Origin: Wenzhouxiangella sp. XN79A
GTDB lineage: Bacteria > Pseudomonadota > Gammaproteobacteria > Xanthomonadales > Wenzhouxiangellaceae
Assembly (NCBI RefSeq): GCF_012272825.1
Contig: NZ_JAAWWS010000125.1
Coordinates: 1-64,000, forward strand
DNA length: 64,000 bases
Direction: 5' to 3'
A program made the position numbers and the translations under genes. Shown one piece after another: positions 1 through 64,000 of this stretch (positions are counted from its first letter, which is position 1; each line of letters begins with the position of its first letter). The notes below the pieces were generated by a model. The model was not told where the DNA came from, did not search any database, and saw only the letters and a program-made list of their open reading frames with translations.

Positions 1-302
1 AGTCCGCGTGGCGAAACGCCTGTAGCCAGAACCCCGGCACAGCCGCCGGACACGGCTCCGGCAAGACGCGAAGAAAGCAAACCACCTCTCAGCCGAAGCC
101 TGTGGCCGACCAACGACAGATCGGCCTGCCCCTGGCTTCTCGGATGCATCCGGGGCCACTGTAAACCGCAGCCGGAGCGAGCCCGGGCGCTTCGCAGACA
201 CCGGCCCACCGTCGCTGCCCCGAAAGCCACTGCCCGTTCAGCCGCCTGTAAGAGCGCTTTTGCCTACTTTTGTCGCGACCGAAAAAAGCAGTCGAACGCG
301 GA
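1..302. other. Left-edge region without a supported gene
   Basis: No reading frame here looks like a real protein; the longest minus-strand frame (89-364) has shadow-like composition and overlaps the HAD-like gene. An A/T-rich patch near 258-290 (cttttgtcg then cgaccgaaaaaag) is a weak imperfect hairpin just downstream of the minus-strand operon and might help end its transcript, but no clean stem plus U-run is visible. Confidence 0.4.
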
Positions 303-773
303 CTACCCGGAACCCCCACCCTCCCGCAACAGCGAGCGCAATTCGACCGCCAGAGACGCTTCATCGCCCAGGCGCCGGACCACGCCCACGGCCTCGGTCA
401 GCGCATCGGCCATGCGGGCGCTGGCGACCAGTGCGATGAGTTGCTGGGATTCGACACCGTAGCGGTCGGCCAGGTCGGACAGCGCGTCGTGCCGTCGGCG
501 CTGCCGGCTGAACAGACCGAAATCGAGGTACAGGACTGCGTCCAGTGCGCCCCCGCCGCGCTGGATGTCGGCCTCGAGCCGGCTCTGCCCTTCCAGCGCC
601 CGATCGACGCGGTTGCGGGTCGGGGTCCAGCGGTCGGGGCGCTCGGCCAGCAGCACCAGTGGTCGATCGAGCCTGTTCATCTCGGCAAAGCGGCGCATCA
701 GGCGATTCCCGATCGGCGCTTCGGCCGTCGGCAGCAGCGCGCGATCGACGAGGATCGGCGCTCGCGCGCTCAT
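303..773 (-). CDS. HAD-superfamily-like protein, degenerate GmhB-like
   Basis: 156 aa, last gene of the glyQ-glyS operon; its ATG overlaps the glyS stop by 4 bases, so translation is probably coupled. In related gammaproteobacteria glyS is often followed by gmhB, the heptose 1,7-bisphosphate phosphatase, and the protein keeps that length and a HAD-like outline: a short N-terminal strand with ILVDRALL, a strand with RPLVLLAERP, and a C-terminal stretch resembling the phosphatase helix region. The canonical catalytic DxDGT-type motif is not present (VDR remains) and no lysine/GDxxxD motif is clear. I infer a divergent, possibly inactive HAD relative; the family assignment rests mainly on position and weak pattern. 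Confidence 0.6.
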   Translation of the reverse strand: MSARAPILVDRALLPTAEAPIGNRLMRRFAEMNRLDRPLVLLAERPDRWTPTRNRVDRALEGQSRLEADIQRGGGALDAVLYLDFGLFSRQRRRHDALSDLADRYGVESQQLIALVASARMADALTEAVGVVRRLGDEASLAVELRSLLREGGGSG

Positions 774-2848
774 GCTCGACCGAGCAGCGCCACGTCGGCC
801 ACGTGGAGAAACACGGTACGCAGGCGATGCAGCAGCGCCAGTCGGTTGTTGCGCAATGCGTCGCTCTCGTCCATGACCATGACCTGGTCGAAGAATGCGT
901 CGACGGCCGGTTTCAGCGCGGACAGGCGGCTGAGTGCGGTGGCATCGTCGCCTGCCTCGAGCGCGGCGCGCGTTTCCGCTTCTGCATCCATTACTGCGTC
1001 GAACAGGGCGACTTCTGCGTCGATCTGAAGCAGATCGTCGTCAACGTCGCCGAAATCCTCGACGCCTGACTGGCGCAGCAGATTGGCCGCTCGCTTGTTC
1101 GCAGCGATCAGGCTTTCCATCTCCGGGTCGTCGGCGAAGCGCTGCAGGGCTTCGGCTCGACGGACGAAATCGGCGATGACGTCAATGCCTGTGGCTTCGA
1201 CGGCGCGAACGGTGTTGACCGCCAGGCCTCGTTCGGTCAACCAGGCGCGCAGCCGGTCGAGGATGAACGCGGTCACCTCGGCACGGGTCTCGGGGCTGAC
1301 GGTGAGCTGGTCGGCCAGGACCGTGGCCGCATCATCGACGAGCTCGCTGAGCGATCGACGGACCTCGGCGGCGTGAAGTATCCGGACCACGCCCTGGGCA
1401 GCCCGGCGCAGGGCAAAGGGATCCTTGCTGCCTTTCGGTCTCTTGCCCGCGGCGAACACGCCGACCAGCGTGTCGAGGCGGTCGGCAGCCGCCAGCGCGC
1501 GGCCGGCCGGATCCTCGGGCAGCGCGTCGCCGGCATGGCGGGGAAGGTAGTGGGATTCGATCGCCACGGCCACGGCCTCCGGTTCGCCGTCGGCCAGCGC
1601 ATAGTGCCGGCCCATGGTGCCCTGGAGTTCCGGAAACTCGCCGACCATCTCGGTCATCAGGTCGCACTTGGCCAGCGTCGCCGCGCGTTCCACGGTCGTA
1701 GGATCGGCCGAGAACGCGTCGGCCAGCGCCCGTCCGAGCGTCCGGATTCGGGCGGTCTTGTCGGCCAGGGTGCCGAGGCGGTCCTGGAACTGCATGGTTG
1801 CGAGTCGATCGAGTCGCGCGGCCAGCGGCCGATGCCGGTCCTGTTCGAAGAAGAACCGGGCGTCGGCCAGACGCGGTCGGATCACGCGTTCGAAGCCGTG
1901 AATCATCTGGGGCGGATCAAGGCTTTCGAGATTGGCCACCGTGATGAACTTCGGCGCCAGCGTTCCGTCGGCCCGGTACAGCGGGAAACACTTCTGGTGG
2001 ATCCGCATCGCGCTGACCAGGGCTTCGGCCGGCACCTCGAGAAAGGCCGGATCGAAACTGCCGACGACGGCCACCGGCCATTCGACCAGCCCGGTGACTT
2101 CGTCGAGCAGTGCGTCGTCGGGGCGGATTTCCAGCCCGGCCTGTTCGGCGCAGCGGCGGACCTGTTCGGCCATCACGGCGCGCCGCCGGTCGAAGTCGGC
2201 CAGGACGAAGGCCGATTCCAGCAGTCGTTCGTAGTCGCCAACCGCGGTGACTTCGTGGGGTCCGGGTGCGTGGATCCGGTGGCCGCGGGTCTGCCGATCG
2301 GCGTTCAGCCCGAACAGCGTCACCGGCACGACCTCCTCGCCGTGCAGGGCGAGCAGCCAGCGGACCGGACGCAGGAACCGATCGCTTCGATCCGACCAGC
2401 GCATGCTGCGCGCACTGGCCATGTCGCGAACCACCCGTTCGAGCAGCTCCTGGGCGAGTTCGGCCAGTGCTTGCCCGGGCTGTCTGATTTCTGCGTACAG
2501 CCAGCGCCCCTGTTCGTTTTCCAGCCGGTCGAGCTTATCGACGTCCAGCCCGACACTGCGCGCGAAACCGAGCGCGGCGCGGGTCGGCTGGCCGTCGGCG
2601 TCGAAGGCGGCCTGTTCGGCCGGGCCCTTGCGCTCGATCAGCCGGTCGGGCTGACGTGCCGCGACGTCGTCGATTCTCACGGCCAATCGTCGTGGTGTGG
2701 CCAACCAGTTGACCTGGCCTGCCTCGCTGGTCAGTCCGGCGTCGACCAGGCCCTTGAACAGCCCTTCGGCCAGCTGTCGGGCCTGGCTGCGCAGAGCGTT
2801 GGCCGGAAGTTCCTCGCAGCCCAGTTCGATCAGCAGCGTCGGATTCAT
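770..2848 (-). CDS. glyS: Glycine--tRNA ligase beta subunit
   Basis: 692 aa, close to the ~690 aa norm. GlyS is the beta chain of the alpha2beta2 class II glycyl-tRNA synthetase and provides tRNA recognition, while GlyQ makes glycyl-adenylate. Family signatures visible are the N-terminal [12 protein letters not shown], a central [13 protein letters not shown], and [16 protein letters not shown] around residue 476; the C-terminal ~110 residues match the DALR anticodon-binding region. The start ATG overlaps the glyQ stop (ATGA), giving coupled translation of the two subunits. No truncation or frameshift is seen. Confidence 0.97.
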
Positions 2849-3744
2849 GCCTCGCCCTCCCCGGTCGTTTTCAACCCTGGAAAACCGAGCGCTTCGCGAC
2901 CGGCGTGGTACGCCTCGGCCACCTGGCGGGACAGGTCGCGGATGCGCAGGATGTAGCGCTGCCGTTCACTGACCGAGATCGCCTGGCGCGCGTCGAGCAG
3001 GTTGAAGGTATGGGATGCCTTGAGCACCTGGTCGTAGGCCGGCAGAGGCAGGCCATCCTCGACCAGCGACCTGGCCTCGCACTCGAGCCGGTCGAACAGC
3101 GCGAACAGCCCCTGGACGTCGGCTTTTTCGAAGTTGTAGGTCGATTGCTCCACCTCGTTCTGGTGATAGACATCGCGGTAGGTCACCGGGCCGTGCGGCC
3201 CGTCGGTCCAGACCAGGTCGAACACGCTTTCCACCCCCTGCAGGTACATCGCCAGCCGCTCCAGACCGTAGGTGATCTCGCCCATGACCGGGCGGCATTC
3301 CAGGCCGCCGGCCTGCTGGAAATAGGTGAATTGGGTGACTTCCATGCCGTTGAGCCAGACCTCCCAGCCCAGGCCCCAGGCGCCTAGGGTCGGCGACTCC
3401 CAGTTGTCTTCGACGAATCGGATGTCGTGGATCGTCGGATCGATTCCGACGGCATCGAGCGACCCGAGATAGAGTTCCTGGAAGTCCAGCGGCGAGGGTT
3501 TCATGACCACCTGGTACTGGTAGTAATGCTGCAGCCGGTTCGGGTTCTCGCCGTATCGGCCGTCGGTCGGACGGCGGCAGGGCTGGATATAGGCCGCGTT
3601 CCACGGCTCGGGCCCGATCGAACGGAGGAAGGTCGCCGGGTGGAACGTGCCCGCACCGACTTCGAGGTCGAGCGGTGCGGTGAGAACGCAACCCTGGCGC
3701 GCCCAGTAGTCGTCCAGCGTGCGGATGAAATCCTGAAAATTCAC
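2845..3744 (-). CDS. glyQ: Glycine--tRNA ligase alpha subunit
   Basis: 299 aa from a GTG start; the frame stays open upstream to 3801, but the conserved N-terminus [18 protein letters not shown] begins here, matching the ~300 aa family length. It is the catalytic alpha chain of the tetrameric glycyl-tRNA synthetase. Conserved stretches include [20 protein letters not shown] and [18 protein letters not shown], which carry class II synthetase active-site residues, then [19 protein letters not shown]. It is first in the glyQ-glyS-HAD operon; the 84 bp to algC may carry its own promoter. Confidence 0.97.
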
Positions 3745-3775
3745 GGTCTCGGGGCTCGTGCGCGGCAAACCCCGG

Positions 3776-3781
3776 AGTATA
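3776..3781 (-). promoter_or_regulatory. Candidate -10 box upstream of glyQ
   Basis: On the minus strand TATACT lies about 30 bases before the glyQ GTG, in a G/C-rich spacer. No convincing -35 hexamer is found 16-18 bases upstream, so this is only a candidate. Confidence 0.3.
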
Positions 3782-3828
3782 CCGCCCGGCTCCGGCCGCA
3801 CGGGCCGGCGGCCGGGCCGGGCGGATGT

Positions 3829-6636
3829 TCAGAACGGCAGTTTCAGTGACGAGTGAATGGCCAGCATCGCATCGCGGAACTGGCCCTGGATGCGCGCCAG
3901 CGATTCCTTGGTCGTCCCCTCGAAGCGCAGCACCAGCACCGGCGTGGTGTTCGACGCCCGCACCAGCCCGAAGCCGTCTTCGAAATCGGCCCGGAGTCCG
4001 TCGATGGTGTTGACCTCCGCATCGTCGAACCGCGCCTTGTCCTGGAAGGCCTTGACGAACGCGTGCGGTTCGCCCTCCTTCATCGGCACCTTGATTTCCG
4101 GCGTGCTTTCGGCCTTGGGCAGCTCGCCGAACACCTGGCCCGGTGCGCGCGTATCGGCGGCCAGGATCTCGAGCAATCGAGCGGCCGAATACAGGCCGTC
4201 GTCGAAGCCCAGCCAGCGTTCGGCGAAGAAGAAGTGCCCGCTCATCTCGCCGGCCAACGGCGCCTGGCGCTTCTTCAGCTCGGCCTTGATGAACGAGTGA
4301 CCGGTCCGGCCCATCACCGGCCGCCCGCCCGCGGCTTCGATCTCGCCGGCCAGCAGACTCGAGCATTTGACGTCGTAGATGATTTCGCCGCCCGGCACGC
4401 GCGACAGCACGTCATGGGCGAACAGCATCATCAGACGATCGGGGTAGATGATTTCGCCGTTCGGGCCGACCACGCCGAGCCGGTCGCCATCGCCGTCGAA
4501 GGCCACGCCCACATCGGCTTCGAAATTGCGGACGCACAGGCGAAGATCTTCCAGGGTGGCGGGATCGCCGGGGTCGGGGTGGTGGTTCGGGAACGAACCG
4601 TCGACTTCGGCGTACAGCGGGATGACGTCCGCGCCGATGGCCTCGAGCAGTCGTGGCGCGATCGCGCCGGCAATCCCGTTGCCGCAGTCGGCGACGACCT
4701 TGAGCGGTTTCTCGAGCTGGATATCGGTGGCGATGCGCTCGATGTACTGATTGTTGATCCGCGCTTCGTGGGTCTGGCCTTCGCCGTTGACCAGCCGGCC
4801 TTCCTGCAGCCGAGCGTGCAGCGCGGCGATCGCGTCGCCGGCCAGGGTCTCGCCGCCGAGCACGATCTTGAAGCCGTTGTAGTCGGGCGGGTTGTGGCTA
4901 CCGGTGACCATCACCCCGGAACCTCCGCCGATGTCCTGCGCGGCGAAATACAGCACCGGCGTCGGCACCGCCCCGACATCGACCACGTCCAGGCCGGTAC
5001 TCATCAGGCCGCGACTCAGTGCCGCCAGCATCCGGGCCCCGGACAGGCGCCCGTCGCGAGCGACGGCGATGCGGGTCAGTTGGCGATCGTGGGCCTCGGA
5101 ACCGATCGCTCGGCCGATCGCCTCGGCCACGTCTTCGTTCAGCGTCTCGCCGACCACACCGCGAATGTCGTAGGCGCGGAAGATCGACGCATCGGGCACG
5201 ACGATGGCGGCTGCGCTCGCCGGCGCCGTCGGTTCCGGCCGGGCGCCGTCGGAGTCCGCCTCATCGGCCGGCGTGGGGAGCTCGAACGACTCCGACGCGG
5301 CCACGGCCTCATCGGTTTCGTCCATCAGCGAGCGCAGCATCGCGCCGATCGCTTCCTGTTCGTCCTCGTCGTCTTCCGGTGGAGGAATCCCTGCCGCCTT
5401 GCGCGAGGGATCCGGCGCCGGTCGGTCGGCGCCGGACGGCTCGGCATCGGCGTCATCGGCCGTTTGCTCTGCTTCGGGGTCGGCCGGCGTGAAACTGCCG
5501 AGTTCGGTGGCATCGATCTCGCGCACGTCGGTCGATGCGCGGCGCGGCTCGCCGTCGGCGGTCAGGTCGCCTGGACGGGCTTCCCGGTCCGGCGCAGGGG
5601 CCGGGTCGGGCCGCGGCGACGCCAAAGGCGGCTCCTTCGCCGTTTCGGCCGCTGCCGGCGGTTCCGGCTCGGCTGCTGCGCCGGCCGGCTCGACCGGTGC
5701 AACCGGCGCGGCAGGTCGGGCGGGCGTTGACGCCGCGGGCTGGTCCGGCGTTCGCTGTTCGGGGCGACGCTTGTGAAGGAGGTCGGACAGCCGGGTCACC
5801 GCGGAAGACGAGGTTTCGCGCAGCCGCAGGACGCCGAGCAACACCAGCAGTACGCCGACGGCAAACACCCCGGCCAGTTGCCCGGTGCTCATCGGGCCCA
5901 GCAGATGATCGCGATGCCAGGCCAGTTCGAACTGGGTGCCCTCGATCGCAATGCTCGGAGCGCCGGACGGCACCCCCTGGCCCAGGCTCTGCAGCGCGAT
6001 TGTCGACCCGCCGTCGATCTGGCGCAGGACCATGCCGTCCACCCCGCTCGGCCGCTGAAGCTGGTTGGCCAGCATCGAGCTCGGCAACGCCACCCACAGC
6101 ACCGTGGCAGGTTCCTGTTCGTCGCTCAGTGGAGCGGCCAGCGCAAGGTATTCATCGGGCGTTCCGGCGAAATGGGCCTGGGCGGGAACGCTGCCCTGTT
6201 CGCCGGCTTCGATCACCATGCTCAGGGCCGCGAAGCCACCGCCCGGCAGCCGGCTCAGGTCCATCAGCTCGAACGGTTCGCTGGCATTGACCAGGTACAG
6301 CACGTTGCGGATGCCGGCTTCGCGCAGCGCCTGTTCGAGATCGTCGCGGCTCGCCGCCTGCTCCTGCATGCCCCGCGCCACTCCGGCCACCCCCGGGCTG
6401 GTCAGGCCCTGGCGCAGCTCGCGGATGCTCCGCTCGAGCGCGGCGGCCTGCTGCTGGGCGCCCAGGCGAGCCTGTTCCTGCGCGTTCTCCGCGCGGAGGG
6501 TGTTCCACAGCAGGCTGCCGCCGGCCAGCATGATCCCGATTCCGGCCGTCAGTACGAGCAGCCCCAGAAGGCGGGGGGCGATGCCGCCGACCGGACGTCG
6601 TTTCCCTGCCCATTGAGCGAGCTGTGCTGCCCTCAC
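3829..6636 (-). CDS. algC: Phosphomannomutase/phosphoglucomutase with membrane-anchored N-terminal region
   Basis: 935 aa from a GTG that overlaps the dut stop (GTGA). The C-terminal ~457 residues (about 478-935) form an alpha-D-phosphohexomutase: phosphoserine loop [14 protein letters not shown] near 578, metal-binding DGDGDR near 715 and sugar-binding GEMSGH near 795. It interconverts mannose/glucose 6- and 1-phosphates for exopolysaccharide and LPS sugars. Residues ~22-44 and ~250-272 are membrane segments framing a ~200-residue extracytoplasmic domain with heptad-like helices. Residues ~273-477 are a Pro/Ala/acidic, probably disordered linker. AlgC/XanA relatives with such an N-terminal extension are known in this group, but the linker is long. 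The enzyme would sit on the cytoplasmic side. Confidence 0.93.
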
Positions 6637-7088
6637 GAAACCCCCGTATGGCCGAATCCGCCTTCCGCGCGATCGCTTGCTTCGAAGGCGTCCACGGGAC
6701 GAAGTGTAACCTGCACCACCGGCACCACGACAAGCTGGGCGATGCGCTGGCCGGGTTCGATCCGGATCGGCGCCCGGCCGCGGTTCCAGCAGGAAATCCT
6801 GACCGGGCCCTGGTAGTCGCTGTCGATCAATCCGACCAGGTTGCCCAGCACCAGGCCCTGCTTGTGGCCCAGTCCGGATCGAGGCAGCAGCATCGCGGCC
6901 AGGCCGGGATCGGCCAGATGGATCGCCAGCCCCGACGGAACCAGCACGGCGTCGCCCGGCGCCAGCTCCAGTGGTTCGTCGAGCGCAGCCCGCAGGTCCA
7001 GACCGGCCGATCCGGACGTGGCGTACTCGGGCAGCGGCCAGTCGCGACCGAACCGGGAATCCAGCAGTCGAATGTCGAGCGTGGTCAT
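6633..7088 (-). CDS. dut: Deoxyuridine 5'-triphosphate nucleotidohydrolase
   Basis: 151 aa, the usual length of trimeric dUTPase, which hydrolyses dUTP to dUMP and PPi, protecting DNA from uracil and feeding dTMP synthesis. All five motifs are seen in order: [28 protein letters not shown] and the C-terminal [10 protein letters not shown] arm that closes over the active site. Start and stop each overlap a neighbour by 4 bases (coaBC upstream, algC downstream), so coaBC-dut-algC is one translationally coupled operon. The coaBC-dut pairing is widely conserved. Confidence 0.97.
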
Positions 7089-8326
7089 CGCGGGCGCTCC
7101 ATGCGTTCGATGATGAGATCGACCAGCTGCGCGGCGAGCCGGCTCTTCGCTGCGCTGGCCAGCGGCCAGTCGCGATCGGCGGCAATGACGTGCAGCGCGC
7201 TGTCGCCGTCGCCGAACCCTCGATCGGTGCCGACCCGATTGGCCACGATCAGGTCGAGCCGTTTGGCGGCGAGCTTGGCCCGCGCATTGGCCTCGACCAT
7301 ATCGGTTTCGGCCGCGAAACCGACCGTGAACGGGCGCGGCTCGGAGACGGCGACTTCGGCAAGGATATCCGGGTTCGGGACCAGGTCCAGCACGCGGCTT
7401 CGGCCGTCCTTCTTGATCTTCGAGTCGGCGACTTCGGCCGGACGGAAGTCGGCCACGGCGGCAACGCCGACGAATCCGTCGGCGGGCAAGGCGTCGAACA
7501 CCGCAGCGCGCATCTGTTCGGCGGTGGTCACGTCGACCCGGCGCACCCCGGCCGGCGTGGCGCGTTCGACCGGACCGGCGACCAGGACGACCTCGGCGTC
7601 GGCCCGGGCCAGTGCGCTGGCGACGGCGAAGCCCATCGCGCCGGACGATCGGTTGCCGAGAAAGCGAACCGGATCCAGCGGTTCATGGGTGGGTCCGGCG
7701 GTGACCACGAAGCGGGTCCCCGACAGGCGACCCGGCGCCGGGCGATCGCTCGCGCCGAGCACTGCGGCCGCGATCGCTTCAGGTTCCAGCATGCGCCCGG
7801 CGCCGATTTCGCCGCAGGCCTGGTCGCCGCTGCCCGGACCGAGCAGGACCACGCCGCGAGCCTGCAGTCGGCTGCAGTTGTCGACCACCGCCGGGTGCGC
7901 CCACATCACGCGATTCATTGCCGGTGCCATCCACACCCGGGCCTCGGTGGCCAGCAGCACGGTGGTCAGCAGGTCGTCGGCCCGCCCGATCGCCGCCCGG
8001 GCGATCAGGTCGGCGGTGGCGGGTGCGACCAGCACATCGTCGGCCCAGCGGGCCAGCTCGATATGGCCCATGCCGGCTTCGGCCTCGGCGTCGAGAAGCT
8101 CGGTGTGGACGCGATGGCCGCTGACTGCCTGAAGCGTCAGTGGCGTGATGAAGGCCTGCGCGCCGGAGGTCATGACCACCCGGACCTCGGCACCGCGTTC
8201 GCGCAGCCGGCGAACCAGTTCGGCGCTCTTGTAGGCCGCGATCCCGCCGCTGACCCCGACCAGCACGCGCCGGGCGCCGATCGGGTCGGTGGACGGCGGG
8301 GCGGGTTGTCGGGACGATTCGGTCAA
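7085..8326 (-). CDS. coaBC: Bifunctional phosphopantothenoylcysteine decarboxylase/phosphopantothenate--cysteine ligase
   Basis: 413 aa from a TTG start preceded by a GTAGGAC Shine-Dalgarno-like stretch; the frame continues upstream but the extra residues look non-coding and overlap the divergent radC start. It performs two steps of coenzyme A synthesis. The N-terminal CoaC flavoprotein part begins [20 protein letters not shown] and has the catalytic-Cys motif [10 protein letters not shown]. The C-terminal CoaB part begins [20 protein letters not shown] and has the nucleotide-binding SSGAMG. First gene of coaBC-dut-algC, divergent from radC across ~90 bp. Confidence 0.95.
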
Positions 8327-8417
8327 TGTCCTACCCGTATTGGGGACGATTTCCGATGGTGCGGACCGCGCCGGTGGGGCACGCTGGCCAGGTCCGACCC
8401 GTAAAGGACCCGATTGT

Positions 8418-9092
8418 ATGCGAATCCACGACTGGCCCACCGGCGAACGACCGCGCGAACGCCTGCTGAACGAGGGGGCGGAGGCCCTGAGCGATGCCGA
8501 ACTGCTGGCCATCCTGCTGCGCACCGGAACCCGGGGTTGTTCGGCGCTGGACCTGGCCCGGCGATTGCTGGCGACGTTCGACGGCCTGCGCGGCCTGCTG
8601 GAGGCGCCGGCTGACCGGTTGGTCGCCGAGCCGGGGCTCGGCCCGGCCAAGGTCGCCCAGCTGCAGGCCGCGATTGCGCTGGCCCGGCGCCACCTGCGCG
8701 CCCGCCTGACCCGCGGCGATGCCCTGACCAGCCCGGATGCGACCCGCCGCTTCCTGCGCGCCGAGCTGCGTCATCGACCGCATGAAGCCTTCTGCGCGCT
8801 GCTGCTCGACACCCGGCATCGGGTCATCGCGTTCCGGGTCCTGTTTCACGGCACCATCGACGCGGCGCACGTGCACCCGCGCGTCGTCGTCGAGACCGCG
8901 CTGAGCGACCGGGCCGCGGCGGTGATCGTCGCCCACAACCACCCGTCGGGCGTGGCCGAGCCCAGCCAGGCCGATCTCGCGATCACCCGCCGGCTGCGCG
9001 ACGCGCTGGCCCTGGTCGACATCCGGTTGCTCGACCACTTCATCGTCGGCGACGCCGAGGTCGTCTCGTTGGCCGAGCGGGGGCTGGTCTGA
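8418..9092 (+). CDS. radC: RadC-family JAB/MPN domain protein
   Basis: 224 aa, the typical RadC length. Residues 1-100 carry a helix-hairpin-helix-like region ([17 protein letters not shown], then [18 protein letters not shown]). The C-terminal half is a JAMM metalloprotease-like fold with AHNHPSG followed by an Asp about ten residues on, plus a glutamate upstream. The ATG at 8418 is preceded by AAAGGA. The old link to recombinational repair is disputed, and the real substrate of RadC proteins is not established. It is divergent from coaBC. Confidence 0.95.
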
Positions 9093-9136
9093 CTCTTCAT
9101 GACCGGGCCGGAAACGGAACGTCAGGAACAGAAAGC

Positions 9137-9359
9137 GAGGAACCGCAGAGTACGCAGATTCGCGCAGATGGAAATGACAGACCGCTGCAGTTCTTCCGGT
9201 CCGGTCGATCCTCGTCGACTGCAGTGATCGTCGCTGACGGAGAACCGCGCACGAACCCCTCGGATACCCCGCAGCACAGAGTTGGAGCGCGTAACGTCAT
9301 CCAACAACCCCATCTTCGGAATCGGCATCTGCGTGAATCTGCGTACTCTGCGGTTCTCC
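9137..9359. repeat. Inverted repeat pair, 34-bp arms
   Basis: Arms at 9137-9170 and 9326-9359 are inverted copies with 31 of 34 bases matching; the core reads aaccgcagagtacgcagatt. About 155 bp separate them. The intervening DNA has only short, low-quality open frames, which I do not call genes. Similar CGCAGA-rich motifs are a common kind of dispersed repeat in proteobacterial intergenic DNA; here the pair could form a cruciform or mark a small non-autonomous insertion between radC and rpmG. Confidence 0.8.
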
Positions 9360-9381
9360 TTCCCGTTTCTGGCGCCCGGAA

Positions 9382-9411
9382 ACGAAAAACGCCCGGCGGG
9401 GCCGGGCGTTT
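9382..9411 (-). terminator. Rho-independent terminator of rpmB-rpmG
   Basis: An 11-bp stem (9387-9397 with 9401-9411, aaacgcccggc/gccgggcgttt) with a 3-base loop; on the minus strand it is followed by a T-rich run (rc of cgaaaaa). It lies ~45 bases after the rpmG stop. Confidence 0.85.
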
Positions 9412-9454
9412 CGAAGAGGTGCTGTGGTGATGCAGGAGCCGGGGATTCGATCGA

Positions 9455-9622
9455 TTACTTGATCTTGGCTTCCTTGTACATCACGTGCTTGCGCACGACC
9501 GGGTCATATTTCTTGAACTCCAGCTTCTGCGGGGTGTTCTTCTTCTGCTTGTCGGTCGTGTAGTAATGGCCCGTCCCGGCGGAGGAGACGAGCTTGATCT
9601 TGTCGCGAGCGCTACCGGCCAT
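9455..9622 (-). CDS. rpmG: 50S ribosomal protein L33
   Basis: 55 aa, standard size for the proteobacterial non-zinc form. It begins [20 protein letters not shown] and ends [11 protein letters not shown]; the tract [20 protein letters not shown] is characteristic. L33 sits near the E site of the large subunit. There is no CxxC zinc ribbon, so it is the C-minus type. It is 12 bases downstream of rpmB in the conserved rpmBG operon and is followed by a strong terminator. Confidence 0.97.
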
Positions 9623-9634
9623 GTCGAATCTCCT

Positions 9635-9871
9635 TTAGATCTTCCGGCCCGACGCACGCAGCTCGGCGAGCACGTTGTCGATGCCTTTCTTGTCGATGAT
9701 GCGAAGGCCCTTGGTCGAGACGCGGAGTTTGATCCAGCGGTTCTCGGCCGGGGACCAGAAACGGTGACTGTGGAGGTTCGGCAGCGAACGACGACGCGTC
9801 TTGTTGTTGGCGTGGGACACGTTGTTCCCGACCAACGGGCGCTTGCCGGTTACCTGGCAGACTCTGGACAT
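9635..9871 (-). CDS. rpmB: 50S ribosomal protein L28
   Basis: 78 aa. It starts [20 protein letters not shown] and contains [12 protein letters not shown] and [18 protein letters not shown], both typical of L28. The frame stays open to 9916, but the family N-terminus fixes the start at 9871. First gene of rpmB-rpmG; a good sigma70-type promoter lies ~65 bases upstream. Confidence 0.97.
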
Positions 9872-9936
9872 GACGATTTCCGGATGTTGGGTCGATACGG
9901 GCGCAACACGCGCCACGGCGAAAATGCTAGCCGCCT

Positions 9937-9965
9937 TTTATAGCCCAAAATCGTGGGGAATGCAA
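9937..9965 (-). promoter_or_regulatory. Candidate sigma70 promoter for rpmBG
   Basis: On the minus strand TTGCAT (9960-9965), a 17-base spacer, then TATAAA (9937-9942), giving a start near 9930 and a ~60-base leader. The -10 matches consensus at five of six positions, the -35 at three. Position before a highly expressed operon supports it. Confidence 0.6.
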
Positions 9966-10015
9966 CGCCAGAGGCAATTTTCTGGACCGAGCCGGTCGAT
10001 TCGGACCGCAGATCG

Positions 10016-10043
10016 AAAAAAGCCCGGCGCCGAAGCGCCGGGC
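10016..10043 (-). terminator. Orphan minus-strand intrinsic terminator
   Basis: A perfect 9-bp G/C stem (gcccggcgc/gcgccgggc) with a CGAA loop (UUCG on the minus-strand RNA), followed on the minus strand by six T. No protein gene ends here on that strand: the next one is rpmB, which starts downstream, and the DNA to the right is the 5' region of a plus-strand peptidase gene. It could end a small RNA starting within 10044-10230, or guard against antisense transcription. Confidence 0.7.
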
Positions 10044-10124
10044 AGGCCCCGCATACACCGCGTCCCTTCCCCAGAACAGGCAGCGGCCCCGAGATCGGAT
10101 CGCATCTCGTATCGAACAGAATTG

Positions 10125-10140
10125 TGTGATGTATATCACA
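10125..10140. promoter_or_regulatory. CRP/Clp-type palindromic operator
   Basis: TGTGATGTATATCACA is a perfect match to the TGTGA-N6-TCACA consensus of CRP and the Xanthomonadales homologue Clp. It lies ~92 bases before the M14 peptidase ATG and ~82 bases upstream, in minus-strand direction, of the orphan terminator, so it could control either transcript. Confidence 0.75.
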
Positions 10141-10231
10141 TTGTTTCGGTCGCGCCAAGCCTCGGATACGCCCCGTCGTTCGCTGTCGCTCGGCTATCCT
10201 CGACAGCCCGTTCCGATCAAGAGGCGCATCC

Positions 10232-12952
10232 ATGCGCGCACTGCTTTTCGTTCTGACCCTGCTGGCCGCTCTTCCCTCGTCGAACGCCCGTTCCGAACCG
10301 GCGATGCCGGACATCGACTTCCGGTCCGGCTACGCCGCAGCACCCGGCGCGCCGTCGCTGGAGACCCTGCTGGGCGTTCCGATCGGCTCGGCGATCAGCG
10401 AACCGGGCGAACTCGCGCGCGCCTTCGAGCGGCTGGTCGAGGCCTACCCGGACCGGACCCGGAAGGTGTCGTACGCCACCAGCTGGCAGGGTCGTGACCT
10501 GTTCTACGTGATCATCGGTACGCCCGACAGGATCGAGCAGCTCGATGCGATCCGCGACGACATCCTCGCCGTGGCCCGACCCGATCGCCACGACGACGCC
10601 CGGATCGAGACGGCCCTGGAGCGACTGCCCGGCACGGTCTGGCTGTCGAATTCCGTGCACGGCAACGAGATCGCACCGGCCGACGCTGCGCTGATGGTCG
10701 CCCATCACCTGCTCACCGCCGACAGTGATCCGGTGGTCGATACGATCCTCGCCGAGACCCTGGTGTTCATCGACCCGATGCAGAACCCGGACGGGCGGGC
10801 CCGCTTCGTGCAGCGATTCGAAGCGGAGCTGGGGCTGGAGCCGCTGGCCGACCGCCTTGCTGCCGAACACGACGAGCCGTGGCCGTCGGGACGGGTCAAC
10901 CACTACCTGTTCGACCTGAACCGCGACTGGCTGGCGATCACCCAGCCCGAAACCGAGGGCCGGGTCGCCGCGCTGCTCGAGTGGTTTCCGCTGGCCTTCG
11001 TCGACGCCCACGAGATGGGGCCGGACACGACCTTCTTCTTCGCGCCCGAAGCGGTACCCTACAACCCGCTGCTGGTCGAGGATCAGCGTGCCTCGCTCGA
11101 ACGGTTCGGCCGCAACAACGCGCGCTGGTTCGATGCGCTGGGCCTGCCGTACTTCACCCGCGAGATCTTCGATGCCTTCTATCCCGGCTACGGCGCCAGC
11201 TGGCCGTCGTACTACGGTGCCGTGGCGATGACCTACGAACAGGCGTCGGTGCGCGGCCTGAAGATGCGGCGACGAGACGCCACCGAGTGGCGCTACGTCG
11301 AGTCGGTCGAGCGCTATGCGGTGGCACTGCTGGCCACCGCCGAGACCGTCGCTCGGAATCGCCAGCGGTTGTGGCGCGATTTTGCCGCCTACCGCGCTTC
11401 GGCCGTCGAGCAGGCGCGCCAGCAGGGAACGCGGGCCTGGGTCATTCCGACCCAGCGCGACCAGCGCGGCGCCGACCGTCTGGCCTCGCTGCTGGCCCGC
11501 CACGGCGCGGACGTGCACGTGCTCGATGCAGCGCGTTCGGCCTGTGATCGGCAGCTCGAGCCGGGCAGTTACGTGATCCCGGCCGCGCAGCCGGCCTATC
11601 GCAAGCTGCGCGTACTGCTCGACGACGACATTGCGCTGCCCGACGATTTCGCCGAAGAACAGGAACGACTCCGGGCGCTGGATCGCCCGGACGAGATCTA
11701 CGATGTCACCGCCTGGTCGCTGCCGGCGATGTTCAATCTCGAGGTCGCGACCTGCCGGCGCGCGATCGCCGTCGACGACGCTCGCGTGGTCAGGCCCGGG
11801 GCGCTGCCGGCCGGTCGGATCACGGGCCCGGACGATGCGGTGGTCTTCCTGGTTGCCGGCGGTTCGCAGGCCACCGGCGAATTCCTGGCCGCGGCGCTGG
11901 GCGAGGGACTGTTCGTGCAGTCCAACGAAAAGCCGTTCGAGCACGCCGGCCGGACCTGGCCGTCGGGTTCGGTGATCCTTCCGGCCGCGGCGCTGCCGGC
12001 CGACGGACGGACCGCGCTCGCCGCCCTGGCAGCGCGAACCGGAGCCACCGTGGTCGGCGTCGGCGATACCTGGGTGACCGACGGGCCGAATCTGGGCAGC
12101 ATGACCGTGCGACGGCTGCATCCGCCGCGGGTCGCGCTGGCCTGGGACGCGCCGACCGACATCTATGCACCCGGCGCGCTGCGCTTCGTCCTCGAGCGCC
12201 GCTTCGGCGTTCCGGTTACGCCGATCCGCACCGCGACGCTGCGCTCGGCCCCGCTGGATCGCTACGACGTGGTGATCCTGCCCGACGACTCCGGGCGCTG
12301 GGGCGGCTACGAAACGGTGCTCGGCACGGCCGGCCGCGACCATCTGGCCGACTGGGTCGAGGACGGCGGTGTCCTGATCACGCTGGCCGGGGCGACCGAT
12401 TGGGCCGCCGATGCCGATGTCGACCTGCTCGCGATCCGCGCCGAGCGCCAGCTGCGCGATCCGGTGGACGAGGAAACAACCGCTGAAAACGACGAGCACC
12501 GGCAACCGGCAGCGCTCGTGCCCGGTACCGAACTGACGTCCATCCAGGAGTTCGAGGCCGCGGTTACCCCGGACGTCGAGCGACCCGACTCGGTGGCCGG
12601 CGTGCTGGTGCGTGCCGAGGTCGATACCGAGCACTGGCTGGCTGCCGGACTGGCGCCGACGCTGAACGTGCTGGTCCGTGGCGATCGGGTGTTCGGCCCG
12701 ATCACCCGCGATCGCGGGCGCAACGTGGTCCGGTTCGCCGGCCCCGACCGGCTTCGTGCCGCCGGCTACCTGTGGGACGAGAACCGCCGCCAGCTGGCCT
12801 ACAAGCCGTTCGTCGTCGACCAGCCCCTCGGCCGGGGGCGGATCGTCGCGTTTACCGAGGATCCCAGCGTTCGCGCCTACCTCGATGGACTGAACCTGCT
12901 CGTGCTCAATGCGGTGCTGCGCGCCCCCAGCTATACCGGACGGGTCCGCTGA
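10232..12952 (+). CDS. Secreted M14-family zinc carboxypeptidase-like protein
   Basis: 906 aa. Residues 1-22 are a signal peptide (LLFVLTLLAALPSSNARS). The M14 domain covers roughly 50-380: first zinc-ligand pair in NSVHGNEIAPAD (His ~144, Glu ~147), second zinc His in FVDAHEMGPDTTFFF (~260), and the likely catalytic Glu in AVAMTYEQAS (~336). The remaining ~500 residues resemble the C-terminal part of long bacterial M14 proteins, including a glutamine-amidotransferase-like stretch near 640-740 (YDVVILPDDSGRWGG). It probably trims peptides outside the cytoplasmic membrane. It stands alone behind a CRP-like site, suggesting control by carbon or cAMP/c-di-GMP status. Confidence 0.9.
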   Translation: MRALLFVLTLLAALPSSNARSEPAMPDIDFRSGYAAAPGAPSLETLLGVPIGSAISEPGELARAFERLVEAYPDRTRKVSYATSWQGRDLFYVIIGTPDRIEQLDAIRDDILAVARPDRHDDARIETALERLPGTVWLSNSVHGNEIAPADAALMVAHHLLTADSDPVVDTILAETLVFIDPMQNPDGRARFVQRFEAELGLEPLADRLAAEHDEPWPSGRVNHYLFDLNRDWLAITQPETEGRVAALLEWFPLAFVDAHEMGPDTTFFFAPEAVPYNPLLVEDQRASLERFGRNNARWFDALGLPYFTREIFDAFYPGYGASWPSYYGAVAMTYEQASVRGLKMRRRDATEWRYVESVERYAVALLATAETVARNRQRLWRDFAAYRASAVEQARQQGTRAWVIPTQRDQRGADRLASLLARHGADVHVLDAARSACDRQLEPGSYVIPAAQPAYRKLRVLLDDDIALPDDFAEEQERLRALDRPDEIYDVTAWSLPAMFNLEVATCRRAIAVDDARVVRPGALPAGRITGPDDAVVFLVAGGSQATGEFLAAALGEGLFVQSNEKPFEHAGRTWPSGSVILPAAALPADGRTALAALAARTGATVVGVGDTWVTDGPNLGSMTVRRLHPPRVALAWDAPTDIYAPGALRFVLERRFGVPVTPIRTATLRSAPLDRYDVVILPDDSGRWGGYETVLGTAGRDHLADWVEDGGVLITLAGATDWAADADVDLLAIRAERQLRDPVDEETTAENDEHRQPAALVPGTELTSIQEFEAAVTPDVERPDSVAGVLVRAEVDTEHWLAAGLAPTLNVLVRGDRVFGPITRDRGRNVVRFAGPDRLRAAGYLWDENRRQLAYKPFVVDQPLGRGRIVAFTEDPSVRAYLDGLNLLVLNAVLRAPSYTGRVR

Positions 12953-13003
12953 TCCGGGCTCGCCCCCGACCCGCCCGGTCCGTATACTGGGTCGGGATCC
13001 AGG

Positions 13004-14764
13004 GTGCGAGGGATGCTGTTGCCGCTGCCGCAGAACATGAGCCTGCCCGGGCTGGGCCTGCTGCTTGCCTTCACCGCGCCGGTCGCTGCGATGGACGCCG
13101 ATCGTTTCGCCGAGCGGCTCGACCGGGCCGCCCGGCTGAACGTATCCGCGCCGTGGCCGGAGTCCCAGCGGATACTCGACGAGCTGCGCGTGCACCTGGA
13201 TCTGGCAAGCCACGATCAGCGCGTGACCTATCTGATGCTCGAGAGCCGCAACCAGGCGATGGATGGTCAGCTCGAGGCCTCGTTGGACACGGTCGAAACC
13301 CTGCTCCAGCTCGAACTCGAACCCCACCAGCGGCTGATCGCGCATGCGCGCGCGGCCAACGTCGGCTATATCGCGAGACGATTCGAAACGACCTTTCGTC
13401 ACCTCAACGCAGGAATGGCGCTACTGGCGGACGACTCGCTGGAACGTCATGCGGTCAACCTGTACAGCGTGGCCGCGTACATCTACGCGCTGGCCGAGGA
13501 ACCGGAGGATGCGGTGATCTTCGGTCGCAAGGCGTTGGCGATCGCGCAGCGTTTCGGCCTCGCGCGCGAACAGTGCGCGGCTCGCCAGCGGCTGGGCTTC
13601 GTCTTCAAGCGACAGCGCGACAGCACCGCCGCTGCCGAACAGTACCGGGCGGCGATCGACGAATGTGCGGCAACCGGTGACGAACTGCTGATCGGCACCC
13701 TGGACTATGCCTACGGTGACCTGCTGCGCTCGATCGGCCGCCACCGAGAGGCCGAACCCCGCCTCGAGCGGGCGATCGAGAAGATGCAGGTCCATGGCTA
13801 CCGCGAAGGACTGTCGCTGGCCCGACTGTATCGGGCCCGGCTGGCGCTGGCTCGTGACGAAGCCGACCTGGCCGAACGGATGTTTCGAGACGCACTGGTC
13901 GACCTGACGGCCGCCGGCAATGACGAATACGTCGCCGAAGCGCACCGCGGACTCGCAGAGCTTGCGCTGGACCAGGAACGATTCGGCGACGCGGTCGATC
14001 ATCTGCGTTCGTCCATGAACGCTCGCGAGGCGTATCTCCAGGAAGTGCGCGATCGTCGCACCGCGTTTTTGCAGGTGGAGTTTTCGGTGGCCGAGAAGGA
14101 ACGCGAACTGGCCCGGCTTCGAGAACAGCAGCGGATCGCCGAGCTGGAGCGGCAGAGCCTCGCCCAGCAGTCGCTGATCCGGATCGGTCTGGTCGTCGGC
14201 ACTCTCTTGCTGCTGTTGCTGCTGCTGATTCTCTGGGTCCGCGCGGTTCGCGACCGCCGCCGGTTCCGGCGCCTGGCGCACCGCGATGCCCTGACCGCGC
14301 TCAGCAACCACACCCGTTTCTTCGAATTGGCCGAGACGACCCGCCAACTGGCCATGGCCAAGAAGCGCAACTACACCTTCGTGCTCGGCGACATCGACCA
14401 TTTCAAGCAGGTCAATGACCGATACGGGCACTTGACCGGCGACGCCGTCCTGCGCAAGGTCGGTGCCGCGCTGCGCGAGCAGTTCGGCGACAAGGGCATC
14501 ATCGGCCGGGTCGGTGGCGAAGAATTCGGCCTGGCCCTGCCCGGCCCCGACCTGGCCACCTTGCTTACCGGGCTCGAGGCGGTGCGCGCCCGGTTGCGGA
14601 CGATCCGGGTCGGCGAGCAGCCGATTCCGATCACCATGAGTTTCGGCGTGGCCCGTCCGCGCGACGGCGAGTCGTTGACCGCGCTGCGCGAACGGGCCGA
14701 TCGGCGCTTGTATGCGGCCAAACAGGCCGGACGCGACCGGGTCGTCGCCGAGGGCGAAGGCTGA
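13004..14764 (+). CDS. TPR-repeat sensor with GGDEF diguanylate cyclase domain
   Basis: 586 aa from GTG 13004; ATG 13013 is equally plausible. After a signal peptide come extracytoplasmic TPR-like helical repeats (~30-340), a Glu/Arg-rich coiled coil (~345-385), one membrane segment (LVVGTLLLLLLLLILWV) and a cytoplasmic GGDEF domain (~420-580). The active site is GGEEF near residue 503, with LGDIDHFKQVNDRYGHLTGD preceding it, so synthesis of c-di-GMP from GTP is expected. I see no RxxD inhibitory site at the usual spacing, so product inhibition may be absent. TATACT at 12983-12988 is a possible -10 box. The signal sensed is unknown. Confidence 0.92.
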   Translation: MRGMLLPLPQNMSLPGLGLLLAFTAPVAAMDADRFAERLDRAARLNVSAPWPESQRILDELRVHLDLASHDQRVTYLMLESRNQAMDGQLEASLDTVETLLQLELEPHQRLIAHARAANVGYIARRFETTFRHLNAGMALLADDSLERHAVNLYSVAAYIYALAEEPEDAVIFGRKALAIAQRFGLAREQCAARQRLGFVFKRQRDSTAAAEQYRAAIDECAATGDELLIGTLDYAYGDLLRSIGRHREAEPRLERAIEKMQVHGYREGLSLARLYRARLALARDEADLAERMFRDALVDLTAAGNDEYVAEAHRGLAELALDQERFGDAVDHLRSSMNAREAYLQEVRDRRTAFLQVEFSVAEKERELARLREQQRIAELERQSLAQQSLIRIGLVVGTLLLLLLLLILWVRAVRDRRRFRRLAHRDALTALSNHTRFFELAETTRQLAMAKKRNYTFVLGDIDHFKQVNDRYGHLTGDAVLRKVGAALREQFGDKGIIGRVGGEEFGLALPGPDLATLLTGLEAVRARLRTIRVGEQPIPITMSFGVARPRDGESLTALRERADRRLYAAKQAGRDRVVAEGEG

Positions 14765-14867
14765 CCGGACTCGCCCCGGGCGTCGAGCCAGCCTGCGAGG
14801 CGGCCGCCTCGGGCCGACCGCCGGCCGGCACCGGCGGGATCGCGTCGGCGGGATCGCCTCGACGGGA

Positions 14868-16976
14868 TCAGTCTTCGGGGTCACTCCTATCGGCCAGCTG
14901 CCCGTGCAGGTACGCGTAGATCAGTGCGCTGAGATAGGCCTGCTGCTTCAGATTGGCCGCGCCGCCGTGGCCGCCTTCGATGTTCTCGTAGTACAGCAGA
15001 TCGTGGCCCTGGTCGAGCATTTTCGCGACCATCTTGCGGGCATGCCCCGGATGGACCCGGTCGTCGCGGGTGGAGGTGGTGAAGAACGCGCGCGGGTAGT
15101 CGACGTCGGCGGAGACGTTCTGGTACGGCGAGTACGCGGCCAGGTAGGCCCACTGGTCGGGGTCGTCCGGATCGCCGTATTCGGCCATCCAGCTGGCGCC
15201 GGCCAGCAGGCGGTGGTACCGCTTCATGTCCAGCAGCGGGACCTGGCAGACCACCGCGTCGAACAGGTCCGGGCGCTGGACCATCACCGCGCCGACCAGC
15301 AGGCCGCCGTTGCTGCCGCCCTGGATGCCGAGGTGGTCCGGCGAAGTGATGCCGCGTTCGATCAGGTCCTCGGCCACGGCAATCAGGTCGTCGAAGGCGC
15401 GCTGGCGGTTTTCCTTCAGCGCGGCCTGGTGCCACTTGGGCCCGAACTCGCCGCCGCCGCGGATGTTGGCCAGCACGTAGACCCCGCCGCGCTCCAGCCA
15501 GGCCGAACCGGTTACGCCGGAGTAGAACGGCGTGCGTGAAACTTCGAAGCCGCCGTAGGCCGCCAGCAGCGTCGGATTCTGCCCGTCGGCCTCGAAGCCG
15601 GCCGGCGTGACGACGAAGTACGGAATGCGCTCGCCGTCGGCCGAGGTGGCCTCGTGCTGCGCGACCTCCATGCCGGCCTTCTCGAACCAGGCCGGTTCGC
15701 TGCGCACGTCGGTGTGGGTGTCGCGGGCGGCATCGGCTTCGAACAGCGTCGACGGGGTCAGAAAGCCGGTGTAGTTGTAGTAGAAGCGATCGGACCGGTC
15801 GTCCGTCGACACCACGGCGATGCTGCCGAGCTCCGGCACGTCCAGCGGCTCGCTGACCCAGCGGCCGTCGTCATGGGTGAAGCGGTGCAGGGTCGAGACC
15901 ACGTTGTCGAGCACATTGACCAGCACGGTGTTCTCGGTGGTGGCGACCGATGAGATCGACGCGCGTTCGCCGGGCTGGACGACCACGGCCAGTTCCGGGC
16001 TGTCGGTCTCGAAGCTGTCGATCGGCCCGGCGACCAGCGCCCCCTGGGAGTAGGTCGTGCCGGCCACCTCCCAGTCGGACTTCAGTTCGATCAGGACCTG
16101 GCCATCCAGCATTCCGGCGAGTTCGGCGTCGTCGGGCACGTTCAGGCGGTGCGGTTTGCCGTCGCGGTACAGGTAGTAGTGGCGTGAAAAGAAGCCGGGC
16201 GCGCGCACGATCATGTCGTAGTGATCATCGCCGTCCCAGAAACGCAGGCCCTGCGCCGCGACGTCGCCGCGTTCGCCTTCGAACACGATCGGGGCCTCCG
16301 AGGGATCGCTGCCGCGTTCCCAGATCCGCACCGTACGCGGGTAGCCGGAGTCGGTGACCTGATCCTCGCCGAAGGCCGGGCCGTAGAACACCGAGTCGCG
16401 GTCGCGCCAGCTGATGGCGCTCTTCGATTCCTCGAGCCTGAACCCGTCCTCGACGAATTCGCGCGTTGCCATGTCCCATTCGCGCGTGACCGTGGCATCG
16501 GCGCCGCCGATCGACAGGCGGACCAGGCAGCGGTCGTAGTCCGGATAGCGGCAGCTCGCGCCGGCCCAGACCCAGTTCTCGCCTTCTTCCTCCGCAAGCG
16601 CGTCGAGGTCGAGCAATACCTCCCACTCGGGTTCCTCGTTGCGATAGTCCTCGACCGTCGTCCGGCGCCAGATGCCGCGGACGTGCCCGGCGTCGCGCCA
16701 GAAGTTGTAGATCATCCCGCCCTGCAGCGACGGATACGCGATCCGGTCGTCGGAGGTCAGGATTTCCAGCGCGCGGTCGTGGATCGGCGCGAACAGCGGG
16801 TGGGCCTCGAGCTCGGACAGTGACACCTCGTTCTGCCCGCGTGCCCAGGCCAGCGCGTTCGGGCCCTCGACCTCCTCGAGCCAGAGATAGGGATCGTCGC
16901 CGGGTTGTGTCTGTGCCATTGTGATCGAGCCGGCGCCGAGGCCGGCGGCCAGTAGGAGGAAGCAGAAGTGTTTCAT
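14868..16976 (-). CDS. Secreted prolyl oligopeptidase family serine peptidase (S9)
   Basis: 702 aa starting MKHFCFLLLAAGLGAG, a signal peptide; an ATG four codons upstream is an alternative, and no strong ribosome site decides. Residues ~30-430 are the beta-propeller gate that excludes large proteins. The catalytic alpha/beta-hydrolase has Ser in GIQGGSNGGLLVG (~555), Asp in TSTRDDRVHPGH (~640) and His in IEGGHGG (~669). WLEEVEG near the mature N-terminus is typical of S9A enzymes. It would cleave short Pro-containing peptides in the periplasm. Monocistronic, convergent with the GGDEF gene. Confidence 0.93.
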   Translation of the reverse strand: MKHFCFLLLAAGLGAGSITMAQTQPGDDPYLWLEEVEGPNALAWARGQNEVSLSELEAHPLFAPIHDRALEILTSDDRIAYPSLQGGMIYNFWRDAGHVRGIWRRTTVEDYRNEEPEWEVLLDLDALAEEEGENWVWAGASCRYPDYDRCLVRLSIGGADATVTREWDMATREFVEDGFRLEESKSAISWRDRDSVFYGPAFGEDQVTDSGYPRTVRIWERGSDPSEAPIVFEGERGDVAAQGLRFWDGDDHYDMIVRAPGFFSRHYYLYRDGKPHRLNVPDDAELAGMLDGQVLIELKSDWEVAGTTYSQGALVAGPIDSFETDSPELAVVVQPGERASISSVATTENTVLVNVLDNVVSTLHRFTHDDGRWVSEPLDVPELGSIAVVSTDDRSDRFYYNYTGFLTPSTLFEADAARDTHTDVRSEPAWFEKAGMEVAQHEATSADGERIPYFVVTPAGFEADGQNPTLLAAYGGFEVSRTPFYSGVTGSAWLERGGVYVLANIRGGGEFGPKWHQAALKENRQRAFDDLIAVAEDLIERGITSPDHLGIQGGSNGGLLVGAVMVQRPDLFDAVVCQVPLLDMKRYHRLLAGASWMAEYGDPDDPDQWAYLAAYSPYQNVSADVDYPRAFFTTSTRDDRVHPGHARKMVAKMLDQGHDLLYYENIEGGHGGAANLKQQAYLSALIYAYLHGQLADRSDPED

Positions 16977-17278
16977 GAACGGGTCCATTCGGGGTCGTCG
17001 GCCGACCATTCTGGCCGGTCCGGGTCGGCGCGGCGTGTGCCATTGGTTGGTGTGGAACCCTCGTCCGGGACCGTGAAACGGGATTCGACGCGGAAATCGC
17101 CCGGCGGCGCGACCGCGTGGAACCACCGGCACGCCGCCGTGGAACGGAAACCGGCATGCCGCGACCTCCGAGCGCGGCTTGAACTTCGGTAAGGCCACCA
17201 GAAGGTCTTCCGGCAAGGCCCGGGCACACAGGCCCGCTTGCCGCAGACCACACTCACACCGAACCGGGAGATCCGCTC
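16977..17278. other. Intergenic region between divergent S9 peptidase and OB-fold genes
   Basis: About 300 bp with no supported gene. It must hold promoters for both flanking genes. I see no clear -35/-10 pair. Confidence 0.4.
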
Positions 17279-18037
17279 ATGAGACTCCAGAAACGACTTC
17301 TTGCAACTGCCATCGCCGCTGCAGTCGCGCTGCCCCTTGCCGCGCCTGCCGACGACCACGAACATCGCCGACACGAAAACCATCATCCGGAAATGAACAA
17401 GCACTCCGCGATGAACACCACGAACCCGTCGCGTGACTCCGGAACGCAGGCACAGCGCTACGGTGAACAGCAGACATCGCCGTACGGTGCGCCGGACAAC
17501 AGCTGGATTTCCATCAGCGGTACGGTGGTGGACGTCGCCCGCGATCAATTCGAGCTCGACTACGGCGACGGTGTCGTGACGGTCGAGATGGACGACGGCG
17601 ACCGGGACGCGGATGCCTATTCGCTGTTGACCGGTGACAAGGTCCGCGTCATGGGCCGGGTCGACGACGATCTGTTCGAAACCACGACGATCGATGCAAT
17701 GAGCGTGCAGGTCGACAAGCTGGGCACGACGTTCTATGCCGATCCGAACGATCAGGAAGCGCTGAGCGTTGCGGTTACCGTGCCGATCACCGTTTCCGAG
17801 ACGGTCGTCAACGGCCGCGTCATCTCGGTCGACCAGGACGACTTCATGATCGATACCGGAATGGCCCACCTGACCGTCGATGTCTCCGATCTGGCGTCGA
17901 ATCCGCTTGACGACCGCGGCTTCCTGCGGATCGATGTGGGCGATCGGGTCAGCGTGACCGGCGACATGACCCGGGAATTCTTCGAAGGCCGCCAGCTCGA
18001 CGCCGATGTCATCGTCGAGTTGAGCAATCGACGGTAG
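17279..18037 (+). CDS. Periplasmic protein with two OB-fold-like (BOF-type) domains
   Basis: 252 aa. A signal peptide (LLATAIAAAVALPLAAPADD) is followed by a His-rich linker (HEHRRHENHHPEMNKH) that could bind metal. Two related domains follow: ~75-150 beginning WISISGTVVDVARDQFELDY and ~170-250 beginning ETVVNGRVISVDQDDFMIDT. Each has the alternating beta pattern and a GDxVxVxGxxD strand (GDKVRVMGRVDDD, GDRVSVTGDMTRE) like YgiW/YdeI-type OB folds. Function is unknown; such proteins are often stress-related. Monocistronic with its own terminator. Confidence 0.75.
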   Translation: MRLQKRLLATAIAAAVALPLAAPADDHEHRRHENHHPEMNKHSAMNTTNPSRDSGTQAQRYGEQQTSPYGAPDNSWISISGTVVDVARDQFELDYGDGVVTVEMDDGDRDADAYSLLTGDKVRVMGRVDDDLFETTTIDAMSVQVDKLGTTFYADPNDQEALSVAVTVPITVSETVVNGRVISVDQDDFMIDTGMAHLTVDVSDLASNPLDDRGFLRIDVGDRVSVTGDMTREFFEGRQLDADVIVELSNRR

Positions 18038-18081
18038 TCAGCCCCCGGGCGCCTTCCGCCGCGATCATCGTTCGCAACATC

Positions 18082-18110
18082 GACCCCGGCTCCTGCGGTC
18101 GGGGTCTTTT
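18082..18110 (+). terminator. Intrinsic terminator after the OB-fold gene
   Basis: A 7-bp stem gaccccg (18082-18088) / cggggtc (18100-18106) followed by TTTT. It sits between convergent genes, ~45 bases after the plus-strand stop; the minus-strand face lacks a U-run. Confidence 0.75.
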
Positions 18111-18142
18111 CCTTGCGCAGCCGGCGCAGGCCCGCGCAGGGT

Positions 18143-19114
18143 TCAGGCCGGTCGGCGTGCAGTCAGGACCGCGCGGAGCGGCGGCGGATGCCCTTCGATC
18201 GTGGCGCTTCGATCCGGGGTCAGCGCGTTGGCCAGGGAATGGAAGGGCATCCAGTCGGTCGGGCGCTGTTCTGCCGTGGTGGTCCGCGTCCGGTCGCAGA
18301 CCGCGACGCCGGCGTATCCGGCCTCGACCAGCCAGTCACCCAGTCGGGGAACGGTCGGCAGTCGATGAACGTTGCGCATGTTGGCGTAGCGCCCGGGGGG
18401 ATCGAGTTGCTCGTTTCCGTCGCCGGGCAGGACCAGCGTTTCGAGCACCAGCGTGCCCCCGGGCGCCAGGTGCCGGGCGATCCGGGCCAGGTGCTCCAGC
18501 GGGTCGCGACGGTGATACAGCACGCCCATCGAGAACACCACGTCGAACGCACCGATCGCCGGCAGGGCCTCGAAACGCAGCGGCAGGAAGTCCAGCGCCG
18601 CCGGGCCGGCCAGTCGTGCGATCGCGCGGTGCTGCATCCAGAACACCAGCGTCGGGTCGCAGACGGTGACACTGGCCGCGCCGGCGTCGAGCATCCGCCA
18701 GGCGAAGTAGCCGTTGCCGCCGCCGATGTCCAGCACGTGCCGGCCGCCCAGGTCCACCTGCGGTGCGACCCGGTCCCATTTCCAGTCCGAGCGCCACTCG
18801 GTATCGATCGATACGCCGGCCAGCCGCAGCGGGCCCTTGCGCCATGGAATCAGGCCCTTCAGCGCAGTGGCGGCCTCGGTCAGCGTGTCGGCCGGTTCGC
18901 CGGCGACCAGCACGCCGTGGTCGATCCGCCAGCCGGCCGGTGCGTCCGGCACTGCGTCCAGCGCGGCCTGCCAGTCGGGCAGCCGGCCGTGCCGATCCGG
19001 ATGCGTGGCCGCGGCCACGGCCGTGTCGAGATCGGCTGCGCGGACGGCGCCGAAGCGATCGATTCGAACCGCGTCGTTCATGGACCGGATCGGCGCAGGC
19101 GGATTCTGGGGCAT
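18143..19114 (-). CDS. cmoB: tRNA U34 carboxymethyltransferase
   Basis: 323 aa, matching the family. CmoB transfers a carboxymethyl group from carboxy-SAM to 5-hydroxyuridine at the wobble position, giving cmo5U34. The SAM-type fold is seen as VLDIGGGNGYFAWRMLDAGA, then DVVFSMGVLYHRRDPLEHL and PGGTLVLETLVLPGD, all characteristic of CmoB; WRSDWKWDR before the fold also fits. An internal ATG at 19081 is an alternative start. Its partner cmoA is adjacent but divergent, across ~50 bp. Confidence 0.95.
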   Translation of the reverse strand: MPQNPPAPIRSMNDAVRIDRFGAVRAADLDTAVAAATHPDRHGRLPDWQAALDAVPDAPAGWRIDHGVLVAGEPADTLTEAATALKGLIPWRKGPLRLAGVSIDTEWRSDWKWDRVAPQVDLGGRHVLDIGGGNGYFAWRMLDAGAASVTVCDPTLVFWMQHRAIARLAGPAALDFLPLRFEALPAIGAFDVVFSMGVLYHRRDPLEHLARIARHLAPGGTLVLETLVLPGDGNEQLDPPGRYANMRNVHRLPTVPRLGDWLVEAGYAGVAVCDRTRTTTAEQRPTDWMPFHSLANALTPDRSATIEGHPPPLRAVLTARRPA

Positions 19115-19135
19115 ACAATCACTGCAGGTTCCTGT

Positions 19136-19154
19136 CGCCGGGTCCGACCCGGCG
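19136..19154. promoter_or_regulatory. Inverted repeat between cmoB and cmoA
   Basis: Perfect 8-bp arms cgccgggt/acccggcg with a 3-base centre, in the middle of the 50-bp divergent intergenic region. It could be an operator for both genes or a leader hairpin in the cmoA transcript. Confidence 0.5.
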
Positions 19155-19164
19155 CTTTACTGGT

Positions 19165-19911
19165 ATGGCTCGAGACGAAATCTACCGCACCCGCGACGTC
19201 GACCGACCGGCGGCACCGTTCGAATTCTCCGAGGCCGTGGTCAAGGTCTTCCCGGACATGATCGAGCGCTCGGTGCCGGGGTACCGCTCGATGCTGGACC
19301 TGACGCCGCTGCTGGTCCGGCGCGCCGTCCAGCCGGGGTCGCGGATCTACGACCTGGGCTGCTCGCTCGGTGCGGCCACGCTGGCGGCCCGGCGCGCGGT
19401 GCAGGTCGACGATGTCGAGATCATCGCGGTGGACCGCTCACCGGACATGGTCGCCCGCTGCCGAGAAGTGATGGCCGCCGACAACTCGCGCGTGCCGGTC
19501 GAGGTCGTCGAGGCCGACCTGCTCGACATGGCGATCGAGAATGCTTCTGTGGTGCTGGTCTACTACACCCTGCAGTTCGTTCCGATCGCCGAGCGCGATG
19601 CGCTGGTTCGCCGCATCCACGACGGCCTGCGGCCCGGCGGGTTGCTGGTGCTGGCCGAAAAGCTGGCCTTCGAGCCGCCTTCGGTCCAGGACTGGCTGGA
19701 TACCCACCACCACGATTTCAAGCGCAGCCAGGGCTATTCGGATCTCGAGATCGCGCGGAAACGCCAGGCGCTGGAGAACGTGCTGGTGCCGGAGACCCGG
19801 GCGCAGCACCACGAGCGCCTGCGCGCCGCCGGATTCACCGCGATCGTCGACTGGTTCCAGTGCTTCAACTTCGCCGCCATCGCCGCCGTGCGTGGAGCCG
19901 CCGATGGTTGA
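19165..19911 (+). CDS. cmoA: Carboxy-S-adenosyl-L-methionine synthase
   Basis: 248 aa from the ATG giving MARDEIYRTRDVDR. CmoA converts SAM and prephenate to carboxy-SAM, the donor used by CmoB. Visible signatures: FEFSEAVVKVFPDMIERSVP, the SAM loop IYDLGCSLGAATLAARR, VVLVYYTLQFVP, and DTHHHDFKRSQGYSDLEIA. The following gene starts inside its last codons (8-base overlap), suggesting a two-gene transcript with the membrane protein. Confidence 0.96.
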   Translation: MARDEIYRTRDVDRPAAPFEFSEAVVKVFPDMIERSVPGYRSMLDLTPLLVRRAVQPGSRIYDLGCSLGAATLAARRAVQVDDVEIIAVDRSPDMVARCREVMAADNSRVPVEVVEADLLDMAIENASVVLVYYTLQFVPIAERDALVRRIHDGLRPGGLLVLAEKLAFEPPSVQDWLDTHHHDFKRSQGYSDLEIARKRQALENVLVPETRAQHHERLRAAGFTAIVDWFQCFNFAAIAAVRGAADG

Positions 19912-21262
19912 GCGATCGAACACCGACATCGACGAAAAGGAACTCGATCGGATCGAACGACTGCGCGACCGGACCGACGAGATCGAACTGATCATTTCCG
20001 GTCTGACCACCGTTGCGCTGTTCACGCTGCCGGGCTGGTTGTTCGATGCGGTCAGCGCTCGCTACTCCCACCAGTCCTACGCCTCTTCGCAGGCGATGGA
20101 AATCCTGTTGATCCTGGCACCGGGCGTGTTCTACGCGCTGGGAGGATGTTTTGCCGTCCACCTGATGATCCGTGCCTACTGGGCCGGACTGGTCGGGCTC
20201 CGCTCGGTCTACCCCGGCGGCATCGTCTGGGAGCGCGTGCCGGGCATCGGTCGCCAGACCCGCGAACACCACCAGGCGCAGCTGCCGGACCTGCGCCGCG
20301 CGATCACCTCGGCCGATCATGCAGCCTCGGGCCTGTTCTCGGTCATCAGCATGATCGCGCTGGGCATGCTGTGGATCTCGGTGCTGATGATCGCGATCCT
20401 GATGGGCAGCCAGCTTCTCGGCGCGGTCATCGGCGATTCCGACCGGGCCATCGATCTGTCGCTGTGGTTGCTGGTGGGGCTGTTCATCGGCGCGCCCGGT
20501 CTGCTCTGGCTGTTCGATGCCGTGCTCGGTGCCCGGTTTCCCGGACTGGCGGAACGGGCCTGGTTCCGGGGCATGGTTCGAAGGCTGATCGTGATCAACG
20601 GGTGGATCTGGCCGCAACGCCTGATCCTGCCGGTCCAGCTCACGCTCCAGACCAACACCCGCCCCTACCTGTTCTCGCTGATGATCGCGCTGGGGAGTTT
20701 CGGCATCCTGTTTCTCGGCTTCGTTCGCTACGAGGCCTGGACGCAATTCTCGATCTCCGACCCGTTCCGCTACCTCGACCGATCCACGATCGAGGGCGGC
20801 ATCGACAGCGCCCACTACGAGAGCCTGCGGGGCCGGCCCGACCGCCTGCGAATGGTTCCGACCCTCGATGACTTCGAGCAGCGCAGCGCGTTCCTGCGGG
20901 TGTTTCTTCCCTACTATCCGCAGCGCGACAATCCGGTCCTCGATGCCCGCTGCCCGGAAGCGGCGTCGCCGGTCGACTGCCTGAGGGGGCTGTGGACCGT
21001 GCGCCTGGGTCGGCGAACGATCGCGCCCGACACGCTGCTGCCCACGGAACGGCGGGATCTCAATCAGCGCGGCCTGACCGGCCTGGTTCCGCTGACCGAC
21101 CTGCCACCGGGCCTGCACGTGCTCGAGATCGTCTGGAACGAGGCCGATGCGTCGGGCGGATCCGCTGCTGCAAGGACCTACCGGGTGCCGTTCGTGTTCT
21201 CGCCCGACCAGGAGCTCGGTGCGCGGCAGATCGAATCCGCCGACTCCGCCGCAGGGTTCTGA
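19904..21262 (+). CDS. Uncharacterised polytopic membrane protein
   Basis: 452 aa, not recognised as a named family. Five hydrophobic segments are seen: ~30-47 (IISGLTTVALFTLPGWLF), ~64-92, ~141-172 (VISMIALGMLWISVLMIAIL), ~184-207 (LWLLVGLFIGAPGLLWLF) and ~257-278. The last ~170 residues are polar with two Cys (LDARCPEAASPVDCLRGLW) that could form a disulfide, so the C-terminal domain is probably extracytoplasmic. It overlaps cmoA by 8 bases, hence co-transcribed, but nothing ties it to tRNA modification. Confidence 0.8.
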   Translation: MVERSNTDIDEKELDRIERLRDRTDEIELIISGLTTVALFTLPGWLFDAVSARYSHQSYASSQAMEILLILAPGVFYALGGCFAVHLMIRAYWAGLVGLRSVYPGGIVWERVPGIGRQTREHHQAQLPDLRRAITSADHAASGLFSVISMIALGMLWISVLMIAILMGSQLLGAVIGDSDRAIDLSLWLLVGLFIGAPGLLWLFDAVLGARFPGLAERAWFRGMVRRLIVINGWIWPQRLILPVQLTLQTNTRPYLFSLMIALGSFGILFLGFVRYEAWTQFSISDPFRYLDRSTIEGGIDSAHYESLRGRPDRLRMVPTLDDFEQRSAFLRVFLPYYPQRDNPVLDARCPEAASPVDCLRGLWTVRLGRRTIAPDTLLPTERRDLNQRGLTGLVPLTDLPPGLHVLEIVWNEADASGGSAAARTYRVPFVFSPDQELGARQIESADSAAGF

Positions 21263-21473
21263 GCCCCCGGGCCGGTTCGGCGGCCTGCTGCAATCGAACC
21301 TCGGCGCGCCGCGTCGAGCCGTCCGGGGGTCGAAGGCGTCGCCCATGGTCTCGATCCCGCCTTCGGAACACTCCGACCGGACCGAGTCGCCCGTGGCGCA
21401 AGTTCTTTCCGAAATCCGACTTCCTGATTGAAGGGGACAGGCGACGATGGCGGATGCCAGGAGGAACGTGCAG

Positions 21474-22661
21474 ATGTGTGTTCGATTCTCGATTCTCGGT
21501 CTCTTGACGGGACTTTCATTCAGCATGGCCTGCTCGGCACAGACCGTTGCGACCAAGGAACTGCAGCTCAGACCGCTGGAGACGTTTCGCCCGGTGATGC
21601 TGGATACGGCAAGAAGGACGGCGTTCGATCCAGCCGTGCATGGTTTCCGGTTCGCGAATACCTTTCAGAACGATTTCATCAGCGAGCTCGACGTGCGCAC
21701 GAATGGTCTGTGCGGTGGAATGGTCTACACCACGCTGGATTTCTTTCATGCTGGCCGTGCCATTCCCCGACAGGGCCATCGTCCGGCCGTGCAGACGCGG
21801 CTGCACGACTACATCTATGATCGCCAGGTCCATTCGATCGAGCGCAACGTCGACAAATGGATGGAGGTGGGATTCAACCCGCTCGGCGCACGCGACAGCG
21901 AATTCTTCAACTGGGGTCTGCAGGGGTTCGGTGGTGGACGCCTCCAGGAATTGCGAGCCGAGATCGATTCCGGAAGGCCGGTGCCTCTCGGGCTGCAGCA
22001 ATATGACGGCAACGGTCCGAAGAATCATCAGGTGCTGGCCATCGGCTATGACCTGGGTCGATACAAGGGCGATCTGGGTGACTACAAGGAAGACCTGCGG
22101 ATCTTCGTCTACGATCCCAATCACGTCGGTCAGACATTGACGCTGGTACCCGACACCAAGCGACAGGCCTTCCACTACCTGGAACGCACCGACCGGGTCT
22201 GGAGAACCTACTTCGTCGATCGGAACTATTCGGCACGAACGCCGCCTGCGCTTTCGGAACGGTCATCGTCCAGCGACGGGATCATCGAGGCCCTGCTGAT
22301 CGAATTCCACACGGGCGGCGATGACCTTCGTGGCGGAAACGACAACGTCAACGTAACGATCTTCTTGCGGGGGTCGGCTCCGCAGACGATGGCCAATGTG
22401 AACCGGGGACGTCGCTGGATCGGGAACTACACCCAGACCGTCCGTATCCCGCTGCGACGTCGGGTCCGGATCGAAGACATCGAGAGTGTGCGGATCGACA
22501 CCACGTTCGGCGGTGGGATCGGTGGAGACAACTGGAACCTGGATCAGATGCGGATCATCGCTGAAGATGGCGCGGCACAACACCAGCTCTTCGATCGAAC
22601 GGGAACGCCGTTGATGCGCTTTACGGGCGAGAGGAAAACCTATCTCGCTCGGCTCCGGTGA
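21474..22661 (+). CDS. Secreted papain-fold (C39-like) cysteine protease-like protein
   Basis: 395 aa. The start at 21474 is chosen because AGGAGG lies nine bases upstream; an in-frame ATG at 21447 lacks this. A signal peptide (FSILGLLTGLSFSMACSAQT) is followed by a domain with a Cys-His-Asn/Asp layout: NGLCGGMVYTTLDFF (Cys ~79), GPKNHQVLAIGYD (His ~185) and FVYDPNH (~213). This order matches papain/C39-like folds. A C-terminal beta domain (~280-395, with GGDDLRGGNDNVNVTIFL) resembles PLAT/LH2-like modules. I infer an exported peptidase or peptidase-like binding protein; the substrate is unknown. Confidence 0.75.
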   Translation: MCVRFSILGLLTGLSFSMACSAQTVATKELQLRPLETFRPVMLDTARRTAFDPAVHGFRFANTFQNDFISELDVRTNGLCGGMVYTTLDFFHAGRAIPRQGHRPAVQTRLHDYIYDRQVHSIERNVDKWMEVGFNPLGARDSEFFNWGLQGFGGGRLQELRAEIDSGRPVPLGLQQYDGNGPKNHQVLAIGYDLGRYKGDLGDYKEDLRIFVYDPNHVGQTLTLVPDTKRQAFHYLERTDRVWRTYFVDRNYSARTPPALSERSSSSDGIIEALLIEFHTGGDDLRGGNDNVNVTIFLRGSAPQTMANVNRGRRWIGNYTQTVRIPLRRRVRIEDIESVRIDTTFGGGIGGDNWNLDQMRIIAEDGAAQHQLFDRTGTPLMRFTGERKTYLARLR

Positions 22662-22777
22662 AGATCGGTCGCGCTCGCCGCCGGAGATCGGCGGCGGGCT
22701 CGGTTCCTGGTGCTGCTTCGGCCATTCAAGAAGCGACCGCTGTGGTCTCGTTGCGGCCCGTCGCCGGGTGATCCGTC

Positions 22778-23674
22778 TCAGCAGGACTCCAGCAATTCCC
22801 GCACCGCCGGCGCGATGCGCTCGGCCAGGTCGATCCGGGCCTCGGGCGCATCGACGGTGTCGCTGCAGACCACGGTCTCGATCCCGGCCTCGGCCAGCGT
22901 CTCCCGGGCGCGATCGCCGAACAGGCCGTGGACGACGGCGCAGGCCGGCATCGGCAGACCGGCCTCGACCAGCACGCGCGCGGCGTCGGCCAGCGTGGCG
23001 CCGGACGACAGGATGTCGTCGACCAGCACCGGCCGGCGGTCGTCGAGGCCGGCGAGCGACGGCGCGGTGATGCGCACGTCGTGGTCGCCGAAGCGCTGCT
23101 TGGTCATCACCCGCCACGGCAGGCCGCGCGCTTCGGCCACGGCCCGCACCCACTGTTCGCTTTCTTCGTCCGGGCCGACCACCAGCGGTTGTTCGATCGA
23201 CGCGGCGATCCATGCGGCCAGCGCCGGTGCCGCGGCGACCACCCGGCCGGGAATCGAATAGACCGCATCGAGGGTCGGATAGCGGTGCAGGTGCGGATCG
23301 ACGGTGACCAATCCGTCGAAGGCCGCCGAAATCCGCTCGGCGAAGCTGACCGAGGTCAGCGCTTCGCCGGGGTGGAAGCGGTGGTCCTGGCGCATGTACG
23401 GCAGGTACGGCGCGACCAGCAGCACGGATCGTGCGCCAAGATCGCGGACCAGGTCGGCGGCGAACAGCAGGCGCGGAATCTTCGGGTCCGGCCGGTCCAG
23501 CGTGGCCACCAGCACCACGTCCCGGTCGGTCAGCTCGGCGTCGATGCGAAGGTAGCTTTCGCCGTCGGGGAAACGGCGGTAGTGCAGCGCGATCCGGTCG
23601 CCGTTCACGGCGGCGGCCAGTCGGTCGGCGCGCGCGTCGTTGCCCGGCAGCGCGATCAAGACGGGGCGGGTCAT
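22778..23674 (-). CDS. Ribose-phosphate pyrophosphokinase-like protein (short class)
   Basis: 298 aa. It has the PRPP synthetase outline: FPDGESYLRI, then LLVAPYLPYMRQDHRFHPGE (Arg/Gln-Asp of the ATP site), VTVDPHLHRYPTL (HLH motif) and the PRPP loop VLVDDILSSGATLADAA. It differs from housekeeping Prs, which is ~315 aa with an allosteric C-terminus, and looks closer to the archaeal/plant-like non-allosteric class. It ends a six-gene operon and overlaps the phosphorylase gene by 4 bases. I infer it makes PRPP, or phosphorylates a related ribose phosphate, from products of its neighbour. Confidence 0.85.
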   Translation of the reverse strand: MTRPVLIALPGNDARADRLAAAVNGDRIALHYRRFPDGESYLRIDAELTDRDVVLVATLDRPDPKIPRLLFAADLVRDLGARSVLLVAPYLPYMRQDHRFHPGEALTSVSFAERISAAFDGLVTVDPHLHRYPTLDAVYSIPGRVVAAAPALAAWIAASIEQPLVVGPDEESEQWVRAVAEARGLPWRVMTKQRFGDHDVRITAPSLAGLDDRRPVLVDDILSSGATLADAARVLVEAGLPMPACAVVHGLFGDRARETLAEAGIETVVCSDTVDAPEARIDLAERIAPAVRELLESC

Positions 23675-25197
23675 CGGTCGGCCTCGGTCTGGATGATGTC
23701 GCCGTTGTTGCCGGCGAACTCGCGGGCATAGCCCAGCTCCCCGGCAGTTTCGGCGTGGATGGTGTAGAGGGGGTCGCCGGCCCGGACCTCATCGCCGAGA
23801 TGCACGTGCAGCTCCAGGCCGGCGGCCGGCGCGCCCGGCGCGCCGGCCAGCTTGGCCACCCGCGACAGCCGCCGGTTGTCGAAATGCGTCACGCAGCCGG
23901 AGTGCGCGGCGGTGACGACCTCGGTGCGGCTGGCCTTCGGCGGTTCGCGCAGGCCGCCCTGGGCCTCGCAGATGGCCTGGAATTTCTGCCACGCCGCGCC
24001 CGATTCCAGCGTCCTGGCGGCCTGCCGTACGCCGTCGCCCGGCTCGGCCTTGCCGCCGAACTCCAGCAGCACGCCGGCCAGGCTCAGCGCCCGGTCGGCC
24101 AGGTCGCGGGGGGCGTCCGGATCGCCCTGGAACACGGCCAGCAGGTCGCGCGCTTCCAGTGCCGGACCGATGCCGCGGCCGACCGGCTGGCGGCCGTCGG
24201 AGATCACGATCTCGGCGGTCAGGTCGAAGCGCGCCGCGGTGCTGCGCAGGCGCTCCCCGAGCCGTTCGGCGTCTTCGCGACTGCGCAGCTTGGCGGTGGC
24301 GCCGACCGGCAGGTCCAGCACCAGGTGGGTCGAGCCGGCGGCGACCTTCTTCGACAGTACCGAGGCGACCAGCTGGGCTTCGGCATCCAGGTCCATGACC
24401 CGCGCGACCCGGATCAGCAGGTCGTCGACCGGACTCAGGCCGACCGAGCCGCCCCAGACCACGCAGCCGCCTTCCCGCTCGACCACGCGCTGCATGTGGC
24501 CGAGCGTCAGGCTGACCGGCGCCAGGGTTTCCATGGTGTCGGCGGTGCCGGCCGGCGAGGTGATCGCGCGCGACGAGGTCTTCGGAATGACCAGGCCGTT
24601 GGCCGCGACGATGGCCACGATCAACGGCGTGGTGCGGTTGCCCGGCAGGCCGCCGACGCAGTGCTTGTCCAGCCGCATCGGGACATCCCAGTCCAGCCGT
24701 TCGCCGACCCCGACCATCGCATCGGTCAGGCCGAACAGTTCGTCGTCGTCGAGCGCGCGCGCGGCGATCGCGGTCAGCAGCATGGCCAGCTGGATGTCGT
24801 CGTAGCGGCCGTGGACGACATCGCGCATGATCGCGCCGAACTCGCAGGCCCGCAGCGCGCGGCCGTAGACCTTGCCGCGCACGCTGGAAATCGACTCCAG
24901 CGGCTTCGGGTGGCTGACGTGGATCTGCTGTCCGTCGCGCACCTGCAGCGCCCTCCAGGCCGCGGTCGACAGGCCGATCTCGTCCGGCGCGAGCAACTCC
25001 GAGCCGGTCTGGAACAGGGTCGCGATGACGGTGTCGTGCAGGCTCTCGAGACGCACCCGCGCATGCGCATCGAAGCCCTCGGAGCGACACACCGGCGAGT
25101 CCTTGCGCAGCAGCGCGATCGGCTTGTCCAGCGTATCGAGATCCAGGCAGCGAACCCGGAGGTTGTTGCTGCGCTGGTGCAGTTCCGGTGTACTCAT
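23671..25197 (-). CDS. Thymidine/AMP phosphorylase family protein
   Basis: 508 aa, longer than E. coli DeoA (~440) because of an N-terminal ~90-residue domain, the layout of archaeal AMP phosphorylases and of proteobacterial putative thymidine phosphorylase type 2. The phosphate/nucleoside site reads RLDKHCVGGLPGNRTTPLIV, followed by PKTSSRAITSPAGTADTMET. VGGxPGNRTT is the AMP-phosphorylase-like version rather than the simple pyrimidine-enzyme loop. It would release a base and ribose 1-phosphate or 1,5-bisphosphate. Translation is coupled on both sides: the ATG overlaps the metallo-hydrolase stop and its stop overlaps the PRPP synthetase ATG. Confidence 0.88.
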   Translation of the reverse strand: MSTPELHQRSNNLRVRCLDLDTLDKPIALLRKDSPVCRSEGFDAHARVRLESLHDTVIATLFQTGSELLAPDEIGLSTAAWRALQVRDGQQIHVSHPKPLESISSVRGKVYGRALRACEFGAIMRDVVHGRYDDIQLAMLLTAIAARALDDDELFGLTDAMVGVGERLDWDVPMRLDKHCVGGLPGNRTTPLIVAIVAANGLVIPKTSSRAITSPAGTADTMETLAPVSLTLGHMQRVVEREGGCVVWGGSVGLSPVDDLLIRVARVMDLDAEAQLVASVLSKKVAAGSTHLVLDLPVGATAKLRSREDAERLGERLRSTAARFDLTAEIVISDGRQPVGRGIGPALEARDLLAVFQGDPDAPRDLADRALSLAGVLLEFGGKAEPGDGVRQAARTLESGAAWQKFQAICEAQGGLREPPKASRTEVVTAAHSGCVTHFDNRRLSRVAKLAGAPGAPAAGLELHVHLGDEVRAGDPLYTIHAETAGELGYAREFAGNNGDIIQTEADR

Positions 25198-26570
25198 CGG
25201 GGCGTCAGATCGACCGTTTGGCCGTGTTCGGGCACCGCGGCCGACCAGCCCAGCCGCTCCTCGATGGCCAGCCGGAACGCATCGGCGGCCTCGGCCTCGC
25301 CATGCACCACCCAGACCTGGCCCGGCGGCCGCGGTGCCTGCTCCAGCCAGGACAGCAACTCGTTGCGGTCGGCGTGGGCCGACAGCATGTCGAGGTTGTG
25401 GACCTCGGCCTTGACGTCCCAGTACCGGCCGTGGATCTTGACCGACTCGGCGCCGGCGATCATCTTCGCCCCGCGCGTGCCGCCGGCCTGGTAGCCGGCG
25501 AACAGGATGGTGTTCTGCGGCTGCGGTGCGTAGACCTTCAGGTGGTGCAGCACCCGCCCGCCGGTCGCCATACCGGAGCCGGCGATGATGATCTTCGGCA
25601 TCGGATCGGCGTCCAGCGCCTTCGATTCCTCGACCTCGCGCACGTAGCGCGGCAGACCGCAGACCGCTCGAGCCTGTTCCGGCGACAGCCGGTGGTCGTC
25701 GGGGTGATCGAGGAACACCTCGGTGGCGTTGATCGCCAGCGGGCTGTCCAGGAACACCGGCACGTTCGGAATCCGGCCTTCGCCCATCAGCTTGTGGAGG
25801 TAGTACAGCAGCAGCTGGGTCCGTCCCACCGCGAAGGCCGGCACGATCACCGAGCCACCGCGCCCGACCGTGTCGCTGACGATCCTGGCCAGGCGGTCCT
25901 CGGCCGAGCCGTTGGTGCGGTCGCGGTCGCCGTAGGTCGACTCGATCATCAAGACGTCGCATTCCGGGGGCGGCTCGGGCGGCGGGATGGTCGGGTTGGT
26001 CCCGTGGCCGAGGTCGCCGCTGAACAGGACGCGAAGCCCGCCGACCTCGAACAGCACGCTGGCCGCCCCGAGGATGTGCCCGGCTCGGCTGAATCGGGCG
26101 GTCAGGCCCGGCGCCGCTTCGAAGACCCGGCCGAACGGCTGGTCGCGGAACCGGTACAGGCAGTGCTCGGCATCGGCCCGGGTGTACAGCGGTCGGGCCG
26201 GGCGGTGCTTGGAGAAGCCGTGCCGGTTGGCGAACGCGGCGTCCTTTTCGTGGAGGAAGCCGGAATCCGGCAACAGGTGCTGGCACAGCGCGCGGGTCGA
26301 GGCGGTGGCGAACACATCGCCTTCGAACCCGTCGCGCACCAGCACCGGCAGGTAGCCGGAATGATCGATGTGCGCGTGGGTCAGGACCGTCGCGTCGATC
26401 GTCCCGGGCGCGATCGGCAGCGCCTTCCAGTTGCGGTCGCGCAGCTGCTTGTAGCCCTGGAACAGCCCGCAGTCGACCAGCACCCGGTGGCCGGCGTGCT
26501 CGAGCAGGAACTTCGAGCCGGTGACCGTGCCGGCCGCGCCGAGGAAGCGAAGCGTCGGCCCGGCACTCAC
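25194..26570 (-). CDS. Beta-CASP metallo-beta-lactamase RNase-like protein
   Basis: 458 aa from a GTG overlapping the previous stop (GTGA). The metallo-hydrolase core has LTHAHIDHSGYLP (HxHxDH), FSRAGHILGAASVLFE and FSGDLGHG. The beta-CASP module has VPAFAVGRTQ, IIIAGSGMATGGRVLHHLK and LSAHADRNELLSWL. This architecture (YsnM/RNase J/CPSF73-like) usually cleaves RNA as exo- or endonuclease. Its invariant pairing here with the phosphorylase and PRPP synthetase suggests it supplies nucleotides from RNA, which is inference. Confidence 0.92.
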   Translation of the reverse strand: MSAGPTLRFLGAAGTVTGSKFLLEHAGHRVLVDCGLFQGYKQLRDRNWKALPIAPGTIDATVLTHAHIDHSGYLPVLVRDGFEGDVFATASTRALCQHLLPDSGFLHEKDAAFANRHGFSKHRPARPLYTRADAEHCLYRFRDQPFGRVFEAAPGLTARFSRAGHILGAASVLFEVGGLRVLFSGDLGHGTNPTIPPPEPPPECDVLMIESTYGDRDRTNGSAEDRLARIVSDTVGRGGSVIVPAFAVGRTQLLLYYLHKLMGEGRIPNVPVFLDSPLAINATEVFLDHPDDHRLSPEQARAVCGLPRYVREVEESKALDADPMPKIIIAGSGMATGGRVLHHLKVYAPQPQNTILFAGYQAGGTRGAKMIAGAESVKIHGRYWDVKAEVHNLDMLSAHADRNELLSWLEQAPRPPGQVWVVHGEAEAADAFRLAIEERLGWSAAVPEHGQTVDLTPR

Positions 26571-27952
26571 CGGCCGGCGGCCTCGAAGCCGTCGCCGAAC
26601 ACCCCGCGGAACAACGCCACGAGCTCCGGCTCGGTGACCCTGAGCACGAACAGGCCGCGATTGATGTCCGAGACCAGCAGGGTGCCGTTGTCGAAGAACG
26701 GATAGACGTTCCAGGCCCCCTGGAAATTGTTGCCGTCGCCTTCCGGGTAGGTGTCGAAATACGCGACTTCGGTCAGCGTGGCGCTGGCCGGGTCGTCGAT
26801 CCGCAGGATGCGCAGGCCGCGGCGGTAGTTCGACTGGAAGGTGTAGTTGCCGATCACGTACTGGTTGTGGTCGATGGCCGGGCCGTCGGCGATGTAGCTG
26901 GCCGGCTCGGGCGCCGAATCGAGCTGCGCCAGGTCGAACACCAGCGTCCGGGTGCCGGGCAGGTTGAACTGGAATTCGTCGACCTCGTCATCGGTGACGA
27001 ACCAGCGCTGGCCGGGCATCAGCCAGCCCTGGTGGGTGTAGGCGGTCTGGTTGTACGTGTGACGGCCGATCTGCACCGGCTTGGCCTTGTCGGTCACGTC
27101 GACGACGGTGACCGAGTCCTCGTTGCTGGCAAAGCAGATCTCGCGGCCGGTGTAGCGGGTGTCGGGCCCGGCGTAGACCACGCACTGGACGTCGTGGGTG
27201 TAGCCGTCGGCCGAGAAGCAGCCGGCGAAGCTCGGGTTGCGCGGGTCGCGGATGTCGATCATGTGCAGGCCGCCGCCGCAGGTGTTGCCGCCGGTGGTGT
27301 AGGCGAAGCCGGTGTCGGTGTTGATCGCGATGTTGTGCGCCTCGTGATGGGTGGCGGTGGCGCCGCTGGGAAACTCGAACGTCAGGTAGTGCGCGTCCAT
27401 CGAGAAGGTCTGCGGCGGATTGCTGACCTTGCGCAGGCGGGTCAGGTCGAACACCTGCACGCCGTGGTTGTTGACGTCGTCGGCGACGATGAAGGCGTGG
27501 TCGGCGTAGGTCTTGATGTCGGTCCACACGCTGCTCGTCACACCGGGCGGCCGCGGCAGGTTGCCGAGGTAGATCGGGTTGGCCGGGTCGGTGATGTCGA
27601 CGAAGGCAACACCGTTGGAGCGACCCATCAACGCATAGCGCTGTCCGGTTTCCGTGTCCGTCCAGCCCCAGGAATCCGAGCCCGAGCCGCCGCCGATCTC
27701 GGGCAGCTCCAGCCAGCCGGCCAGCTCGATGCCGTCGCAGGGAAAGATGTCGGACAGTCCGTCGACGCAGCCGGCCGGACCCTTGTAGGGGTACTCGATC
27801 GGCTCCAGGCCGTGCATGCTGTGGGCCAGGTTCTCGAACTCGATGTCCGGATGCAGCACGCCGAGCACCGCGGCCCGGTCGCTGGTGAAACAGGCCCAGG
27901 CCACGGCGGGCGCGAGTGCGGCAAGAAGCAGGAACTGGAGCGGTCGTTTCAT
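26567..27952 (-). CDS. Secreted choice-of-anchor B family protein
   Basis: 461 aa. A signal peptide (LQFLLLAALAPAVAWA) precedes a beta-propeller of LVIVD-like repeats, for example GVAFVDITDPANPIYLGNLP, GVQVFDLTRLRKVSNPPQ and SVTVVDVTDKAKPVQIGRHT, as in TIGR04312-type proteins. Cys residues near the start and middle may pair. The C-terminus is LFRGVFGDGFEAAGR, a tail shared in form with two other secreted proteins of this window (see findings). Family members carry varied C-terminal anchors, fitting a surface or secreted role. Both ends overlap neighbours by 4 bases. Confidence 0.88.
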   Translation of the reverse strand: MKRPLQFLLLAALAPAVAWACFTSDRAAVLGVLHPDIEFENLAHSMHGLEPIEYPYKGPAGCVDGLSDIFPCDGIELAGWLELPEIGGGSGSDSWGWTDTETGQRYALMGRSNGVAFVDITDPANPIYLGNLPRPPGVTSSVWTDIKTYADHAFIVADDVNNHGVQVFDLTRLRKVSNPPQTFSMDAHYLTFEFPSGATATHHEAHNIAINTDTGFAYTTGGNTCGGGLHMIDIRDPRNPSFAGCFSADGYTHDVQCVVYAGPDTRYTGREICFASNEDSVTVVDVTDKAKPVQIGRHTYNQTAYTHQGWLMPGQRWFVTDDEVDEFQFNLPGTRTLVFDLAQLDSAPEPASYIADGPAIDHNQYVIGNYTFQSNYRRGLRILRIDDPASATLTEVAYFDTYPEGDGNNFQGAWNVYPFFDNGTLLVSDINRGLFVLRVTEPELVALFRGVFGDGFEAAGR

Positions 27953-29577
27953 GATTCGAATCCGTCGGCGAACAGCGGCACGGGCACGCGAACCATCCGG
28001 GGCAGGCCTTCCTGGCCCGCCGAGTCGATGGCGGTCACGAACAGCCGCCCGTTGGCGGGCAGTGTAGCGCCGGTCGGCAGGGTCACGTCGAACGGCGTGA
28101 CCGGGGCCGGGGCCGCGATCGGGAAGCTCCAGGTCGGCGCGCCGGTGTCGGCCGGCGCGCCGGCGGCCACGCGCAGCTCGACGATGTCACCGATCGGGTC
28201 GCTGACCGGGGGTTCGGTCACGCCGCCGCGGAAATACAGCGTGTCGTCGGCGGTGCCGGTCAACCGCACGTCGTCGTCGGTCGTTGCGGCGAGCGCGGTG
28301 ATCGAGGGTCCGGCCGGTTCGAGGTACGGCCGGCGAGCGGCCTTGGCGGCCAGCAGCAGCGCGTCGCGGTTGTCGGGCCAGATGGTCGATTCGAAGCTCG
28401 AGCAGGATTGCTGGAAGGTCGTGCCGACCTCGTAGGTATAGGCCGCAACGCCGAACTCGTGGTAGGCGTAATCGACCGTCGTGCCGCCGGCCGGCCCCAG
28501 CAGTTGCCAGCGGCCGACGTCATAGCCGGTCGGTGCTGCCATGCGCCGGCCGAGGATCGCAAGCCCGTCGTGGTTGGGCGCATTGTTCTCGTTGCCGGCG
28601 TCCAGACCTTCCCAGGGAAACAGCACCAGTTCACCGAACGAATGGATCGAAATGAACAGGCCTTCGCTATCGAGCGGCGCCGGCGTGGTCAGGTCGCCCG
28701 GTCGCTGGTCGGCGAACACCGTGGCCAGGTAGTCCTGGATCGCCTGCGTTTCGGGCTCGGAGGCCACCACCGGGCCGCGGTAGGCGTCCGAACAGGCCGA
28801 ACCCGACGAGAAATCACCCCAGAAGATCGTGCTGTTGCGGTTCAGGTCGATGCCCGGATTGGTGCTCGGGCAGGCGGTCTCGTTGTGGTTCTTGCGCCAG
28901 AAGCTTTCACCGGCCTCGACCTGGCGCCGGCCGTCGGGATTCTGCTGCGCGATCACGTGCACCTGCCGGTGGTCCAGCAGCCAGTCGATATCGGGGTCGT
29001 CGGCCGGGTTGGCGACCAGCAGCTCGGCGAAGCGCGTCGCGAGCTCGGCGGTGGCCAGTTCGCGGGCGTGCTGCGCGGCCATGACCACCAGCGGCGCGCG
29101 CGGATGCGGCGAGCTGGGGTTCTCGATGACCAGCGCCCGGATCGTGTCGCCGGCCGCCGAACCGTTGTCGGCCTGCCAGGTGTCGCCGACCTCGACCCAG
29201 CGGGCCCGGTCCGGGTACTGGACGGCCAGCGCTTCGAGGTCGGCGTGGGTCTGGGTAACGGTCCGGTAGCAGGAAAAGCCCGGGATGCTGCCGCCGGCAC
29301 CGCGCCGGAAGCCGGAGCGATCGATCGCGTTCCAGGCCGCGAGCTCGGCGTTGCGTTCGCGGTCGGTCTCGATCCGCAGTCCGGCCGCTTCCAGCCGGAC
29401 CCGGTCCGCGGGCGCCAGCCGGAACACCGCTGCATCGGCCGCGCGGTCGATGCCCCAGAAGTCGTACTCGGCCCGCAGCGCGCCCAGCTGGGCCGGGCTC
29501 AGCTCGTGGATGCGAACGACCTCCGCGCCCAGCGGGGCGCCGAGCAGCAGCAGCGCCAGCGCGGCGGCGCGGATCAC
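27949..29577 (-). CDS. Secreted M14 zinc carboxypeptidase
   Basis: 542 aa from GTG 29577, overlapping the amidotransferase stop (GTGA). A signal peptide (AAALALLLLGAPLGA) and a ~75-residue propeptide-like segment precede the M14 domain (~110-400): zinc ligands in MAAQHARELATAE (His ~170, Glu ~173), substrate Arg region GIDLNRNSTIFWG, zinc His in FISIHSFGELVLFPWE (~310) and catalytic Glu in AYTYEVGTTF (~382). A beta-rich C-terminal domain ends VPLFADGFES. Expected to remove C-terminal residues from extracellular peptides. Confidence 0.92.
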   Translation of the reverse strand: MIRAAALALLLLGAPLGAEVVRIHELSPAQLGALRAEYDFWGIDRAADAAVFRLAPADRVRLEAAGLRIETDRERNAELAAWNAIDRSGFRRGAGGSIPGFSCYRTVTQTHADLEALAVQYPDRARWVEVGDTWQADNGSAAGDTIRALVIENPSSPHPRAPLVVMAAQHARELATAELATRFAELLVANPADDPDIDWLLDHRQVHVIAQQNPDGRRQVEAGESFWRKNHNETACPSTNPGIDLNRNSTIFWGDFSSGSACSDAYRGPVVASEPETQAIQDYLATVFADQRPGDLTTPAPLDSEGLFISIHSFGELVLFPWEGLDAGNENNAPNHDGLAILGRRMAAPTGYDVGRWQLLGPAGGTTVDYAYHEFGVAAYTYEVGTTFQQSCSSFESTIWPDNRDALLLAAKAARRPYLEPAGPSITALAATTDDDVRLTGTADDTLYFRGGVTEPPVSDPIGDIVELRVAAGAPADTGAPTWSFPIAAPAPVTPFDVTLPTGATLPANGRLFVTAIDSAGQEGLPRMVRVPVPLFADGFES

Positions 29578-30347
29578 GCGGCCGCCGGTCGCTGCGCCCG
29601 CTCGACCAGCGCGCCGAACCGGGCCAGCACGGCCGGCCCGACAGTGTCGTCGGCGACCCCGCGAACCAGTGCCACCGGGTCCTGGCCCTCGGCGGTGAGC
29701 GCCTCTGCGCGGGCCTGGAGGTAGGCGCGCATCACCGCGCGGCCGAACTCGGGGTGGAACTGCACGCCCCAGCTGTGCCGACCGAAGTGCAGCGCGTGGT
29801 ACGGGTCGTGGTCGGCCTCGGCAACCACGCGCGCGCCCGGCGGCGGCTCCAGCACGGCCTCGGTGTGGCTGACGTGGAAGAATTCCGTCGGCGCGAACCG
29901 GCCCATCAGCGGGTCGTCGGCCTCGATCGAATGGATCTCGACGCGGCCCATCCGCCGACCCCTGGGGTTCGGTCCGACTGCCCCGCCGAGCGCATGCGCG
30001 AGCAGCTGGTGGCCATAGCAGACGCCGAGCATCGGCAGCCCCGCGCGCTGTGCGCCGGCCAGCCACTCGGCGGTGCGCTCCGACCAGTCGGCGCGGTGGC
30101 TGACCATGGCCGGCGAGCCGGTGATCAGGACGCCGGCCAGGCCCTGCGGCGAGGGCAGCGGTTCGTCCCGGTCGACCCGCACCGTGCGGTAGCTGAAGCG
30201 CTGGCGACCGAGACCGGCGATGAACCAGTCCTCGAAGTCGCCGCCCAGCGCGCGTGCTTCGGGCACGGCCTGCCCGGTCTTGATGATCAAAAACGGCTTT
30301 GGATCGTCGTTCGGGGTGCTGTCGTTCGAAGGGTTGGGGCTTGCCAC
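29574..30347 (-). CDS. Class I glutamine amidotransferase-like protein
   Basis: 257 aa from GTG 30347, about nine bases after GGAGA; the open frame upstream lacks conserved sequence. The triad is seen as Cys in LGVCYGHQLLAHALGG (~108), His in WGVQFHPEFG (~199) and Glu two residues on. It resembles the stand-alone GuaA-like amidotransferases (YfeJ/GMP synthase-like), which release ammonia from glutamine or act on gamma-glutamyl amines. First gene of the coupled operon; the 130-bp gap to the divergent alcohol dehydrogenase should contain the promoter. Confidence 0.88.
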   Translation of the reverse strand: MASPNPSNDSTPNDDPKPFLIIKTGQAVPEARALGGDFEDWFIAGLGRQRFSYRTVRVDRDEPLPSPQGLAGVLITGSPAMVSHRADWSERTAEWLAGAQRAGLPMLGVCYGHQLLAHALGGAVGPNPRGRRMGRVEIHSIEADDPLMGRFAPTEFFHVSHTEAVLEPPPGARVVAEADHDPYHALHFGRHSWGVQFHPEFGRAVMRAYLQARAEALTAEGQDPVALVRGVADDTVGPAVLARFGALVERAQRPAAA

Positions 30348-30477
30348 CGATCGTGGTCTCCATCTCCAGGCTTCAAGCCGCCCATCACAGCACATTTCCG
30401 CGGCGATTGCACCCCTTGTTGTCGGCCGTCGGCGCGCCGTGCGATGATGGAGCCTGTTGCCAATCCCGAGAATGCAC

Positions 30478-31533
30478 ATGTCCACGCTCCAGGCCTATGG
30501 GGCCGAATCCGCAGATTCGGGCGTCCATCCCCTGACGATCGAGCGCCGCGAGCCGAGGCCCGACGACGTCTCTATCGAGATCGATTACTGCGGGGTCTGC
30601 CATTCCGACCTGCACTTCGTGCTCAACGACTGGGGCATGACCGAGTACCCGATCGTGCCGGGGCACGAAATCGTAGGAACCGTGACCGCGGTCGGCGATG
30701 ACGTGGCCGGATTCAAGGTCGGCGAACGGGTCGGCGTGGGCTGCCTGGTGGATTCCTGCCGCGAGTGCGCGTCCTGCGAAGAGGGCCTGGAACAGTACTG
30801 TCTGAACGGCTTTGTCGGCACGTACGGGGGAGAGGACCGGCATGACGGAACGAAGACCCACGGCGGGTACTCCGAGCGCATCGTGGTCTCCGAGCGCTTC
30901 GTCCTGAAGATGCCCGAGTCGCTGGATCCGGCCGCCGCTGCGCCATTGCTGTGTGCCGGCATCACGACGTACTCGCCGCTGAAGCACTTCGGGCTCCAGG
31001 CCGGGGACCGGATCGCGGTGGTCGGGATGGGCGGGCTGGGCCACATGGGCATCAAGTTCGCGAAGGCCATGGGTGCTGAAGTCACGGTGTTCTCGCGTTC
31101 GGAAAACAAGCGCTCGGAAATCGAGCGGCTGGGCGCCCACGACATGATCATCTCGACCGACGAAGAGCAGATGGAAGCCGCGGCAGGCCGCTTCGACTTC
31201 ATCCTCGATACGGTACCCGTGCCGCACGACCTGAACCCCTACGTCAATGCGCTGAAGCCGAGCGGCACGCTGATCCTGGTCGGACTGCTCGAGCCGATCG
31301 AGCCCGCGCTGCAGGCCGGCCCGATCGTGTTCGCACGCCGCAGCATCTCGGGTTCGTTGATCGGCGGCCTGCCGGAAACCCAGGAAATGCTCGACTTCTG
31401 CGCCGAGCACGACATCGTCAGCGATATCGAGATGCTCGATATCAGGAACATCAACGAAGCCTACAAGCGCATGCAGAACAGCGACGTGCGCTATCGTTTC
31501 GTGATCGACATGGAATCGTTGAAGGGCGCCTGA
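30478..31533 (+). CDS. NAD(P)-dependent zinc alcohol dehydrogenase (CAD-like)
   Basis: 351 aa starting MSTLQAYGAESADSG; an ATG two codons earlier is possible. Catalytic zinc ligands are in CGVCHSDLHF, PGHEIVG and the later Cys of LLCAGITTYSP. Structural zinc Cys are in the CRECASCEEGLEQYC segment. The Rossmann motif is VVGMGGLGHMGIKFAKAMGA. This matches the YahK/cinnamyl-alcohol-dehydrogenase subgroup, which reduces a broad range of aldehydes with NADPH. Monocistronic, divergent from the amidotransferase operon. Confidence 0.93.
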   Translation: MSTLQAYGAESADSGVHPLTIERREPRPDDVSIEIDYCGVCHSDLHFVLNDWGMTEYPIVPGHEIVGTVTAVGDDVAGFKVGERVGVGCLVDSCRECASCEEGLEQYCLNGFVGTYGGEDRHDGTKTHGGYSERIVVSERFVLKMPESLDPAAAAPLLCAGITTYSPLKHFGLQAGDRIAVVGMGGLGHMGIKFAKAMGAEVTVFSRSENKRSEIERLGAHDMIISTDEEQMEAAAGRFDFILDTVPVPHDLNPYVNALKPSGTLILVGLLEPIEPALQAGPIVFARRSISGSLIGGLPETQEMLDFCAEHDIVSDIEMLDIRNINEAYKRMQNSDVRYRFVIDMESLKGA

Positions 31534-31638
31534 TCGAAACGCCATCCGGCGCGTCCTCGTTCTCGGCGTTCCGATCGCGAGTCAGGGCGAGCAGCCTGTC
31601 GTTTTCCGATGAGCAACGGGCCGGGGGAGACCGACCCT

Positions 31639-33009
31639 TCAATAATAAGCGCGCGTCCGGAACAGCGGCTCCAGCGAGCCGCTCCATTCACCGTCGTACA
31701 GCTCGAGCAACTTGTCGGCCGGCGTCCTGCCGGATTCCACCGTGGCGTGCAGCGGCTCGAGGAAGCCGGTTTCGTCGTCGCCGGCGGCATTCAGCCGCTT
31801 GCGGCGGCCAAGCCCCTGCTGGGCCAGTTCGAGCAGGTCGCCGGCAATCTCGCGCACCGTACGGCCGCCGATCTCGGCGCGCAGGCCGTCGCGGCTGACG
31901 TCCTCACGCAGCGTCGCGAGCGCCTCGGTCGACCAGTCGGCGATCAGCTGCTGGCAGGCATCGAGGCTGCCGGCGTCGTAGAGCAGGCCGACCCAGAACG
32001 CCGGCAGTGCGCACAGCCGCTTCCATGGACCACCGTCGGCACCGCGCATTTCGAGGAACTTCTTCAGCCGGACTTCCGGAAACGCGGTGGTCAGGTGGTC
32101 GTCCCAGTCGGCCAACGTGGGCCGTTCGCCGGGCAGCGCCGGCAGCTTGCCGTCGATGAAGTCGCGGAACGACTGACCCGAGGCGTCGATGTACCGGCCG
32201 CCGCGTCGCACGAAGTACATCGGTACGTCCAGCATCCAGTCGACATAGCGCTCGAACCCGAAGTCCTGCTCGAACACGAACGGCAGCTGCCCGGTGCGCT
32301 GCGGGTCGGTGTCGGTCCAGATGTGGGAACGGTAGCTGACATACCCGCTGGGTTTTCCTTCCAGGAACGGCGAGTTGGCGAACAGCGCGGTGGCGATCGG
32401 CTGCAGCGCCAGGCCGGCGCGGAACTTCGCCGCCATGTCGGCCTCGCTGGAAAAGTCCAGGTTGACCTGCACGGTGCAGGTGCGGGTCATCATGTCCAGC
32501 CCCAGCGACCCGACCCGCGGCATGTGCGCGCGCATGATCCGGTAGCGCGCCTTCGGCATCCACGGGATGTCTTCGCGCTTGGCGGTGGGATGGAAGCCCA
32601 GGCCGAGGAAGCCCAGGCCCATCGGCTCGGCGACCGCGCGCACTTCGGCCAGGTGCGAGTTGACCTCGTTGCAGGTCTGGTGCAGGTGGTCGAGCAGGTC
32701 GCCCGAAAGTTCGAACTGCCCGCCCGGCTCCAGCGTGATCGAGCAGCCGTCGCGCTTCAGCGCGATGACGTTGTCGCCTTCGTACTCCGGCGTCCAGGCA
32801 TAGCGCTCGGCCAGTCCGCGGAGCAGCGCGCCGATCCCGTGTTCGCCCTCGTAGGGCACCGGCGACCGGTCGTCGAGCCGGAACGCGAACTTCTCGTGCT
32901 CGGTTCCGATCTTCCAGTCCTCGACCGGCCGACAACCGGAGGCGAGGTGCTCGACCAGCGTGCGGGGGTCGCCGATCGGTTCGTGCGCAGTGGTGGGGGA
33001 ATCGGTCAT
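31639..33009 (-). CDS. gshA: Glutamate--cysteine ligase, plant/alphaproteobacterial type
   Basis: 456 aa from the ATG giving [16 protein letters not shown]. It performs the first step of glutathione synthesis (Glu + Cys + ATP to gamma-Glu-Cys). Typical features are [50 protein letters not shown] and [14 protein letters not shown], placing it in the group found in plants, alpha- and xanthomonad proteobacteria, not the E. coli GshA type. Divergent from the peptide-binding protein gene. Confidence 0.95.
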
Positions 33010-33092
33010 GCGGGACACCGGGCCTGCGGTTCGGATCGGCAATTATCGCCGATGCGAGTGCAGCGTAGGACTGCGCCCCCTACACTACCGTC

Positions 33093-34583
33093 ATGCCCGT
33101 TGTTCGACGCCTGTTACTGACGCTTGCGCTGGTCCTGCTGCCGGTCGCCGGTCTGCCGGCCGACGGACCGGTCATCCACCGCGGCCTCGGGCCGTCGCCG
33201 GACACGCTCGATATCCACCGCGCCCAGGGCCTGTCGGCGTTCAATCTGCTGCGCGACCTGCACGAGGGCCTGCTGACCCGCGATCCGCACGGCCGGCCGG
33301 TTCCCGGCATGGCCTCGGCCTGGTCGGTCAGCGAGGACGGCCGGACCTGGCGCTTCGAGCTCGACCCGGCGGCCCGCTGGTCCGATGGCGCCCCGATCGT
33401 CGCGGCCGATTTCGTCCGCGGCGTCGCGCGCGCGCGCGAGCCCGGGACCGCGTCACCGACGGTCGGCTGGCTGGCGCCGATCGAACGGGTCGAGGCGCCG
33501 GACCCGGCCACCGTGGTGTTCGAACTCGCCCACCCGGTACCCTGGTTCGAGGAGCTGCTGACCCTGCCGGTCGCCTTTCCCTACCCGCCGGCCGGCCGCG
33601 CGGTGTCCAGCGGCGCGTTCCGGTTGGTCGAACAGGTGCCCGGTTCGGTATTCCGGCTCGAGCGCAACCCCTACTTCCGCGCGGTCGACTCGGTCGCGCC
33701 GGCGGCCGTCACCTGGCACGTCACCGAGGAACCGTCGGCCGAACTGGCCCGGTTCCGGGCCGGCGAGCTGCACGCCACCGAAACCGTGCCGCCCGGCCGG
33801 ATCGACTGGCTGCGCGAGCAGTTGGGCGAGGCGCTGCGGATCAGCCCCTACCTCGGCAGCTTCTACCTGGTCTACAACCTGCGCCAGCCGAAGTTCGCCG
33901 CCCCCGAGCTGCGCCAGGCGCTGTCGCTGGCCATCGATCGTTCGCTGCTGACCGAACGCGTGCTCGGCGCCGGTGAGCTGCCGGCCACCCGGCTGGTGCC
34001 GCCGGGGCTGGACGGCTGGCCGGACGAGACCCGCGACCGCGATTACCGGTCCGACGTCGAACGCGCCCGGGCCCTGCTGCGCCGGGCCGGCCACCCCGGC
34101 GGCCGCGGGCTGGACGTCGAGCTGCGCTTCAATTCCTCGCTGGCGCACCGCCGGATGGCCGTCGCGGTGGCCGCGATGTGGAAGCAGCAGCTCGGCGTGC
34201 GCACCCGGCTGGTCAACGAGGAATGGAAGGTGTTCGTCACCAACCGCCGGCACGGGCGGATCACCGAAATCGTCCGCGGCGGCTGGATCGCCGACTGGGC
34301 CGACCCGGCCAACTTCCTCGACAACTTCCACTCTGCCTCGCCGCTGAACTACGCCTTCCTGAGCGACGCCGAGCTCGATCGGCTGCTCGACGCCGCCCGC
34401 GCGCTGCGCGGCCCGGCCCGGCTCGAGACCCTGCTTGCGGCCGAAGACCGGCTGCTCGACCGGCACGCGATCATCCCGCTCTACTACTATGTCTCCAGAC
34501 ATCTCGTCGATCCCCGCCTGAGCGGGTGGGAAGACAACGTGATGGACATCCACCTGTCCCGCTGGCTGGACCTGGAGGACTGA
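33093..34583 (+). CDS. oppA: Oligopeptide ABC transporter substrate-binding protein (first copy)
   Basis: 496 aa. Sec signal peptide (LLLTLALVLLPVAGLPADG) without a lipobox Cys, so probably soluble in the periplasm. The body is an SBP_bac_5 fold: RGLGPSPDTLDIHRAQG, WRFELDPAARWSDGAPIVAA and WMKQQLGVRTRLVNEEW-like motifs fit OppA/MppA proteins. It captures peptides for the permease complex encoded downstream. The next gene begins directly after its stop and is a paralogue, indicating tandem duplication. Confidence 0.92.
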   Translation: MPVVRRLLLTLALVLLPVAGLPADGPVIHRGLGPSPDTLDIHRAQGLSAFNLLRDLHEGLLTRDPHGRPVPGMASAWSVSEDGRTWRFELDPAARWSDGAPIVAADFVRGVARAREPGTASPTVGWLAPIERVEAPDPATVVFELAHPVPWFEELLTLPVAFPYPPAGRAVSSGAFRLVEQVPGSVFRLERNPYFRAVDSVAPAAVTWHVTEEPSAELARFRAGELHATETVPPGRIDWLREQLGEALRISPYLGSFYLVYNLRQPKFAAPELRQALSLAIDRSLLTERVLGAGELPATRLVPPGLDGWPDETRDRDYRSDVERARALLRRAGHPGGRGLDVELRFNSSLAHRRMAVAVAAMWKQQLGVRTRLVNEEWKVFVTNRRHGRITEIVRGGWIADWADPANFLDNFHSASPLNYAFLSDAELDRLLDAARALRGPARLETLLAAEDRLLDRHAIIPLYYYVSRHLVDPRLSGWEDNVMDIHLSRWLDLED

Positions 34584-36350
34584 GTGCGCCACGGCCGACT
34601 GCTCGCCGCAATCCTTGCGCCCATCGTCGCGCTGCCGCTTGTGGCCGGCTGCGGTGCGCCGGAGGACGCAGCGACACCGAAGCCGTTCGATCTTCCCGAA
34701 CCGATCGAGCCCTGGCACGGCCAGGACGGCCGGCCGCTGCCCGAAGCGCTGGCCGAGCGACAGGTGCTGCAGCGCGGCAACGGCGAAGAGCCGCAGACGC
34801 TCGATCCTCACCGCGCCGAAGGCGTGCCCACCGCCAACCTGCTGCGCGACCTGTTCGAGGGCCTGGCCACTACCGCGGCCGACGGCCGGATCGTGCCGGG
34901 CGCGGCCGGGCGCTGGGACGTGTCGCGCGACGGCATGACCTACACCTTCTACCTGCGCGACGACGGCCGCTGGTCGAACGGCGACCCGCTGACCGCCGCC
35001 GACTTCGTGTTCAGCTTCCGCCGCTCGGTCGATCCCGCGACGGCCGCTTCCTATGGCCGGATGCTGGCCCCGATCCAGAACGCGCGATCGATCCTGGCCG
35101 GCGAGTTGCCGGTCGAAGCGCTCGGCGTCGAGGCGCTGAACGATCGCACCGTGCAGATCCGGCTCGACGATCCGACCCCGTATTTCCTCGGCCTGCTCAC
35201 CCATGCCTCGACCTATCCCGTCCACCGGCCGTCGCTCGAAGCGCACGGCGACGATTTCGTCCGCGCCGGCAACCTGGTGTCCAACGGCGCCTACCGGCTG
35301 GTCGATTGGGTGCCGCGATCGCGCATCGTGCTCGAGCGCAATCCCGACTATCACGGCGCCGACGAGGTGATCATCGAGCGCGTTACCTTCTACCCGATCG
35401 AGGATGAGAACACCGAGTTCCAGCGCTTCCGTGCCGGCGACCTGGACTGGACCGACCAGGTGCCGGCCAACCAGTTCCGCTGGCTGAACCAGAACCTCGC
35501 CCCGGCGCTGTCGGTCTCGCCGTGGTTCGGGACGTATTTCTTCGGCTTCAACCTGACCCGGCCGCCGTTCGAGGACAACCTGCCGCTGCGGCGTGCGCTG
35601 AACCTGGCCGTCGACCGCACCATCCTGACCGAGAAGGTCACTCAGTTCGGCGAGATTCCGACCTTCCACCTGGTGCCCGACGGTCTACCCGATTACGACC
35701 CGCCGGTGCCGGACGCCGCCGAGTGGACCCAGGACGAACGCGAGGAACGGGCCCGGGCGCTGTACGACGAGGCCGGCTTCGACGACGACAATCCGCTGGA
35801 GGTCGAGCTTCGCTACAACAGCTCGGAAAACCACCGCAAGATCGCCGTGGCGATCGCGGCGATGTGGAAGCAGGTGCTCGGTGTGCGCACCCGGCTGGTC
35901 AACGAGGAGTTCCGGGTGTTCCTGCAGAACCGCCAGATGCGCCGCCGCACCGAGGTCTTCCGCGCCGGCTGGATCGGCGACTACCAGGACGCGTTCACTT
36001 TCCTCGAACTGTTCCACTCCGAGCATCGCCGCAACGATGTCGGCTACGCCAACCCGCGCTACGACCGACTGCTCGAACAGATCGCCGAAGAACGCATCCC
36101 GGCCCGGCGCCGCAACCTCATGGTCGAAGCCGAGCGGATGCTGCTGGCCGATCAGGTCGTCCTGCCGGTCTACACCTACGTCACCAAGCGCCTGGTCAAC
36201 CCGCTGCTGAAGGGCTGGGAAGAAAACGTCATGGACTTCCACCCCACCCAGCACATGTACCTCCTCCGGGCGGCTTCAGAGACTCTCGATGAGGGTGCCT
36301 CTGCCGACGATGCGCAGTCGAGGGAGAGCGCCGAGCCGGAGGTACACTAG
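34584..36350 (+). CDS. oppA: Oligopeptide ABC transporter substrate-binding lipoprotein (second copy)
   Basis: 588 aa from GTG, immediately after the stop of its paralogue. A lipobox (LPLVAGC, Cys ~23) predicts a membrane-anchored lipoprotein. The SBP_bac_5 domain includes RGNGEEPQTLDPHRAEGVPT, DDGRWSNGDPLTAADFVFSF and LVSNGAYRLVDWVPRSRIVL. The last ~25 residues (ETLDEGASADDAQSRESAEP...) are low complexity, and the TAG stop lies inside the terminal inverted repeat of a MITE-like element, so the original C-terminus may have been altered by insertion. Membrane anchoring distinguishes it from the first copy. Confidence 0.93.
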   Translation: MRHGRLLAAILAPIVALPLVAGCGAPEDAATPKPFDLPEPIEPWHGQDGRPLPEALAERQVLQRGNGEEPQTLDPHRAEGVPTANLLRDLFEGLATTAADGRIVPGAAGRWDVSRDGMTYTFYLRDDGRWSNGDPLTAADFVFSFRRSVDPATAASYGRMLAPIQNARSILAGELPVEALGVEALNDRTVQIRLDDPTPYFLGLLTHASTYPVHRPSLEAHGDDFVRAGNLVSNGAYRLVDWVPRSRIVLERNPDYHGADEVIIERVTFYPIEDENTEFQRFRAGDLDWTDQVPANQFRWLNQNLAPALSVSPWFGTYFFGFNLTRPPFEDNLPLRRALNLAVDRTILTEKVTQFGEIPTFHLVPDGLPDYDPPVPDAAEWTQDEREERARALYDEAGFDDDNPLEVELRYNSSENHRKIAVAIAAMWKQVLGVRTRLVNEEFRVFLQNRQMRRRTEVFRAGWIGDYQDAFTFLELFHSEHRRNDVGYANPRYDRLLEQIAEERIPARRRNLMVEAERMLLADQVVLPVYTYVTKRLVNPLLKGWEENVMDFHPTQHMYLLRAASETLDEGASADDAQSRESAEPEVH

Positions 36351-36616
36351 TGTGCCCGGCCACTCATTGTGTGACGTATAGAGTGCGCCTGAATCGACAG
36401 TGCAAGGCGCGGCCCGCAGTGAATGGCCAGCCCTTTACAAGGGATGCAACGCCGCAATGTCGGTTCAGGCGCGCTCCCGAAGGGCGAGCCGGAGAGCATT
36501 CATCTGCGGCGTTCTGTCTCCTGGAAAGGACGCTGCCATTCTTTGCGAGACAGGCCTTGCAGCTAAACGCTCTCCGACTCGCTATACGTTACACAACGAG
36601 TGGCGGGGTACACTGG
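36347..36616. mobile_element. Palindromic MITE-like element, copy 1
   Basis: 270 bp bounded by imperfect 35-bp terminal inverted repeats (36347-36381 and 36582-36616, 30 of 35 matching; ends read ctagtgt.../...acactgg). Inner sequences also pair partly, so the whole unit could fold into a long hairpin. Its left part (36391-36430) matches the element at 55602-55790 at 36 of 40 bases, in reverse orientation. It carries no gene, and its first bases supply the stop codon of the binding-protein gene. Confidence 0.8.
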
Positions 36617-36622
36617 ATGACC

Positions 36623-37257
36623 AGCGCGAAGCGGAGAAGGGGCCAAGAGCGCAAAGAAGATCACGCAGAAATGAACGTCGCTCCGATTTTCTACGCTCCG
36701 CCGAGACAGAGTACCGACGACGATCGGATGTCTTGTCCGCAAGACTGTTGGCCGGCCATCGACCGGCACGGGCTTTCGGGCGTCGATGAGAAGCGATGTC
36801 GAAACAATCGGAAGAATGGCGTCAATCGTCGTTCACGAGGCGGCAACCCTGCATCGGGAGCTCGGGCCGGGCCTGCTGGAGTCGGTCCACGAAGTCACGC
36901 TTGCCGATGCGTTGAGCCGTCATGGTCTGCGCGTTCAACGGCAGACGGCTGTTGCGCTGGATTTCCGCGATCGGTCGTTTCAGGAGGCTTTTCGCGCCGA
37001 TCTCATCGTCGAACAATCGCGCATCCTGGAAATCAAGTCGATCGATCAGCTCATTGCCGCGCATCGCAAGCAGCTGTTGACCTGTCTTCGCTCGAGCGGC
37101 CTGCCTCCGGGTTTTCTCTTGAATTCTGGCGCAGCCTGGATGAAGGACGGAATCGTCAGAAGGGTCAACGGGCTTCCGGAAGCAGGCAAATCACGCGGCT
37201 TGCTTTTCGGATCCCGATGTCTTCTTCGCGTTCCTTTGCCCCTTCTCCTGTTCGCGT
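36623..37257. mobile_element. GxxExxY cassette bounded by imperfect inverted repeats
   Basis: Arms at 36623-36667 and 37215-37257 are inverted copies (roughly 80% alike; shared core ggagaaggggc and aagaaga). They enclose the GxxExxY gene and ~120 bp of leader. The cassette abuts the MITE-like element and splits the opp gene cluster. The arrangement suggests a unit that moved as one piece, but no target duplication was identified. Confidence 0.65.
36786..37257 (+). pseudogene. GxxExxY protein (PDDEXK_3 nuclease-like), run-on without its own stop
   Basis: The frame from ATG 36786 gives a full GxxExxY domain of ~130 residues: LGPGLLESVHEVTLADALSR (the usual Y of the motif is H), then FRADLIVEQSRILEIKSIDQ carrying the D...ExK pattern of PD-(D/E)xK nucleases, then GFLLNSGAAWMKDGIVRRVN. 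No stop follows at the expected place; the frame remains open to 38225, through the whole oppB gene in another frame, which cannot be native protein. I annotate only the domain and cassette part. Active-site residues are kept, so it may be a recent 3' loss rather than an old wreck. Function of the family is unknown. Confidence 0.6.
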
Positions 37258-37308
37258 CTATCCTCTACCGGACCCCGGCCCAACGCCCGAACGGAGCCCG
37301 AAAGGCCG

Positions 37309-38232
37309 ATGCTGAACTACTCGCTCAAGCGGCTGGCCTCGGCGGTTCCGACGCTGTTGATCCTGATCACGGTGGCGTTCTTCCTGATCCGGATCGCGCC
37401 CGGTGGGCCGTTCGATTCGGAGAAGGCGCTGCCGCCGGAGATCGAGGCCAATCTCGAGGCCAAGTACCAGCTCGACGACCCGCTGGTCGTCCAGTACGTC
37501 CGCTACCTCGGCGACATCCTGATGTTCGACTTCGGCCCGTCGTTCCACTACCGCGACTGGACGGTCAACGAGCTGATCGCGCAGGGCGCACCGGTGTCGT
37601 TCACGCTGGGCGCGATCGCGCTGGTGCTGGCGATGCTGTTCGGCACCACCATCGGCGTGTGGGCGGCGCTGAAGCAGAACACCGTGGCCGACTACGCGAC
37701 CATGTCGATCGCGATGATCGGCATCTCGGTGCCCAACTTCGTCATGGCGCCGCTGCTGGTGCTGGCCTTCGCGATCGGTCTGGGCTGGCTGCCGGCCGGT
37801 GGCTGGGACGGCAGCGTCTCGAGAATGGTCCTGCCCTCGATTGCGCTGGCCCTGCCGATGATCGCCTATATCGCCCGCATCACTCGCGGCTCGATGATCG
37901 AGGTGCTGCACTCGGACTTCATCCGCACCGCGCGGGCCAAGGGCCTGCCGGAACGCGAGGTGCTGGTCCGGCATGCACTGAAGCCCGCGCTGCTGCCGGT
38001 CATCTCCTACCTGGGTCCGGCCGCCGCGGCGATCCTGACCGGCAGCGTGGTCATCGAGCGCATCTTCACCATTCCCGGCATCGGCAGCCACTTCGTACAG
38101 GGCGCGCTGAACCGCGACTACACCCTGGTCATGGGCGTGGTCATCTTCTACGGTGTGCTGATCATCGTGCTGAACTACCTCGTCGACCTGGTCTATGCCT
38201 GGCTGGACCCCCGCATCCGCTATGACAATTGA
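37309..38232 (+). CDS. oppB: Oligopeptide ABC transporter permease OppB
   Basis: 307 aa with six predicted membrane helices, beginning MLNYSLKRLASAVPTLLILI. The BPD_transp_1 coupling motif (EAA loop) is seen around RTARAKGLPEREVLVRHALK. It forms the membrane channel with OppC. Its ATG is ~50 bp after the GxxExxY cassette, so its transcription may now depend on read-through of the inserted DNA or a promoter within it. The oppC ATG is 6 bases after its stop. Confidence 0.94.
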   Translation: MLNYSLKRLASAVPTLLILITVAFFLIRIAPGGPFDSEKALPPEIEANLEAKYQLDDPLVVQYVRYLGDILMFDFGPSFHYRDWTVNELIAQGAPVSFTLGAIALVLAMLFGTTIGVWAALKQNTVADYATMSIAMIGISVPNFVMAPLLVLAFAIGLGWLPAGGWDGSVSRMVLPSIALALPMIAYIARITRGSMIEVLHSDFIRTARAKGLPEREVLVRHALKPALLPVISYLGPAAAAILTGSVVIERIFTIPGIGSHFVQGALNRDYTLVMGVVIFYGVLIIVLNYLVDLVYAWLDPRIRYDN

Positions 38233-38237
38233 TCGTT

Positions 38238-39158
38238 ATGACGGCTGAATCGACCACGCCACCGCGCGAGCCCGACGCCTTCGAGCAGGCCATGGACCGC
38301 CGGCCGGTCAAGGGCCGGTCGCTGTGGGTCGACGCCTGGCACCGGCTGAAGCGCAACAAGGCCGCGCTGGCCGGCGCCGGCCTCCTGGTCGTGATCGTCG
38401 TGATGGTCACGATCGGACCGATGTTGAACCCCTGGGACCACGAGATCCCCGACTGGGACCACTATTCCACGCCGCCGTCGCTGGAGACCGGTCACCTGAT
38501 GGGCACCGACGCGCTGGGCCGCGACCTGTTCGAGCGGGTCATGGTCGGCGGGCGGATCTCGCTGCTGGTCGGCCTGGTCGCCACGCTGGTTTCGCTGTTC
38601 ATCGGCGTGCTGTACGGCGCCACGGCCGGTTACCTGGGCGGGCGCGTCGACAACTGGATGATGCGCGCGGTCGATGCGATCTACGCGCTGCCGTTCATGT
38701 TCTTCGTGATCCTGCTGATGGTGGTGTTCGGTCGCAACATCTTCCTGATCTTCGTCGCGATCGGTGCGGTCAACTGGCTGGACATGGCCCGGATCGTCCG
38801 CGGCCAGACCCTCAGCCTGAAGAACAAGGCCTTCATCGAGGCCGCGCGCGCCTCCGGCGCGACCGAACGCCAGGTGATCGTGCGCCACATCATTCCGAAC
38901 CTGCTCGGGGTGGTGGCCGTCTACGTCTCGCTGACCATTCCCCAAGTGATCCTGGTCGAGTCGTTCCTCAGCTTCCTCGGCCTCGGTGTGCAGGAACCGC
39001 TGACCAGCTGGGGCGCGCTGGTCAACGAGGGTGCGCAGGAGCTCGAGACCGCACCGTGGTCGCTGCTGTTCCCGGCCGCGTTCCTGGCCGCGACACTGTT
39101 CGCGTTCAACTTCCTGGGAGACGGGCTGCGCGATGCGCTCGACCCGCGCGACCGATGA
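38238..39158 (+). CDS. oppC: Oligopeptide ABC transporter permease OppC
   Basis: 306 aa from ATG 38238. The N-terminal cytoplasmic segment with LWVDAWHRLKRNKAALAGAG is typical of OppC, followed by the GTDALGRDLFERVMVGGRIS signature and the EAA loop EAARASGATERQVIVRHIIP; six membrane helices are expected. Partner of OppB in the translocation pore. A 106-bp gap separates it from oppD. Confidence 0.94.
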   Translation: MTAESTTPPREPDAFEQAMDRRPVKGRSLWVDAWHRLKRNKAALAGAGLLVVIVVMVTIGPMLNPWDHEIPDWDHYSTPPSLETGHLMGTDALGRDLFERVMVGGRISLLVGLVATLVSLFIGVLYGATAGYLGGRVDNWMMRAVDAIYALPFMFFVILLMVVFGRNIFLIFVAIGAVNWLDMARIVRGQTLSLKNKAFIEAARASGATERQVIVRHIIPNLLGVVAVYVSLTIPQVILVESFLSFLGLGVQEPLTSWGALVNEGAQELETAPWSLLFPAAFLAATLFAFNFLGDGLRDALDPRDR

Positions 39159-39264
39159 GAACGCGATGCTGCGAACGGCTGGCGGCCTCCGGCGGTGCGC
39201 GGATTCCGCGTCGGCCTACGGGCACCCGGCCGCCGGTTCATGACGCGTCTCAAGGAGTGAAGTA

Positions 39265-40254
39265 GTGGCCCTGCTCGAAGTCCGCGACCTGACCGTTACG
39301 TTCGACACGCCCGACGGCGTGGTGCATGCGGTCAACGGCCTGAGTTTCGACCTCGAACCCGGCCAGACGCTGGGCATCGTCGGCGAATCGGGCTCGGGCA
39401 AGACCCAGACCGCGCTGGCGATGATGGGCCTGCTGGCCGAAAACGGCCGGGCCTCCGGCTCGGTGAGGTTCCGCGGCCAGGAGCTTCTGGGCCTGTCGAC
39501 CTCGGAACAGACGCGCATCCGCGGCTCGAAGATCTCGATGATCTTCCAGGACCCGGTCAGCGCACTGAACCCGTACATGTCGATCGGCGAGCAGCTGATC
39601 GAGGTCCTGACCCACCACCGCAATCTCAAGCGCGGTCCGGCCCGCGCGCGCGCCATCGAGATGCTGCGCCAGGTCCGCATCAGCGATCCCGAGCGGCGCA
39701 TGCGCCAGTACCCGCACCAGCTGTCCGGCGGCATGTGCCAGCGCATCATGATCGCGATGGGCCTGCTCTGTCAGCCCGACCTGCTGATCGCCGACGAGCC
39801 GACCACGGCACTCGATGTGACCGTCCAGTCCCAGATCAACCTGCTGATGGGCGAGTTGTCGGAGAAATCGTCGACCGCGATCGTGCTGATCACCCACGAT
39901 CTCGGCGTGGTGGCGGGTTTGTGCGACAAGGTGCTGGTGATGTATGCCGGCGAAGTGATGGAGATGGCCGACGTGGAACCGTTGTTCGCCGACCCGGCCC
40001 ACCCCTATAGCCAGGGCCTGCTGGAGTCGGTGCCGCGGCTGGATCGCGAGGACTCCGGCATCCTGCGCGCGATTCCCGGCAACCCGCCGGACCTGGTGTC
40101 TCTGCCGACCGGCTGCCCGTTCCGCGCACGCTGCGACTACGCCTTCGACGCCTGCACCGAGCACCCGAAGCTCGAGCCCTTCGACGACGATCGCTGGAAG
40201 CGCTGCTTCCTGGAATCGCGCCCGATGCCGAAATCGAGCGAGGAAAACGCCTGA
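39265..40254 (+). CDS. oppD: Oligopeptide ABC transporter ATP-binding protein OppD
   Basis: 329 aa from GTG, with AAGGAG eight bases upstream. Walker [10 protein letters not shown]-loop [13 protein letters not shown], signature LSGGMCQR, Walker [13 protein letters not shown] and switch His LITHDLG are all present. The C-terminal OPP domain has a four-Cys set ([14 protein letters not shown] plus a later RCF) that in related proteins can hold an Fe-S cluster. Pairs with OppF; stop and start share TGATG. Confidence 0.95.
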
Positions 40255-41291
40255 TGCGCAACCCGGTGCTCAAGGTCGAGGACCTCTCGGTCCACTTCGA
40301 AGTGGACGGCGAGTCGCGCTGGTTCCGGCGCGAGCGCGAGGTCGTCCGCGCCGTGGACGGTGTCAGCTTCGAACTCGGCGCGGCCGAGACGCTGGGCATC
40401 GTCGGCGAATCCGGCTGCGGCAAGTCGACGCTGGCCCGCGCCATCCTCGGTCTGGTCAAGCCCGACGCCGGCCGTGTGGTCTGGCTCGGTGACAACCTGA
40501 TCGGCCTCGACGAAGACGCCATGCGCAAGAAGCGCAGAGAGCTGCAGCTGATCTTCCAGGACCCGCTCGGCTCGCTCGACCCGCGCATGACCGTCGGCCA
40601 GATCGTCGGTGAGCCGTTGAGGAATTTCTTTCCTTCGATGTCGGGGATCCAGGTCCGCGAGCGCGTGGCCGGCATGCTGAAGATGGTCGGCATCGCGCCG
40701 GAGCTGATCAACCGCTATCCGCACGAATTCTCCGGTGGCCAGTGCCAGCGCATCGGCATCGCCCGGGCGCTGGTCGTCAACCCACGCCTGGTGGTCTGCG
40801 ACGAGCCGGTCTCGGCGCTGGACGTATCGATCCAGGCGCAGATCGTGAACCTGCTCAAGGAGCTGCAGAAGAAGCTGCAGCTGTCGCTGATCTTCATCGC
40901 GCACGATCTGTCGGTGGTCCAGCACGTGTCCGACCGGGTGCTGGTGATGTACCTCGGCAAGGTCATGGAAATCGCCAGCCGCGACCAGCTCTACGCCGAT
41001 CCGCGGCATCCGTATACCCGCGCGCTGATCGAGGCGGTGCCGATTCCCGACCCGGTGGCCGAGCGTGCCCGCCAGCGCCGCGCGCTGGGCGGCGAACTGC
41101 CGTCCCCGACCAACCCACCGTCGGGCTGCGTGTTCCGCACCCGCTGCCCGTACGCCACCGACGACTGCGCCAGGACCACACCGCCGCTCGACGAGATCGA
41201 CGAAGGCCGGCGCGTGGCCTGCATCCGTCAGGATGTCGTGCCGACCGGGCGCGTCCTGCCGAAGCCGCCGCGAAGCGGTGCAGTCGAATGA
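40254..41291 (+). CDS. oppF: Oligopeptide ABC transporter ATP-binding protein OppF
   Basis: 345 aa. Walker A GESGCGKST, Q-loop IFQDPLGSLDPRM, signature FSGGQCQRIGIARALVVNP, Walker B VCDEPVSALD and switch His FIAHDLS are intact. The C-terminal FRTRCPYATDDC segment resembles the OppD Cys region. It completes the transporter; its start overlaps the oppD stop by one base. No clear terminator follows within the ~110 bp before the next gene. Confidence 0.95.
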   Translation: MRNPVLKVEDLSVHFEVDGESRWFRREREVVRAVDGVSFELGAAETLGIVGESGCGKSTLARAILGLVKPDAGRVVWLGDNLIGLDEDAMRKKRRELQLIFQDPLGSLDPRMTVGQIVGEPLRNFFPSMSGIQVRERVAGMLKMVGIAPELINRYPHEFSGGQCQRIGIARALVVNPRLVVCDEPVSALDVSIQAQIVNLLKELQKKLQLSLIFIAHDLSVVQHVSDRVLVMYLGKVMEIASRDQLYADPRHPYTRALIEAVPIPDPVAERARQRRALGGELPSPTNPPSGCVFRTRCPYATDDCARTTPPLDEIDEGRRVACIRQDVVPTGRVLPKPPRSGAVE

Positions 41292-41400
41292 TCTGTCCGT
41301 TCGTTACAGCGATCCCGAACCGGTGCTGGCCGGTTTCGCGGTGGGTTGAGGGATCGGACCATACCGGGATGTGAATCCTTGACCGCATGGGAGCATCGAG

Positions 41401-41967
41401 ATGATCCGCAAGACCACTGCCGCTGTCCTGACCGCCGCCGCGCTGAGCCTGTCGGCGCCCGCCCTGGCCGATGAATTCACCGAAACCATCGATGCCGCAC
41501 TCGAGGCCTATGCCGCCGACGACATCAATGCCGCCGCCGAGGAGCTGTCCTATGCGGCTACCCTGCTCCAGGCGATGAAGGGCGAGCGCTTCGCCGCCCT
41601 GCTGCCCGAGCCGCTGGACGACTGGACCCGCGAAGTCGACATGGAAGCCAACGCCGCGGTCGGCATGTTCGGCGGCGGCGTGACGGCCACCGGCACCTAT
41701 TCCGGGCCGTCGGGCGATGTCCGCATCCGGATGATGGCCGACAACCCCAGCATCATGACCATGGCCGGCATGTACGCCAATCCGCAGATGCTGGCCAACA
41801 TGGGCGAGGTCGTCCGGGTCAACCGCCAGAGCTTCGTCAACCAGGACGGCGAACTGACCGGCCTGGTCGGCGGTCGCGTGCTGATCACGGTCGGCGGCAC
41901 TGCCTCGATCGACGACAAGAAGGCCTACCTCGAGGCCATGGATTTCGCCGCGATCGCGCAGCCCTGA
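41401..41967 (+). CDS. Exported hypothetical protein
   Basis: 188 aa. Clear signal peptide (AAVLTAAALSLSAPALADE), then an Ala-rich helical region (~25-60, resembling a short TPR-like hairpin) and a beta-rich C-terminal domain with VTATGTYSGPSGDVRIRMMA and GRVLITVGGTASIDDKKAYL. No named family is recognised. Likely periplasmic. It stands ~110 bp after oppF; co-transcription is possible but unproven. Confidence 0.8.
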   Translation: MIRKTTAAVLTAAALSLSAPALADEFTETIDAALEAYAADDINAAAEELSYAATLLQAMKGERFAALLPEPLDDWTREVDMEANAAVGMFGGGVTATGTYSGPSGDVRIRMMADNPSIMTMAGMYANPQMLANMGEVVRVNRQSFVNQDGELTGLVGGRVLITVGGTASIDDKKAYLEAMDFAAIAQP

Positions 41968-41987
41968 GCCCGGCTCCGATGTCAATC

Positions 41988-42027
41988 CCGATACCGATAC
42001 CGATTCCGATTCCGATACCGATACCAA
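41988..42027. repeat. Hexanucleotide repeat, CCGATA/CCGATT units
   Basis: About six to seven consecutive 6-bp units (ccgataccgataccgatt...), lying ~20 bases after the preceding stop. A slippage-prone microsatellite in intergenic DNA, ~120 bases before a small predicted membrane protein gene. Confidence 0.85.
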
Positions 42028-42146
42028 TTGCAGCAACGATCTGACCGGCCAGTGCAATGACGATCACGTTCGCGCCGGGCGGCCCCGCCGTCCGGTGCAA
42101 GCCCGTGTGGTACGGTCAGTGACACCGACAGCAACGAGGCAAGCGC

Positions 42147-42317
42147 ATGAATGCACACTCCACATCGCTCATTGCGCTCGGCGCGGGCGCCGGAATGATC
42201 GGTGGCTGGCTGCTTGCGAACCCGGCCGCCGGTCTGGTGCTCGGCGCCGCGGCGGGACTCGCACTCGACGCCGTCACCGGCCGCCACGGCCGCGATGATG
42301 CGCCATCCGGGCGCTGA
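42147..42317 (+). CDS. Small glycine-zipper-like membrane protein
   Basis: 56 aa, starting MNAHSTSLIALGAGAGMIGG and ending HGRDDAPSGR. Two Gly/Ala-rich hydrophobic segments (LIALGAGAGMIGGWLLA, GLVLGAAAGLALDAV) match the glycine-zipper pattern seen in small membrane proteins. ACGAGG lies seven bases before the ATG. It has no Cys or conserved catalytic residue. Function unknown; the gene is supported by codon composition, ribosome site and the neat fit between neighbours. Confidence 0.6.
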   Translation: MNAHSTSLIALGAGAGMIGGWLLANPAAGLVLGAAAGLALDAVTGRHGRDDAPSGR

Positions 42318-42370
42318 GCCGTCACGGCGCTTTGCGTAGACTCGATCGCCTCTTCAACGGACGTCGCACG

Positions 42371-43186
42371 ATGAACCCGACTGCAGCGCTTCTCCGCATC
42401 GTCCCCGTGCTCGCTGCGCTGGCAGCGGCGATGCTCGCGCAGGCCCAGGAAGGCCGGCACGACGCGATGATGCAGGCCATCACCGGCAACGCCCCGCCGC
42501 CGACCGGCCGCGACGTCAACTATTTCTCCAGCGACCCGGCCACCACCGGCTACCTGGCCGTGCCCGAGGGCGAAGGACCGTTCCCGGCGGTGATCCTGAT
42601 CCACGAGTGGAACGGCCTCGTCGACCGGATTCGCCAGACCGCCGACGCCTTCGCCGAGCAGGGCTACATCGCGCTGGCCGCCGACCTCTATTCCGGCCGC
42701 ACCGGCAGCAACCGCGAGGAGAACATCGAACTGGTCCGCGAAGTCCGCGCCGCCGAGGCGACCATGGTCGCCAACCTCGACGCCGCCGTCGACTGGCTCG
42801 AGGCCAACACCCCGGCCACCGGCAACGTCGCGACGATCGGCTGGTGCTTCGGCGGCGGCATCGCGCTTTCCTATGCGCTGGGCGGCGACGAGCACGAAGG
42901 CACGGCGATCTTCTACGGCTCGCTGATCGACGATCCCGAGCAGATGAAGCACATCGGCCACGAGGTCTACGGCACCTTCGCCGCCAACGACCGCGGGATC
43001 CCGGTCGAGGACGTCAACGCCTTCGTCGCCGCACTGCGCGAAGCCGGCATCGAGAACGACGTGCACATCTACGACGAGGTCCAGCACGGCTTCTGGCTGC
43101 ACGTCGACCGCGATCCGGAGACGAACCGCGAACCGGCCGAAGATGCCTGGGAGCGCCTGAAGGCCTACCTCGGCCGGGTGCTCTGA
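42371..43186 (+). CDS. Exported dienelactone hydrolase family protein
   Basis: 271 aa with a signal peptide (IVPVLAALAAAMLAQAQ). The DLH alpha/beta-hydrolase core has VILIHEWNGL, the nucleophile Cys in IGWCFGGGIAL, the Asp in the AANDRG turn and the His in EVQHGFWLH. Cytoplasmic DLH enzymes open dienelactones in aromatic degradation; exported ones act on unknown esters or lactones. ATG 42371 gives the signal peptide at the N-terminus. Lies 53 bp after the small membrane protein gene. Confidence 0.9.
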   Translation: MNPTAALLRIVPVLAALAAAMLAQAQEGRHDAMMQAITGNAPPPTGRDVNYFSSDPATTGYLAVPEGEGPFPAVILIHEWNGLVDRIRQTADAFAEQGYIALAADLYSGRTGSNREENIELVREVRAAEATMVANLDAAVDWLEANTPATGNVATIGWCFGGGIALSYALGGDEHEGTAIFYGSLIDDPEQMKHIGHEVYGTFAANDRGIPVEDVNAFVAALREAGIENDVHIYDEVQHGFWLHVDRDPETNREPAEDAWERLKAYLGRVL

Positions 43187-43259
43187 GCCACCGGCCGGGC
43201 GCTTGCGGGCCGGGGCCGCTCGGGCAAGAATCCGGGCAGGCCCGCCACGACCTGCTTCC

Positions 43260-44339
43260 ATGAACCGATATCGAATCGAGACCCGGCGCTCCCTCGCGCT
43301 CGCCGGGCTGCTGCTGGTCCTGACGCTCCACGGGCTCTCCGCATCGCCGGTCCGGGCCCAGGCCACCGAGTTCCCGAACAATTTCACGCCGCCCCAGGTC
43401 GTGCCGAGCGGCTGTTTCATCTTCGCCCCGTCGTTCGTGGCACCGCCGGCGGCGGTGGCCTTCGACGCGACCGTGAGCGTCGAGGATGCCCGGGGCGCGG
43501 CCGTCGATGTGCGGGTCCGCGCCTGGCGTGTCGGTTGTCACGAGCCGGGGCGCTCGGCCATTCTCGTCAACTTCGCCCTGCCGGTGCTGCCCGATTCCGT
43601 CCTGCTGGCCCCGGCGGTGCAACTCGCACCGACCGGCGGTTCCGTCGCGCTGGATGCGTCTCTCGCGCTGTTTTCCGACCGCGGGCCGGCCACCGGCATC
43701 GACCCGGCGCCCGGCCGGCTGCAGGGTCCGGCCAACGAGCCGACAAGCGCCGACGGATTGACCTTCGTGGTGCAGGGCGACGAGACGATCGATGCGGTGA
43801 CCTACAACGGTGCGGTCGACCTGCTGGTGGACTTCGCGGAAGACCGCCTGGGCGACGGCCGCCGGCTGCGGATTCCCCTGGCCGCCTACGATCCGCAGTC
43901 CGACGCCCGCCAGTGGCCGTTTCCGCCGCTGCACGGTCGCTACTCCGGCCAGTGGGTGTCACCGGACCTGCCGCGCACCGGGCTGCAGCTCCAGATCGGC
44001 GAGATCGCGCCGAACCGCAATTTCCTGTTCGCCATCTGGTTCACCTATCGCGACGGCGCGCCGTACTGGGTGGTCGGCAACACCGATCTCGGCATCTTCC
44101 AGTCCGAGGTGACGTTCGACCTGCTCGAGCTGAGCGGCGGCGGCTTCATCACCGAGCCGGGCGGATTCGACGACGACGAGGTCTCGGTGCGACGCGTCGG
44201 CACCATGACGCTGAGACCCCGCCACTGCAACGAGATCGTCGTCGAGCTGGATTTCGGCGAGGCGGGCCTGGGCGCGCAGGCCCTGGTCCTGGAACGTCTG
44301 ATCCGCATCGCCGGCTACGATTGCGACCAGACCCGCTAG
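43260..44339 (+). CDS. Exported hypothetical protein
   Basis: 359 aa. Signal peptide (LALAGLLLVLTLHGLSASPV) then a beta-rich body with four Cys (SGCFIF, VGCHEPG, RHCNEI, YDCDQTR) that could form two disulfides. A recognisable stretch GRYSGQWVSPDLPRTGLQLQ followed by FAIWFTYRDGAPYWVVGNTD resembles a domain common in exported proteins of this bacterial group. No enzymatic motif is seen. Probably secreted or periplasmic. Confidence 0.8.
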   Translation: MNRYRIETRRSLALAGLLLVLTLHGLSASPVRAQATEFPNNFTPPQVVPSGCFIFAPSFVAPPAAVAFDATVSVEDARGAAVDVRVRAWRVGCHEPGRSAILVNFALPVLPDSVLLAPAVQLAPTGGSVALDASLALFSDRGPATGIDPAPGRLQGPANEPTSADGLTFVVQGDETIDAVTYNGAVDLLVDFAEDRLGDGRRLRIPLAAYDPQSDARQWPFPPLHGRYSGQWVSPDLPRTGLQLQIGEIAPNRNFLFAIWFTYRDGAPYWVVGNTDLGIFQSEVTFDLLELSGGGFITEPGGFDDDEVSVRRVGTMTLRPRHCNEIVVELDFGEAGLGAQALVLERLIRIAGYDCDQTR

Positions 44340-44456
44340 CGGGCATTCGGGCCTTTCGGCACACGCCGCGTCGTCACGCCGCGCGTATGCTGCCCGGTTT
44401 CCGACCCTTGTTCGTTGTCACCGCTCCGGATTCCGGGGCGCAAACCGGAGACGTCG

Positions 44457-47400
44457 ATGCGACGCAACCTTTTTGTTTCCAGTGCGCTGGCGCTGTTCGC
44501 CGCGCTGCCGATGACCGCGGCCGCTCAATCCGATTCCACCCGCCTGCTGCGCGCGCCGGACCTGTCCGCCGATCACCTGGTGTTCATGTACGCGGGTGAC
44601 CTCTGGCTGGCCGATCGCGACGGTTCCGATCCGCGCCGCCTGACCAGCCACCCGGCCGAGGAAACGGCGCCGCGCTTTTCGCCGGACGGATCGAAGATCG
44701 CGTTCCAGGCCGACTACGACGGCCAGCTCGACGTCTACGTCATCGACGTGGCCGGCGGCCAGCCGAAGCGGCTGACCTGGCACCCGGCCAACGACGAGCT
44801 CGTCGACTGGGCGCCGGACGGCTCCGCGGTGGCCTTCGTGTCCGACCGGGAGACCGACCACGGCCGTTCCGGCCAGCTGTACCACGTGCCGGTGGCCGGC
44901 GGTTTCCCCGAGAAGCAGATGGCGGCCCGCTTCTTCCGCGGCGCCTACGACGCGACCGGCGAGCGCCTGGCCTACATCGACCACGGCGCCGGCTACAACG
45001 GCCTGTTCGGTGGCTCGGCCGGCTGGCAGGGCTACCGCGGCGGCACCACGCCGTCGATCCGCGTGCTGGATATCGACGAGCAGAGCTTCATCGACATCCC
45101 TGGCGACCGCGTCACCGACTTCAACCCGATGTGGGTCGGCGACGAGGTCTTCTTCCTGTCCGACCGCGAGAACGAGCGCTTCAACGTGTTCCGCTTCGAC
45201 CCCGACACGGAACGCCTGGCCCAGGTCACCTTCGAGTCCACCTGGGACATCCGCGCGGCCAACGTCCACGACGGCACGCTGGTCTTCGAAGCCGGCGGCG
45301 AGCTGCGCACGATGGACATCGCCAGCGGCGAGTCGACCACGCTGGCCGTCTCGCTCAACCCCGACCTGCCCCAGCTCCGGGGCGGCTGGACCTCGGTCGC
45401 CGGCACGGTGCAGGGCATCGATATCTCGCCGACGGGCAAGCGGGCGATCGTCACCGCCCGCGGCGACGTGTTCACCGTGCCCGCCGACAAGGGCCCGACC
45501 CGCAACCTGACCGACTCGCAGGGCCGGCGCGAGTACCCCGGCCTGTGGTCGCCGGACGGCGAGCAGGTGGCCTGGATCGTCGAGTCGCTCGAAGGCCAGA
45601 CGCTGGTGGTGGCCGACCAGTTCGGCGAAGCGCCGACCGAGTACGAGCTGGGCCCGGATTTCTACTCGCTGCAGGCCTGGCACGCCGACACCGGTCGCCT
45701 CGTGTTCAGCGACAACCACCTCGGCCTGTTCGCGATCGACCTGGACGGCGGCGAAATCACCCGCATCGCCACCAACGAACGCCGCGCCGGCTTCGACGTC
45801 TCGTTCTCGCCGGACGGCCGCTTCCTGGCCTACACGCAGGAGATGCCGAACTTCCATGCCGACCTGGTCATCCACGACTTCGAGTCCGGTGAATCCACGA
45901 CCGTCTCCAACGGCATGGCCGACGTTGCCTCGCCGGCCTTCTCGCCGGACGGCAAGTTCCTGTACTTCGCCGCCTCGACCAACTCCGGTCCGCTGCAGGT
46001 CGGCCTGAACATGACCAGCCAGGAGCGGCCGTACCGCGCCGGCCTGTATGCCGCCGTGCTCGCGGCCGACGGCGACTCGCCGCTGGCGCCGGAATCGGAC
46101 GACGAACCGCTGTCCGACGAAGAGGACGGCAAGGACGAAGACGAAGACGACGACAATGGTGACGACAACGGCGACAAGGAAACGCCGGAGACCGTCATCG
46201 ACTTCGAAGGTCTGCAGCGCCGCATCGTCGGCCTGCCGGTGGCCGAGGGTAACTACGGCCAGCTGCAGGTCGCCGGCGACGGCAGCCTGTTCTACATCGA
46301 GTCGCCGCAGCCGGGCAGCAGTAACGAGCCGCCGGGCAGCTCCTGGGGCGAGGACAACGAACTCAAGCGCTTCGACTTCGACGAGCGCGAGGCCGGCACG
46401 GTGCTGTCCGGAGTGCGCAGCTTCCGCATCGCCGCCGGCGGCAAGCACATGATCCTCCAGCAGGCCGGCAACGGCCTGGCCATCGCCGAGGTCGGCGAGG
46501 ACCTGAAGCCCGAAGCGCTCGACACCTCGGGCCTGCGCATGGACCTCGATCCGCGCGCCGAGTGGGCGCAGATCTTCGACGAAGGCTGGCGCATGCAGCA
46601 GCAGTACTTCTACGCCGACAACCTGCACGGCGCCGACTGGGACGCGGTCTATGCGCAGTATCGTCCGCTGGTCGACCATTTCGGCCGGCGCGAGGACCTG
46701 AACGCCGTGATGGTCGAGATGATCGCCGAACTGCAGGCCGGCCACAATCGCGTCGGCGGCGGCGACGTCTACCGCGGCGAAGGCGCGAACACCGGCCTGC
46801 TCGGCGCGAACTTCGTCGTCGAGGACGGCCGCTACCGGATCGCGAAGATCTACACCGGCGAGTCCTGGAACCCGTTCCTGCGCGGTCCGCTCGCCGAGCC
46901 CGGCAACGAGGCGCGTGAAGGTGAATACATCCTGGCCATCAACGGCGAAGACCTGACCGCCGACGACAACCTGTTCGAGCGGCTGCAGAACACCGCCGAC
47001 AAGCAGGTCGTCCTGACCGTAAGCCCGCGTGCCGATGGACGTGATTCCCGCGACATCACCGTCACCCCGACCGACGGCGAAGGCGCGCTGCGTCTGTGGA
47101 ACTGGATCGAGACCAACCGCAAGGCCGTCGATGAGGCCACCGATGGGCGCGTCGGCTACATCTACCTGCCGAACACCGCCGGCGCCGGCTACACCTTCTT
47201 CAACCGCTACTTCTTCGCCCAGCTCGACAAGGACGCCGTCATCATCGACGAACGGTCCAACGGCGGTGGCCAGGCGGCCAACTACATCGTCGAAGTGCTC
47301 AGCAGAAAACATCTCTCGAGCTGGGTCGATCGCGACGGCACGCCCTACACCACCCCGGCCGGCGCGCTGCACGGCCCGAAGGTCATGCTGATCGACCAGG

Positions 47401-47753
47401 ACGCCGGCTCCGGCGGCGACTACCTGCCCTACGCCTTCCGCGAACTCGGTATCGGCAAGCTCATCGGCACCCGCACCTGGGGCGGCCTGATCGGCATCTC
47501 GGCCAACCCCCCGCTCGTCGACGGCGGCTTCATGACCGTGCCGTTCTTCCGCTTCGTCGACACCGACGGCAACTGGAGCATCGAGAACGAGGGCGTGGCC
47601 CCGGACATCGAAGTCGAACTCGACCCCATCGCCACCAACCAGGGCCGCGACACCCAGCTCGAGCGCGCGATCGAACAGGTGCTGATGGAACTCGAGACCT
47701 ATGAGTCACCGGTCCCGCCGATCCCGGCGCTGCCGACGGAGCTGGGGGAGTAA
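44457..47753 (+). CDS. Tricorn-like S41 family peptidase
   Basis: 1098 aa from the ATG giving MRRNLFVSSALALFAALPMT, a signal peptide. Residues ~30-540 are beta-propeller repeats (e.g. DLWLADRDGSDPRRLTSHPA, PRFSPDGSKIAFQ). An acidic linker (~551-580, DEEDGKDEDEDDD) leads to a second propeller part. Then come the catalytic core with ELQAGHNRVGGGD (His ~762), a PDZ domain (~780-880) and the S41 nucleophile in IDQDAGSGGDYLPYAF (Ser ~985). IENEG near 1042 fits the Glu of tricorn's active site. It would degrade peptides in the periplasm. Its last 177 bases recur downstream. Confidence 0.94.
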   Translation: MRRNLFVSSALALFAALPMTAAAQSDSTRLLRAPDLSADHLVFMYAGDLWLADRDGSDPRRLTSHPAEETAPRFSPDGSKIAFQADYDGQLDVYVIDVAGGQPKRLTWHPANDELVDWAPDGSAVAFVSDRETDHGRSGQLYHVPVAGGFPEKQMAARFFRGAYDATGERLAYIDHGAGYNGLFGGSAGWQGYRGGTTPSIRVLDIDEQSFIDIPGDRVTDFNPMWVGDEVFFLSDRENERFNVFRFDPDTERLAQVTFESTWDIRAANVHDGTLVFEAGGELRTMDIASGESTTLAVSLNPDLPQLRGGWTSVAGTVQGIDISPTGKRAIVTARGDVFTVPADKGPTRNLTDSQGRREYPGLWSPDGEQVAWIVESLEGQTLVVADQFGEAPTEYELGPDFYSLQAWHADTGRLVFSDNHLGLFAIDLDGGEITRIATNERRAGFDVSFSPDGRFLAYTQEMPNFHADLVIHDFESGESTTVSNGMADVASPAFSPDGKFLYFAASTNSGPLQVGLNMTSQERPYRAGLYAAVLAADGDSPLAPESDDEPLSDEEDGKDEDEDDDNGDDNGDKETPETVIDFEGLQRRIVGLPVAEGNYGQLQVAGDGSLFYIESPQPGSSNEPPGSSWGEDNELKRFDFDEREAGTVLSGVRSFRIAAGGKHMILQQAGNGLAIAEVGEDLKPEALDTSGLRMDLDPRAEWAQIFDEGWRMQQQYFYADNLHGADWDAVYAQYRPLVDHFGRREDLNAVMVEMIAELQAGHNRVGGGDVYRGEGANTGLLGANFVVEDGRYRIAKIYTGESWNPFLRGPLAEPGNEAREGEYILAINGEDLTADDNLFERLQNTADKQVVLTVSPRADGRDSRDITVTPTDGEGALRLWNWIETNRKAVDEATDGRVGYIYLPNTAGAGYTFFNRYFFAQLDKDAVIIDERSNGGGQAANYIVEVLSRKHLSSWVDRDGTPYTTPAGALHGPKVMLIDQDAGSGGDYLPYAFRELGIGKLIGTRTWGGLIGISANPPLVDGGFMTVPFFRFVDTDGNWSIENEGVAPDIEVELDPIATNQGRDTQLERAIEQVLMELETYESPVPPIPALPTELGE

Positions 47754-47785
47754 GCGACCCTCCCGGACGTCAAGCAAGACACCAG

Positions 47786-47810
47786 ACGCCCCGGCCTTCC
47801 GGGGCGTTTT
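47786..47810 (+). terminator. Intrinsic terminator of the S41 peptidase gene
   Basis: A 9-bp stem acgccccgg/ccggggcgt with a 4-base loop then TTTT, ~35 bases past the stop. A near copy follows the duplicated gene end at 48744-48772. Confidence 0.88.
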
Positions 47811-47826
47811 CCATTCAGGTCGCACT

Positions 47827-47865
47827 GAACCTGTACTCGATATTGTGTATATTGATGACAGGTTC
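47827..47865. promoter_or_regulatory. Operator/promoter of the ParDE module
   Basis: Perfect 8-bp inverted arms GAACCTGT (47827-47834) and ACAGGTTC (47858-47865) flank a spacer containing TATATT (47848-47853), a plausible -10 box. ParD-type antitoxins usually repress their own promoter at such sites. The ParD ATG is 17 bases downstream. Confidence 0.6.
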
Positions 47866-47881
47866 GACCAGGATCGCCGCC

Positions 47882-48145
47882 ATGACCGAAAAGACCACCC
47901 TCACGGTTCGCCTCAGCGGCGCGCTGAGTCGACATGTCGCCGATGCCGTCGGCGAGGAATCCGGTGCGTACGAGAACGTCAGCGAATACGTTCGCGACCT
48001 GATCCGCCGGGACATGCAGCGCACGGACGAGGAGCGATTCGAACGTCTCAAGAGTGAACTGCAGCTCGCCTTCGCGCAGCCCGAAAGCAGCTATCAGCCG
48101 CTCAGCGCCGAAGACATCATTCGCCGAAACTCAGATCGAGGGTGA
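47882..48145 (+). CDS. parD: ParD-like ribbon-helix-helix antitoxin
   Basis: 87 aa starting MTEKTTLTVRLSGALSRHVA. The N-terminal strand TTLTVRLS and helices with ENVSEYVRDLIRRDMQR fit the RHH/CopG-like DNA-binding fold of ParD. The C-terminal half (FERLKSELQLAFAQPESSYQ) would wrap the toxin. An upstream in-frame ATG (47856 region) falls within the operator and is less likely. The toxin GTG overlaps its stop (GTGA), so synthesis is coupled with antitoxin first. Confidence 0.88.
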   Translation: MTEKTTLTVRLSGALSRHVADAVGEESGAYENVSEYVRDLIRRDMQRTDEERFERLKSELQLAFAQPESSYQPLSAEDIIRRNSDRG

Positions 48146-48456
48146 CTGCGGTTCGCATCCAGGAACGTGCTGCCGCACAGCTGGACGAGATCTACCGTTA
48201 CACGCGCGATCGCTGGGGCAAGGACCAGGCGGACCGATACGTGCACACCCTGTTCGAATCGTTCGAGCAGGCCGCTGGGGGCGATCTACCCGCCCGCCCG
48301 ATTCCGGCTGAATTCGGTGTTGCCGGCGTCTTCTATCGCAGCCAGAAGCACTTCGTGTACTGCAAACGGCTGCAAACTGGCGATCTCGGCGTCGTTGCGA
48401 TTCTCCACGAGCGTATGCACCGGATCGATCGGCTGAAGAACGACTTCACGGGTTGA
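48142..48456 (+). CDS. parE: ParE/RelE superfamily toxin
   Basis: 104 aa from GTG. RIQERAAAQLDEIYRYTRDR and the WGKDQADRYVHTLFESFEQA helix, then GVFYRSQKHFVYCKRLQTGD and VVAILHERMHRIDRL, follow the ParE-type fold. Family members either poison gyrase (ParE) or cut mRNA (RelE); the sequence does not settle which, but pairing with ParD favours ParE. The module lies between two copies of the S41 gene end (see findings). Confidence 0.88.
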   Translation: MTAVRIQERAAAQLDEIYRYTRDRWGKDQADRYVHTLFESFEQAAGGDLPARPIPAEFGVAGVFYRSQKHFVYCKRLQTGDLGVVAILHERMHRIDRLKNDFTG

Positions 48457-48534
48457 ATCCAATACCCGCCCCGAGTTCAGATTCAGAACCGGCTTCGTGA
48501 TCCAAGCTCTCAGGTCCTTGCCTGCAACGTACGA

Positions 48535-48712
48535 AGTATCGAGAACGAAGGCGTGACTCCCGACATCGAGATCGAACTCGATCCCATCGCCACCAATAAT
48601 GGCCGCGGTCCCCCAGCTGGAACGCGCGATCGAAGAGGTGCTGATGGAACTAGAAACCTAGCCATCCCCCGTCCCGCAGATTCCCGCGCTGCCCGCGGAG
48701 CTGGGGGAGTAA
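48535..48712 (+). pseudogene. Duplicated 3' fragment of the S41 peptidase gene
   Basis: 178 bp closely matching the last 177 bp of the S41 gene (47577-47753). It reads SIENEGVTPDIEIELDPIAT in frame, then a +1 insertion in a C run (ggtcccccag against gacacccag) breaks it. The original stop ctgggggagtaa is still recognisable, and a matching terminator follows. No 5' part exists, so it cannot be expressed as peptidase. Confidence 0.85.
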
Positions 48713-48743
48713 GACTCGACGATTACCTCGAACAACAGGGCAG

Positions 48744-48772
48744 ACGCCCCCGGCCATCCGGGGGCGTTTTTT
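48744..48772 (+). terminator. Terminator copy after the S41 fragment
   Basis: A 10-bp stem acgcccccgg/ccgggggcgt, CCAT loop, six T. It is the duplicated partner of 47786-47810 and now probably ends the ParDE transcript. Confidence 0.88.
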
Positions 48773-49088
48773 CCGGCCCGGTCCACCTCGACACGCGGCA
48801 CCCCGAACCGGCCGGATTTTCAATCGAACATCTCATTTGATCATCCTCCCGCCCTGGGCTAGTCTCTTGGTCCCGGATGGGACTGCCGTCAAAGTACGCG
48901 ACCGAAAAGAGGGTGAATCCGTCGCGCGCTGCCTGCCGCTCCCATGCACAGACCGAAGAGGGGAACTGATGAATGAATGGATCCCGCTGAACTGCGGTCC
49001 CGCGCATGCGCGCGCACACCCGTGCGCGATGGTCCGGAATCGGCTCACTGATTGAATCAACCACCGGAAACGACAAGGACCGATAGCC
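48773..49088. other. Upstream region of the FG-GAP protein gene
   Basis: About 315 bp with no supported gene; minus-strand frames here are shadows. It must contain the FG-GAP promoter; TTGATC (48837) and TAGTCT 17 bases on is a weak candidate. An alternating purine-pyrimidine tract (gcgcatgcgcgcgcacac, 49003-49020) is unusual and could adopt Z-DNA. AAGGA lies before the ATG. Confidence 0.4.
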
Positions 49089-52000
49089 ATGCGCAATGAC
49101 TGCCTGCCCCCCTTCGCCGCGACCCTGGTTGCACTCGTTCTTGTTCTGCCGATGGCGCCGTTGGCCGCCGCAAGCGATGCGGTGGCCGACTCGGGCGTTC
49201 AAGCCACGTCGGCCGACGGATTCCCGGAAAAGCCCGACGACGTTTCGCCCGAGCGCTGGGGCAGTCTCAAGTCGGCGGTGGAGCAGGCCAAGCTCTTGCC
49301 GTCGCCCAGCGGTTTTGCGGGTCCCAACGGGCAGTTCGGGTATGCCGTGGCCGTGGACGGCAACCGGGCGCTGGTCGGTGGCATCGGCCTGGTCGGGAGC
49401 GGCGCGGCGGTGGTGCTGGAAGGCTCGGGCGGTGGCTGGGTCGAGGTGGCGGTCCTTCGGCCCTCGGATGGCGAGCAGGGCGATGAGTTCGGCTGGTCGG
49501 TCAGTCTGTCCGGCGACCGCGCGCTGGTCGGTGCACGATTGGACGCCGACAACGGCATCAGCTCGGGCTCGGCCTACGTGTTCGACTTCAACGGCATAAG
49601 CTGGGACGAGACGGCCAAGCTGACGCCGGGCGACGGCGCGGCGAGCGACCAGTTCGGGTTCTCGGTCAGTCTGGCGAGCGACCGCGCGCTGGTCGGGGCG
49701 TTCGGCGACGACGACAACGGCAGCAGCTCGGGCTCGGCCTACCTGTTCGACTTCAACGGCACGAGCTGGAGCGAGACGGCCAAGCTGACGCCGGCCGACG
49801 GCGCGAGGAGCGATGCTTTCGGCTACTCGGTCAGCCTTTCCGGCGACCGCGCGCTGGTCGGGGCGCCCTTCGACGACGACAACGGCACTGACTCGGGCTC
49901 GGCCTACGTGTTCGACTTCGATGGGTCGAGCTGGGGCGAGACGACCACGCTGACGCCGGCCGACGGCGCGGCGGGCGACCAGTTCGGCCGGTCGGTCAGC
50001 CTGGCGAGCGACCGCGCGCTGGTCGGGGCGAACTTGGACGATGGCAACGGCAGCGGCTCGGGCTCGGCCTACGTGTTCGATTTCAACGGCACGAGCTGGG
50101 GCGAGTCGGCCACGCTGACGCCGGCCGACGGCGCGGCGAACGACGAGTTCGGGTTCTCGGTCAGCCTGGCGAACGACCGCGCGCTGGTCGGGGCGCCCTT
50201 TGACGCTGACAACGGCAGCAGCTCGGGCTCGGCCTACGTGTTCGACTTCAACGGCACGAGCTGGGGCGAGTCGGCCAAGCTGACGCCGGCCGACGGCGCG
50301 GTGGGCGATCAGTTTGGCTACTCGGTCAGTTTGTCTGGCGACCGCGCGCTGGTCGGTGCACGATTGGACGACGACAACGGCAGCGCCTCGGGCTCGGCCT
50401 ATGTGTTCGACTTCAACGGCACGAGCTGGAGCGAGACGACCAGGCTGACGCTGGCCGTCGGCGCGGCGAGCGACCAGTTCGGCTACTCGGTCAGCCTGGC
50501 GGGCGACCGCGCGCTGGTCGGGGCGCCCTTCGACGCTGACAACGGCAGCAGCTCGGGCTCGGCCTATGTGTTCGACTTCAACGGCACGAGCTGGAGCGAG
50601 ACGGCCAAGCTGACGCCGGCCGACGGCGCGGCGGGCGACCAGTTCGGGTTCTCGGTCAGTCTGGCGAGCGACCGCGCGCTGGTCGGGGCGCCCTTCGACG
50701 ACGACAACGGCACCGACTCGGGCTCGGCCTACGTGTTCGACTTCGATGGGTCGAGCTGGGGCGAAACGACCAGGCTGACGCCGGTCGACGGCGCGGCGGC
50801 CGACCAGTTTGGCTACTCGGTCAGCCTGGCGAACGACCGCGCGCTGGTCGGGGCATTCCTCGACGACGACAACGGCAGCGGCTCGGGCTCGGCCTACGTG
50901 TTCGATTTCAACGGCACGAGCTGGGGCGAGTCGGCCAAGCTGACGCCGGCCGACGGCGCGGCGGGCGACCAGTTCGGCTGGTCGGTCAGCCTGGCGAGCG
51001 ACCGCGCGCTGGTCGGTGCGCGATTGGACGCCGACAACGGCAGCAGCTCGGGCTCGGCCTACGTGTTCGATTTCAACGGCACGAACTGGGGCGAGTCGGC
51101 CAAGCTGACGCCGGGCGACGGCGCGGCGGGCGACCAGTTCGGGTTCTCGGTCAGCCTGGCGGGCGACCGCGCGCTGGTCGGGACGCCCTTCGACGACGAC
51201 AACGGCAGCAGCTCGGGCTCGGCCTACGTGTTCGATTTCAACGGCACGAGCTGGGGCGAGTCGGCCAAGCTGACGCCGGCCGACGGCGCGGCGTTCGACC
51301 AGTTCGGCCGGTCGGTCAGTCTGGCGAGCGACCGCGCGCTGGTCGGGACGCCCTTCGACGACGACAACGGCAGCAGCTCGGGCTCGGCCTACGTGTTCGA
51401 TTTCAACGGCACGAGCTGGGGCGAGTCGGCCAAGCTGACGCCGGCCGACGGCGCGGCGAGCGACCAGTTCGGGTTCTCGGTCAGCCTGGCGAACGACCGC
51501 GCGCTGGTCGGGGCGTACCGCGACGACGACAACGGCACCGATTCCGGCTCGGCCTACGTGTTCACGTTCAACCAGCCGCCCGCGGCCCAGGACGACGCCT
51601 TCGGCGCGCTCGAGGACCAGCCCCTGAGCGGCAACGTGTTCATCGACAACGGCAGCGGCCCCGATGCGGATCCGGACGGCGACAGCTTCGAGCTGCAGTC
51701 GCCCGGCACCTTTGCCGCCAGCGGCATCGGCGGCTCGGTGACGACCCAGGCCAATGGCGACTTCAGCTACACCCCGCCGCTGAATGCATCGGGTGTAGCG
51801 ACCTTCGGCTACGCCATCGCCGATCCCTCGGGCGCGACCGCTACCGCGACCGTGACGATCACGGTGCTGCCGATCAACGATCCGCCGACGTTCACCGCCG
51901 TCGATCCTTCGACCGTGCTCGAAGACGCCGGCGCCCAGGCCGTTCTGGGCTGGGCGGCCTTCGACGCCGGCGCGCCGAACGAGCCGCAGGGTGTGCTGGG

Positions 52001-52949
52001 CTATACGGTGGCCAACGTCTCGAACCCGGCCCTGTTCGCCGCCGGGCCGACGGTCGCCGGCAGCGGCACGCTGAGCTTCACCCCGGCCAGTGACGCCTTC
52101 GGCACCTCGACCTTCGAGGTTACGGTCCAGGACGATGGTGGTGTGGTCAACGGCGGCGTCGATACCTCGGACCCGCAGACCTTCACGATCACGGTCCAGC
52201 CGGTCAACGACGCACCGAGCTTCGCTAGCGGCGGCAACGTGACCGAGATCGAGGATGGCGACTACGCCGAGCCTTGGGCCAGCGCCATCAGCGCGGGCCC
52301 GGCCAACGAGTCCGGCCAGACCGTGACGTTCATGACCACGGTCACCGCCAACCCCGGCCTGTTCGCCGTGGCCCCGTCGGTCGATCCGACGGGAACCCTG
52401 GCGTTCACCCCGGTCGCCGACACGACAGGAATGGCGACGATCGAGGTCGTGGCGATGGACGATGGCGGTGTCGCGAACGGTGGCGTCGACCTGTCCGATC
52501 CGGTGTCGTTCACGATCGACGTCATCGCTGCGGCCGATCTGACCATCGACAAGACCTCGGGCTCGTTCTTCACCGAACCGGGTGGCGCGATCACTTACTC
52601 GATTGTTGTATCCAACCCGGGCCCGAGTGACGTGACGCAGGCCACGGTCACCGACACTCCGCCTGCGCGCCTCGGCAACGTGACCTGGACCTGCACCCCG
52701 AGCGGTAGCGCTGCGTGCAACCCATCCGGCACGGTGGCGATCAACGAACTGGTCAACCTGCCGGAGGGCACGAGCGTCACGTTCACGCTCGACGCCGAAC
52801 TGCTCGACGACCTGAACGACCCGATCACCAACACCGCCAGCGTGACCGCACCGGCTGGCGTGCTCGAACTTGCCCCGACCAACAACAGCGACAGCGATAC
52901 CGACCTCGTCGGCCTGTTCGCCGACGGCATGGAGAGCGAGGAGCCCTGA
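49089..52949 (+). CDS. Secreted FG-GAP repeat protein with cadherin-like and DUF11-type domains
   Basis: 1286 aa. After the signal peptide (LVALVLVLPMAPLAAASDA) comes a long FG-GAP array (~75-830): one diverged unit, twelve full 55-residue units and one partial unit, each of the form DQFGxSVSLxxDRALVGA and DDDNGSSSGSAYVFDFNG. The Asp-rich DxDNG loops are calcium-site-like, as in integrin alpha propellers. Next are cadherin/tandem-95-like domains (~830-1150) with repeated DDGGVxNGGVD loops, and a DUF11-like domain (ITYSIVVSNPGPSDVTQATV). It ends LVGLFADGMESEEP. Fourteen units would suit two seven-bladed propellers. Likely a cell-surface or released adhesin-like protein. Confidence 0.9.
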   Translation: MRNDCLPPFAATLVALVLVLPMAPLAAASDAVADSGVQATSADGFPEKPDDVSPERWGSLKSAVEQAKLLPSPSGFAGPNGQFGYAVAVDGNRALVGGIGLVGSGAAVVLEGSGGGWVEVAVLRPSDGEQGDEFGWSVSLSGDRALVGARLDADNGISSGSAYVFDFNGISWDETAKLTPGDGAASDQFGFSVSLASDRALVGAFGDDDNGSSSGSAYLFDFNGTSWSETAKLTPADGARSDAFGYSVSLSGDRALVGAPFDDDNGTDSGSAYVFDFDGSSWGETTTLTPADGAAGDQFGRSVSLASDRALVGANLDDGNGSGSGSAYVFDFNGTSWGESATLTPADGAANDEFGFSVSLANDRALVGAPFDADNGSSSGSAYVFDFNGTSWGESAKLTPADGAVGDQFGYSVSLSGDRALVGARLDDDNGSASGSAYVFDFNGTSWSETTRLTLAVGAASDQFGYSVSLAGDRALVGAPFDADNGSSSGSAYVFDFNGTSWSETAKLTPADGAAGDQFGFSVSLASDRALVGAPFDDDNGTDSGSAYVFDFDGSSWGETTRLTPVDGAAADQFGYSVSLANDRALVGAFLDDDNGSGSGSAYVFDFNGTSWGESAKLTPADGAAGDQFGWSVSLASDRALVGARLDADNGSSSGSAYVFDFNGTNWGESAKLTPGDGAAGDQFGFSVSLAGDRALVGTPFDDDNGSSSGSAYVFDFNGTSWGESAKLTPADGAAFDQFGRSVSLASDRALVGTPFDDDNGSSSGSAYVFDFNGTSWGESAKLTPADGAASDQFGFSVSLANDRALVGAYRDDDNGTDSGSAYVFTFNQPPAAQDDAFGALEDQPLSGNVFIDNGSGPDADPDGDSFELQSPGTFAASGIGGSVTTQANGDFSYTPPLNASGVATFGYAIADPSGATATATVTITVLPINDPPTFTAVDPSTVLEDAGAQAVLGWAAFDAGAPNEPQGVLGYTVANVSNPALFAAGPTVAGSGTLSFTPASDAFGTSTFEVTVQDDGGVVNGGVDTSDPQTFTITVQPVNDAPSFASGGNVTEIEDGDYAEPWASAISAGPANESGQTVTFMTTVTANPGLFAVAPSVDPTGTLAFTPVADTTGMATIEVVAMDDGGVANGGVDLSDPVSFTIDVIAAADLTIDKTSGSFFTEPGGAITYSIVVSNPGPSDVTQATVTDTPPARLGNVTWTCTPSGSAACNPSGTVAINELVNLPEGTSVTFTLDAELLDDLNDPITNTASVTAPAGVLELAPTNNSDSDTDLVGLFADGMESEEP
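49482..51570. repeat. 165-bp tandem repeat array inside the FG-GAP gene
   Basis: Twelve complete units of exactly 165 bp (49482-51461) and a thirteenth partial unit. The phrase ctgacg recurs at 49620, 49785, 49950 and every 165 bases to 51435 with no indel. Units are near-identical at DNA level, including synonymous positions, which points to recent expansion or continuing gene conversion. Confidence 0.95.
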
Positions 52950-53009
52950 GTCCGGTTTTCGAGCCGGACCACAGCGTCGCTTGAAGACATCGGGTTTCCG
53001 GCGGATACT

Positions 53010-53032
53010 GGAAATCAGACAGTCTGATTTCC
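53010..53032. promoter_or_regulatory. Palindromic operator of the Phd/VapC module
   Basis: Perfect 10-bp arms ggaaatcaga (53010-53019) and tctgatttcc (53023-53032) with a CAG centre, 14 bases before the antitoxin ATG. The position fits autorepression by the Phd-type antitoxin. Confidence 0.75.
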
Positions 53033-53046
53033 TGGGGCCCTTAGTC

Positions 53047-53319
53047 ATGTCGATCAAGCGGATCACGGCCACCGAGCTCGCGCGGAATCTCAGCGCTGTG
53101 CTTGACCAGGTGCGGGAGGCCGGTGAGGAGTACGTGGTCGAGCGCGGCAGGCAGCCGGTCGCGCGCGTTTCGCCCAGTCCGGGGATCATGACGGCTGAGC
53201 AAGCGCTGGCCGACATGCACGAGAATCTCGAGGCCGAAGTCTCGGAAAGCTGGGAAGCCGACGCTCGGCGAGGTGATGCAGCCTTGTCCGATGAGCTGCG
53301 CGACCCCTGGTCATCGTGA
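53047..53319 (+). CDS. Phd/YefM family antitoxin
   Basis: 90 aa. RITATELARNLSAVLDQVRE followed by YVVERGRQPVARVSP is the classic Phd/YefM N-terminal DNA-binding domain. The C-terminal half (MTAEQALADMHENLEAEVSE) is the acidic toxin-neutralising part. It lies 14 bases after a palindromic operator and 53 bases before the VapC gene, a wider gap than most antitoxin-toxin pairs. Confidence 0.88.
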   Translation: MSIKRITATELARNLSAVLDQVREAGEEYVVERGRQPVARVSPSPGIMTAEQALADMHENLEAEVSESWEADARRGDAALSDELRDPWSS

Positions 53320-53372
53320 GCCCCAGCTGTCGTGAACTCATGTCCAGAATGATGGGTGGTCGCGACTGATCC

Positions 53373-53795
53373 ATGGGCGTCCTGATCGATACCTGCATCT
53401 GGATCGACGTCGAGCAGGGACGGCTCCATCCTGAGCAGGTGTCGGCCGTCAGTGGAAACCGTCCCGTGTACCTGTCTCCCGTCACGCTGGCCGAACTTCG
53501 GCTGGGTGCGGAGCTCGCGCCGGACGCGGGCGTTCGTCAGAAGCGGCTTCGGGCCTGGCGGCGGATGAACCGGAAGTCGGTCATCCCGATCGACGCCGGT
53601 ACGGCCGAAGTGTTCGGCGAGCGCGCTGCGCACTTGGCGGCCGACGGGAAACGTCGCCACCGAACCCGGGTCCAGGACCTGTGGATCGCCAGCCAGGCCG
53701 TGCAGCACGGCCTCGAGCTGATGACTCGCAATCCTCGCGATTTTCAGCACATTCCCGGTGTCGATCTCATCGGTCCAGCGGCAGCCTCATCATGA
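53373..53795 (+). CDS. vapC: VapC-like PIN domain toxin
   Basis: 140 aa. PIN-domain acidic residues are seen in VLIDTCIWIDVEQG (Asp ~6), TLAELRLGAEL (Glu) and RVQDLWIASQAVQHG (Asp), with LMTRNPRDFQHIPGV near the end, the usual T/NxxDF block. VapC enzymes are Mg-dependent RNases that cut tRNA or rRNA. All catalytic positions look intact. Its stop overlaps the start of the yjjX homologue (ATGA). Confidence 0.9.
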   Translation: MGVLIDTCIWIDVEQGRLHPEQVSAVSGNRPVYLSPVTLAELRLGAELAPDAGVRQKRLRAWRRMNRKSVIPIDAGTAEVFGERAAHLAADGKRRHRTRVQDLWIASQAVQHGLELMTRNPRDFQHIPGVDLIGPAAASS

Positions 53796-54346
53796 AGGAA
53801 CTGCTTCGATTGGTTGTTTCTTCGACCAATCCGGTCAAGCTGCGCGCGGTCGAGAACGGCGTTCGCGACGCGTTCCCCGATCTTGACGCCACGATCGCGT
53901 CCGTTGCCGTCGATTCCGGCGTGTCCGACCAGCCGGCGACCGATGCCGAGACGCGGATCGGCGCCGAGAACCGGGCCCGGGCGGCCAGGGACGCGGAGCC
54001 GGAGGCCGACTACTGGTTCGGCGTCGAAGGCGGGGTCGAGGATTCGTCGCAGGGGATGCTGACCTTCGCCTGGATCGTGGTCGTCGACCGCGACGGCCGG
54101 GTCGGCCGGGCGCGCAGCGCCGCCTTCGTGCTGCCGGAGGCCGTGGCCGGGAAGGTGCGCGGCGGGATGGAGCTGGGCCATGCCGACGACGAGGTGTTCG
54201 GCCGCACCGACTCCAAGCGGCAGGACGGCGCGATCGGCCTGCTGACGGCCGGTGCGCTGGATCGGGCCGGGCTGTATGCGCCGGCGGTGACCGCCGCGAT
54301 GATCCCGTTCCTGAACCCCGGGCTGTATCCGGTCGAATCGGGCTGA
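53792..54346 (+). CDS. yjjX: Inosine/xanthosine triphosphatase (YjjX family)
   Basis: 184 aa. Family features: LVVSSTNPVKLRAVENGV at the N-terminus, SGVSDQPATDAETRIGAENR, DYWFGVEGGVED and FGRTDSKRQDGAIGLLT. These proteins hydrolyse non-canonical ITP/XTP to keep the nucleotide pool clean. The ATG overlaps the vapC stop by 4 bases, placing a housekeeping enzyme under the toxin-antitoxin transcript; no separate promoter is obvious. Confidence 0.92.
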   Translation: MKELLRLVVSSTNPVKLRAVENGVRDAFPDLDATIASVAVDSGVSDQPATDAETRIGAENRARAARDAEPEADYWFGVEGGVEDSSQGMLTFAWIVVVDRDGRVGRARSAAFVLPEAVAGKVRGGMELGHADDEVFGRTDSKRQDGAIGLLTAGALDRAGLYAPAVTAAMIPFLNPGLYPVESG

Positions 54347-54418
54347 AACCGCGTCATTCGATCCGCGCGGTTGCGGCAGAATGCGTCCTCGTCTTCCGCT
54401 GTTGTTGGAGCCCCTTGC

Positions 54419-54892
54419 ATGGCCGATTCGAACTACATGCTCGACCTGTACCACCGCGTCACGAGCTGGCCGGCCGGTCACTGGATCTTCTCGAAGCTGT
54501 TCGCCAACAAGGCGCCCTACTTCGCGACCATCTCGCCCCTGGTCACCGAGCTGAGGCCGAACTACTGCGAGGTCCGCTTCCGCAAGCGCCGCAGGGTGCA
54601 CAACCACATCAAGACCGTGCATGTCATCGCGATCGCCAACGCGCTGGAAATGGCGATGGGCGCACTGGCCGAGGCCTCGATCCCGAAGCATCTTCGGTGG
54701 ATCCCGAAGGGCATGACGGTGGACTACACCGCCAAGGCGACCAGCGACATCCGCGCCGTGGCCGAGACGAACGCCGAGGACTGGAAACCGGGCGACCTGC
54801 CGGTGAAGGTCACCGCCTACCGTGAGGACGGGACGGTGGTCGTCGTGGGCACGATCCTGCTGTACGTCTCCGAGAAGCCGAAGCGGTCCTGA
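54419..54892 (+). CDS. DUF4442 hotdog-fold protein
   Basis: 157 aa. The hotdog outline is visible: FATISPLVTELRPNYCEVRF, then HNHIKTVHVIAIANALEMAM (the long central helix, with HNH as a likely active-site turn) and GMTVDYTAKATSDIRAVAET. It matches YiiD/DUF4442-type acyl-CoA thioesterase-like proteins. Substrate unknown. Probably its own transcription unit or distal to yjjX (72 bp gap). Confidence 0.88.
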   Translation: MADSNYMLDLYHRVTSWPAGHWIFSKLFANKAPYFATISPLVTELRPNYCEVRFRKRRRVHNHIKTVHVIAIANALEMAMGALAEASIPKHLRWIPKGMTVDYTAKATSDIRAVAETNAEDWKPGDLPVKVTAYREDGTVVVVGTILLYVSEKPKRS

Positions 54893-55039
54893 GCGCGCGG
54901 ATCGACTCGACGGAACCGGTGGCCCGGAGGCGCTGGCCCCCGCCGCGGCGAATGGCGCCAACGGCGCCGAGCCCGTCACCGGCGGCACGAATCCGGGCCG
55001 GCGCGGCCGCGCGGTCCGGCCCTGCCGAGGGCTCCGGCG

Positions 55040-55567
55040 TTACAGTTCGGCCGGTGTCCGTTTGCCGCGGTGACCGAAGATATGCACCACGCCGCCGGCC
55101 AGGTGCAGCACCAGCAGCACGACCAGCGCGGGCACGGCCAGGAACTTGTGGACGGCCTCGGCCGGTTCGTGCAGGAACTCCAGCCCGCCCAGCGGCAGGC
55201 CGACCGAGAACCAGCCGAACACGTCGATGGCTTCGTTCTCGGTGAACAGGTACAGCGGACCGGTGATGACCAGGCCGGTGATCGCGACCAGGATCAGCAC
55301 GTGGACGGTGCGGGCGACGACGCGCTGCCACGCCGGGCCGTCGACGCTGTCCGGAAAACCTTCCTTGATTCGCCAGACCACCCGCCACAGCACGAACAGC
55401 AGGGTGAAGAAGCCGAGCCCGATGTGGGCCGACATCACGTAGTCCTCGATGCCGTCGTTCGGCGCGTTGCGGGCCAGCAGGCCCAGCGTCAGCATGGCGA
55501 TGACCAGCAGGGCGGTGATCCAGTGGTTGATCGTGGCCACGGCGGAGTGGCGATCGCGTTCATTCAT
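55040..55567 (-). CDS. Cytochrome b561 family membrane protein
   Basis: 175 aa from the ATG giving MNERDRHSAVATINHWI, seven bases after GGGAG. Four membrane helices are expected (ITALLVIAMLTLGLLA, IGLGFFTLLFVLWRVVW, VHVLILVAITGLVITGPLYL, VPALVVLLVLHLAGGVVHIF). Heme-ligand His candidates lie in TINHW, MSAHIGLG, ARTVHVL and VLHLAGG, as in CybB-type b561. It would carry electrons between quinols and a periplasmic partner. The upstream DNA is filled by MITE-like elements starting 35 bases before the ATG. Confidence 0.92.
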   Translation of the reverse strand: MNERDRHSAVATINHWITALLVIAMLTLGLLARNAPNDGIEDYVMSAHIGLGFFTLLFVLWRVVWRIKEGFPDSVDGPAWQRVVARTVHVLILVAITGLVITGPLYLFTENEAIDVFGWFSVGLPLGGLEFLHEPAEAVHKFLAVPALVVLLVLHLAGGVVHIFGHRGKRTPAEL

Positions 55568-55601
55568 CTCGAGACTCCCGGTATGAACCCTTCTGACCAG
55601 T

Positions 55602-55790
55602 CCAGTGTACGCCGTCGTTACTCCTGAAGAGCGGTCTCGCCCTTCGGATGAGCGTTCGAGTCGACAGTGCGGCGTTCCGAACCGACGTTGCGACCCGAGC
55701 GAAAGGCTTGCCATTCGCTGCGGGTCGCGTCTTGCACTGTCGATTCGGTCGCGCTCTGGATGTCACAGGAGTAATGCGGGGACACACTAG
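55602..55790 (-). mobile_element. Palindromic MITE-like element, copy 2
   Basis: 189 bp, reverse orientation relative to the copy at 36347-36616. In minus-strand reading it begins ctagtgtgtccccgc and ends cgtacactgg; the ends are imperfect inverted repeats sharing ttactcctg. Inner arms cgaatcgacagtgc and gcactgtcgactcg pair closely, so the unit forms a long hairpin. It contributes the DNA from 35 bases upstream of the cytochrome b561 start. Confidence 0.75.
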
Positions 55791-55957
55791 CCCGCAGTAT
55801 TCATGAATGAGCTCGCGCCCTTGCCTGGTCCTTGTCCGCGCAGCGAATCTTCTTCGCTCGGAAATACAGCAGGGTAGTCCGCTCGGTCGGAAAATCCCCT
55901 GTGCGAACGATTCCCGGCGCAATCATCGTGGCGATTCATGAATAATGCGGGCTAGTG
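55785..55957. mobile_element. 173-bp MITE-like element with 24-bp terminal inverted repeats
   Basis: Termini 55785-55808 and 55934-55957 are inverted repeats matching at 23 of 24 bases (cactagcccgca, g or t, tattcatgaat). No coding sequence inside. It directly abuts and shares its first bases (cactag) with the other element, so one probably inserted into the end of the other. No transposase is nearby; movement would need one from elsewhere. I cannot assign the family. Confidence 0.85.
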
Positions 55958-56025
55958 GTATCGCTCTCGTGGTATCGAGCGACGCGCATCGCTGTGCCGC
56001 GGGAGAGGTCCCCTTGGGCCGGCGC

Positions 56026-57063
56026 TCAGCGTCCGCCCGGGACCCACTCCAGCGACAGCACCGCGAAATGGTTGCGCGGGTCTTCCAGGCCCGGACCGCC
56101 GGGGACGTCGGTGGTGTCGGTGCTCAACACGGCGTGGAAGTGCAGGCCCCAGGTCGGTCGCTCGTAGTGCAGGCCGATCGCGACCTGACCGAGGATGTCC
56201 TCGGGTTCGATGACGTTGCGGTCGGTCCAGGCATCGCTGCGCAGCAGGTTGCCGTCGCGGTGGATGGTGTGGACGAAGCCGGTGGCGCGCGCCGCGACGG
56301 TCAGGTAGACGTGCTCCGGGTCGCCGGTCGGGATGCGGCCGTCGTAGTCGAAGTCGGCGGCCACCCGGGTCGGCGCAAGCGCAAAGCCCTGCGGCCGGTC
56401 GCCGAAGCGGAGCTCCAGCCCGGCCTGGCCGTAGGTCACCGCGTTGCCGAGTCCGGCGTCGATGCTCAAGGCCGCGTCGAAGAACTCGCGGCGAATGAAC
56501 TTGCGCTTGTAGACGGCATACAGGTTCAGCACCGGTTCGTTGGCCAGCTGGTTGTCCCAGCCTTCGGGTTCGGTTGCGCCGCTGAGTTCGTGGACGGTGG
56601 TCTGGATGGGTCCGGCCAGGGTCGCGTCGCCGACCCAGCCCAGCAGCGTGCCGACCCCGGTCAGCTCGCGGTCATCCAGCGCAAGGAAGGAATTGGCCCA
56701 GGCCAGCATGCCGGCGTACGGGACGTCGTCGAGGATCAGTTCTTCGACCTGCAGCTGTTCCGGGGTCTGCATGGTATGGCCCAGCGTCCAGGACTCGCGG
56801 TAGCGCAGGCCGTGCCGTTCCGGCAGCAGCCAGCCGACCAGCGACTTGCCGAACGCCGGCGTACCGCCGGTTTCGGCCAGCGAGTCGGCCAGCGCCGAGT
56901 GCGCCTGCAGTGCCACGCCGTTGGTGAACTGGTTGTCGGTGCCGGCGAACGTGTCGTTGGCCCAGGCCGCGCGCCAGCGCGTGTCGGCGCCGGCCGGCAG
57001 GGTGGCGCCGAGAAATATGGCCCCCAGGACCACGATGATGGGAAGTGAACGCTTCGATCGCAT
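56026..57063 (-). CDS. lpxR: LpxR-like outer membrane lipid A deacylase
   Basis: 345 aa. Signal peptide (LPIIVVLGAIFLGATLPAGA) then a DUF2219/LpxR beta barrel. The conserved N-terminal motif is WRAAWANDTFAGTDNQFTNG, where Asn/Asp/Thr form the calcium site and active site. SWTLGHTMQTPE, VPYAGMLAWANSFLA and EPEGWDNQLANEP also fit, the last supplying conserved Asn near the active site. The C-terminus is aromatic/charged rather than a perfect barrel signal. LpxR removes the 3'-acyloxyacyl chain of lipid A at the outer membrane, changing surface immunogenicity and antibiotic response. Confidence 0.87.
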   Translation of the reverse strand: MRSKRSLPIIVVLGAIFLGATLPAGADTRWRAAWANDTFAGTDNQFTNGVALQAHSALADSLAETGGTPAFGKSLVGWLLPERHGLRYRESWTLGHTMQTPEQLQVEELILDDVPYAGMLAWANSFLALDDRELTGVGTLLGWVGDATLAGPIQTTVHELSGATEPEGWDNQLANEPVLNLYAVYKRKFIRREFFDAALSIDAGLGNAVTYGQAGLELRFGDRPQGFALAPTRVAADFDYDGRIPTGDPEHVYLTVAARATGFVHTIHRDGNLLRSDAWTDRNVIEPEDILGQVAIGLHYERPTWGLHFHAVLSTDTTDVPGGPGLEDPRNHFAVLSLEWVPGGR

Positions 57064-57252
57064 CGGGTCACTCTAGGCAATCGCTCGACCGGGTGCCTTA
57101 ACACGGATCAATCCCCGGTCCCCGTTCGCGCCGACCGGAGGCGCGGCGGCGGCATGACCGACGAGACGCGGTCGAACCGCTCCGGCAGTGCTACGCTTGG
57201 CGGCCACGCCGTCTTGCTCAACGGCCGGATGTCCACTTCTGGGAGAACCACC

Positions 57253-60200
57253 ATGCACGATCGATTCGCCCGCCGCGCCCGCCTGCTGGCGCTGGCCCTG
57301 TTCGCACTGTTCACCCTGCCGCTGGCCGCGCAGGAGGACGAGGTCACGCTGGAACAGCGGCTGGCCGGGCTGGAACTCCGGACCATCGGCCCGGCGTTCA
57401 TGTCGGGGCGCATCGCCGACATCGCCATCCATCCCGAGGACGACAGCACCTGGTATGTCGCGGTGGGCTCGGGCGGGGTGTGGAAGACCACCAACTCCGG
57501 CACGACCTGGGAGAGCCTGTTCGACGGCCAGCCGTCGTACTCGATCGGTTCGATCGTCGTCGACGAGAACAACCCGAATACCATCTGGGTCGGCACCGGC
57601 GAGAACGTCGGCGGCCGGCACGTCGGCTACGGCGACGGCATCTACGTCTCGCACGACGGTGGCGCGTCCTGGGCCAGCAAGGGCCTGGAGGATTCGGAGC
57701 GCATCAGCACGATCATCATCCACCCCGACGACAGCGACACGCTGTGGGTGGCGGTGCAGGGTCCGCTGTGGTCGCCGGGCGGCCAGCGCGGGTTGTACAT
57801 GACCACCGACGGCGGCGAGAGCTGGGAGCGGACGCTGGTCGGCGATGAAGGCGACGACGTCTGGACCGGGGTCACCGACGTGGTCATCGATCCGCGCGAT
57901 CCGGACGTGCTCTACGCCGCGACCTGGCAGCGCCACCGCACCGTGGCGGCCTACATGGGCGGCGGCCCGAATTCCGGCGTGCACAAGTCCACCGACGGCG
58001 GCCGGACCTGGACGAAGCTCGGCGGCGGCCTGCCCGGCGGCAACCTCGGCAAGATCGGCCTGGCCATTTCGCCGCAGAATCCGGACGTGGTCTACGCCGC
58101 GATCGAGACCAAGCGCCGCGAAGGCGGCATCTGGCGCTCGACCGACCGCGGCGCCTCCTGGCGCAAGATGTCGGACAGGGTGGCCGGCGGCACCGGCCCG
58201 CACTACTACCAGGAGCTGTACGCCAGCCCGCACGCCTTCGACCGCATCTACCTGATGGATGTCCAGGCGCGTGTGTCGCACGACGGCGGCGCGACCTGGG
58301 AGAACATCGACGCCGACTCCAAGCACGTCGACAACCACGCGCTGGCCTTCCGCGACGACGATCCCGACTACATGCTCTGGGGCACCGACGGCGGCCTGTA
58401 CGAGACCTTCGACCACGCCGAAACCTGGCGCTACATCGACAACCTGCCGGTCACCCAGTTCTACAAGGTCGCCGTCGACGACGCCGAACCGTTCTACCAC
58501 GTCTACGGCGGCACCCAGGACAACAACACCCAGGGCGGCCCGTCGCGCACCGACAACGTGCACGGCGTGCGCAACGCGGACTGGTACGTCGTGCTGTTCG
58601 GCGACGGACACCAGCCGGCCACCGAGCCCGGCAACCCGGACATCATGTACGCGCAGTGGCAGCAGGGCAACCTGGTCCGGTTCGACCGGACCACCGGCGA
58701 GATCGTCTACGTCCAGCCCCAGCCCGAACCGGGCGATGACCCCGAGCGCTGGAACTGGGACGCGCCGATCCTGGTCAGTCCGCACGATCCGACGACGATC
58801 TTCCACGCCTCGCAGCGCGTCTGGCGCTCGGACGACCGCGGCGATTCCTGGCGCCCGATCTCCGGCGACCTGACCCGGAACCAGACCCGGATCGAGCTGG
58901 ACCTGATGGGGCGGCAGTGGAGCTGGGACGCGTCATGGGACCTGTTCGCGATGTCGAAGTACAACACCATCACGTCGCTGGCCCAGTCGCCGATCGACGA
59001 GAACATCCTGTATGCCGGCACCGACGACGGCCTGATCCAGGTCACCACCGACGGCGGTGAAACGTGGCGCGAGATCGAGGTCGGCGACCTGCCGGGCGTG
59101 CCCGATCTCGCCTTCGTCAACGACATCAAGGCCGACCTGTTCGATGCCGACACGGTGTACGTGGCGCTGGACAACCACAAGTACGGCGACTTCGCCCCCT
59201 ACCTGCTGAAGTCCACCGATCGCGGCCGGCGCTGGACCTCGATCGCCGACGACCTGCCGGAGCGGCACCTGGTCTGGCGCGTGGTGCAGGATCACGTCGA
59301 CCCCGAGCTGATGTTCGCCGGCACCGAGTTCGGCGTGTTCGTCACGCTCGACGGCGGCGAGGAATGGACCGAACTGACCGGCAACGCGCCGAACATTTCC
59401 TACCGCGACCTGGCCATCCAGCGCCGCGAGAACGACCTGGTCGGTGCGACCTTCGGCCGCGGCTTCTGGCTGCTCGACGACTACAGCCCCCTGCGCGGGC
59501 TCGACGACGACACGCTGGCCGCCGAGGCGACGCTGTTCGACACCCGCCGGGCCTGGTGGTACATCCCGCAGGGCGTGCTCGGCATGAACGAAAAGGGGTC
59601 GCAGGGCGATGGCCTGTACACGGCCGAGAACCCGCCGTTCGGTGCGGTGTTCACCTACCACCTGGCCGATGGCTACACGACCGACGAGCAGGATCGCCAG
59701 GCGCGCGAGAAGCCCCTGATCGCCGAGGGCGAGGACGTGCCGTTCCCGGGCTGGGACGCACTCGAAGCCGAAGTTCGTCAGCCCGCCCCGACCATGCTGC
59801 TGACCGTACGCGATGCCGACGGCAACGTCGTTCGCAGGCTCGAAGGACCGGCCTCCCGCGGTTTTCATCGGGTGGCCTGGGACCTTTCCCTGCCGTCGCC
59901 GATGGCGATCGGCGCCGGCGGCGGCTTCGGCATGGGCGGCGGCTTCATGGTCGCCCCGGGCCGCTACACCGTCGAATTGGCCAAGCGCATCGACGGCGCG
60001 GTCACGCCGCTGGACGGACCGAAGGCCTTCGACGTGGTCCGGATGCGCGAAGGCGCGCTGGACGGCGCCGAGCCGGAAGAAACCGCCGCGTTCTGGAAGC
60101 GCCTGTCCGAGATGCAGCGCCGCACCACGGCCGCAGGCCAGGTGATCGGCGAAGCGCGCGCCAAGATCGATTCCATGCAGCAGGCGCTGGGCCGCAGCCA

Positions 60201-60537
60201 GGCGCCGGCCGGTGACCTCGATGCGCAGCTGTACCGCGTCGACCAGGCGCTGTACGAGATCGCCGAGCAGCTCGAAGGCAAGCAGACCATGAACCAGGTC
60301 GGTGAGCTGCAGCCGCCGACGATCGGTCAGCGGATGTTCGTGGCGATGATCGGTACCGGCCGGTCGACCTACGGACCGACCCCGACCCACGTCCGCTCGC
60401 TGGAGATCGCCGAGAGCGAATTCGCCGAGGTCCGGGCCGAACTCGAACGCCTGGTCGAGCAGCGGATTCCGGCGCTGGAACAGGCGCTCGAAGACGCAGG
60501 CGCGCCGTGGACCCCGGGGGCACCGATTCCCGACTGA
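57253..60537 (+). CDS. Secreted sortilin-like/BNR-repeat protein
   Basis: 1094 aa. Signal peptide (LLALALFALFTLPLAAQ), then many Asp-box/BNR units such as GVWKTTNSGTTWESL, YVSHDGGASWASKG, HKSTDGGRTWTKLG and WRSTDRGASWRKM, forming two stacked beta-propellers as in VPS10/sortilin or xyloglucanase-type proteins (~40-760). A linker and a C-terminal helical/coiled-coil region (~930-1090) complete it. No catalytic residues can be assigned from sequence. Such proteins are abundant in peptide- and polysaccharide-degrading marine bacteria. Divergent from lpxR. Confidence 0.88.
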   Translation: MHDRFARRARLLALALFALFTLPLAAQEDEVTLEQRLAGLELRTIGPAFMSGRIADIAIHPEDDSTWYVAVGSGGVWKTTNSGTTWESLFDGQPSYSIGSIVVDENNPNTIWVGTGENVGGRHVGYGDGIYVSHDGGASWASKGLEDSERISTIIIHPDDSDTLWVAVQGPLWSPGGQRGLYMTTDGGESWERTLVGDEGDDVWTGVTDVVIDPRDPDVLYAATWQRHRTVAAYMGGGPNSGVHKSTDGGRTWTKLGGGLPGGNLGKIGLAISPQNPDVVYAAIETKRREGGIWRSTDRGASWRKMSDRVAGGTGPHYYQELYASPHAFDRIYLMDVQARVSHDGGATWENIDADSKHVDNHALAFRDDDPDYMLWGTDGGLYETFDHAETWRYIDNLPVTQFYKVAVDDAEPFYHVYGGTQDNNTQGGPSRTDNVHGVRNADWYVVLFGDGHQPATEPGNPDIMYAQWQQGNLVRFDRTTGEIVYVQPQPEPGDDPERWNWDAPILVSPHDPTTIFHASQRVWRSDDRGDSWRPISGDLTRNQTRIELDLMGRQWSWDASWDLFAMSKYNTITSLAQSPIDENILYAGTDDGLIQVTTDGGETWREIEVGDLPGVPDLAFVNDIKADLFDADTVYVALDNHKYGDFAPYLLKSTDRGRRWTSIADDLPERHLVWRVVQDHVDPELMFAGTEFGVFVTLDGGEEWTELTGNAPNISYRDLAIQRRENDLVGATFGRGFWLLDDYSPLRGLDDDTLAAEATLFDTRRAWWYIPQGVLGMNEKGSQGDGLYTAENPPFGAVFTYHLADGYTTDEQDRQAREKPLIAEGEDVPFPGWDALEAEVRQPAPTMLLTVRDADGNVVRRLEGPASRGFHRVAWDLSLPSPMAIGAGGGFGMGGGFMVAPGRYTVELAKRIDGAVTPLDGPKAFDVVRMREGALDGAEPEETAAFWKRLSEMQRRTTAAGQVIGEARAKIDSMQQALGRSQAPAGDLDAQLYRVDQALYEIAEQLEGKQTMNQVGELQPPTIGQRMFVAMIGTGRSTYGPTPTHVRSLEIAESEFAEVRAELERLVEQRIPALEQALEDAGAPWTPGAPIPD

Positions 60538-60713
60538 CGACGGCTCGGCCGACCCGAGGGAGCGCGGGCGGCACACGCCGCTCGCGGTCCTGCCGTGCCG
60601 GACCCGGCTCCCGGGTCCGGTCCGACGGCCCGAGCGCCGGGGTGGCGGTCGCCGTCGCCGTTGGCGAAATGCCGGTATGCTTGCCGCCGTCCCGTCGCCC
60701 ACAGACTCACCGA

Positions 60714-61631
60714 ATGCCGCCGAATCCTCGCCCTGACACCGCGCTCGATCTGTCGGTTCACGCCGCTGCGCAGCCCGGTTGCATGCTGCCGATCGCTCTG
60801 AACGGTTCCCGGCACCCCGTCGGCCCCGGACTGGAGCGGCTGGGCGGGGACTATGATCACGAGGCCTGGTGCGGCAGCGTCGACGATGTCCGGGCCTTCG
60901 TGCTGGGCCTGCCGGACCGGCCGGACGCCGATGCGGCCGAGCCGGCCGAGCGGTTGTATCGGGAATTGATCGACCGACTGCGGGACTCGCCGTTTCCCTA
61001 CCCGCTTCGCTTGTGGAACTACCTGCCGGCGATCAACCTCGGCGACGGCGACGACGAGCGCTATCGTCGCTTCTGCGTCGGCCGCGGCCGGGCCCTCGAG
61101 GCGGCCGGGCTGGCCGATGCGCAGATGTGCGCAGCGACCGCGATCGGCGGGGAGGCGCCGGTGATGCAGCTGGTCGCGCTGGTCGGGCGCCGGCCGGGAG
61201 TGTCGATCGAGAACCCGCGCCAGGTCAGCGCCTGGAACTATCCGCGCGACTACGGCCCGCGCCAGCCGGCGTTCGCCCGCGCCACCGCCGTGCCGCTGTC
61301 CGACGGCCGGACCGGCCTGCTGATCTCGGGGACGGCCAGCGTGATCGGGCACGCCACGGCCCATCCGGGCGATGTGGTCGCCCAGACCGACGAGGCGGCC
61401 AGCAACCTCGATGCGCTGCTGCGCAACGCCGCCGGCACGCTGGAGCGGCCCTCGCTGGCCTACTTCTCGACCGACGCGCTGGCTCGCGTCTATGTGCGGC
61501 ATGCCGAAGACTGGCCCCGGATCCGGGCCCGGCTCCGCTCGCGCTGGCCGGCGCTGAGGCTGTGCGCGCTGCGCGGCGACGTCTGCCGGGACGATCTGCT
61601 GGTCGAGATCGAGGCCTGGCAGGTGGCCTGA
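60714..61631 (+). CDS. FkbO/XanB2-family chorismatase
   Basis: 305 aa. Family signatures are LRLWNYLPAINLGDGDDERY, FCVGRGRALEAAG, AATAIGG, SIENPRQVSAWNYPRDYGPR, FARATAVPL and LLISGTASVIGHATAHPGD. In Xanthomonas XanB2 converts chorismate to 3- and 4-hydroxybenzoate, precursors of aryl-polyene pigments and ubiquinone; FkbO/Hyg5 relatives hydrolyse chorismate for antibiotic starters. No pigment genes are in this window, so the use of the product here is inferred. Confidence 0.85.
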   Translation: MPPNPRPDTALDLSVHAAAQPGCMLPIALNGSRHPVGPGLERLGGDYDHEAWCGSVDDVRAFVLGLPDRPDADAAEPAERLYRELIDRLRDSPFPYPLRLWNYLPAINLGDGDDERYRRFCVGRGRALEAAGLADAQMCAATAIGGEAPVMQLVALVGRRPGVSIENPRQVSAWNYPRDYGPRQPAFARATAVPLSDGRTGLLISGTASVIGHATAHPGDVVAQTDEAASNLDALLRNAAGTLERPSLAYFSTDALARVYVRHAEDWPRIRARLRSRWPALRLCALRGDVCRDDLLVEIEAWQVA

Positions 61632-61839
61632 CCGGACAGCGCCCTGTCAGTCCTTGCCGTATCCGCGCGCAGCAACGCATCGAGTGCGGCCATGGCTCTG
61701 CCGGCTCGCGTCCCTTCGTGCGGCCCGAACCGTGATGAACCCGACATTATTGATGGCTTGGCACCGGAATTGAATGTAAAGGCCATTCGCGTTGGCGACC
61801 CTCGGGGCCAGCGCCAGCCCAATGACCCGGAGCCGAATC

Positions 61840-62607
61840 ATGGACCAGAACACCGACGTCGACCGCAGCGCCGCGCCGCTGTCGAACCCCGAGCGGGCCG
61901 CTGCGGATTTCAGTTTCGCGTTCCAGCCGATCGTCGACCTGGAGACCGCCGAGGTGGTCGCCCACGAAGCCCTGGTTCGCGGCGCCTCCGGCGAATCGGC
62001 CGGCGATGTGCTGGGCTCGATCCGCCCGGAAAGTCGCCACCTGTTCGATGAGGCCTGTCGCCACCGCGCGCTGGACATCGCGGCCCGCCTGGGCATGCAG
62101 GGCGCGCTGCACATCAACTGCTCGACGGTCACCCCCGAGCGGCTCGAGGCCACCCTGGCGTCGACCCGCGAGGCCGCCGAGGACGTCGGCATCGATCCGG
62201 GCCGGGTCGTGCTGGAATTCAGTCGCCTGGAGCCGCTGGGCAGCCCGCGCGAACTCGACCGGGTCCGCCAGGTCGCCAACCAGGCCGGGTTCGAGGTGCT
62301 GGCCGACAACTTCGGCGCCAGCGAGGTCGGCATGAAGCGGCTGGTGGTGTTCCAGCCGCAGTGGCTGAAGCTGGATCGCAATCTGGTCCAGCGCATCCAC
62401 TGCAGCGAGCGGCGCAAGGCCCTGGTCAGCGGCCTGCTGGCGACCTGCCGATTGCTGAACATCGACGTGATCGCCGGCGGCATCGAGGAACCCGAAGAGC
62501 TGGAATGGATGAAGAGCGCCGGTGTGCGCTATGCCCAGGGCTACCTGCTTGCCCGGCCGACCTTCGAGTCGGTGCCGCGGTTCGATCCGGCGCGCCTCGC
62601 GGTCTGA
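61840..62607 (+). CDS. Degenerate EAL domain protein
   Basis: 255 aa; ATG 61840 follows GGAG by about eight bases (61822 is an alternative). It is a single EAL domain with FAFQPIVDLETAEVVAHEAL, so the name motif remains. Other catalytic positions are altered: DDFG is DNFG (LADNFGASEVG), and the AEGVE loop is AGGIEE, replacing a metal/catalytic Glu. This suggests a c-di-GMP-binding or regulatory protein without phosphodiesterase activity. No partner domain is attached. Confidence 0.85.
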   Translation: MDQNTDVDRSAAPLSNPERAAADFSFAFQPIVDLETAEVVAHEALVRGASGESAGDVLGSIRPESRHLFDEACRHRALDIAARLGMQGALHINCSTVTPERLEATLASTREAAEDVGIDPGRVVLEFSRLEPLGSPRELDRVRQVANQAGFEVLADNFGASEVGMKRLVVFQPQWLKLDRNLVQRIHCSERRKALVSGLLATCRLLNIDVIAGGIEEPEELEWMKSAGVRYAQGYLLARPTFESVPRFDPARLAV

Positions 62608-62694
62608 TCGACCGGGCGGCCGATGCAAGCGGCGTCATCGTGCCGTCAGCGCTCTGAAACGCACCTGTCGCATAGTCGGTATAGTGTCTGCTGC

Positions 62695-63255
62695 ATGGAA
62701 ATGCCGTTTTCCAATGCAGCGCAGCGCGGACTGGCCCGCGTGGATCAGCTGGAGCAGCGACTCTGCCTGACCCTGAACCGGGCTTCGACCCGCGCCTCGG
62801 TGCGATCGTTCTTCGCGGCGGTCAGCCGCGTCGGGGACGGTATGGTCTGGTATGCACTGATGACCGTGCTGGCCGCCACCCAGGGCATGTACGGCGTGCG
62901 CGCCGCGCTGGTCATGGGTCTGTCCTCGTTGATCGGCGTGGGCCTCTACAAGGTGCTCAAGGAGCGCCTGGTTCGCGAGCGGCCCTACCTCACCCACCAC
63001 GCGATCCGGGTCGGCTGCGCGCCGCTGGACCGCTACAGTTTCCCGTCCGGGCATACGCTGCACGCGGTGTTGTTCACGACCATCGCGATCGCCTGGTTCC
63101 CGGCGCTGGCCGCGGTCCTGATCCCGCTGGCCGTGCTGATCGCCCTGTCGCGCGTGGTGCTCGGCCTGCATTACCCGACCGACGTGGTGTTCGGCGCGTT
63201 GATCGGCTGGGGCCTGGCCGAACTGGCGCTGTGGGGCTTCCCCCCGGCGACCTGA
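62695..63255 (+). CDS. PAP2-family membrane phosphatase
   Basis: 186 aa with about five membrane segments. All three lipid-phosphatase motifs are present: KERLVRERP (KX6RP), SFPSGHTLHAV (PSGH) and SRVVLGLHYPTDVV (SRX5HX3D). Likely dephosphorylates undecaprenyl pyrophosphate, phosphatidate or phosphatidylglycerophosphate at the outer face of the inner membrane. Convergent with hisIE. Confidence 0.92.
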   Translation: MEMPFSNAAQRGLARVDQLEQRLCLTLNRASTRASVRSFFAAVSRVGDGMVWYALMTVLAATQGMYGVRAALVMGLSSLIGVGLYKVLKERLVRERPYLTHHAIRVGCAPLDRYSFPSGHTLHAVLFTTIAIAWFPALAAVLIPLAVLIALSRVVLGLHYPTDVVFGALIGWGLAELALWGFPPAT

Positions 63256-63306
63256 TCCGCGCTGACCGCTCCGTGCCCCGATTGCCTTGTCCTGGTCCCG
63301 TCCCGT

Positions 63307-63918
63307 TCAGGCCCGGTGTCGCTGTTCGAGCACGGCAAGCACCTCGTCGAGCCCCACCTCCGAAGCGGTCAGCACCACCAGCAGGTGATACAGCAGGTCG
63401 GCGCTTTCGTTGACCAGTTCCTCGCGGTCGCCCGCTGTCGCGGCCAGCGCGACTTCGACGCCCTCTTCGCCGACCTTCTGGGCGCAGCGCTTGACCCCCC
63501 GGGCCAGCAGCTTCGCGGTATAGCTCGACGCCGGATCCGCGCCGCGTCGGGATTCGATCACCCGATCCAGCTCGCCGAGAAAGGCCAGCGGCGGGCGAAC
63601 GGCGTCGCCGAAGCAGGTCGCCGTGCCGGTGTGGCAGGTCGGCCCCTGCGGCCGGGCCAGGACCAGCAGCGTGTCGCGGTCGCAGTCGGCCCGGGCCTCG
63701 ACCAGCGCCAGCGTATGGCCGGAGGTTTCGCCCTTGGTCCACAGCCGCTGCTTGCTGCGCGAGAAGAAGGTGACGTGGCCGGTTTCGCGGGTCTTCGCAA
63801 GGGCCTCGGCGTTCATGTAGCCGAGCATCAGGACCCGGCCGGTGTCGGCGTCCTGGACCACGGCCGGCAGCAGCCCGTCGCCCTTGGCCCAGTCGAGATC
63901 GTCGGAAGAAGTCGTCAT
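63307..63918 (-). CDS. hisI: Bifunctional phosphoribosyl-AMP cyclohydrolase/phosphoribosyl-ATP pyrophosphatase
   Basis: 203 aa HisIE fusion. The N-terminal HisI part has [37 protein letters not shown] and the zinc Cys/Asp block [10 protein letters not shown] with CHTGTATCF. The C-terminal HisE part has [20 protein letters not shown] and [17 protein letters not shown]. It catalyses histidine steps 2 and 3. The usual upstream gene would be hisF; only ~80 bp remain before the window end. Confidence 0.96.
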
Positions 63919-63943
63919 TCGATGTCCTTGCCGGGTCGCGGGC

Positions 63944-64000
63944 TCAGCTCAGTGCCCCGCCGCAGCTCGAGCCCTGTCCGGCGGTACAGCCGTAGCAGTG
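63944..64000 (-). CDS. Possible C-terminus of a Cys-rich protein (partial)
   Basis: The last 18 codons of a minus-strand frame cut by the window edge read [18 protein letters not shown] then TGA. The Cys pattern (C-x2-C, then C) looks like a metal- or Fe-S-binding tail rather than HisF, but the stretch is too short to identify and may be chance. Confidence 0.35.

Follow-up and report, generated by a model that had tools for sequence, protein, structure and literature searches.

Ordinary PRPP synthetases (Prs) require ribose 5-phosphate as their substrate. Other enzymes handle ribose 1,5-bisphosphate (R15P): the NMP phosphorylase of T. kodakarensis is described as cleaving AMP, CMP and UMP to R15P, and PhnN of E. 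coli as an R15P kinase that makes PRPP (PMC9700705). In Bradyrhizobium diazoefficiens, bll3117, bll3116 and bll3115 encode a thymidine phosphorylase family protein, a Prs and an MBL protein, and all three are among 71 genes up in both transcript and protein at 0.5% oxygen, with transcript rises of 5.1-, 7.7- and 15.4-fold and protein log2 values of 2.1, 4.4 and 2.9, respectively (PMC6515984). In that study the three lie outside the top 62 significant proteins, carry no FixK2-target mark and do not increase in bacteroids (PMC6515984). A further source predicts that bll3117-bll3116-bll3115 form an operon, for which it lists a FixK2 box at −74, and gives the phosphoketolase-acetate kinase pair bll2518-bll2517 a box of its own (PMC9104804). 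Among the matches listed from the openly licensed PMC literature (titles and abstract openings), no description of such a bacterial trio as a pathway was found.

Results

The operon and its three-gene core

In the window, a stretch of 64,000 nucleotides from Wenzhouxiangella sp. XN79A, reading of the open reading frames placed six genes head to tail on the minus strand from 30347 to 22778, and their proteins were assigned to families by Pfam and NCBIfam profiles with the model cut-offs (Table 1). Consecutive genes overlap by 4 bases at all five junctions, just as originally predicted, through GTGA at 29574-29577 and 26567-26570 and through ATGA at 27949-27952, 25194-25197 and 23671-23674. An alternative start of the head gene lies further upstream (e.g. 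ATG 30363).

Table 1. Genes of the six-gene operon, in order of transcription
Protein	Position	Strand	Basis of assignment
Class I glutamine amidotransferase (PRK09065 type), operon head	29574..30347	-	Pfam, NCBIfam
Zinc carboxypeptidase M14	27949..29577	-	Pfam
Choice-of-anchor B family protein, LVIVD repeat	26567..27952	-	Pfam, NCBIfam
Beta-CASP metallo-ribonuclease (bCASP) with RMMBL domain, HxHxDH motif	25194..26570	-	Pfam, motif
TP2, type-2 thymidine phosphorylase family, NMP-phosphorylase-like	23671..25197	-	NCBIfam, active-site residues
Prs2, short PRPP-synthetase paralogue, PRK07199 subfamily, PDxESxQW signature	22778..23674	-	NCBIfam, alignment

The proposed functional core of this operon is its last three genes, bCASP, TP2 and Prs2. 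Of 40 related loci, 11 include a gene for the amidotransferase (PRK09065, 270.9 bits; cut-off 205), each of them in a genome of the window's family; among 80 named loci it appears in four, every one titled Wenzhouxiangella. The M14 protein matched Pfam peptidase M14 with 130.1 bits and no model in the NCBIfam search, and the choice-of-anchor B protein matched TIGR04312 (451.9 bits; cut-off 100) together with the LVIVD repeat; judged solely from their hydrophobic N-termini, both are probably secreted, and they end in LFADGFES and a C-terminal DGFE motif, respectively. The original prediction had called them secreted peptidases, a term that fits the M14 protein, the sole peptidase of the pair, and not the choice-of-anchor B protein. 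It had also seen in them a sign of uptake-coupled feeding, which the neighbourhoods do not support: each gene occurs in just 2 of the 40 related loci (M14 in L063 and L064, choice-of-anchor B in L063 and L070), and the pair was therefore dropped from the pathway. Each of the two is probably a local insertion, and these three upstream genes are lineage-specific additions outside the proposed pathway.

The bCASP protein contains both the Beta-Casp and RMMBL domains as well as the MBL HxHxDH motif, which is present in all 71 homologues of at least 420 aa. Its best-scoring solved relative is RNase TTHA0252, and CPSF-type proteins are also among the closest.

TP2 resembles NMP phosphorylases at its active site

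TP2 passed the NCBIfam models PRK04350 (thymidine phosphorylase; 640.7 bits, cut-off 434) and TIGR02645, and is filed solely under these because it stays below the cut-off of the AMP phosphorylase model TIGR03327 (461.9 versus 535 bits). TIGR03327 nevertheless matches TP2 from the N-terminus (profile positions 2-487), and the N-terminal region of TP2 has no counterpart in six ordinary thymidine phosphorylases (TPs). In a residue comparison of 115 TP2 rows with these six TPs, the TP2 phosphate loop was found one residue longer (PGN versus GD), the Lys of the ordinary TLDKLE is Thr221 in 109 of 115 rows, and the His and Met of ordinary TPs are Ser214 and Lys206 in every row. In the TP motif GLGHTGGTxDKL, 108-115 of the 115 rows have other residues in place of the G, L, G, H, T and G that precede GT, and also at the K and L positions of DKL. 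The best solved relative is 4ga5, which we take to be the T. kodakarensis enzyme; it has the loop PGNK, shares the IPKTSSRAITSxAGTAD block and carries Val at position 221. By these residues the TP2 active-site block is of the NMP-phosphorylase rather than the thymidine-phosphorylase type, and the same comparison with 4ga5 and the ordinary TPs assigns the VGGLPGNRTT loop, pointed out in the original prediction, to the NMP-phosphorylase type.

Prs2 retains catalytic residues and carries an altered motif

Prs2 matched PRK07199 (ribose-phosphate diphosphokinase) with 369.3 bits (NCBIfam cut-off 322), and its predicted fold is that of a Prs (pLDDT 95.8), with a Z of about 32 to archaeal Prs structures (Foldseek, VIA-align), a fold likeness that does not tell substrates apart. 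It retains F35/D37/E39, R95-Q96-D97, H128, D169, K192, R194, D219-D220 and T227, residues whose catalytic roles we presume, the Asp at the D169 site being taken as metal-binding. With the checked catalytic residues retained, Prs2 may simply make PRPP. An alignment of 93 Prs2 rows with 10 housekeeping Prs sequences (one of the ten, L184, incomplete at its start) revealed a conserved change next to the metal site: positions 171, 172, 174 and 175, which are G, G, V and R in all 10 housekeeping enzymes, are E171 (93/93), S172 (92/93), Q174 (92/93) and W175 (93/93) in Prs2, turning PDxGGxVR into PDxESxQW. GPDxESxQW also occurs in all five plasmid Prs2 proteins examined, and the Gly of FxDGE is present in 80 of the 93 rows.

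The trio is a recurrent module

The original prediction left room for the trio not being conserved together; this doubt falls away because the trio recurs across phyla, our neighbourhood search having found it in Alpha-, Beta- and Gammaproteobacteria, in Bacteroidota and on a chlamydial plasmid. A viral-contig scan yielded one locus (L033). Strong TP2 matches (>360 bits) were present in 43 of 185 genomes of the class, and Prs2 accompanied 40 of these 43 compared with 1 of the other 142 (Fisher p 8e-36, a test that ignores shared descent). Among the 40 Prs2 copies, 38 score above the family cut-off and those of G099 and G045 are truncated or split. The TP2 genomes without a counted Prs2 are G123, where the Prs match is cut off at a contig end, G146, and G058, where the TP2 match breaks off at residue 446 out of 508, as though the contig ended there; G011, with a 66-bit TP2 fragment and no Prs2 found, was counted as lacking TP2.

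At the locus level, a Prs match was found in 71 of the 80 named loci and none in the other nine. Of 119 loci, 98 have Prs2 and 63 have bCASP in the same-strand run that contains TP2, counts that overstate the independent cases because many loci are near-copies (L166-L172, L121/L123, L119/L120). The order bCASP-TP2-Prs2 is kept in many loci, and a 4-base overlap fits 39 of 60 bCASP/TP2 and 43 of 87 TP2/Prs2 junctions elsewhere, when near-copies are included and the start nearest the upstream stop is taken, which favours short distances. Over 51 loci the protein distances correlated at 0.62 for TP2-Prs2 and 0.61 for TP2-bCASP, with none of 500 permutations as high, and at 0.38 for Prs2-bCASP; shared descent alone would also yield the two TP2 correlations. 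Together, bCASP, TP2 and Prs2 form a real and widespread module. The RNase is a non-obligatory part of it, since its gene, present in 57 of the 80 named loci, is absent from the other 23 and from 18 of the 40 others, some of these contigs ending early.

R15P outlets in the host and extra genes in relatives

In the window's genome, neither phosphoketolase nor acetate kinase was found, nor were DeoB phosphopentomutase, a second TP-family match, a RuBisCO match (PF00016) or a PhnN over cut-off, and the R15P isomerase model TIGR00511 reached only 187.4 bits (cut-off 314.1). APRT is present, as is a housekeeping Prs (C14) besides Prs2. Over the class, PhnN exceeded its cut-off in 9 of 185 genomes, 5 of the 43 with TP2 and 4 of the 142 without (p 0.03), and scored just below it in the TP2-bearing G033 (150.5 versus 156 bits). 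Both G146 and G058 have PhnN, which is no more than a hint at substitution for Prs2, as a search of 120 loci found no PhnN next to TP2.

Among the 119 TP2 loci, phosphoketolase (XFP) is encoded in 29 and acetate kinase (AckA) in 9, including two TP2-AckA-XFP-Prs2 runs and one TP2-AckA-XFP run without Prs (L149). The phosphoketolases beside TP2 belong to two families, and phosphoketolase is mildly commoner in class genomes with TP2 (19/43 versus 30/142, p 0.005). As a frequent and an occasional extra gene of the module, phosphoketolase and acetate kinase point to energy from ribose. The islands in which some relatives lie also encode universal stress proteins or metal pumps. A TTGAN6TCAA site was not found in the window; TTGAYN4RTCAA occurs at 54 sites in the 2.15 Mb of the 119 loci, compared with 8 expected at uniform composition, but only 9 loci have such a site in the interval of −60 to 350 bases upstream of one of the core genes, and these sites were given no weight for the window.

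Discussion

We propose, at about even chances, that the last three genes scavenge ribose from RNA. The beta-CASP RNase would degrade RNA to nucleoside 5′-monophosphates, directly or with other nucleases, as its family suggests; TP2, going by its family and active-site residues, would phosphorolyse these NMPs to free base and R15P, a reaction for which the archaeal NMP phosphorylase offers the parallel; and Prs2 would consume the R15P, giving ribose 5-phosphate and/or PRPP, the least certain step. Prs2 is the prime candidate for this step because of its tight pairing with TP2, its altered motif and our finding none of the other R15P sinks sought in this genome. A possible but tentative version is that Prs2 is an R15P-using enzyme rather than a PRPP synthetase, carrying out Prs chemistry short of one phosphate by converting R15P + AMP to ribose 5-phosphate + ADP, or catalysing a related transfer that gives ATP or PRPP; with TP2 it would then form a RuBisCO-free bacterial NMP shunt. 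Many relatives encode phosphoketolase next to the module, and some of them acetate kinase; these enzymes would convert pentose phosphate to acetyl phosphate and ATP, probably under low oxygen. This low-oxygen energy reading does not transfer to the window's genome, which lacks both enzymes, with no TTGAN6TCAA site found in the window; without phosphoketolase and acetate kinase, the ribose would most likely return there to PRPP or the pentose phosphate pool, and adenine could be re-used by APRT.

The original prediction had the trio run from RNA to PRPP. The linkage of the trio and the NMP type of the phosphorylase stand, and it is the formation of PRPP by an ordinary Prs that is doubtful, because R15P is not ribose 5-phosphate, the Prs2 motif has changed and phosphoketolase and acetate kinase occur as neighbours; PRPP or pentose phosphate is still a possible end product in the window's genome, where these two are missing. 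In our judgement it is rather unlikely that Prs2 works as a conventional ribose 5-phosphate pyrophosphokinase, through which the operon feeds RNA ribose into PRPP for nucleotide salvage. The checked catalytic residues, the confident Prs fold and an APRT that could join PRPP with the freed adenine all agree with this, but a housekeeping Prs is already encoded in the genome, the sugar product of TP2 would be R15P, or ribose 1-phosphate from nucleosides with DeoB not found, rather than ribose 5-phosphate, and the conserved PDxESxQW change would go unexplained. The pairing of TP2 and Prs2 is compatible with either direction of flow, so that Prs2 might make PRPP or R15P and a reversed TP2 join bases to R15P in a PRPP-sparing salvage; the association with RNase, phosphoketolase and acetate kinase points instead to breakdown and makes this synthetic direction unlikely.

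In a distinctly improbable alternative, bCASP acts as a nuclease in regulation or mRNA decay, while the phosphorylase and Prs2 adjust nucleotide pools during stress and the three form no single linear route. RNase TTHA0252 and CPSF-type proteins among its closest solved relatives, and the stress islands of some relatives, would suit such a role, yet the kept gene order and the junctions fitting overlaps speak against it. Database product names are what favours TP2 as a thymidine phosphorylase for deoxynucleoside salvage with only loosely related neighbours; given the replaced TP residues, the N-terminal region that the six TPs lack, the nearly one-to-one pairing with Prs2 and the missing DeoB, we consider this hardly probable at all.

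If RNA ribose scavenging by these genes is true, a widespread and sometimes plasmid-borne gene set goes under misleading database names (thymidine phosphorylase, PRPP synthetase, metallo-hydrolase), bacteria would own a RuBisCO-free R15P outlet, sugar and in some lineages ATP would be recoverable from RNA, and low-oxygen operons such as bll3117-bll3115 would gain a rationale. Should Prs2 use R15P, the energy of the C1 phosphate of RNA ribose would be saved, and relatives could ferment their own RNA at low oxygen through phosphoketolase and acetate kinase.

Among known systems, the plasmid modules of Criblamydia, Sphingobium, Paracoccus and Acidovorax all carry TP2 and a GPDxESxQW Prs, and three of the four an MBL RNase; the Criblamydia order is XFP-glgP-ATP cone-MBL-TP2-Prs-AckA. 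All four of these plasmid stress modules also carry a phosphoketolase, unlike the window's genome with neither that enzyme nor acetate kinase; it is canonical in Criblamydia and Sphingobium and divergent, and annotated as xylulose 5-phosphate 3-epimerase, in Paracoccus and Acidovorax. The bll3117-bll3115 operon of B. diazoefficiens bears the same three product names as the window, a likeness of name and gene order alone, but runs TP-Prs-MBL rather than MBL-TP-Prs and has a FixK2 box, whereas the window is without an FNR/FixK box. Prs2 resembles the archaeal-type short Prs of M. jannaschii (1u9y), T. volcanium (3mbi) and S. solfataricus (4twb) in length, fold and catalytic residues, and differs in having PDxESxQW where these have PDxG[GA]L. 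With E. coli PhnN it would share the substrate R15P, although the protein families differ. The archaeal NMP shunt, composed of NMP phosphorylase, R15P isomerase and RuBisCO, has its first enzyme type in common with TP2; of its other two enzymes, the window's genome has no RuBisCO and only a below-cut-off R15P isomerase match, and the TP2 module instead comes nearly always with a Prs paralogue and often with a beta-CASP RNase.

Layout of the operon and its conserved core

On the minus strand, six genes run head to tail from 30347 to 22778 with a four-base overlap at every junction, in agreement with the original prediction of six coupled genes, in a genome assembled into 171 contigs (~3.75 Mb). 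A C-terminal hydrophobic-x-DGFE motif is common to the M14 and choice-of-anchor B proteins; it also ends their counterparts in L063 (12112-15653), the nearest relative, whose six genes are identical in kind and order, and one protein of locus L064 (15839-19153), and may serve this family as a tag for sorting by the C-terminus.

Features of the operon and of compared loci (TP2, type-2 thymidine phosphorylase family protein; Prs2, short PRPP-synthetase paralogue; bCASP, beta-CASP protein; MBL, metallo-hydrolase)
Feature	Location	Strand	Basis or context
Glutamine amidotransferase	gene 1, head	-	PRK09065 profile match
M14 zinc carboxypeptidase	gene 2, 27949-29577	-	profile match
Choice-of-anchor B family protein	gene 3, 26567-27952	-	profile match
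Beta-CASP/RMMBL metallo-hydrolase (bCASP)	gene 4, 25194-26570	-	profile match
Thymidine phosphorylase type (TP2)	gene 5, 23671-25197	-	PRK04350 profile match
Ribose-phosphate diphosphokinase type (Prs2)	gene 6, 22778-23674	-	PRK07199 profile match
Zinc-dependent alcohol dehydrogenase	30457-31533	+	divergent from operon head; Pfam ADH_N and ADH_zinc_N
Divergent phosphoketolase	L075:6661-9036; L130:6253-8634; 23 other loci		adjoining TP2/Prs2
Divergent phosphoketolase	L215:6215-8599; L216:20497-22917		adjoining TP2/Prs2
Phosphoketolase, glucan phosphorylase, ATP-cone protein, MBL, TP2, Prs, acetate kinase	Criblamydia plasmid		annotation
TP2, Prs2, bCASP, divergent phosphoketolase	Paracoccus pAK2		annotation and sequence comparison
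TP2, Prs2, bCASP, divergent phosphoketolase	Acidovorax p1-T1		annotation and sequence comparison
TP2, Prs2, canonical phosphoketolase	Sphingobium pSH1		annotation and sequence comparison; MBL absent from stretch viewed
bCASP, TP2, Prs2	Pontibacter		annotation and sequence comparison; phosphoketolase absent from stretch viewed
TP2-acetate kinase-canonical phosphoketolase run	L149:9830-15041		no Prs2 match anywhere in locus

Among 40 related loci drawn from genomes within the order and class of this one, all carrying TP2 (40/40), a Prs match was found in 37 and bCASP in 22, which bears out the predicted conservation of the trio; the amidotransferase was found in 11. The uptake-coupled feeding originally suggested by the two secreted proteins is not supported, as M14 and choice-of-anchor B each occurred in 2/40. 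The best 80 named loci of at least 585 matches, a sample therefore biased to close relatives of this TP2, contained TP2 in 80, a Prs match in 71 (one of them, in L163, a 28% match on the opposite strand), and bCASP in 57; 25 of them had a phosphoketolase and 4 the amidotransferase. Across 185 genomes of the class, TP2 matches >360 bits were present in 43 (split over two contigs in G105, incomplete in G058) and Prs2 exceeded its cut-off in 39, to which G099 adds a truncated copy and G045 a split one; both occurred together in 40, a co-occurrence with Fisher p 8e-36, shared descent being ignored. TP2 stood without a counted Prs2 in G123, G146 and G058, and Prs2 without TP2 only in G145, while G011 (66-bit TP2 fragment, Prs2 absent) was scored as TP2-negative. 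Two full TP2 copies each were present in G004, G065 and G195, and those of G195 (L078, L079) differ in surrounding gene order. Because TP2 gave no match in G247, a genome from the same genus, and occurs on 112 plasmid records (46 typed conjugative), the trio module is accessory.

Predicted activities of the three proteins

HxHxDH was found in 71/71 bCASP homologues of at least 420 residues, with SAHA in 64, TYG[DN] in 64 and [VLI]HGE in 46. The top-scoring solved chains are those of RNase TTHA0252, with CPSF-type proteins ranking lower, and bCASP would be the putative source of nucleoside 5'-monophosphates (NMPs) from RNA.

The genome has no TP-family match besides TP2. Among solved structures the closest to TP2 is 4ga5/4ga6 (E 3e-102), titled putative thymidine phosphorylase, which we take to be the T. 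kodakarensis enzyme. The NMP phosphorylase of T. kodakarensis uses AMP, CMP and UMP and yields ribose 1,5-bisphosphate (R15P) (PMC9700705). Across 115 TP2 rows, AITSPAGTADTME mostly stands in place of the GLGHTGGTxDKLE block of ordinary TPs, and the phosphate loop has one extra residue; the TP residues are retained in the comparison set, six ordinary TPs of the same order. TP2 scored 461.9 bits against the AMP phosphorylase model, below the cut-off of 535; it is therefore described not as an AMP phosphorylase but as a protein that resembles one and probably works in the same way.

Prs2 is the second Prs of the genome, the housekeeping copy lying on contig C14, and is nearest to archaeal short enzymes in both sequence and fold (model pLDDT 95.8). 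When 93 Prs2 rows were compared with ten housekeeping Prs, the metal-, ATP- and catalytic-loop residues were found retained, whereas the stretch after Asp169 reads xESxQW in Prs2 and xGGxVR in the housekeeping enzymes (E171 and W175 invariant, S172 and Q174 in 92/93), and Arg131 (93/93) stands where they have Gln (10/10). Prs2 has certain other differences in common with archaeal short Prs, Ser223 in place of Asp being one. Since the xESxQW change lies in a paralogue travelling with an NMP-phosphorylase-like enzyme, it suggests a substrate other than that of ordinary Prs, for which R15P is the natural candidate from chemistry and context. The active site would then move one phosphate, not two (R15P + AMP <-> ribose 5-phosphate + ADP). 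The RNA-to-PRPP route originally predicted is right in outline, with its last step, by Prs2, putative.

Phosphoketolase in relatives and the predicted fate of ribose

Across 119 TP2 loci, counts being inflated by near-copies (L166-L172 include one common island), the same-strand run contained Prs2 in 98, bCASP in 63, phosphoketolase in 19 and acetate kinase in 4; anywhere in the locus, the last two were found in 29 and 9. The 30 phosphoketolases of the cluster comprise five of the canonical family and 25 of a divergent one (six cut by the locus end, one a fragment) with 20-25% identity to it; the one divergent member scanned reached 131 bits against NCBIfam cut-offs of at least 777, and two plasmid-borne ones are annotated xylulose 5-phosphate 3-epimerase. 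Sequence comparison of the five annotated examples confirmed TP2 and Prs2 in 5/5 and bCASP in 4/5, the phosphoketolase being canonical in Criblamydia and Sphingobium and divergent in Paracoccus and Acidovorax. That two phosphoketolase families share the same partners argues for a functional link to the module.

A near-alike island in L166, L167 and L169-L172 joins bCASP-TP2-Prs2 with DUF6629, an ABC1/UbiB-like kinase, an archaeal-type GAPDH and phosphoketolase, in hosts including Pseudomonas rhodesiae, Achromobacter ruhlandii, Pigmentiphaga and Hydrogenophaga. Prs2 is nearly identical in two members (branch lengths 0.004 in Achromobacter, 0.007 in Pseudomonas), which suggests recent transfer. 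P-type ATPases lie near TP2 in 40/119 loci (e.g. L088, L109-L112, L114, L115, L120, L215), heavy-metal type in two and cation type in one of three scanned. On Sphingobium pSH1, zinc-dependent alcohol dehydrogenases adjoin TP2, as one adjoins the operon here.

Gene absences in the present genome were judged from one assembly (99.97% complete). Neither phosphoketolase nor acetate kinase was found in it, so ribose should not be routed through phosphoketolase in this organism. RuBisCO and DeoB were not found, PhnN gave nothing over cut-off, and R15P isomerase matched only far below cut-off; APRT is present. With RuBisCO and PhnN absent or sub-cut-off and the isomerase match so low, Prs2 is the sole R15P-using candidate found, and its product would be PRPP or ribose 5-phosphate. 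No TTGAN6TCAA box occurs within the 64-kb window. The trio is a conserved and probably catabolic ribose module. Within the open-access literature searched, what seems to be new is to recognise in it an NMP shunt that has a changed Prs and, in relatives, an outlet through phosphoketolase.

Comparison with a low-oxygen operon

Bradyrhizobium diazoefficiens bll3117, bll3116 and bll3115 bear the same product names as the trio. PMC6515984 lists them among 71 genes for which transcript (5.1-, 7.7- and 15.4-fold, respectively) and protein (log2 2.1, 4.4 and 2.9) both increase at 0.5% oxygen; they fall outside its 62 most significant proteins, and its table marks them neither as FixK2 targets nor as raised in bacteroids. 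In PMC9104804, bll3117-bll3116-bll3115 are predicted to form an operon, with a FixK2 box at -74; without FixK2, bll3117 is down 6.6-fold and bll3115 down 30.6-fold, as are phosphoketolase bll2518 (10.0-fold) and acetate kinase bll2517 (10.2-fold).
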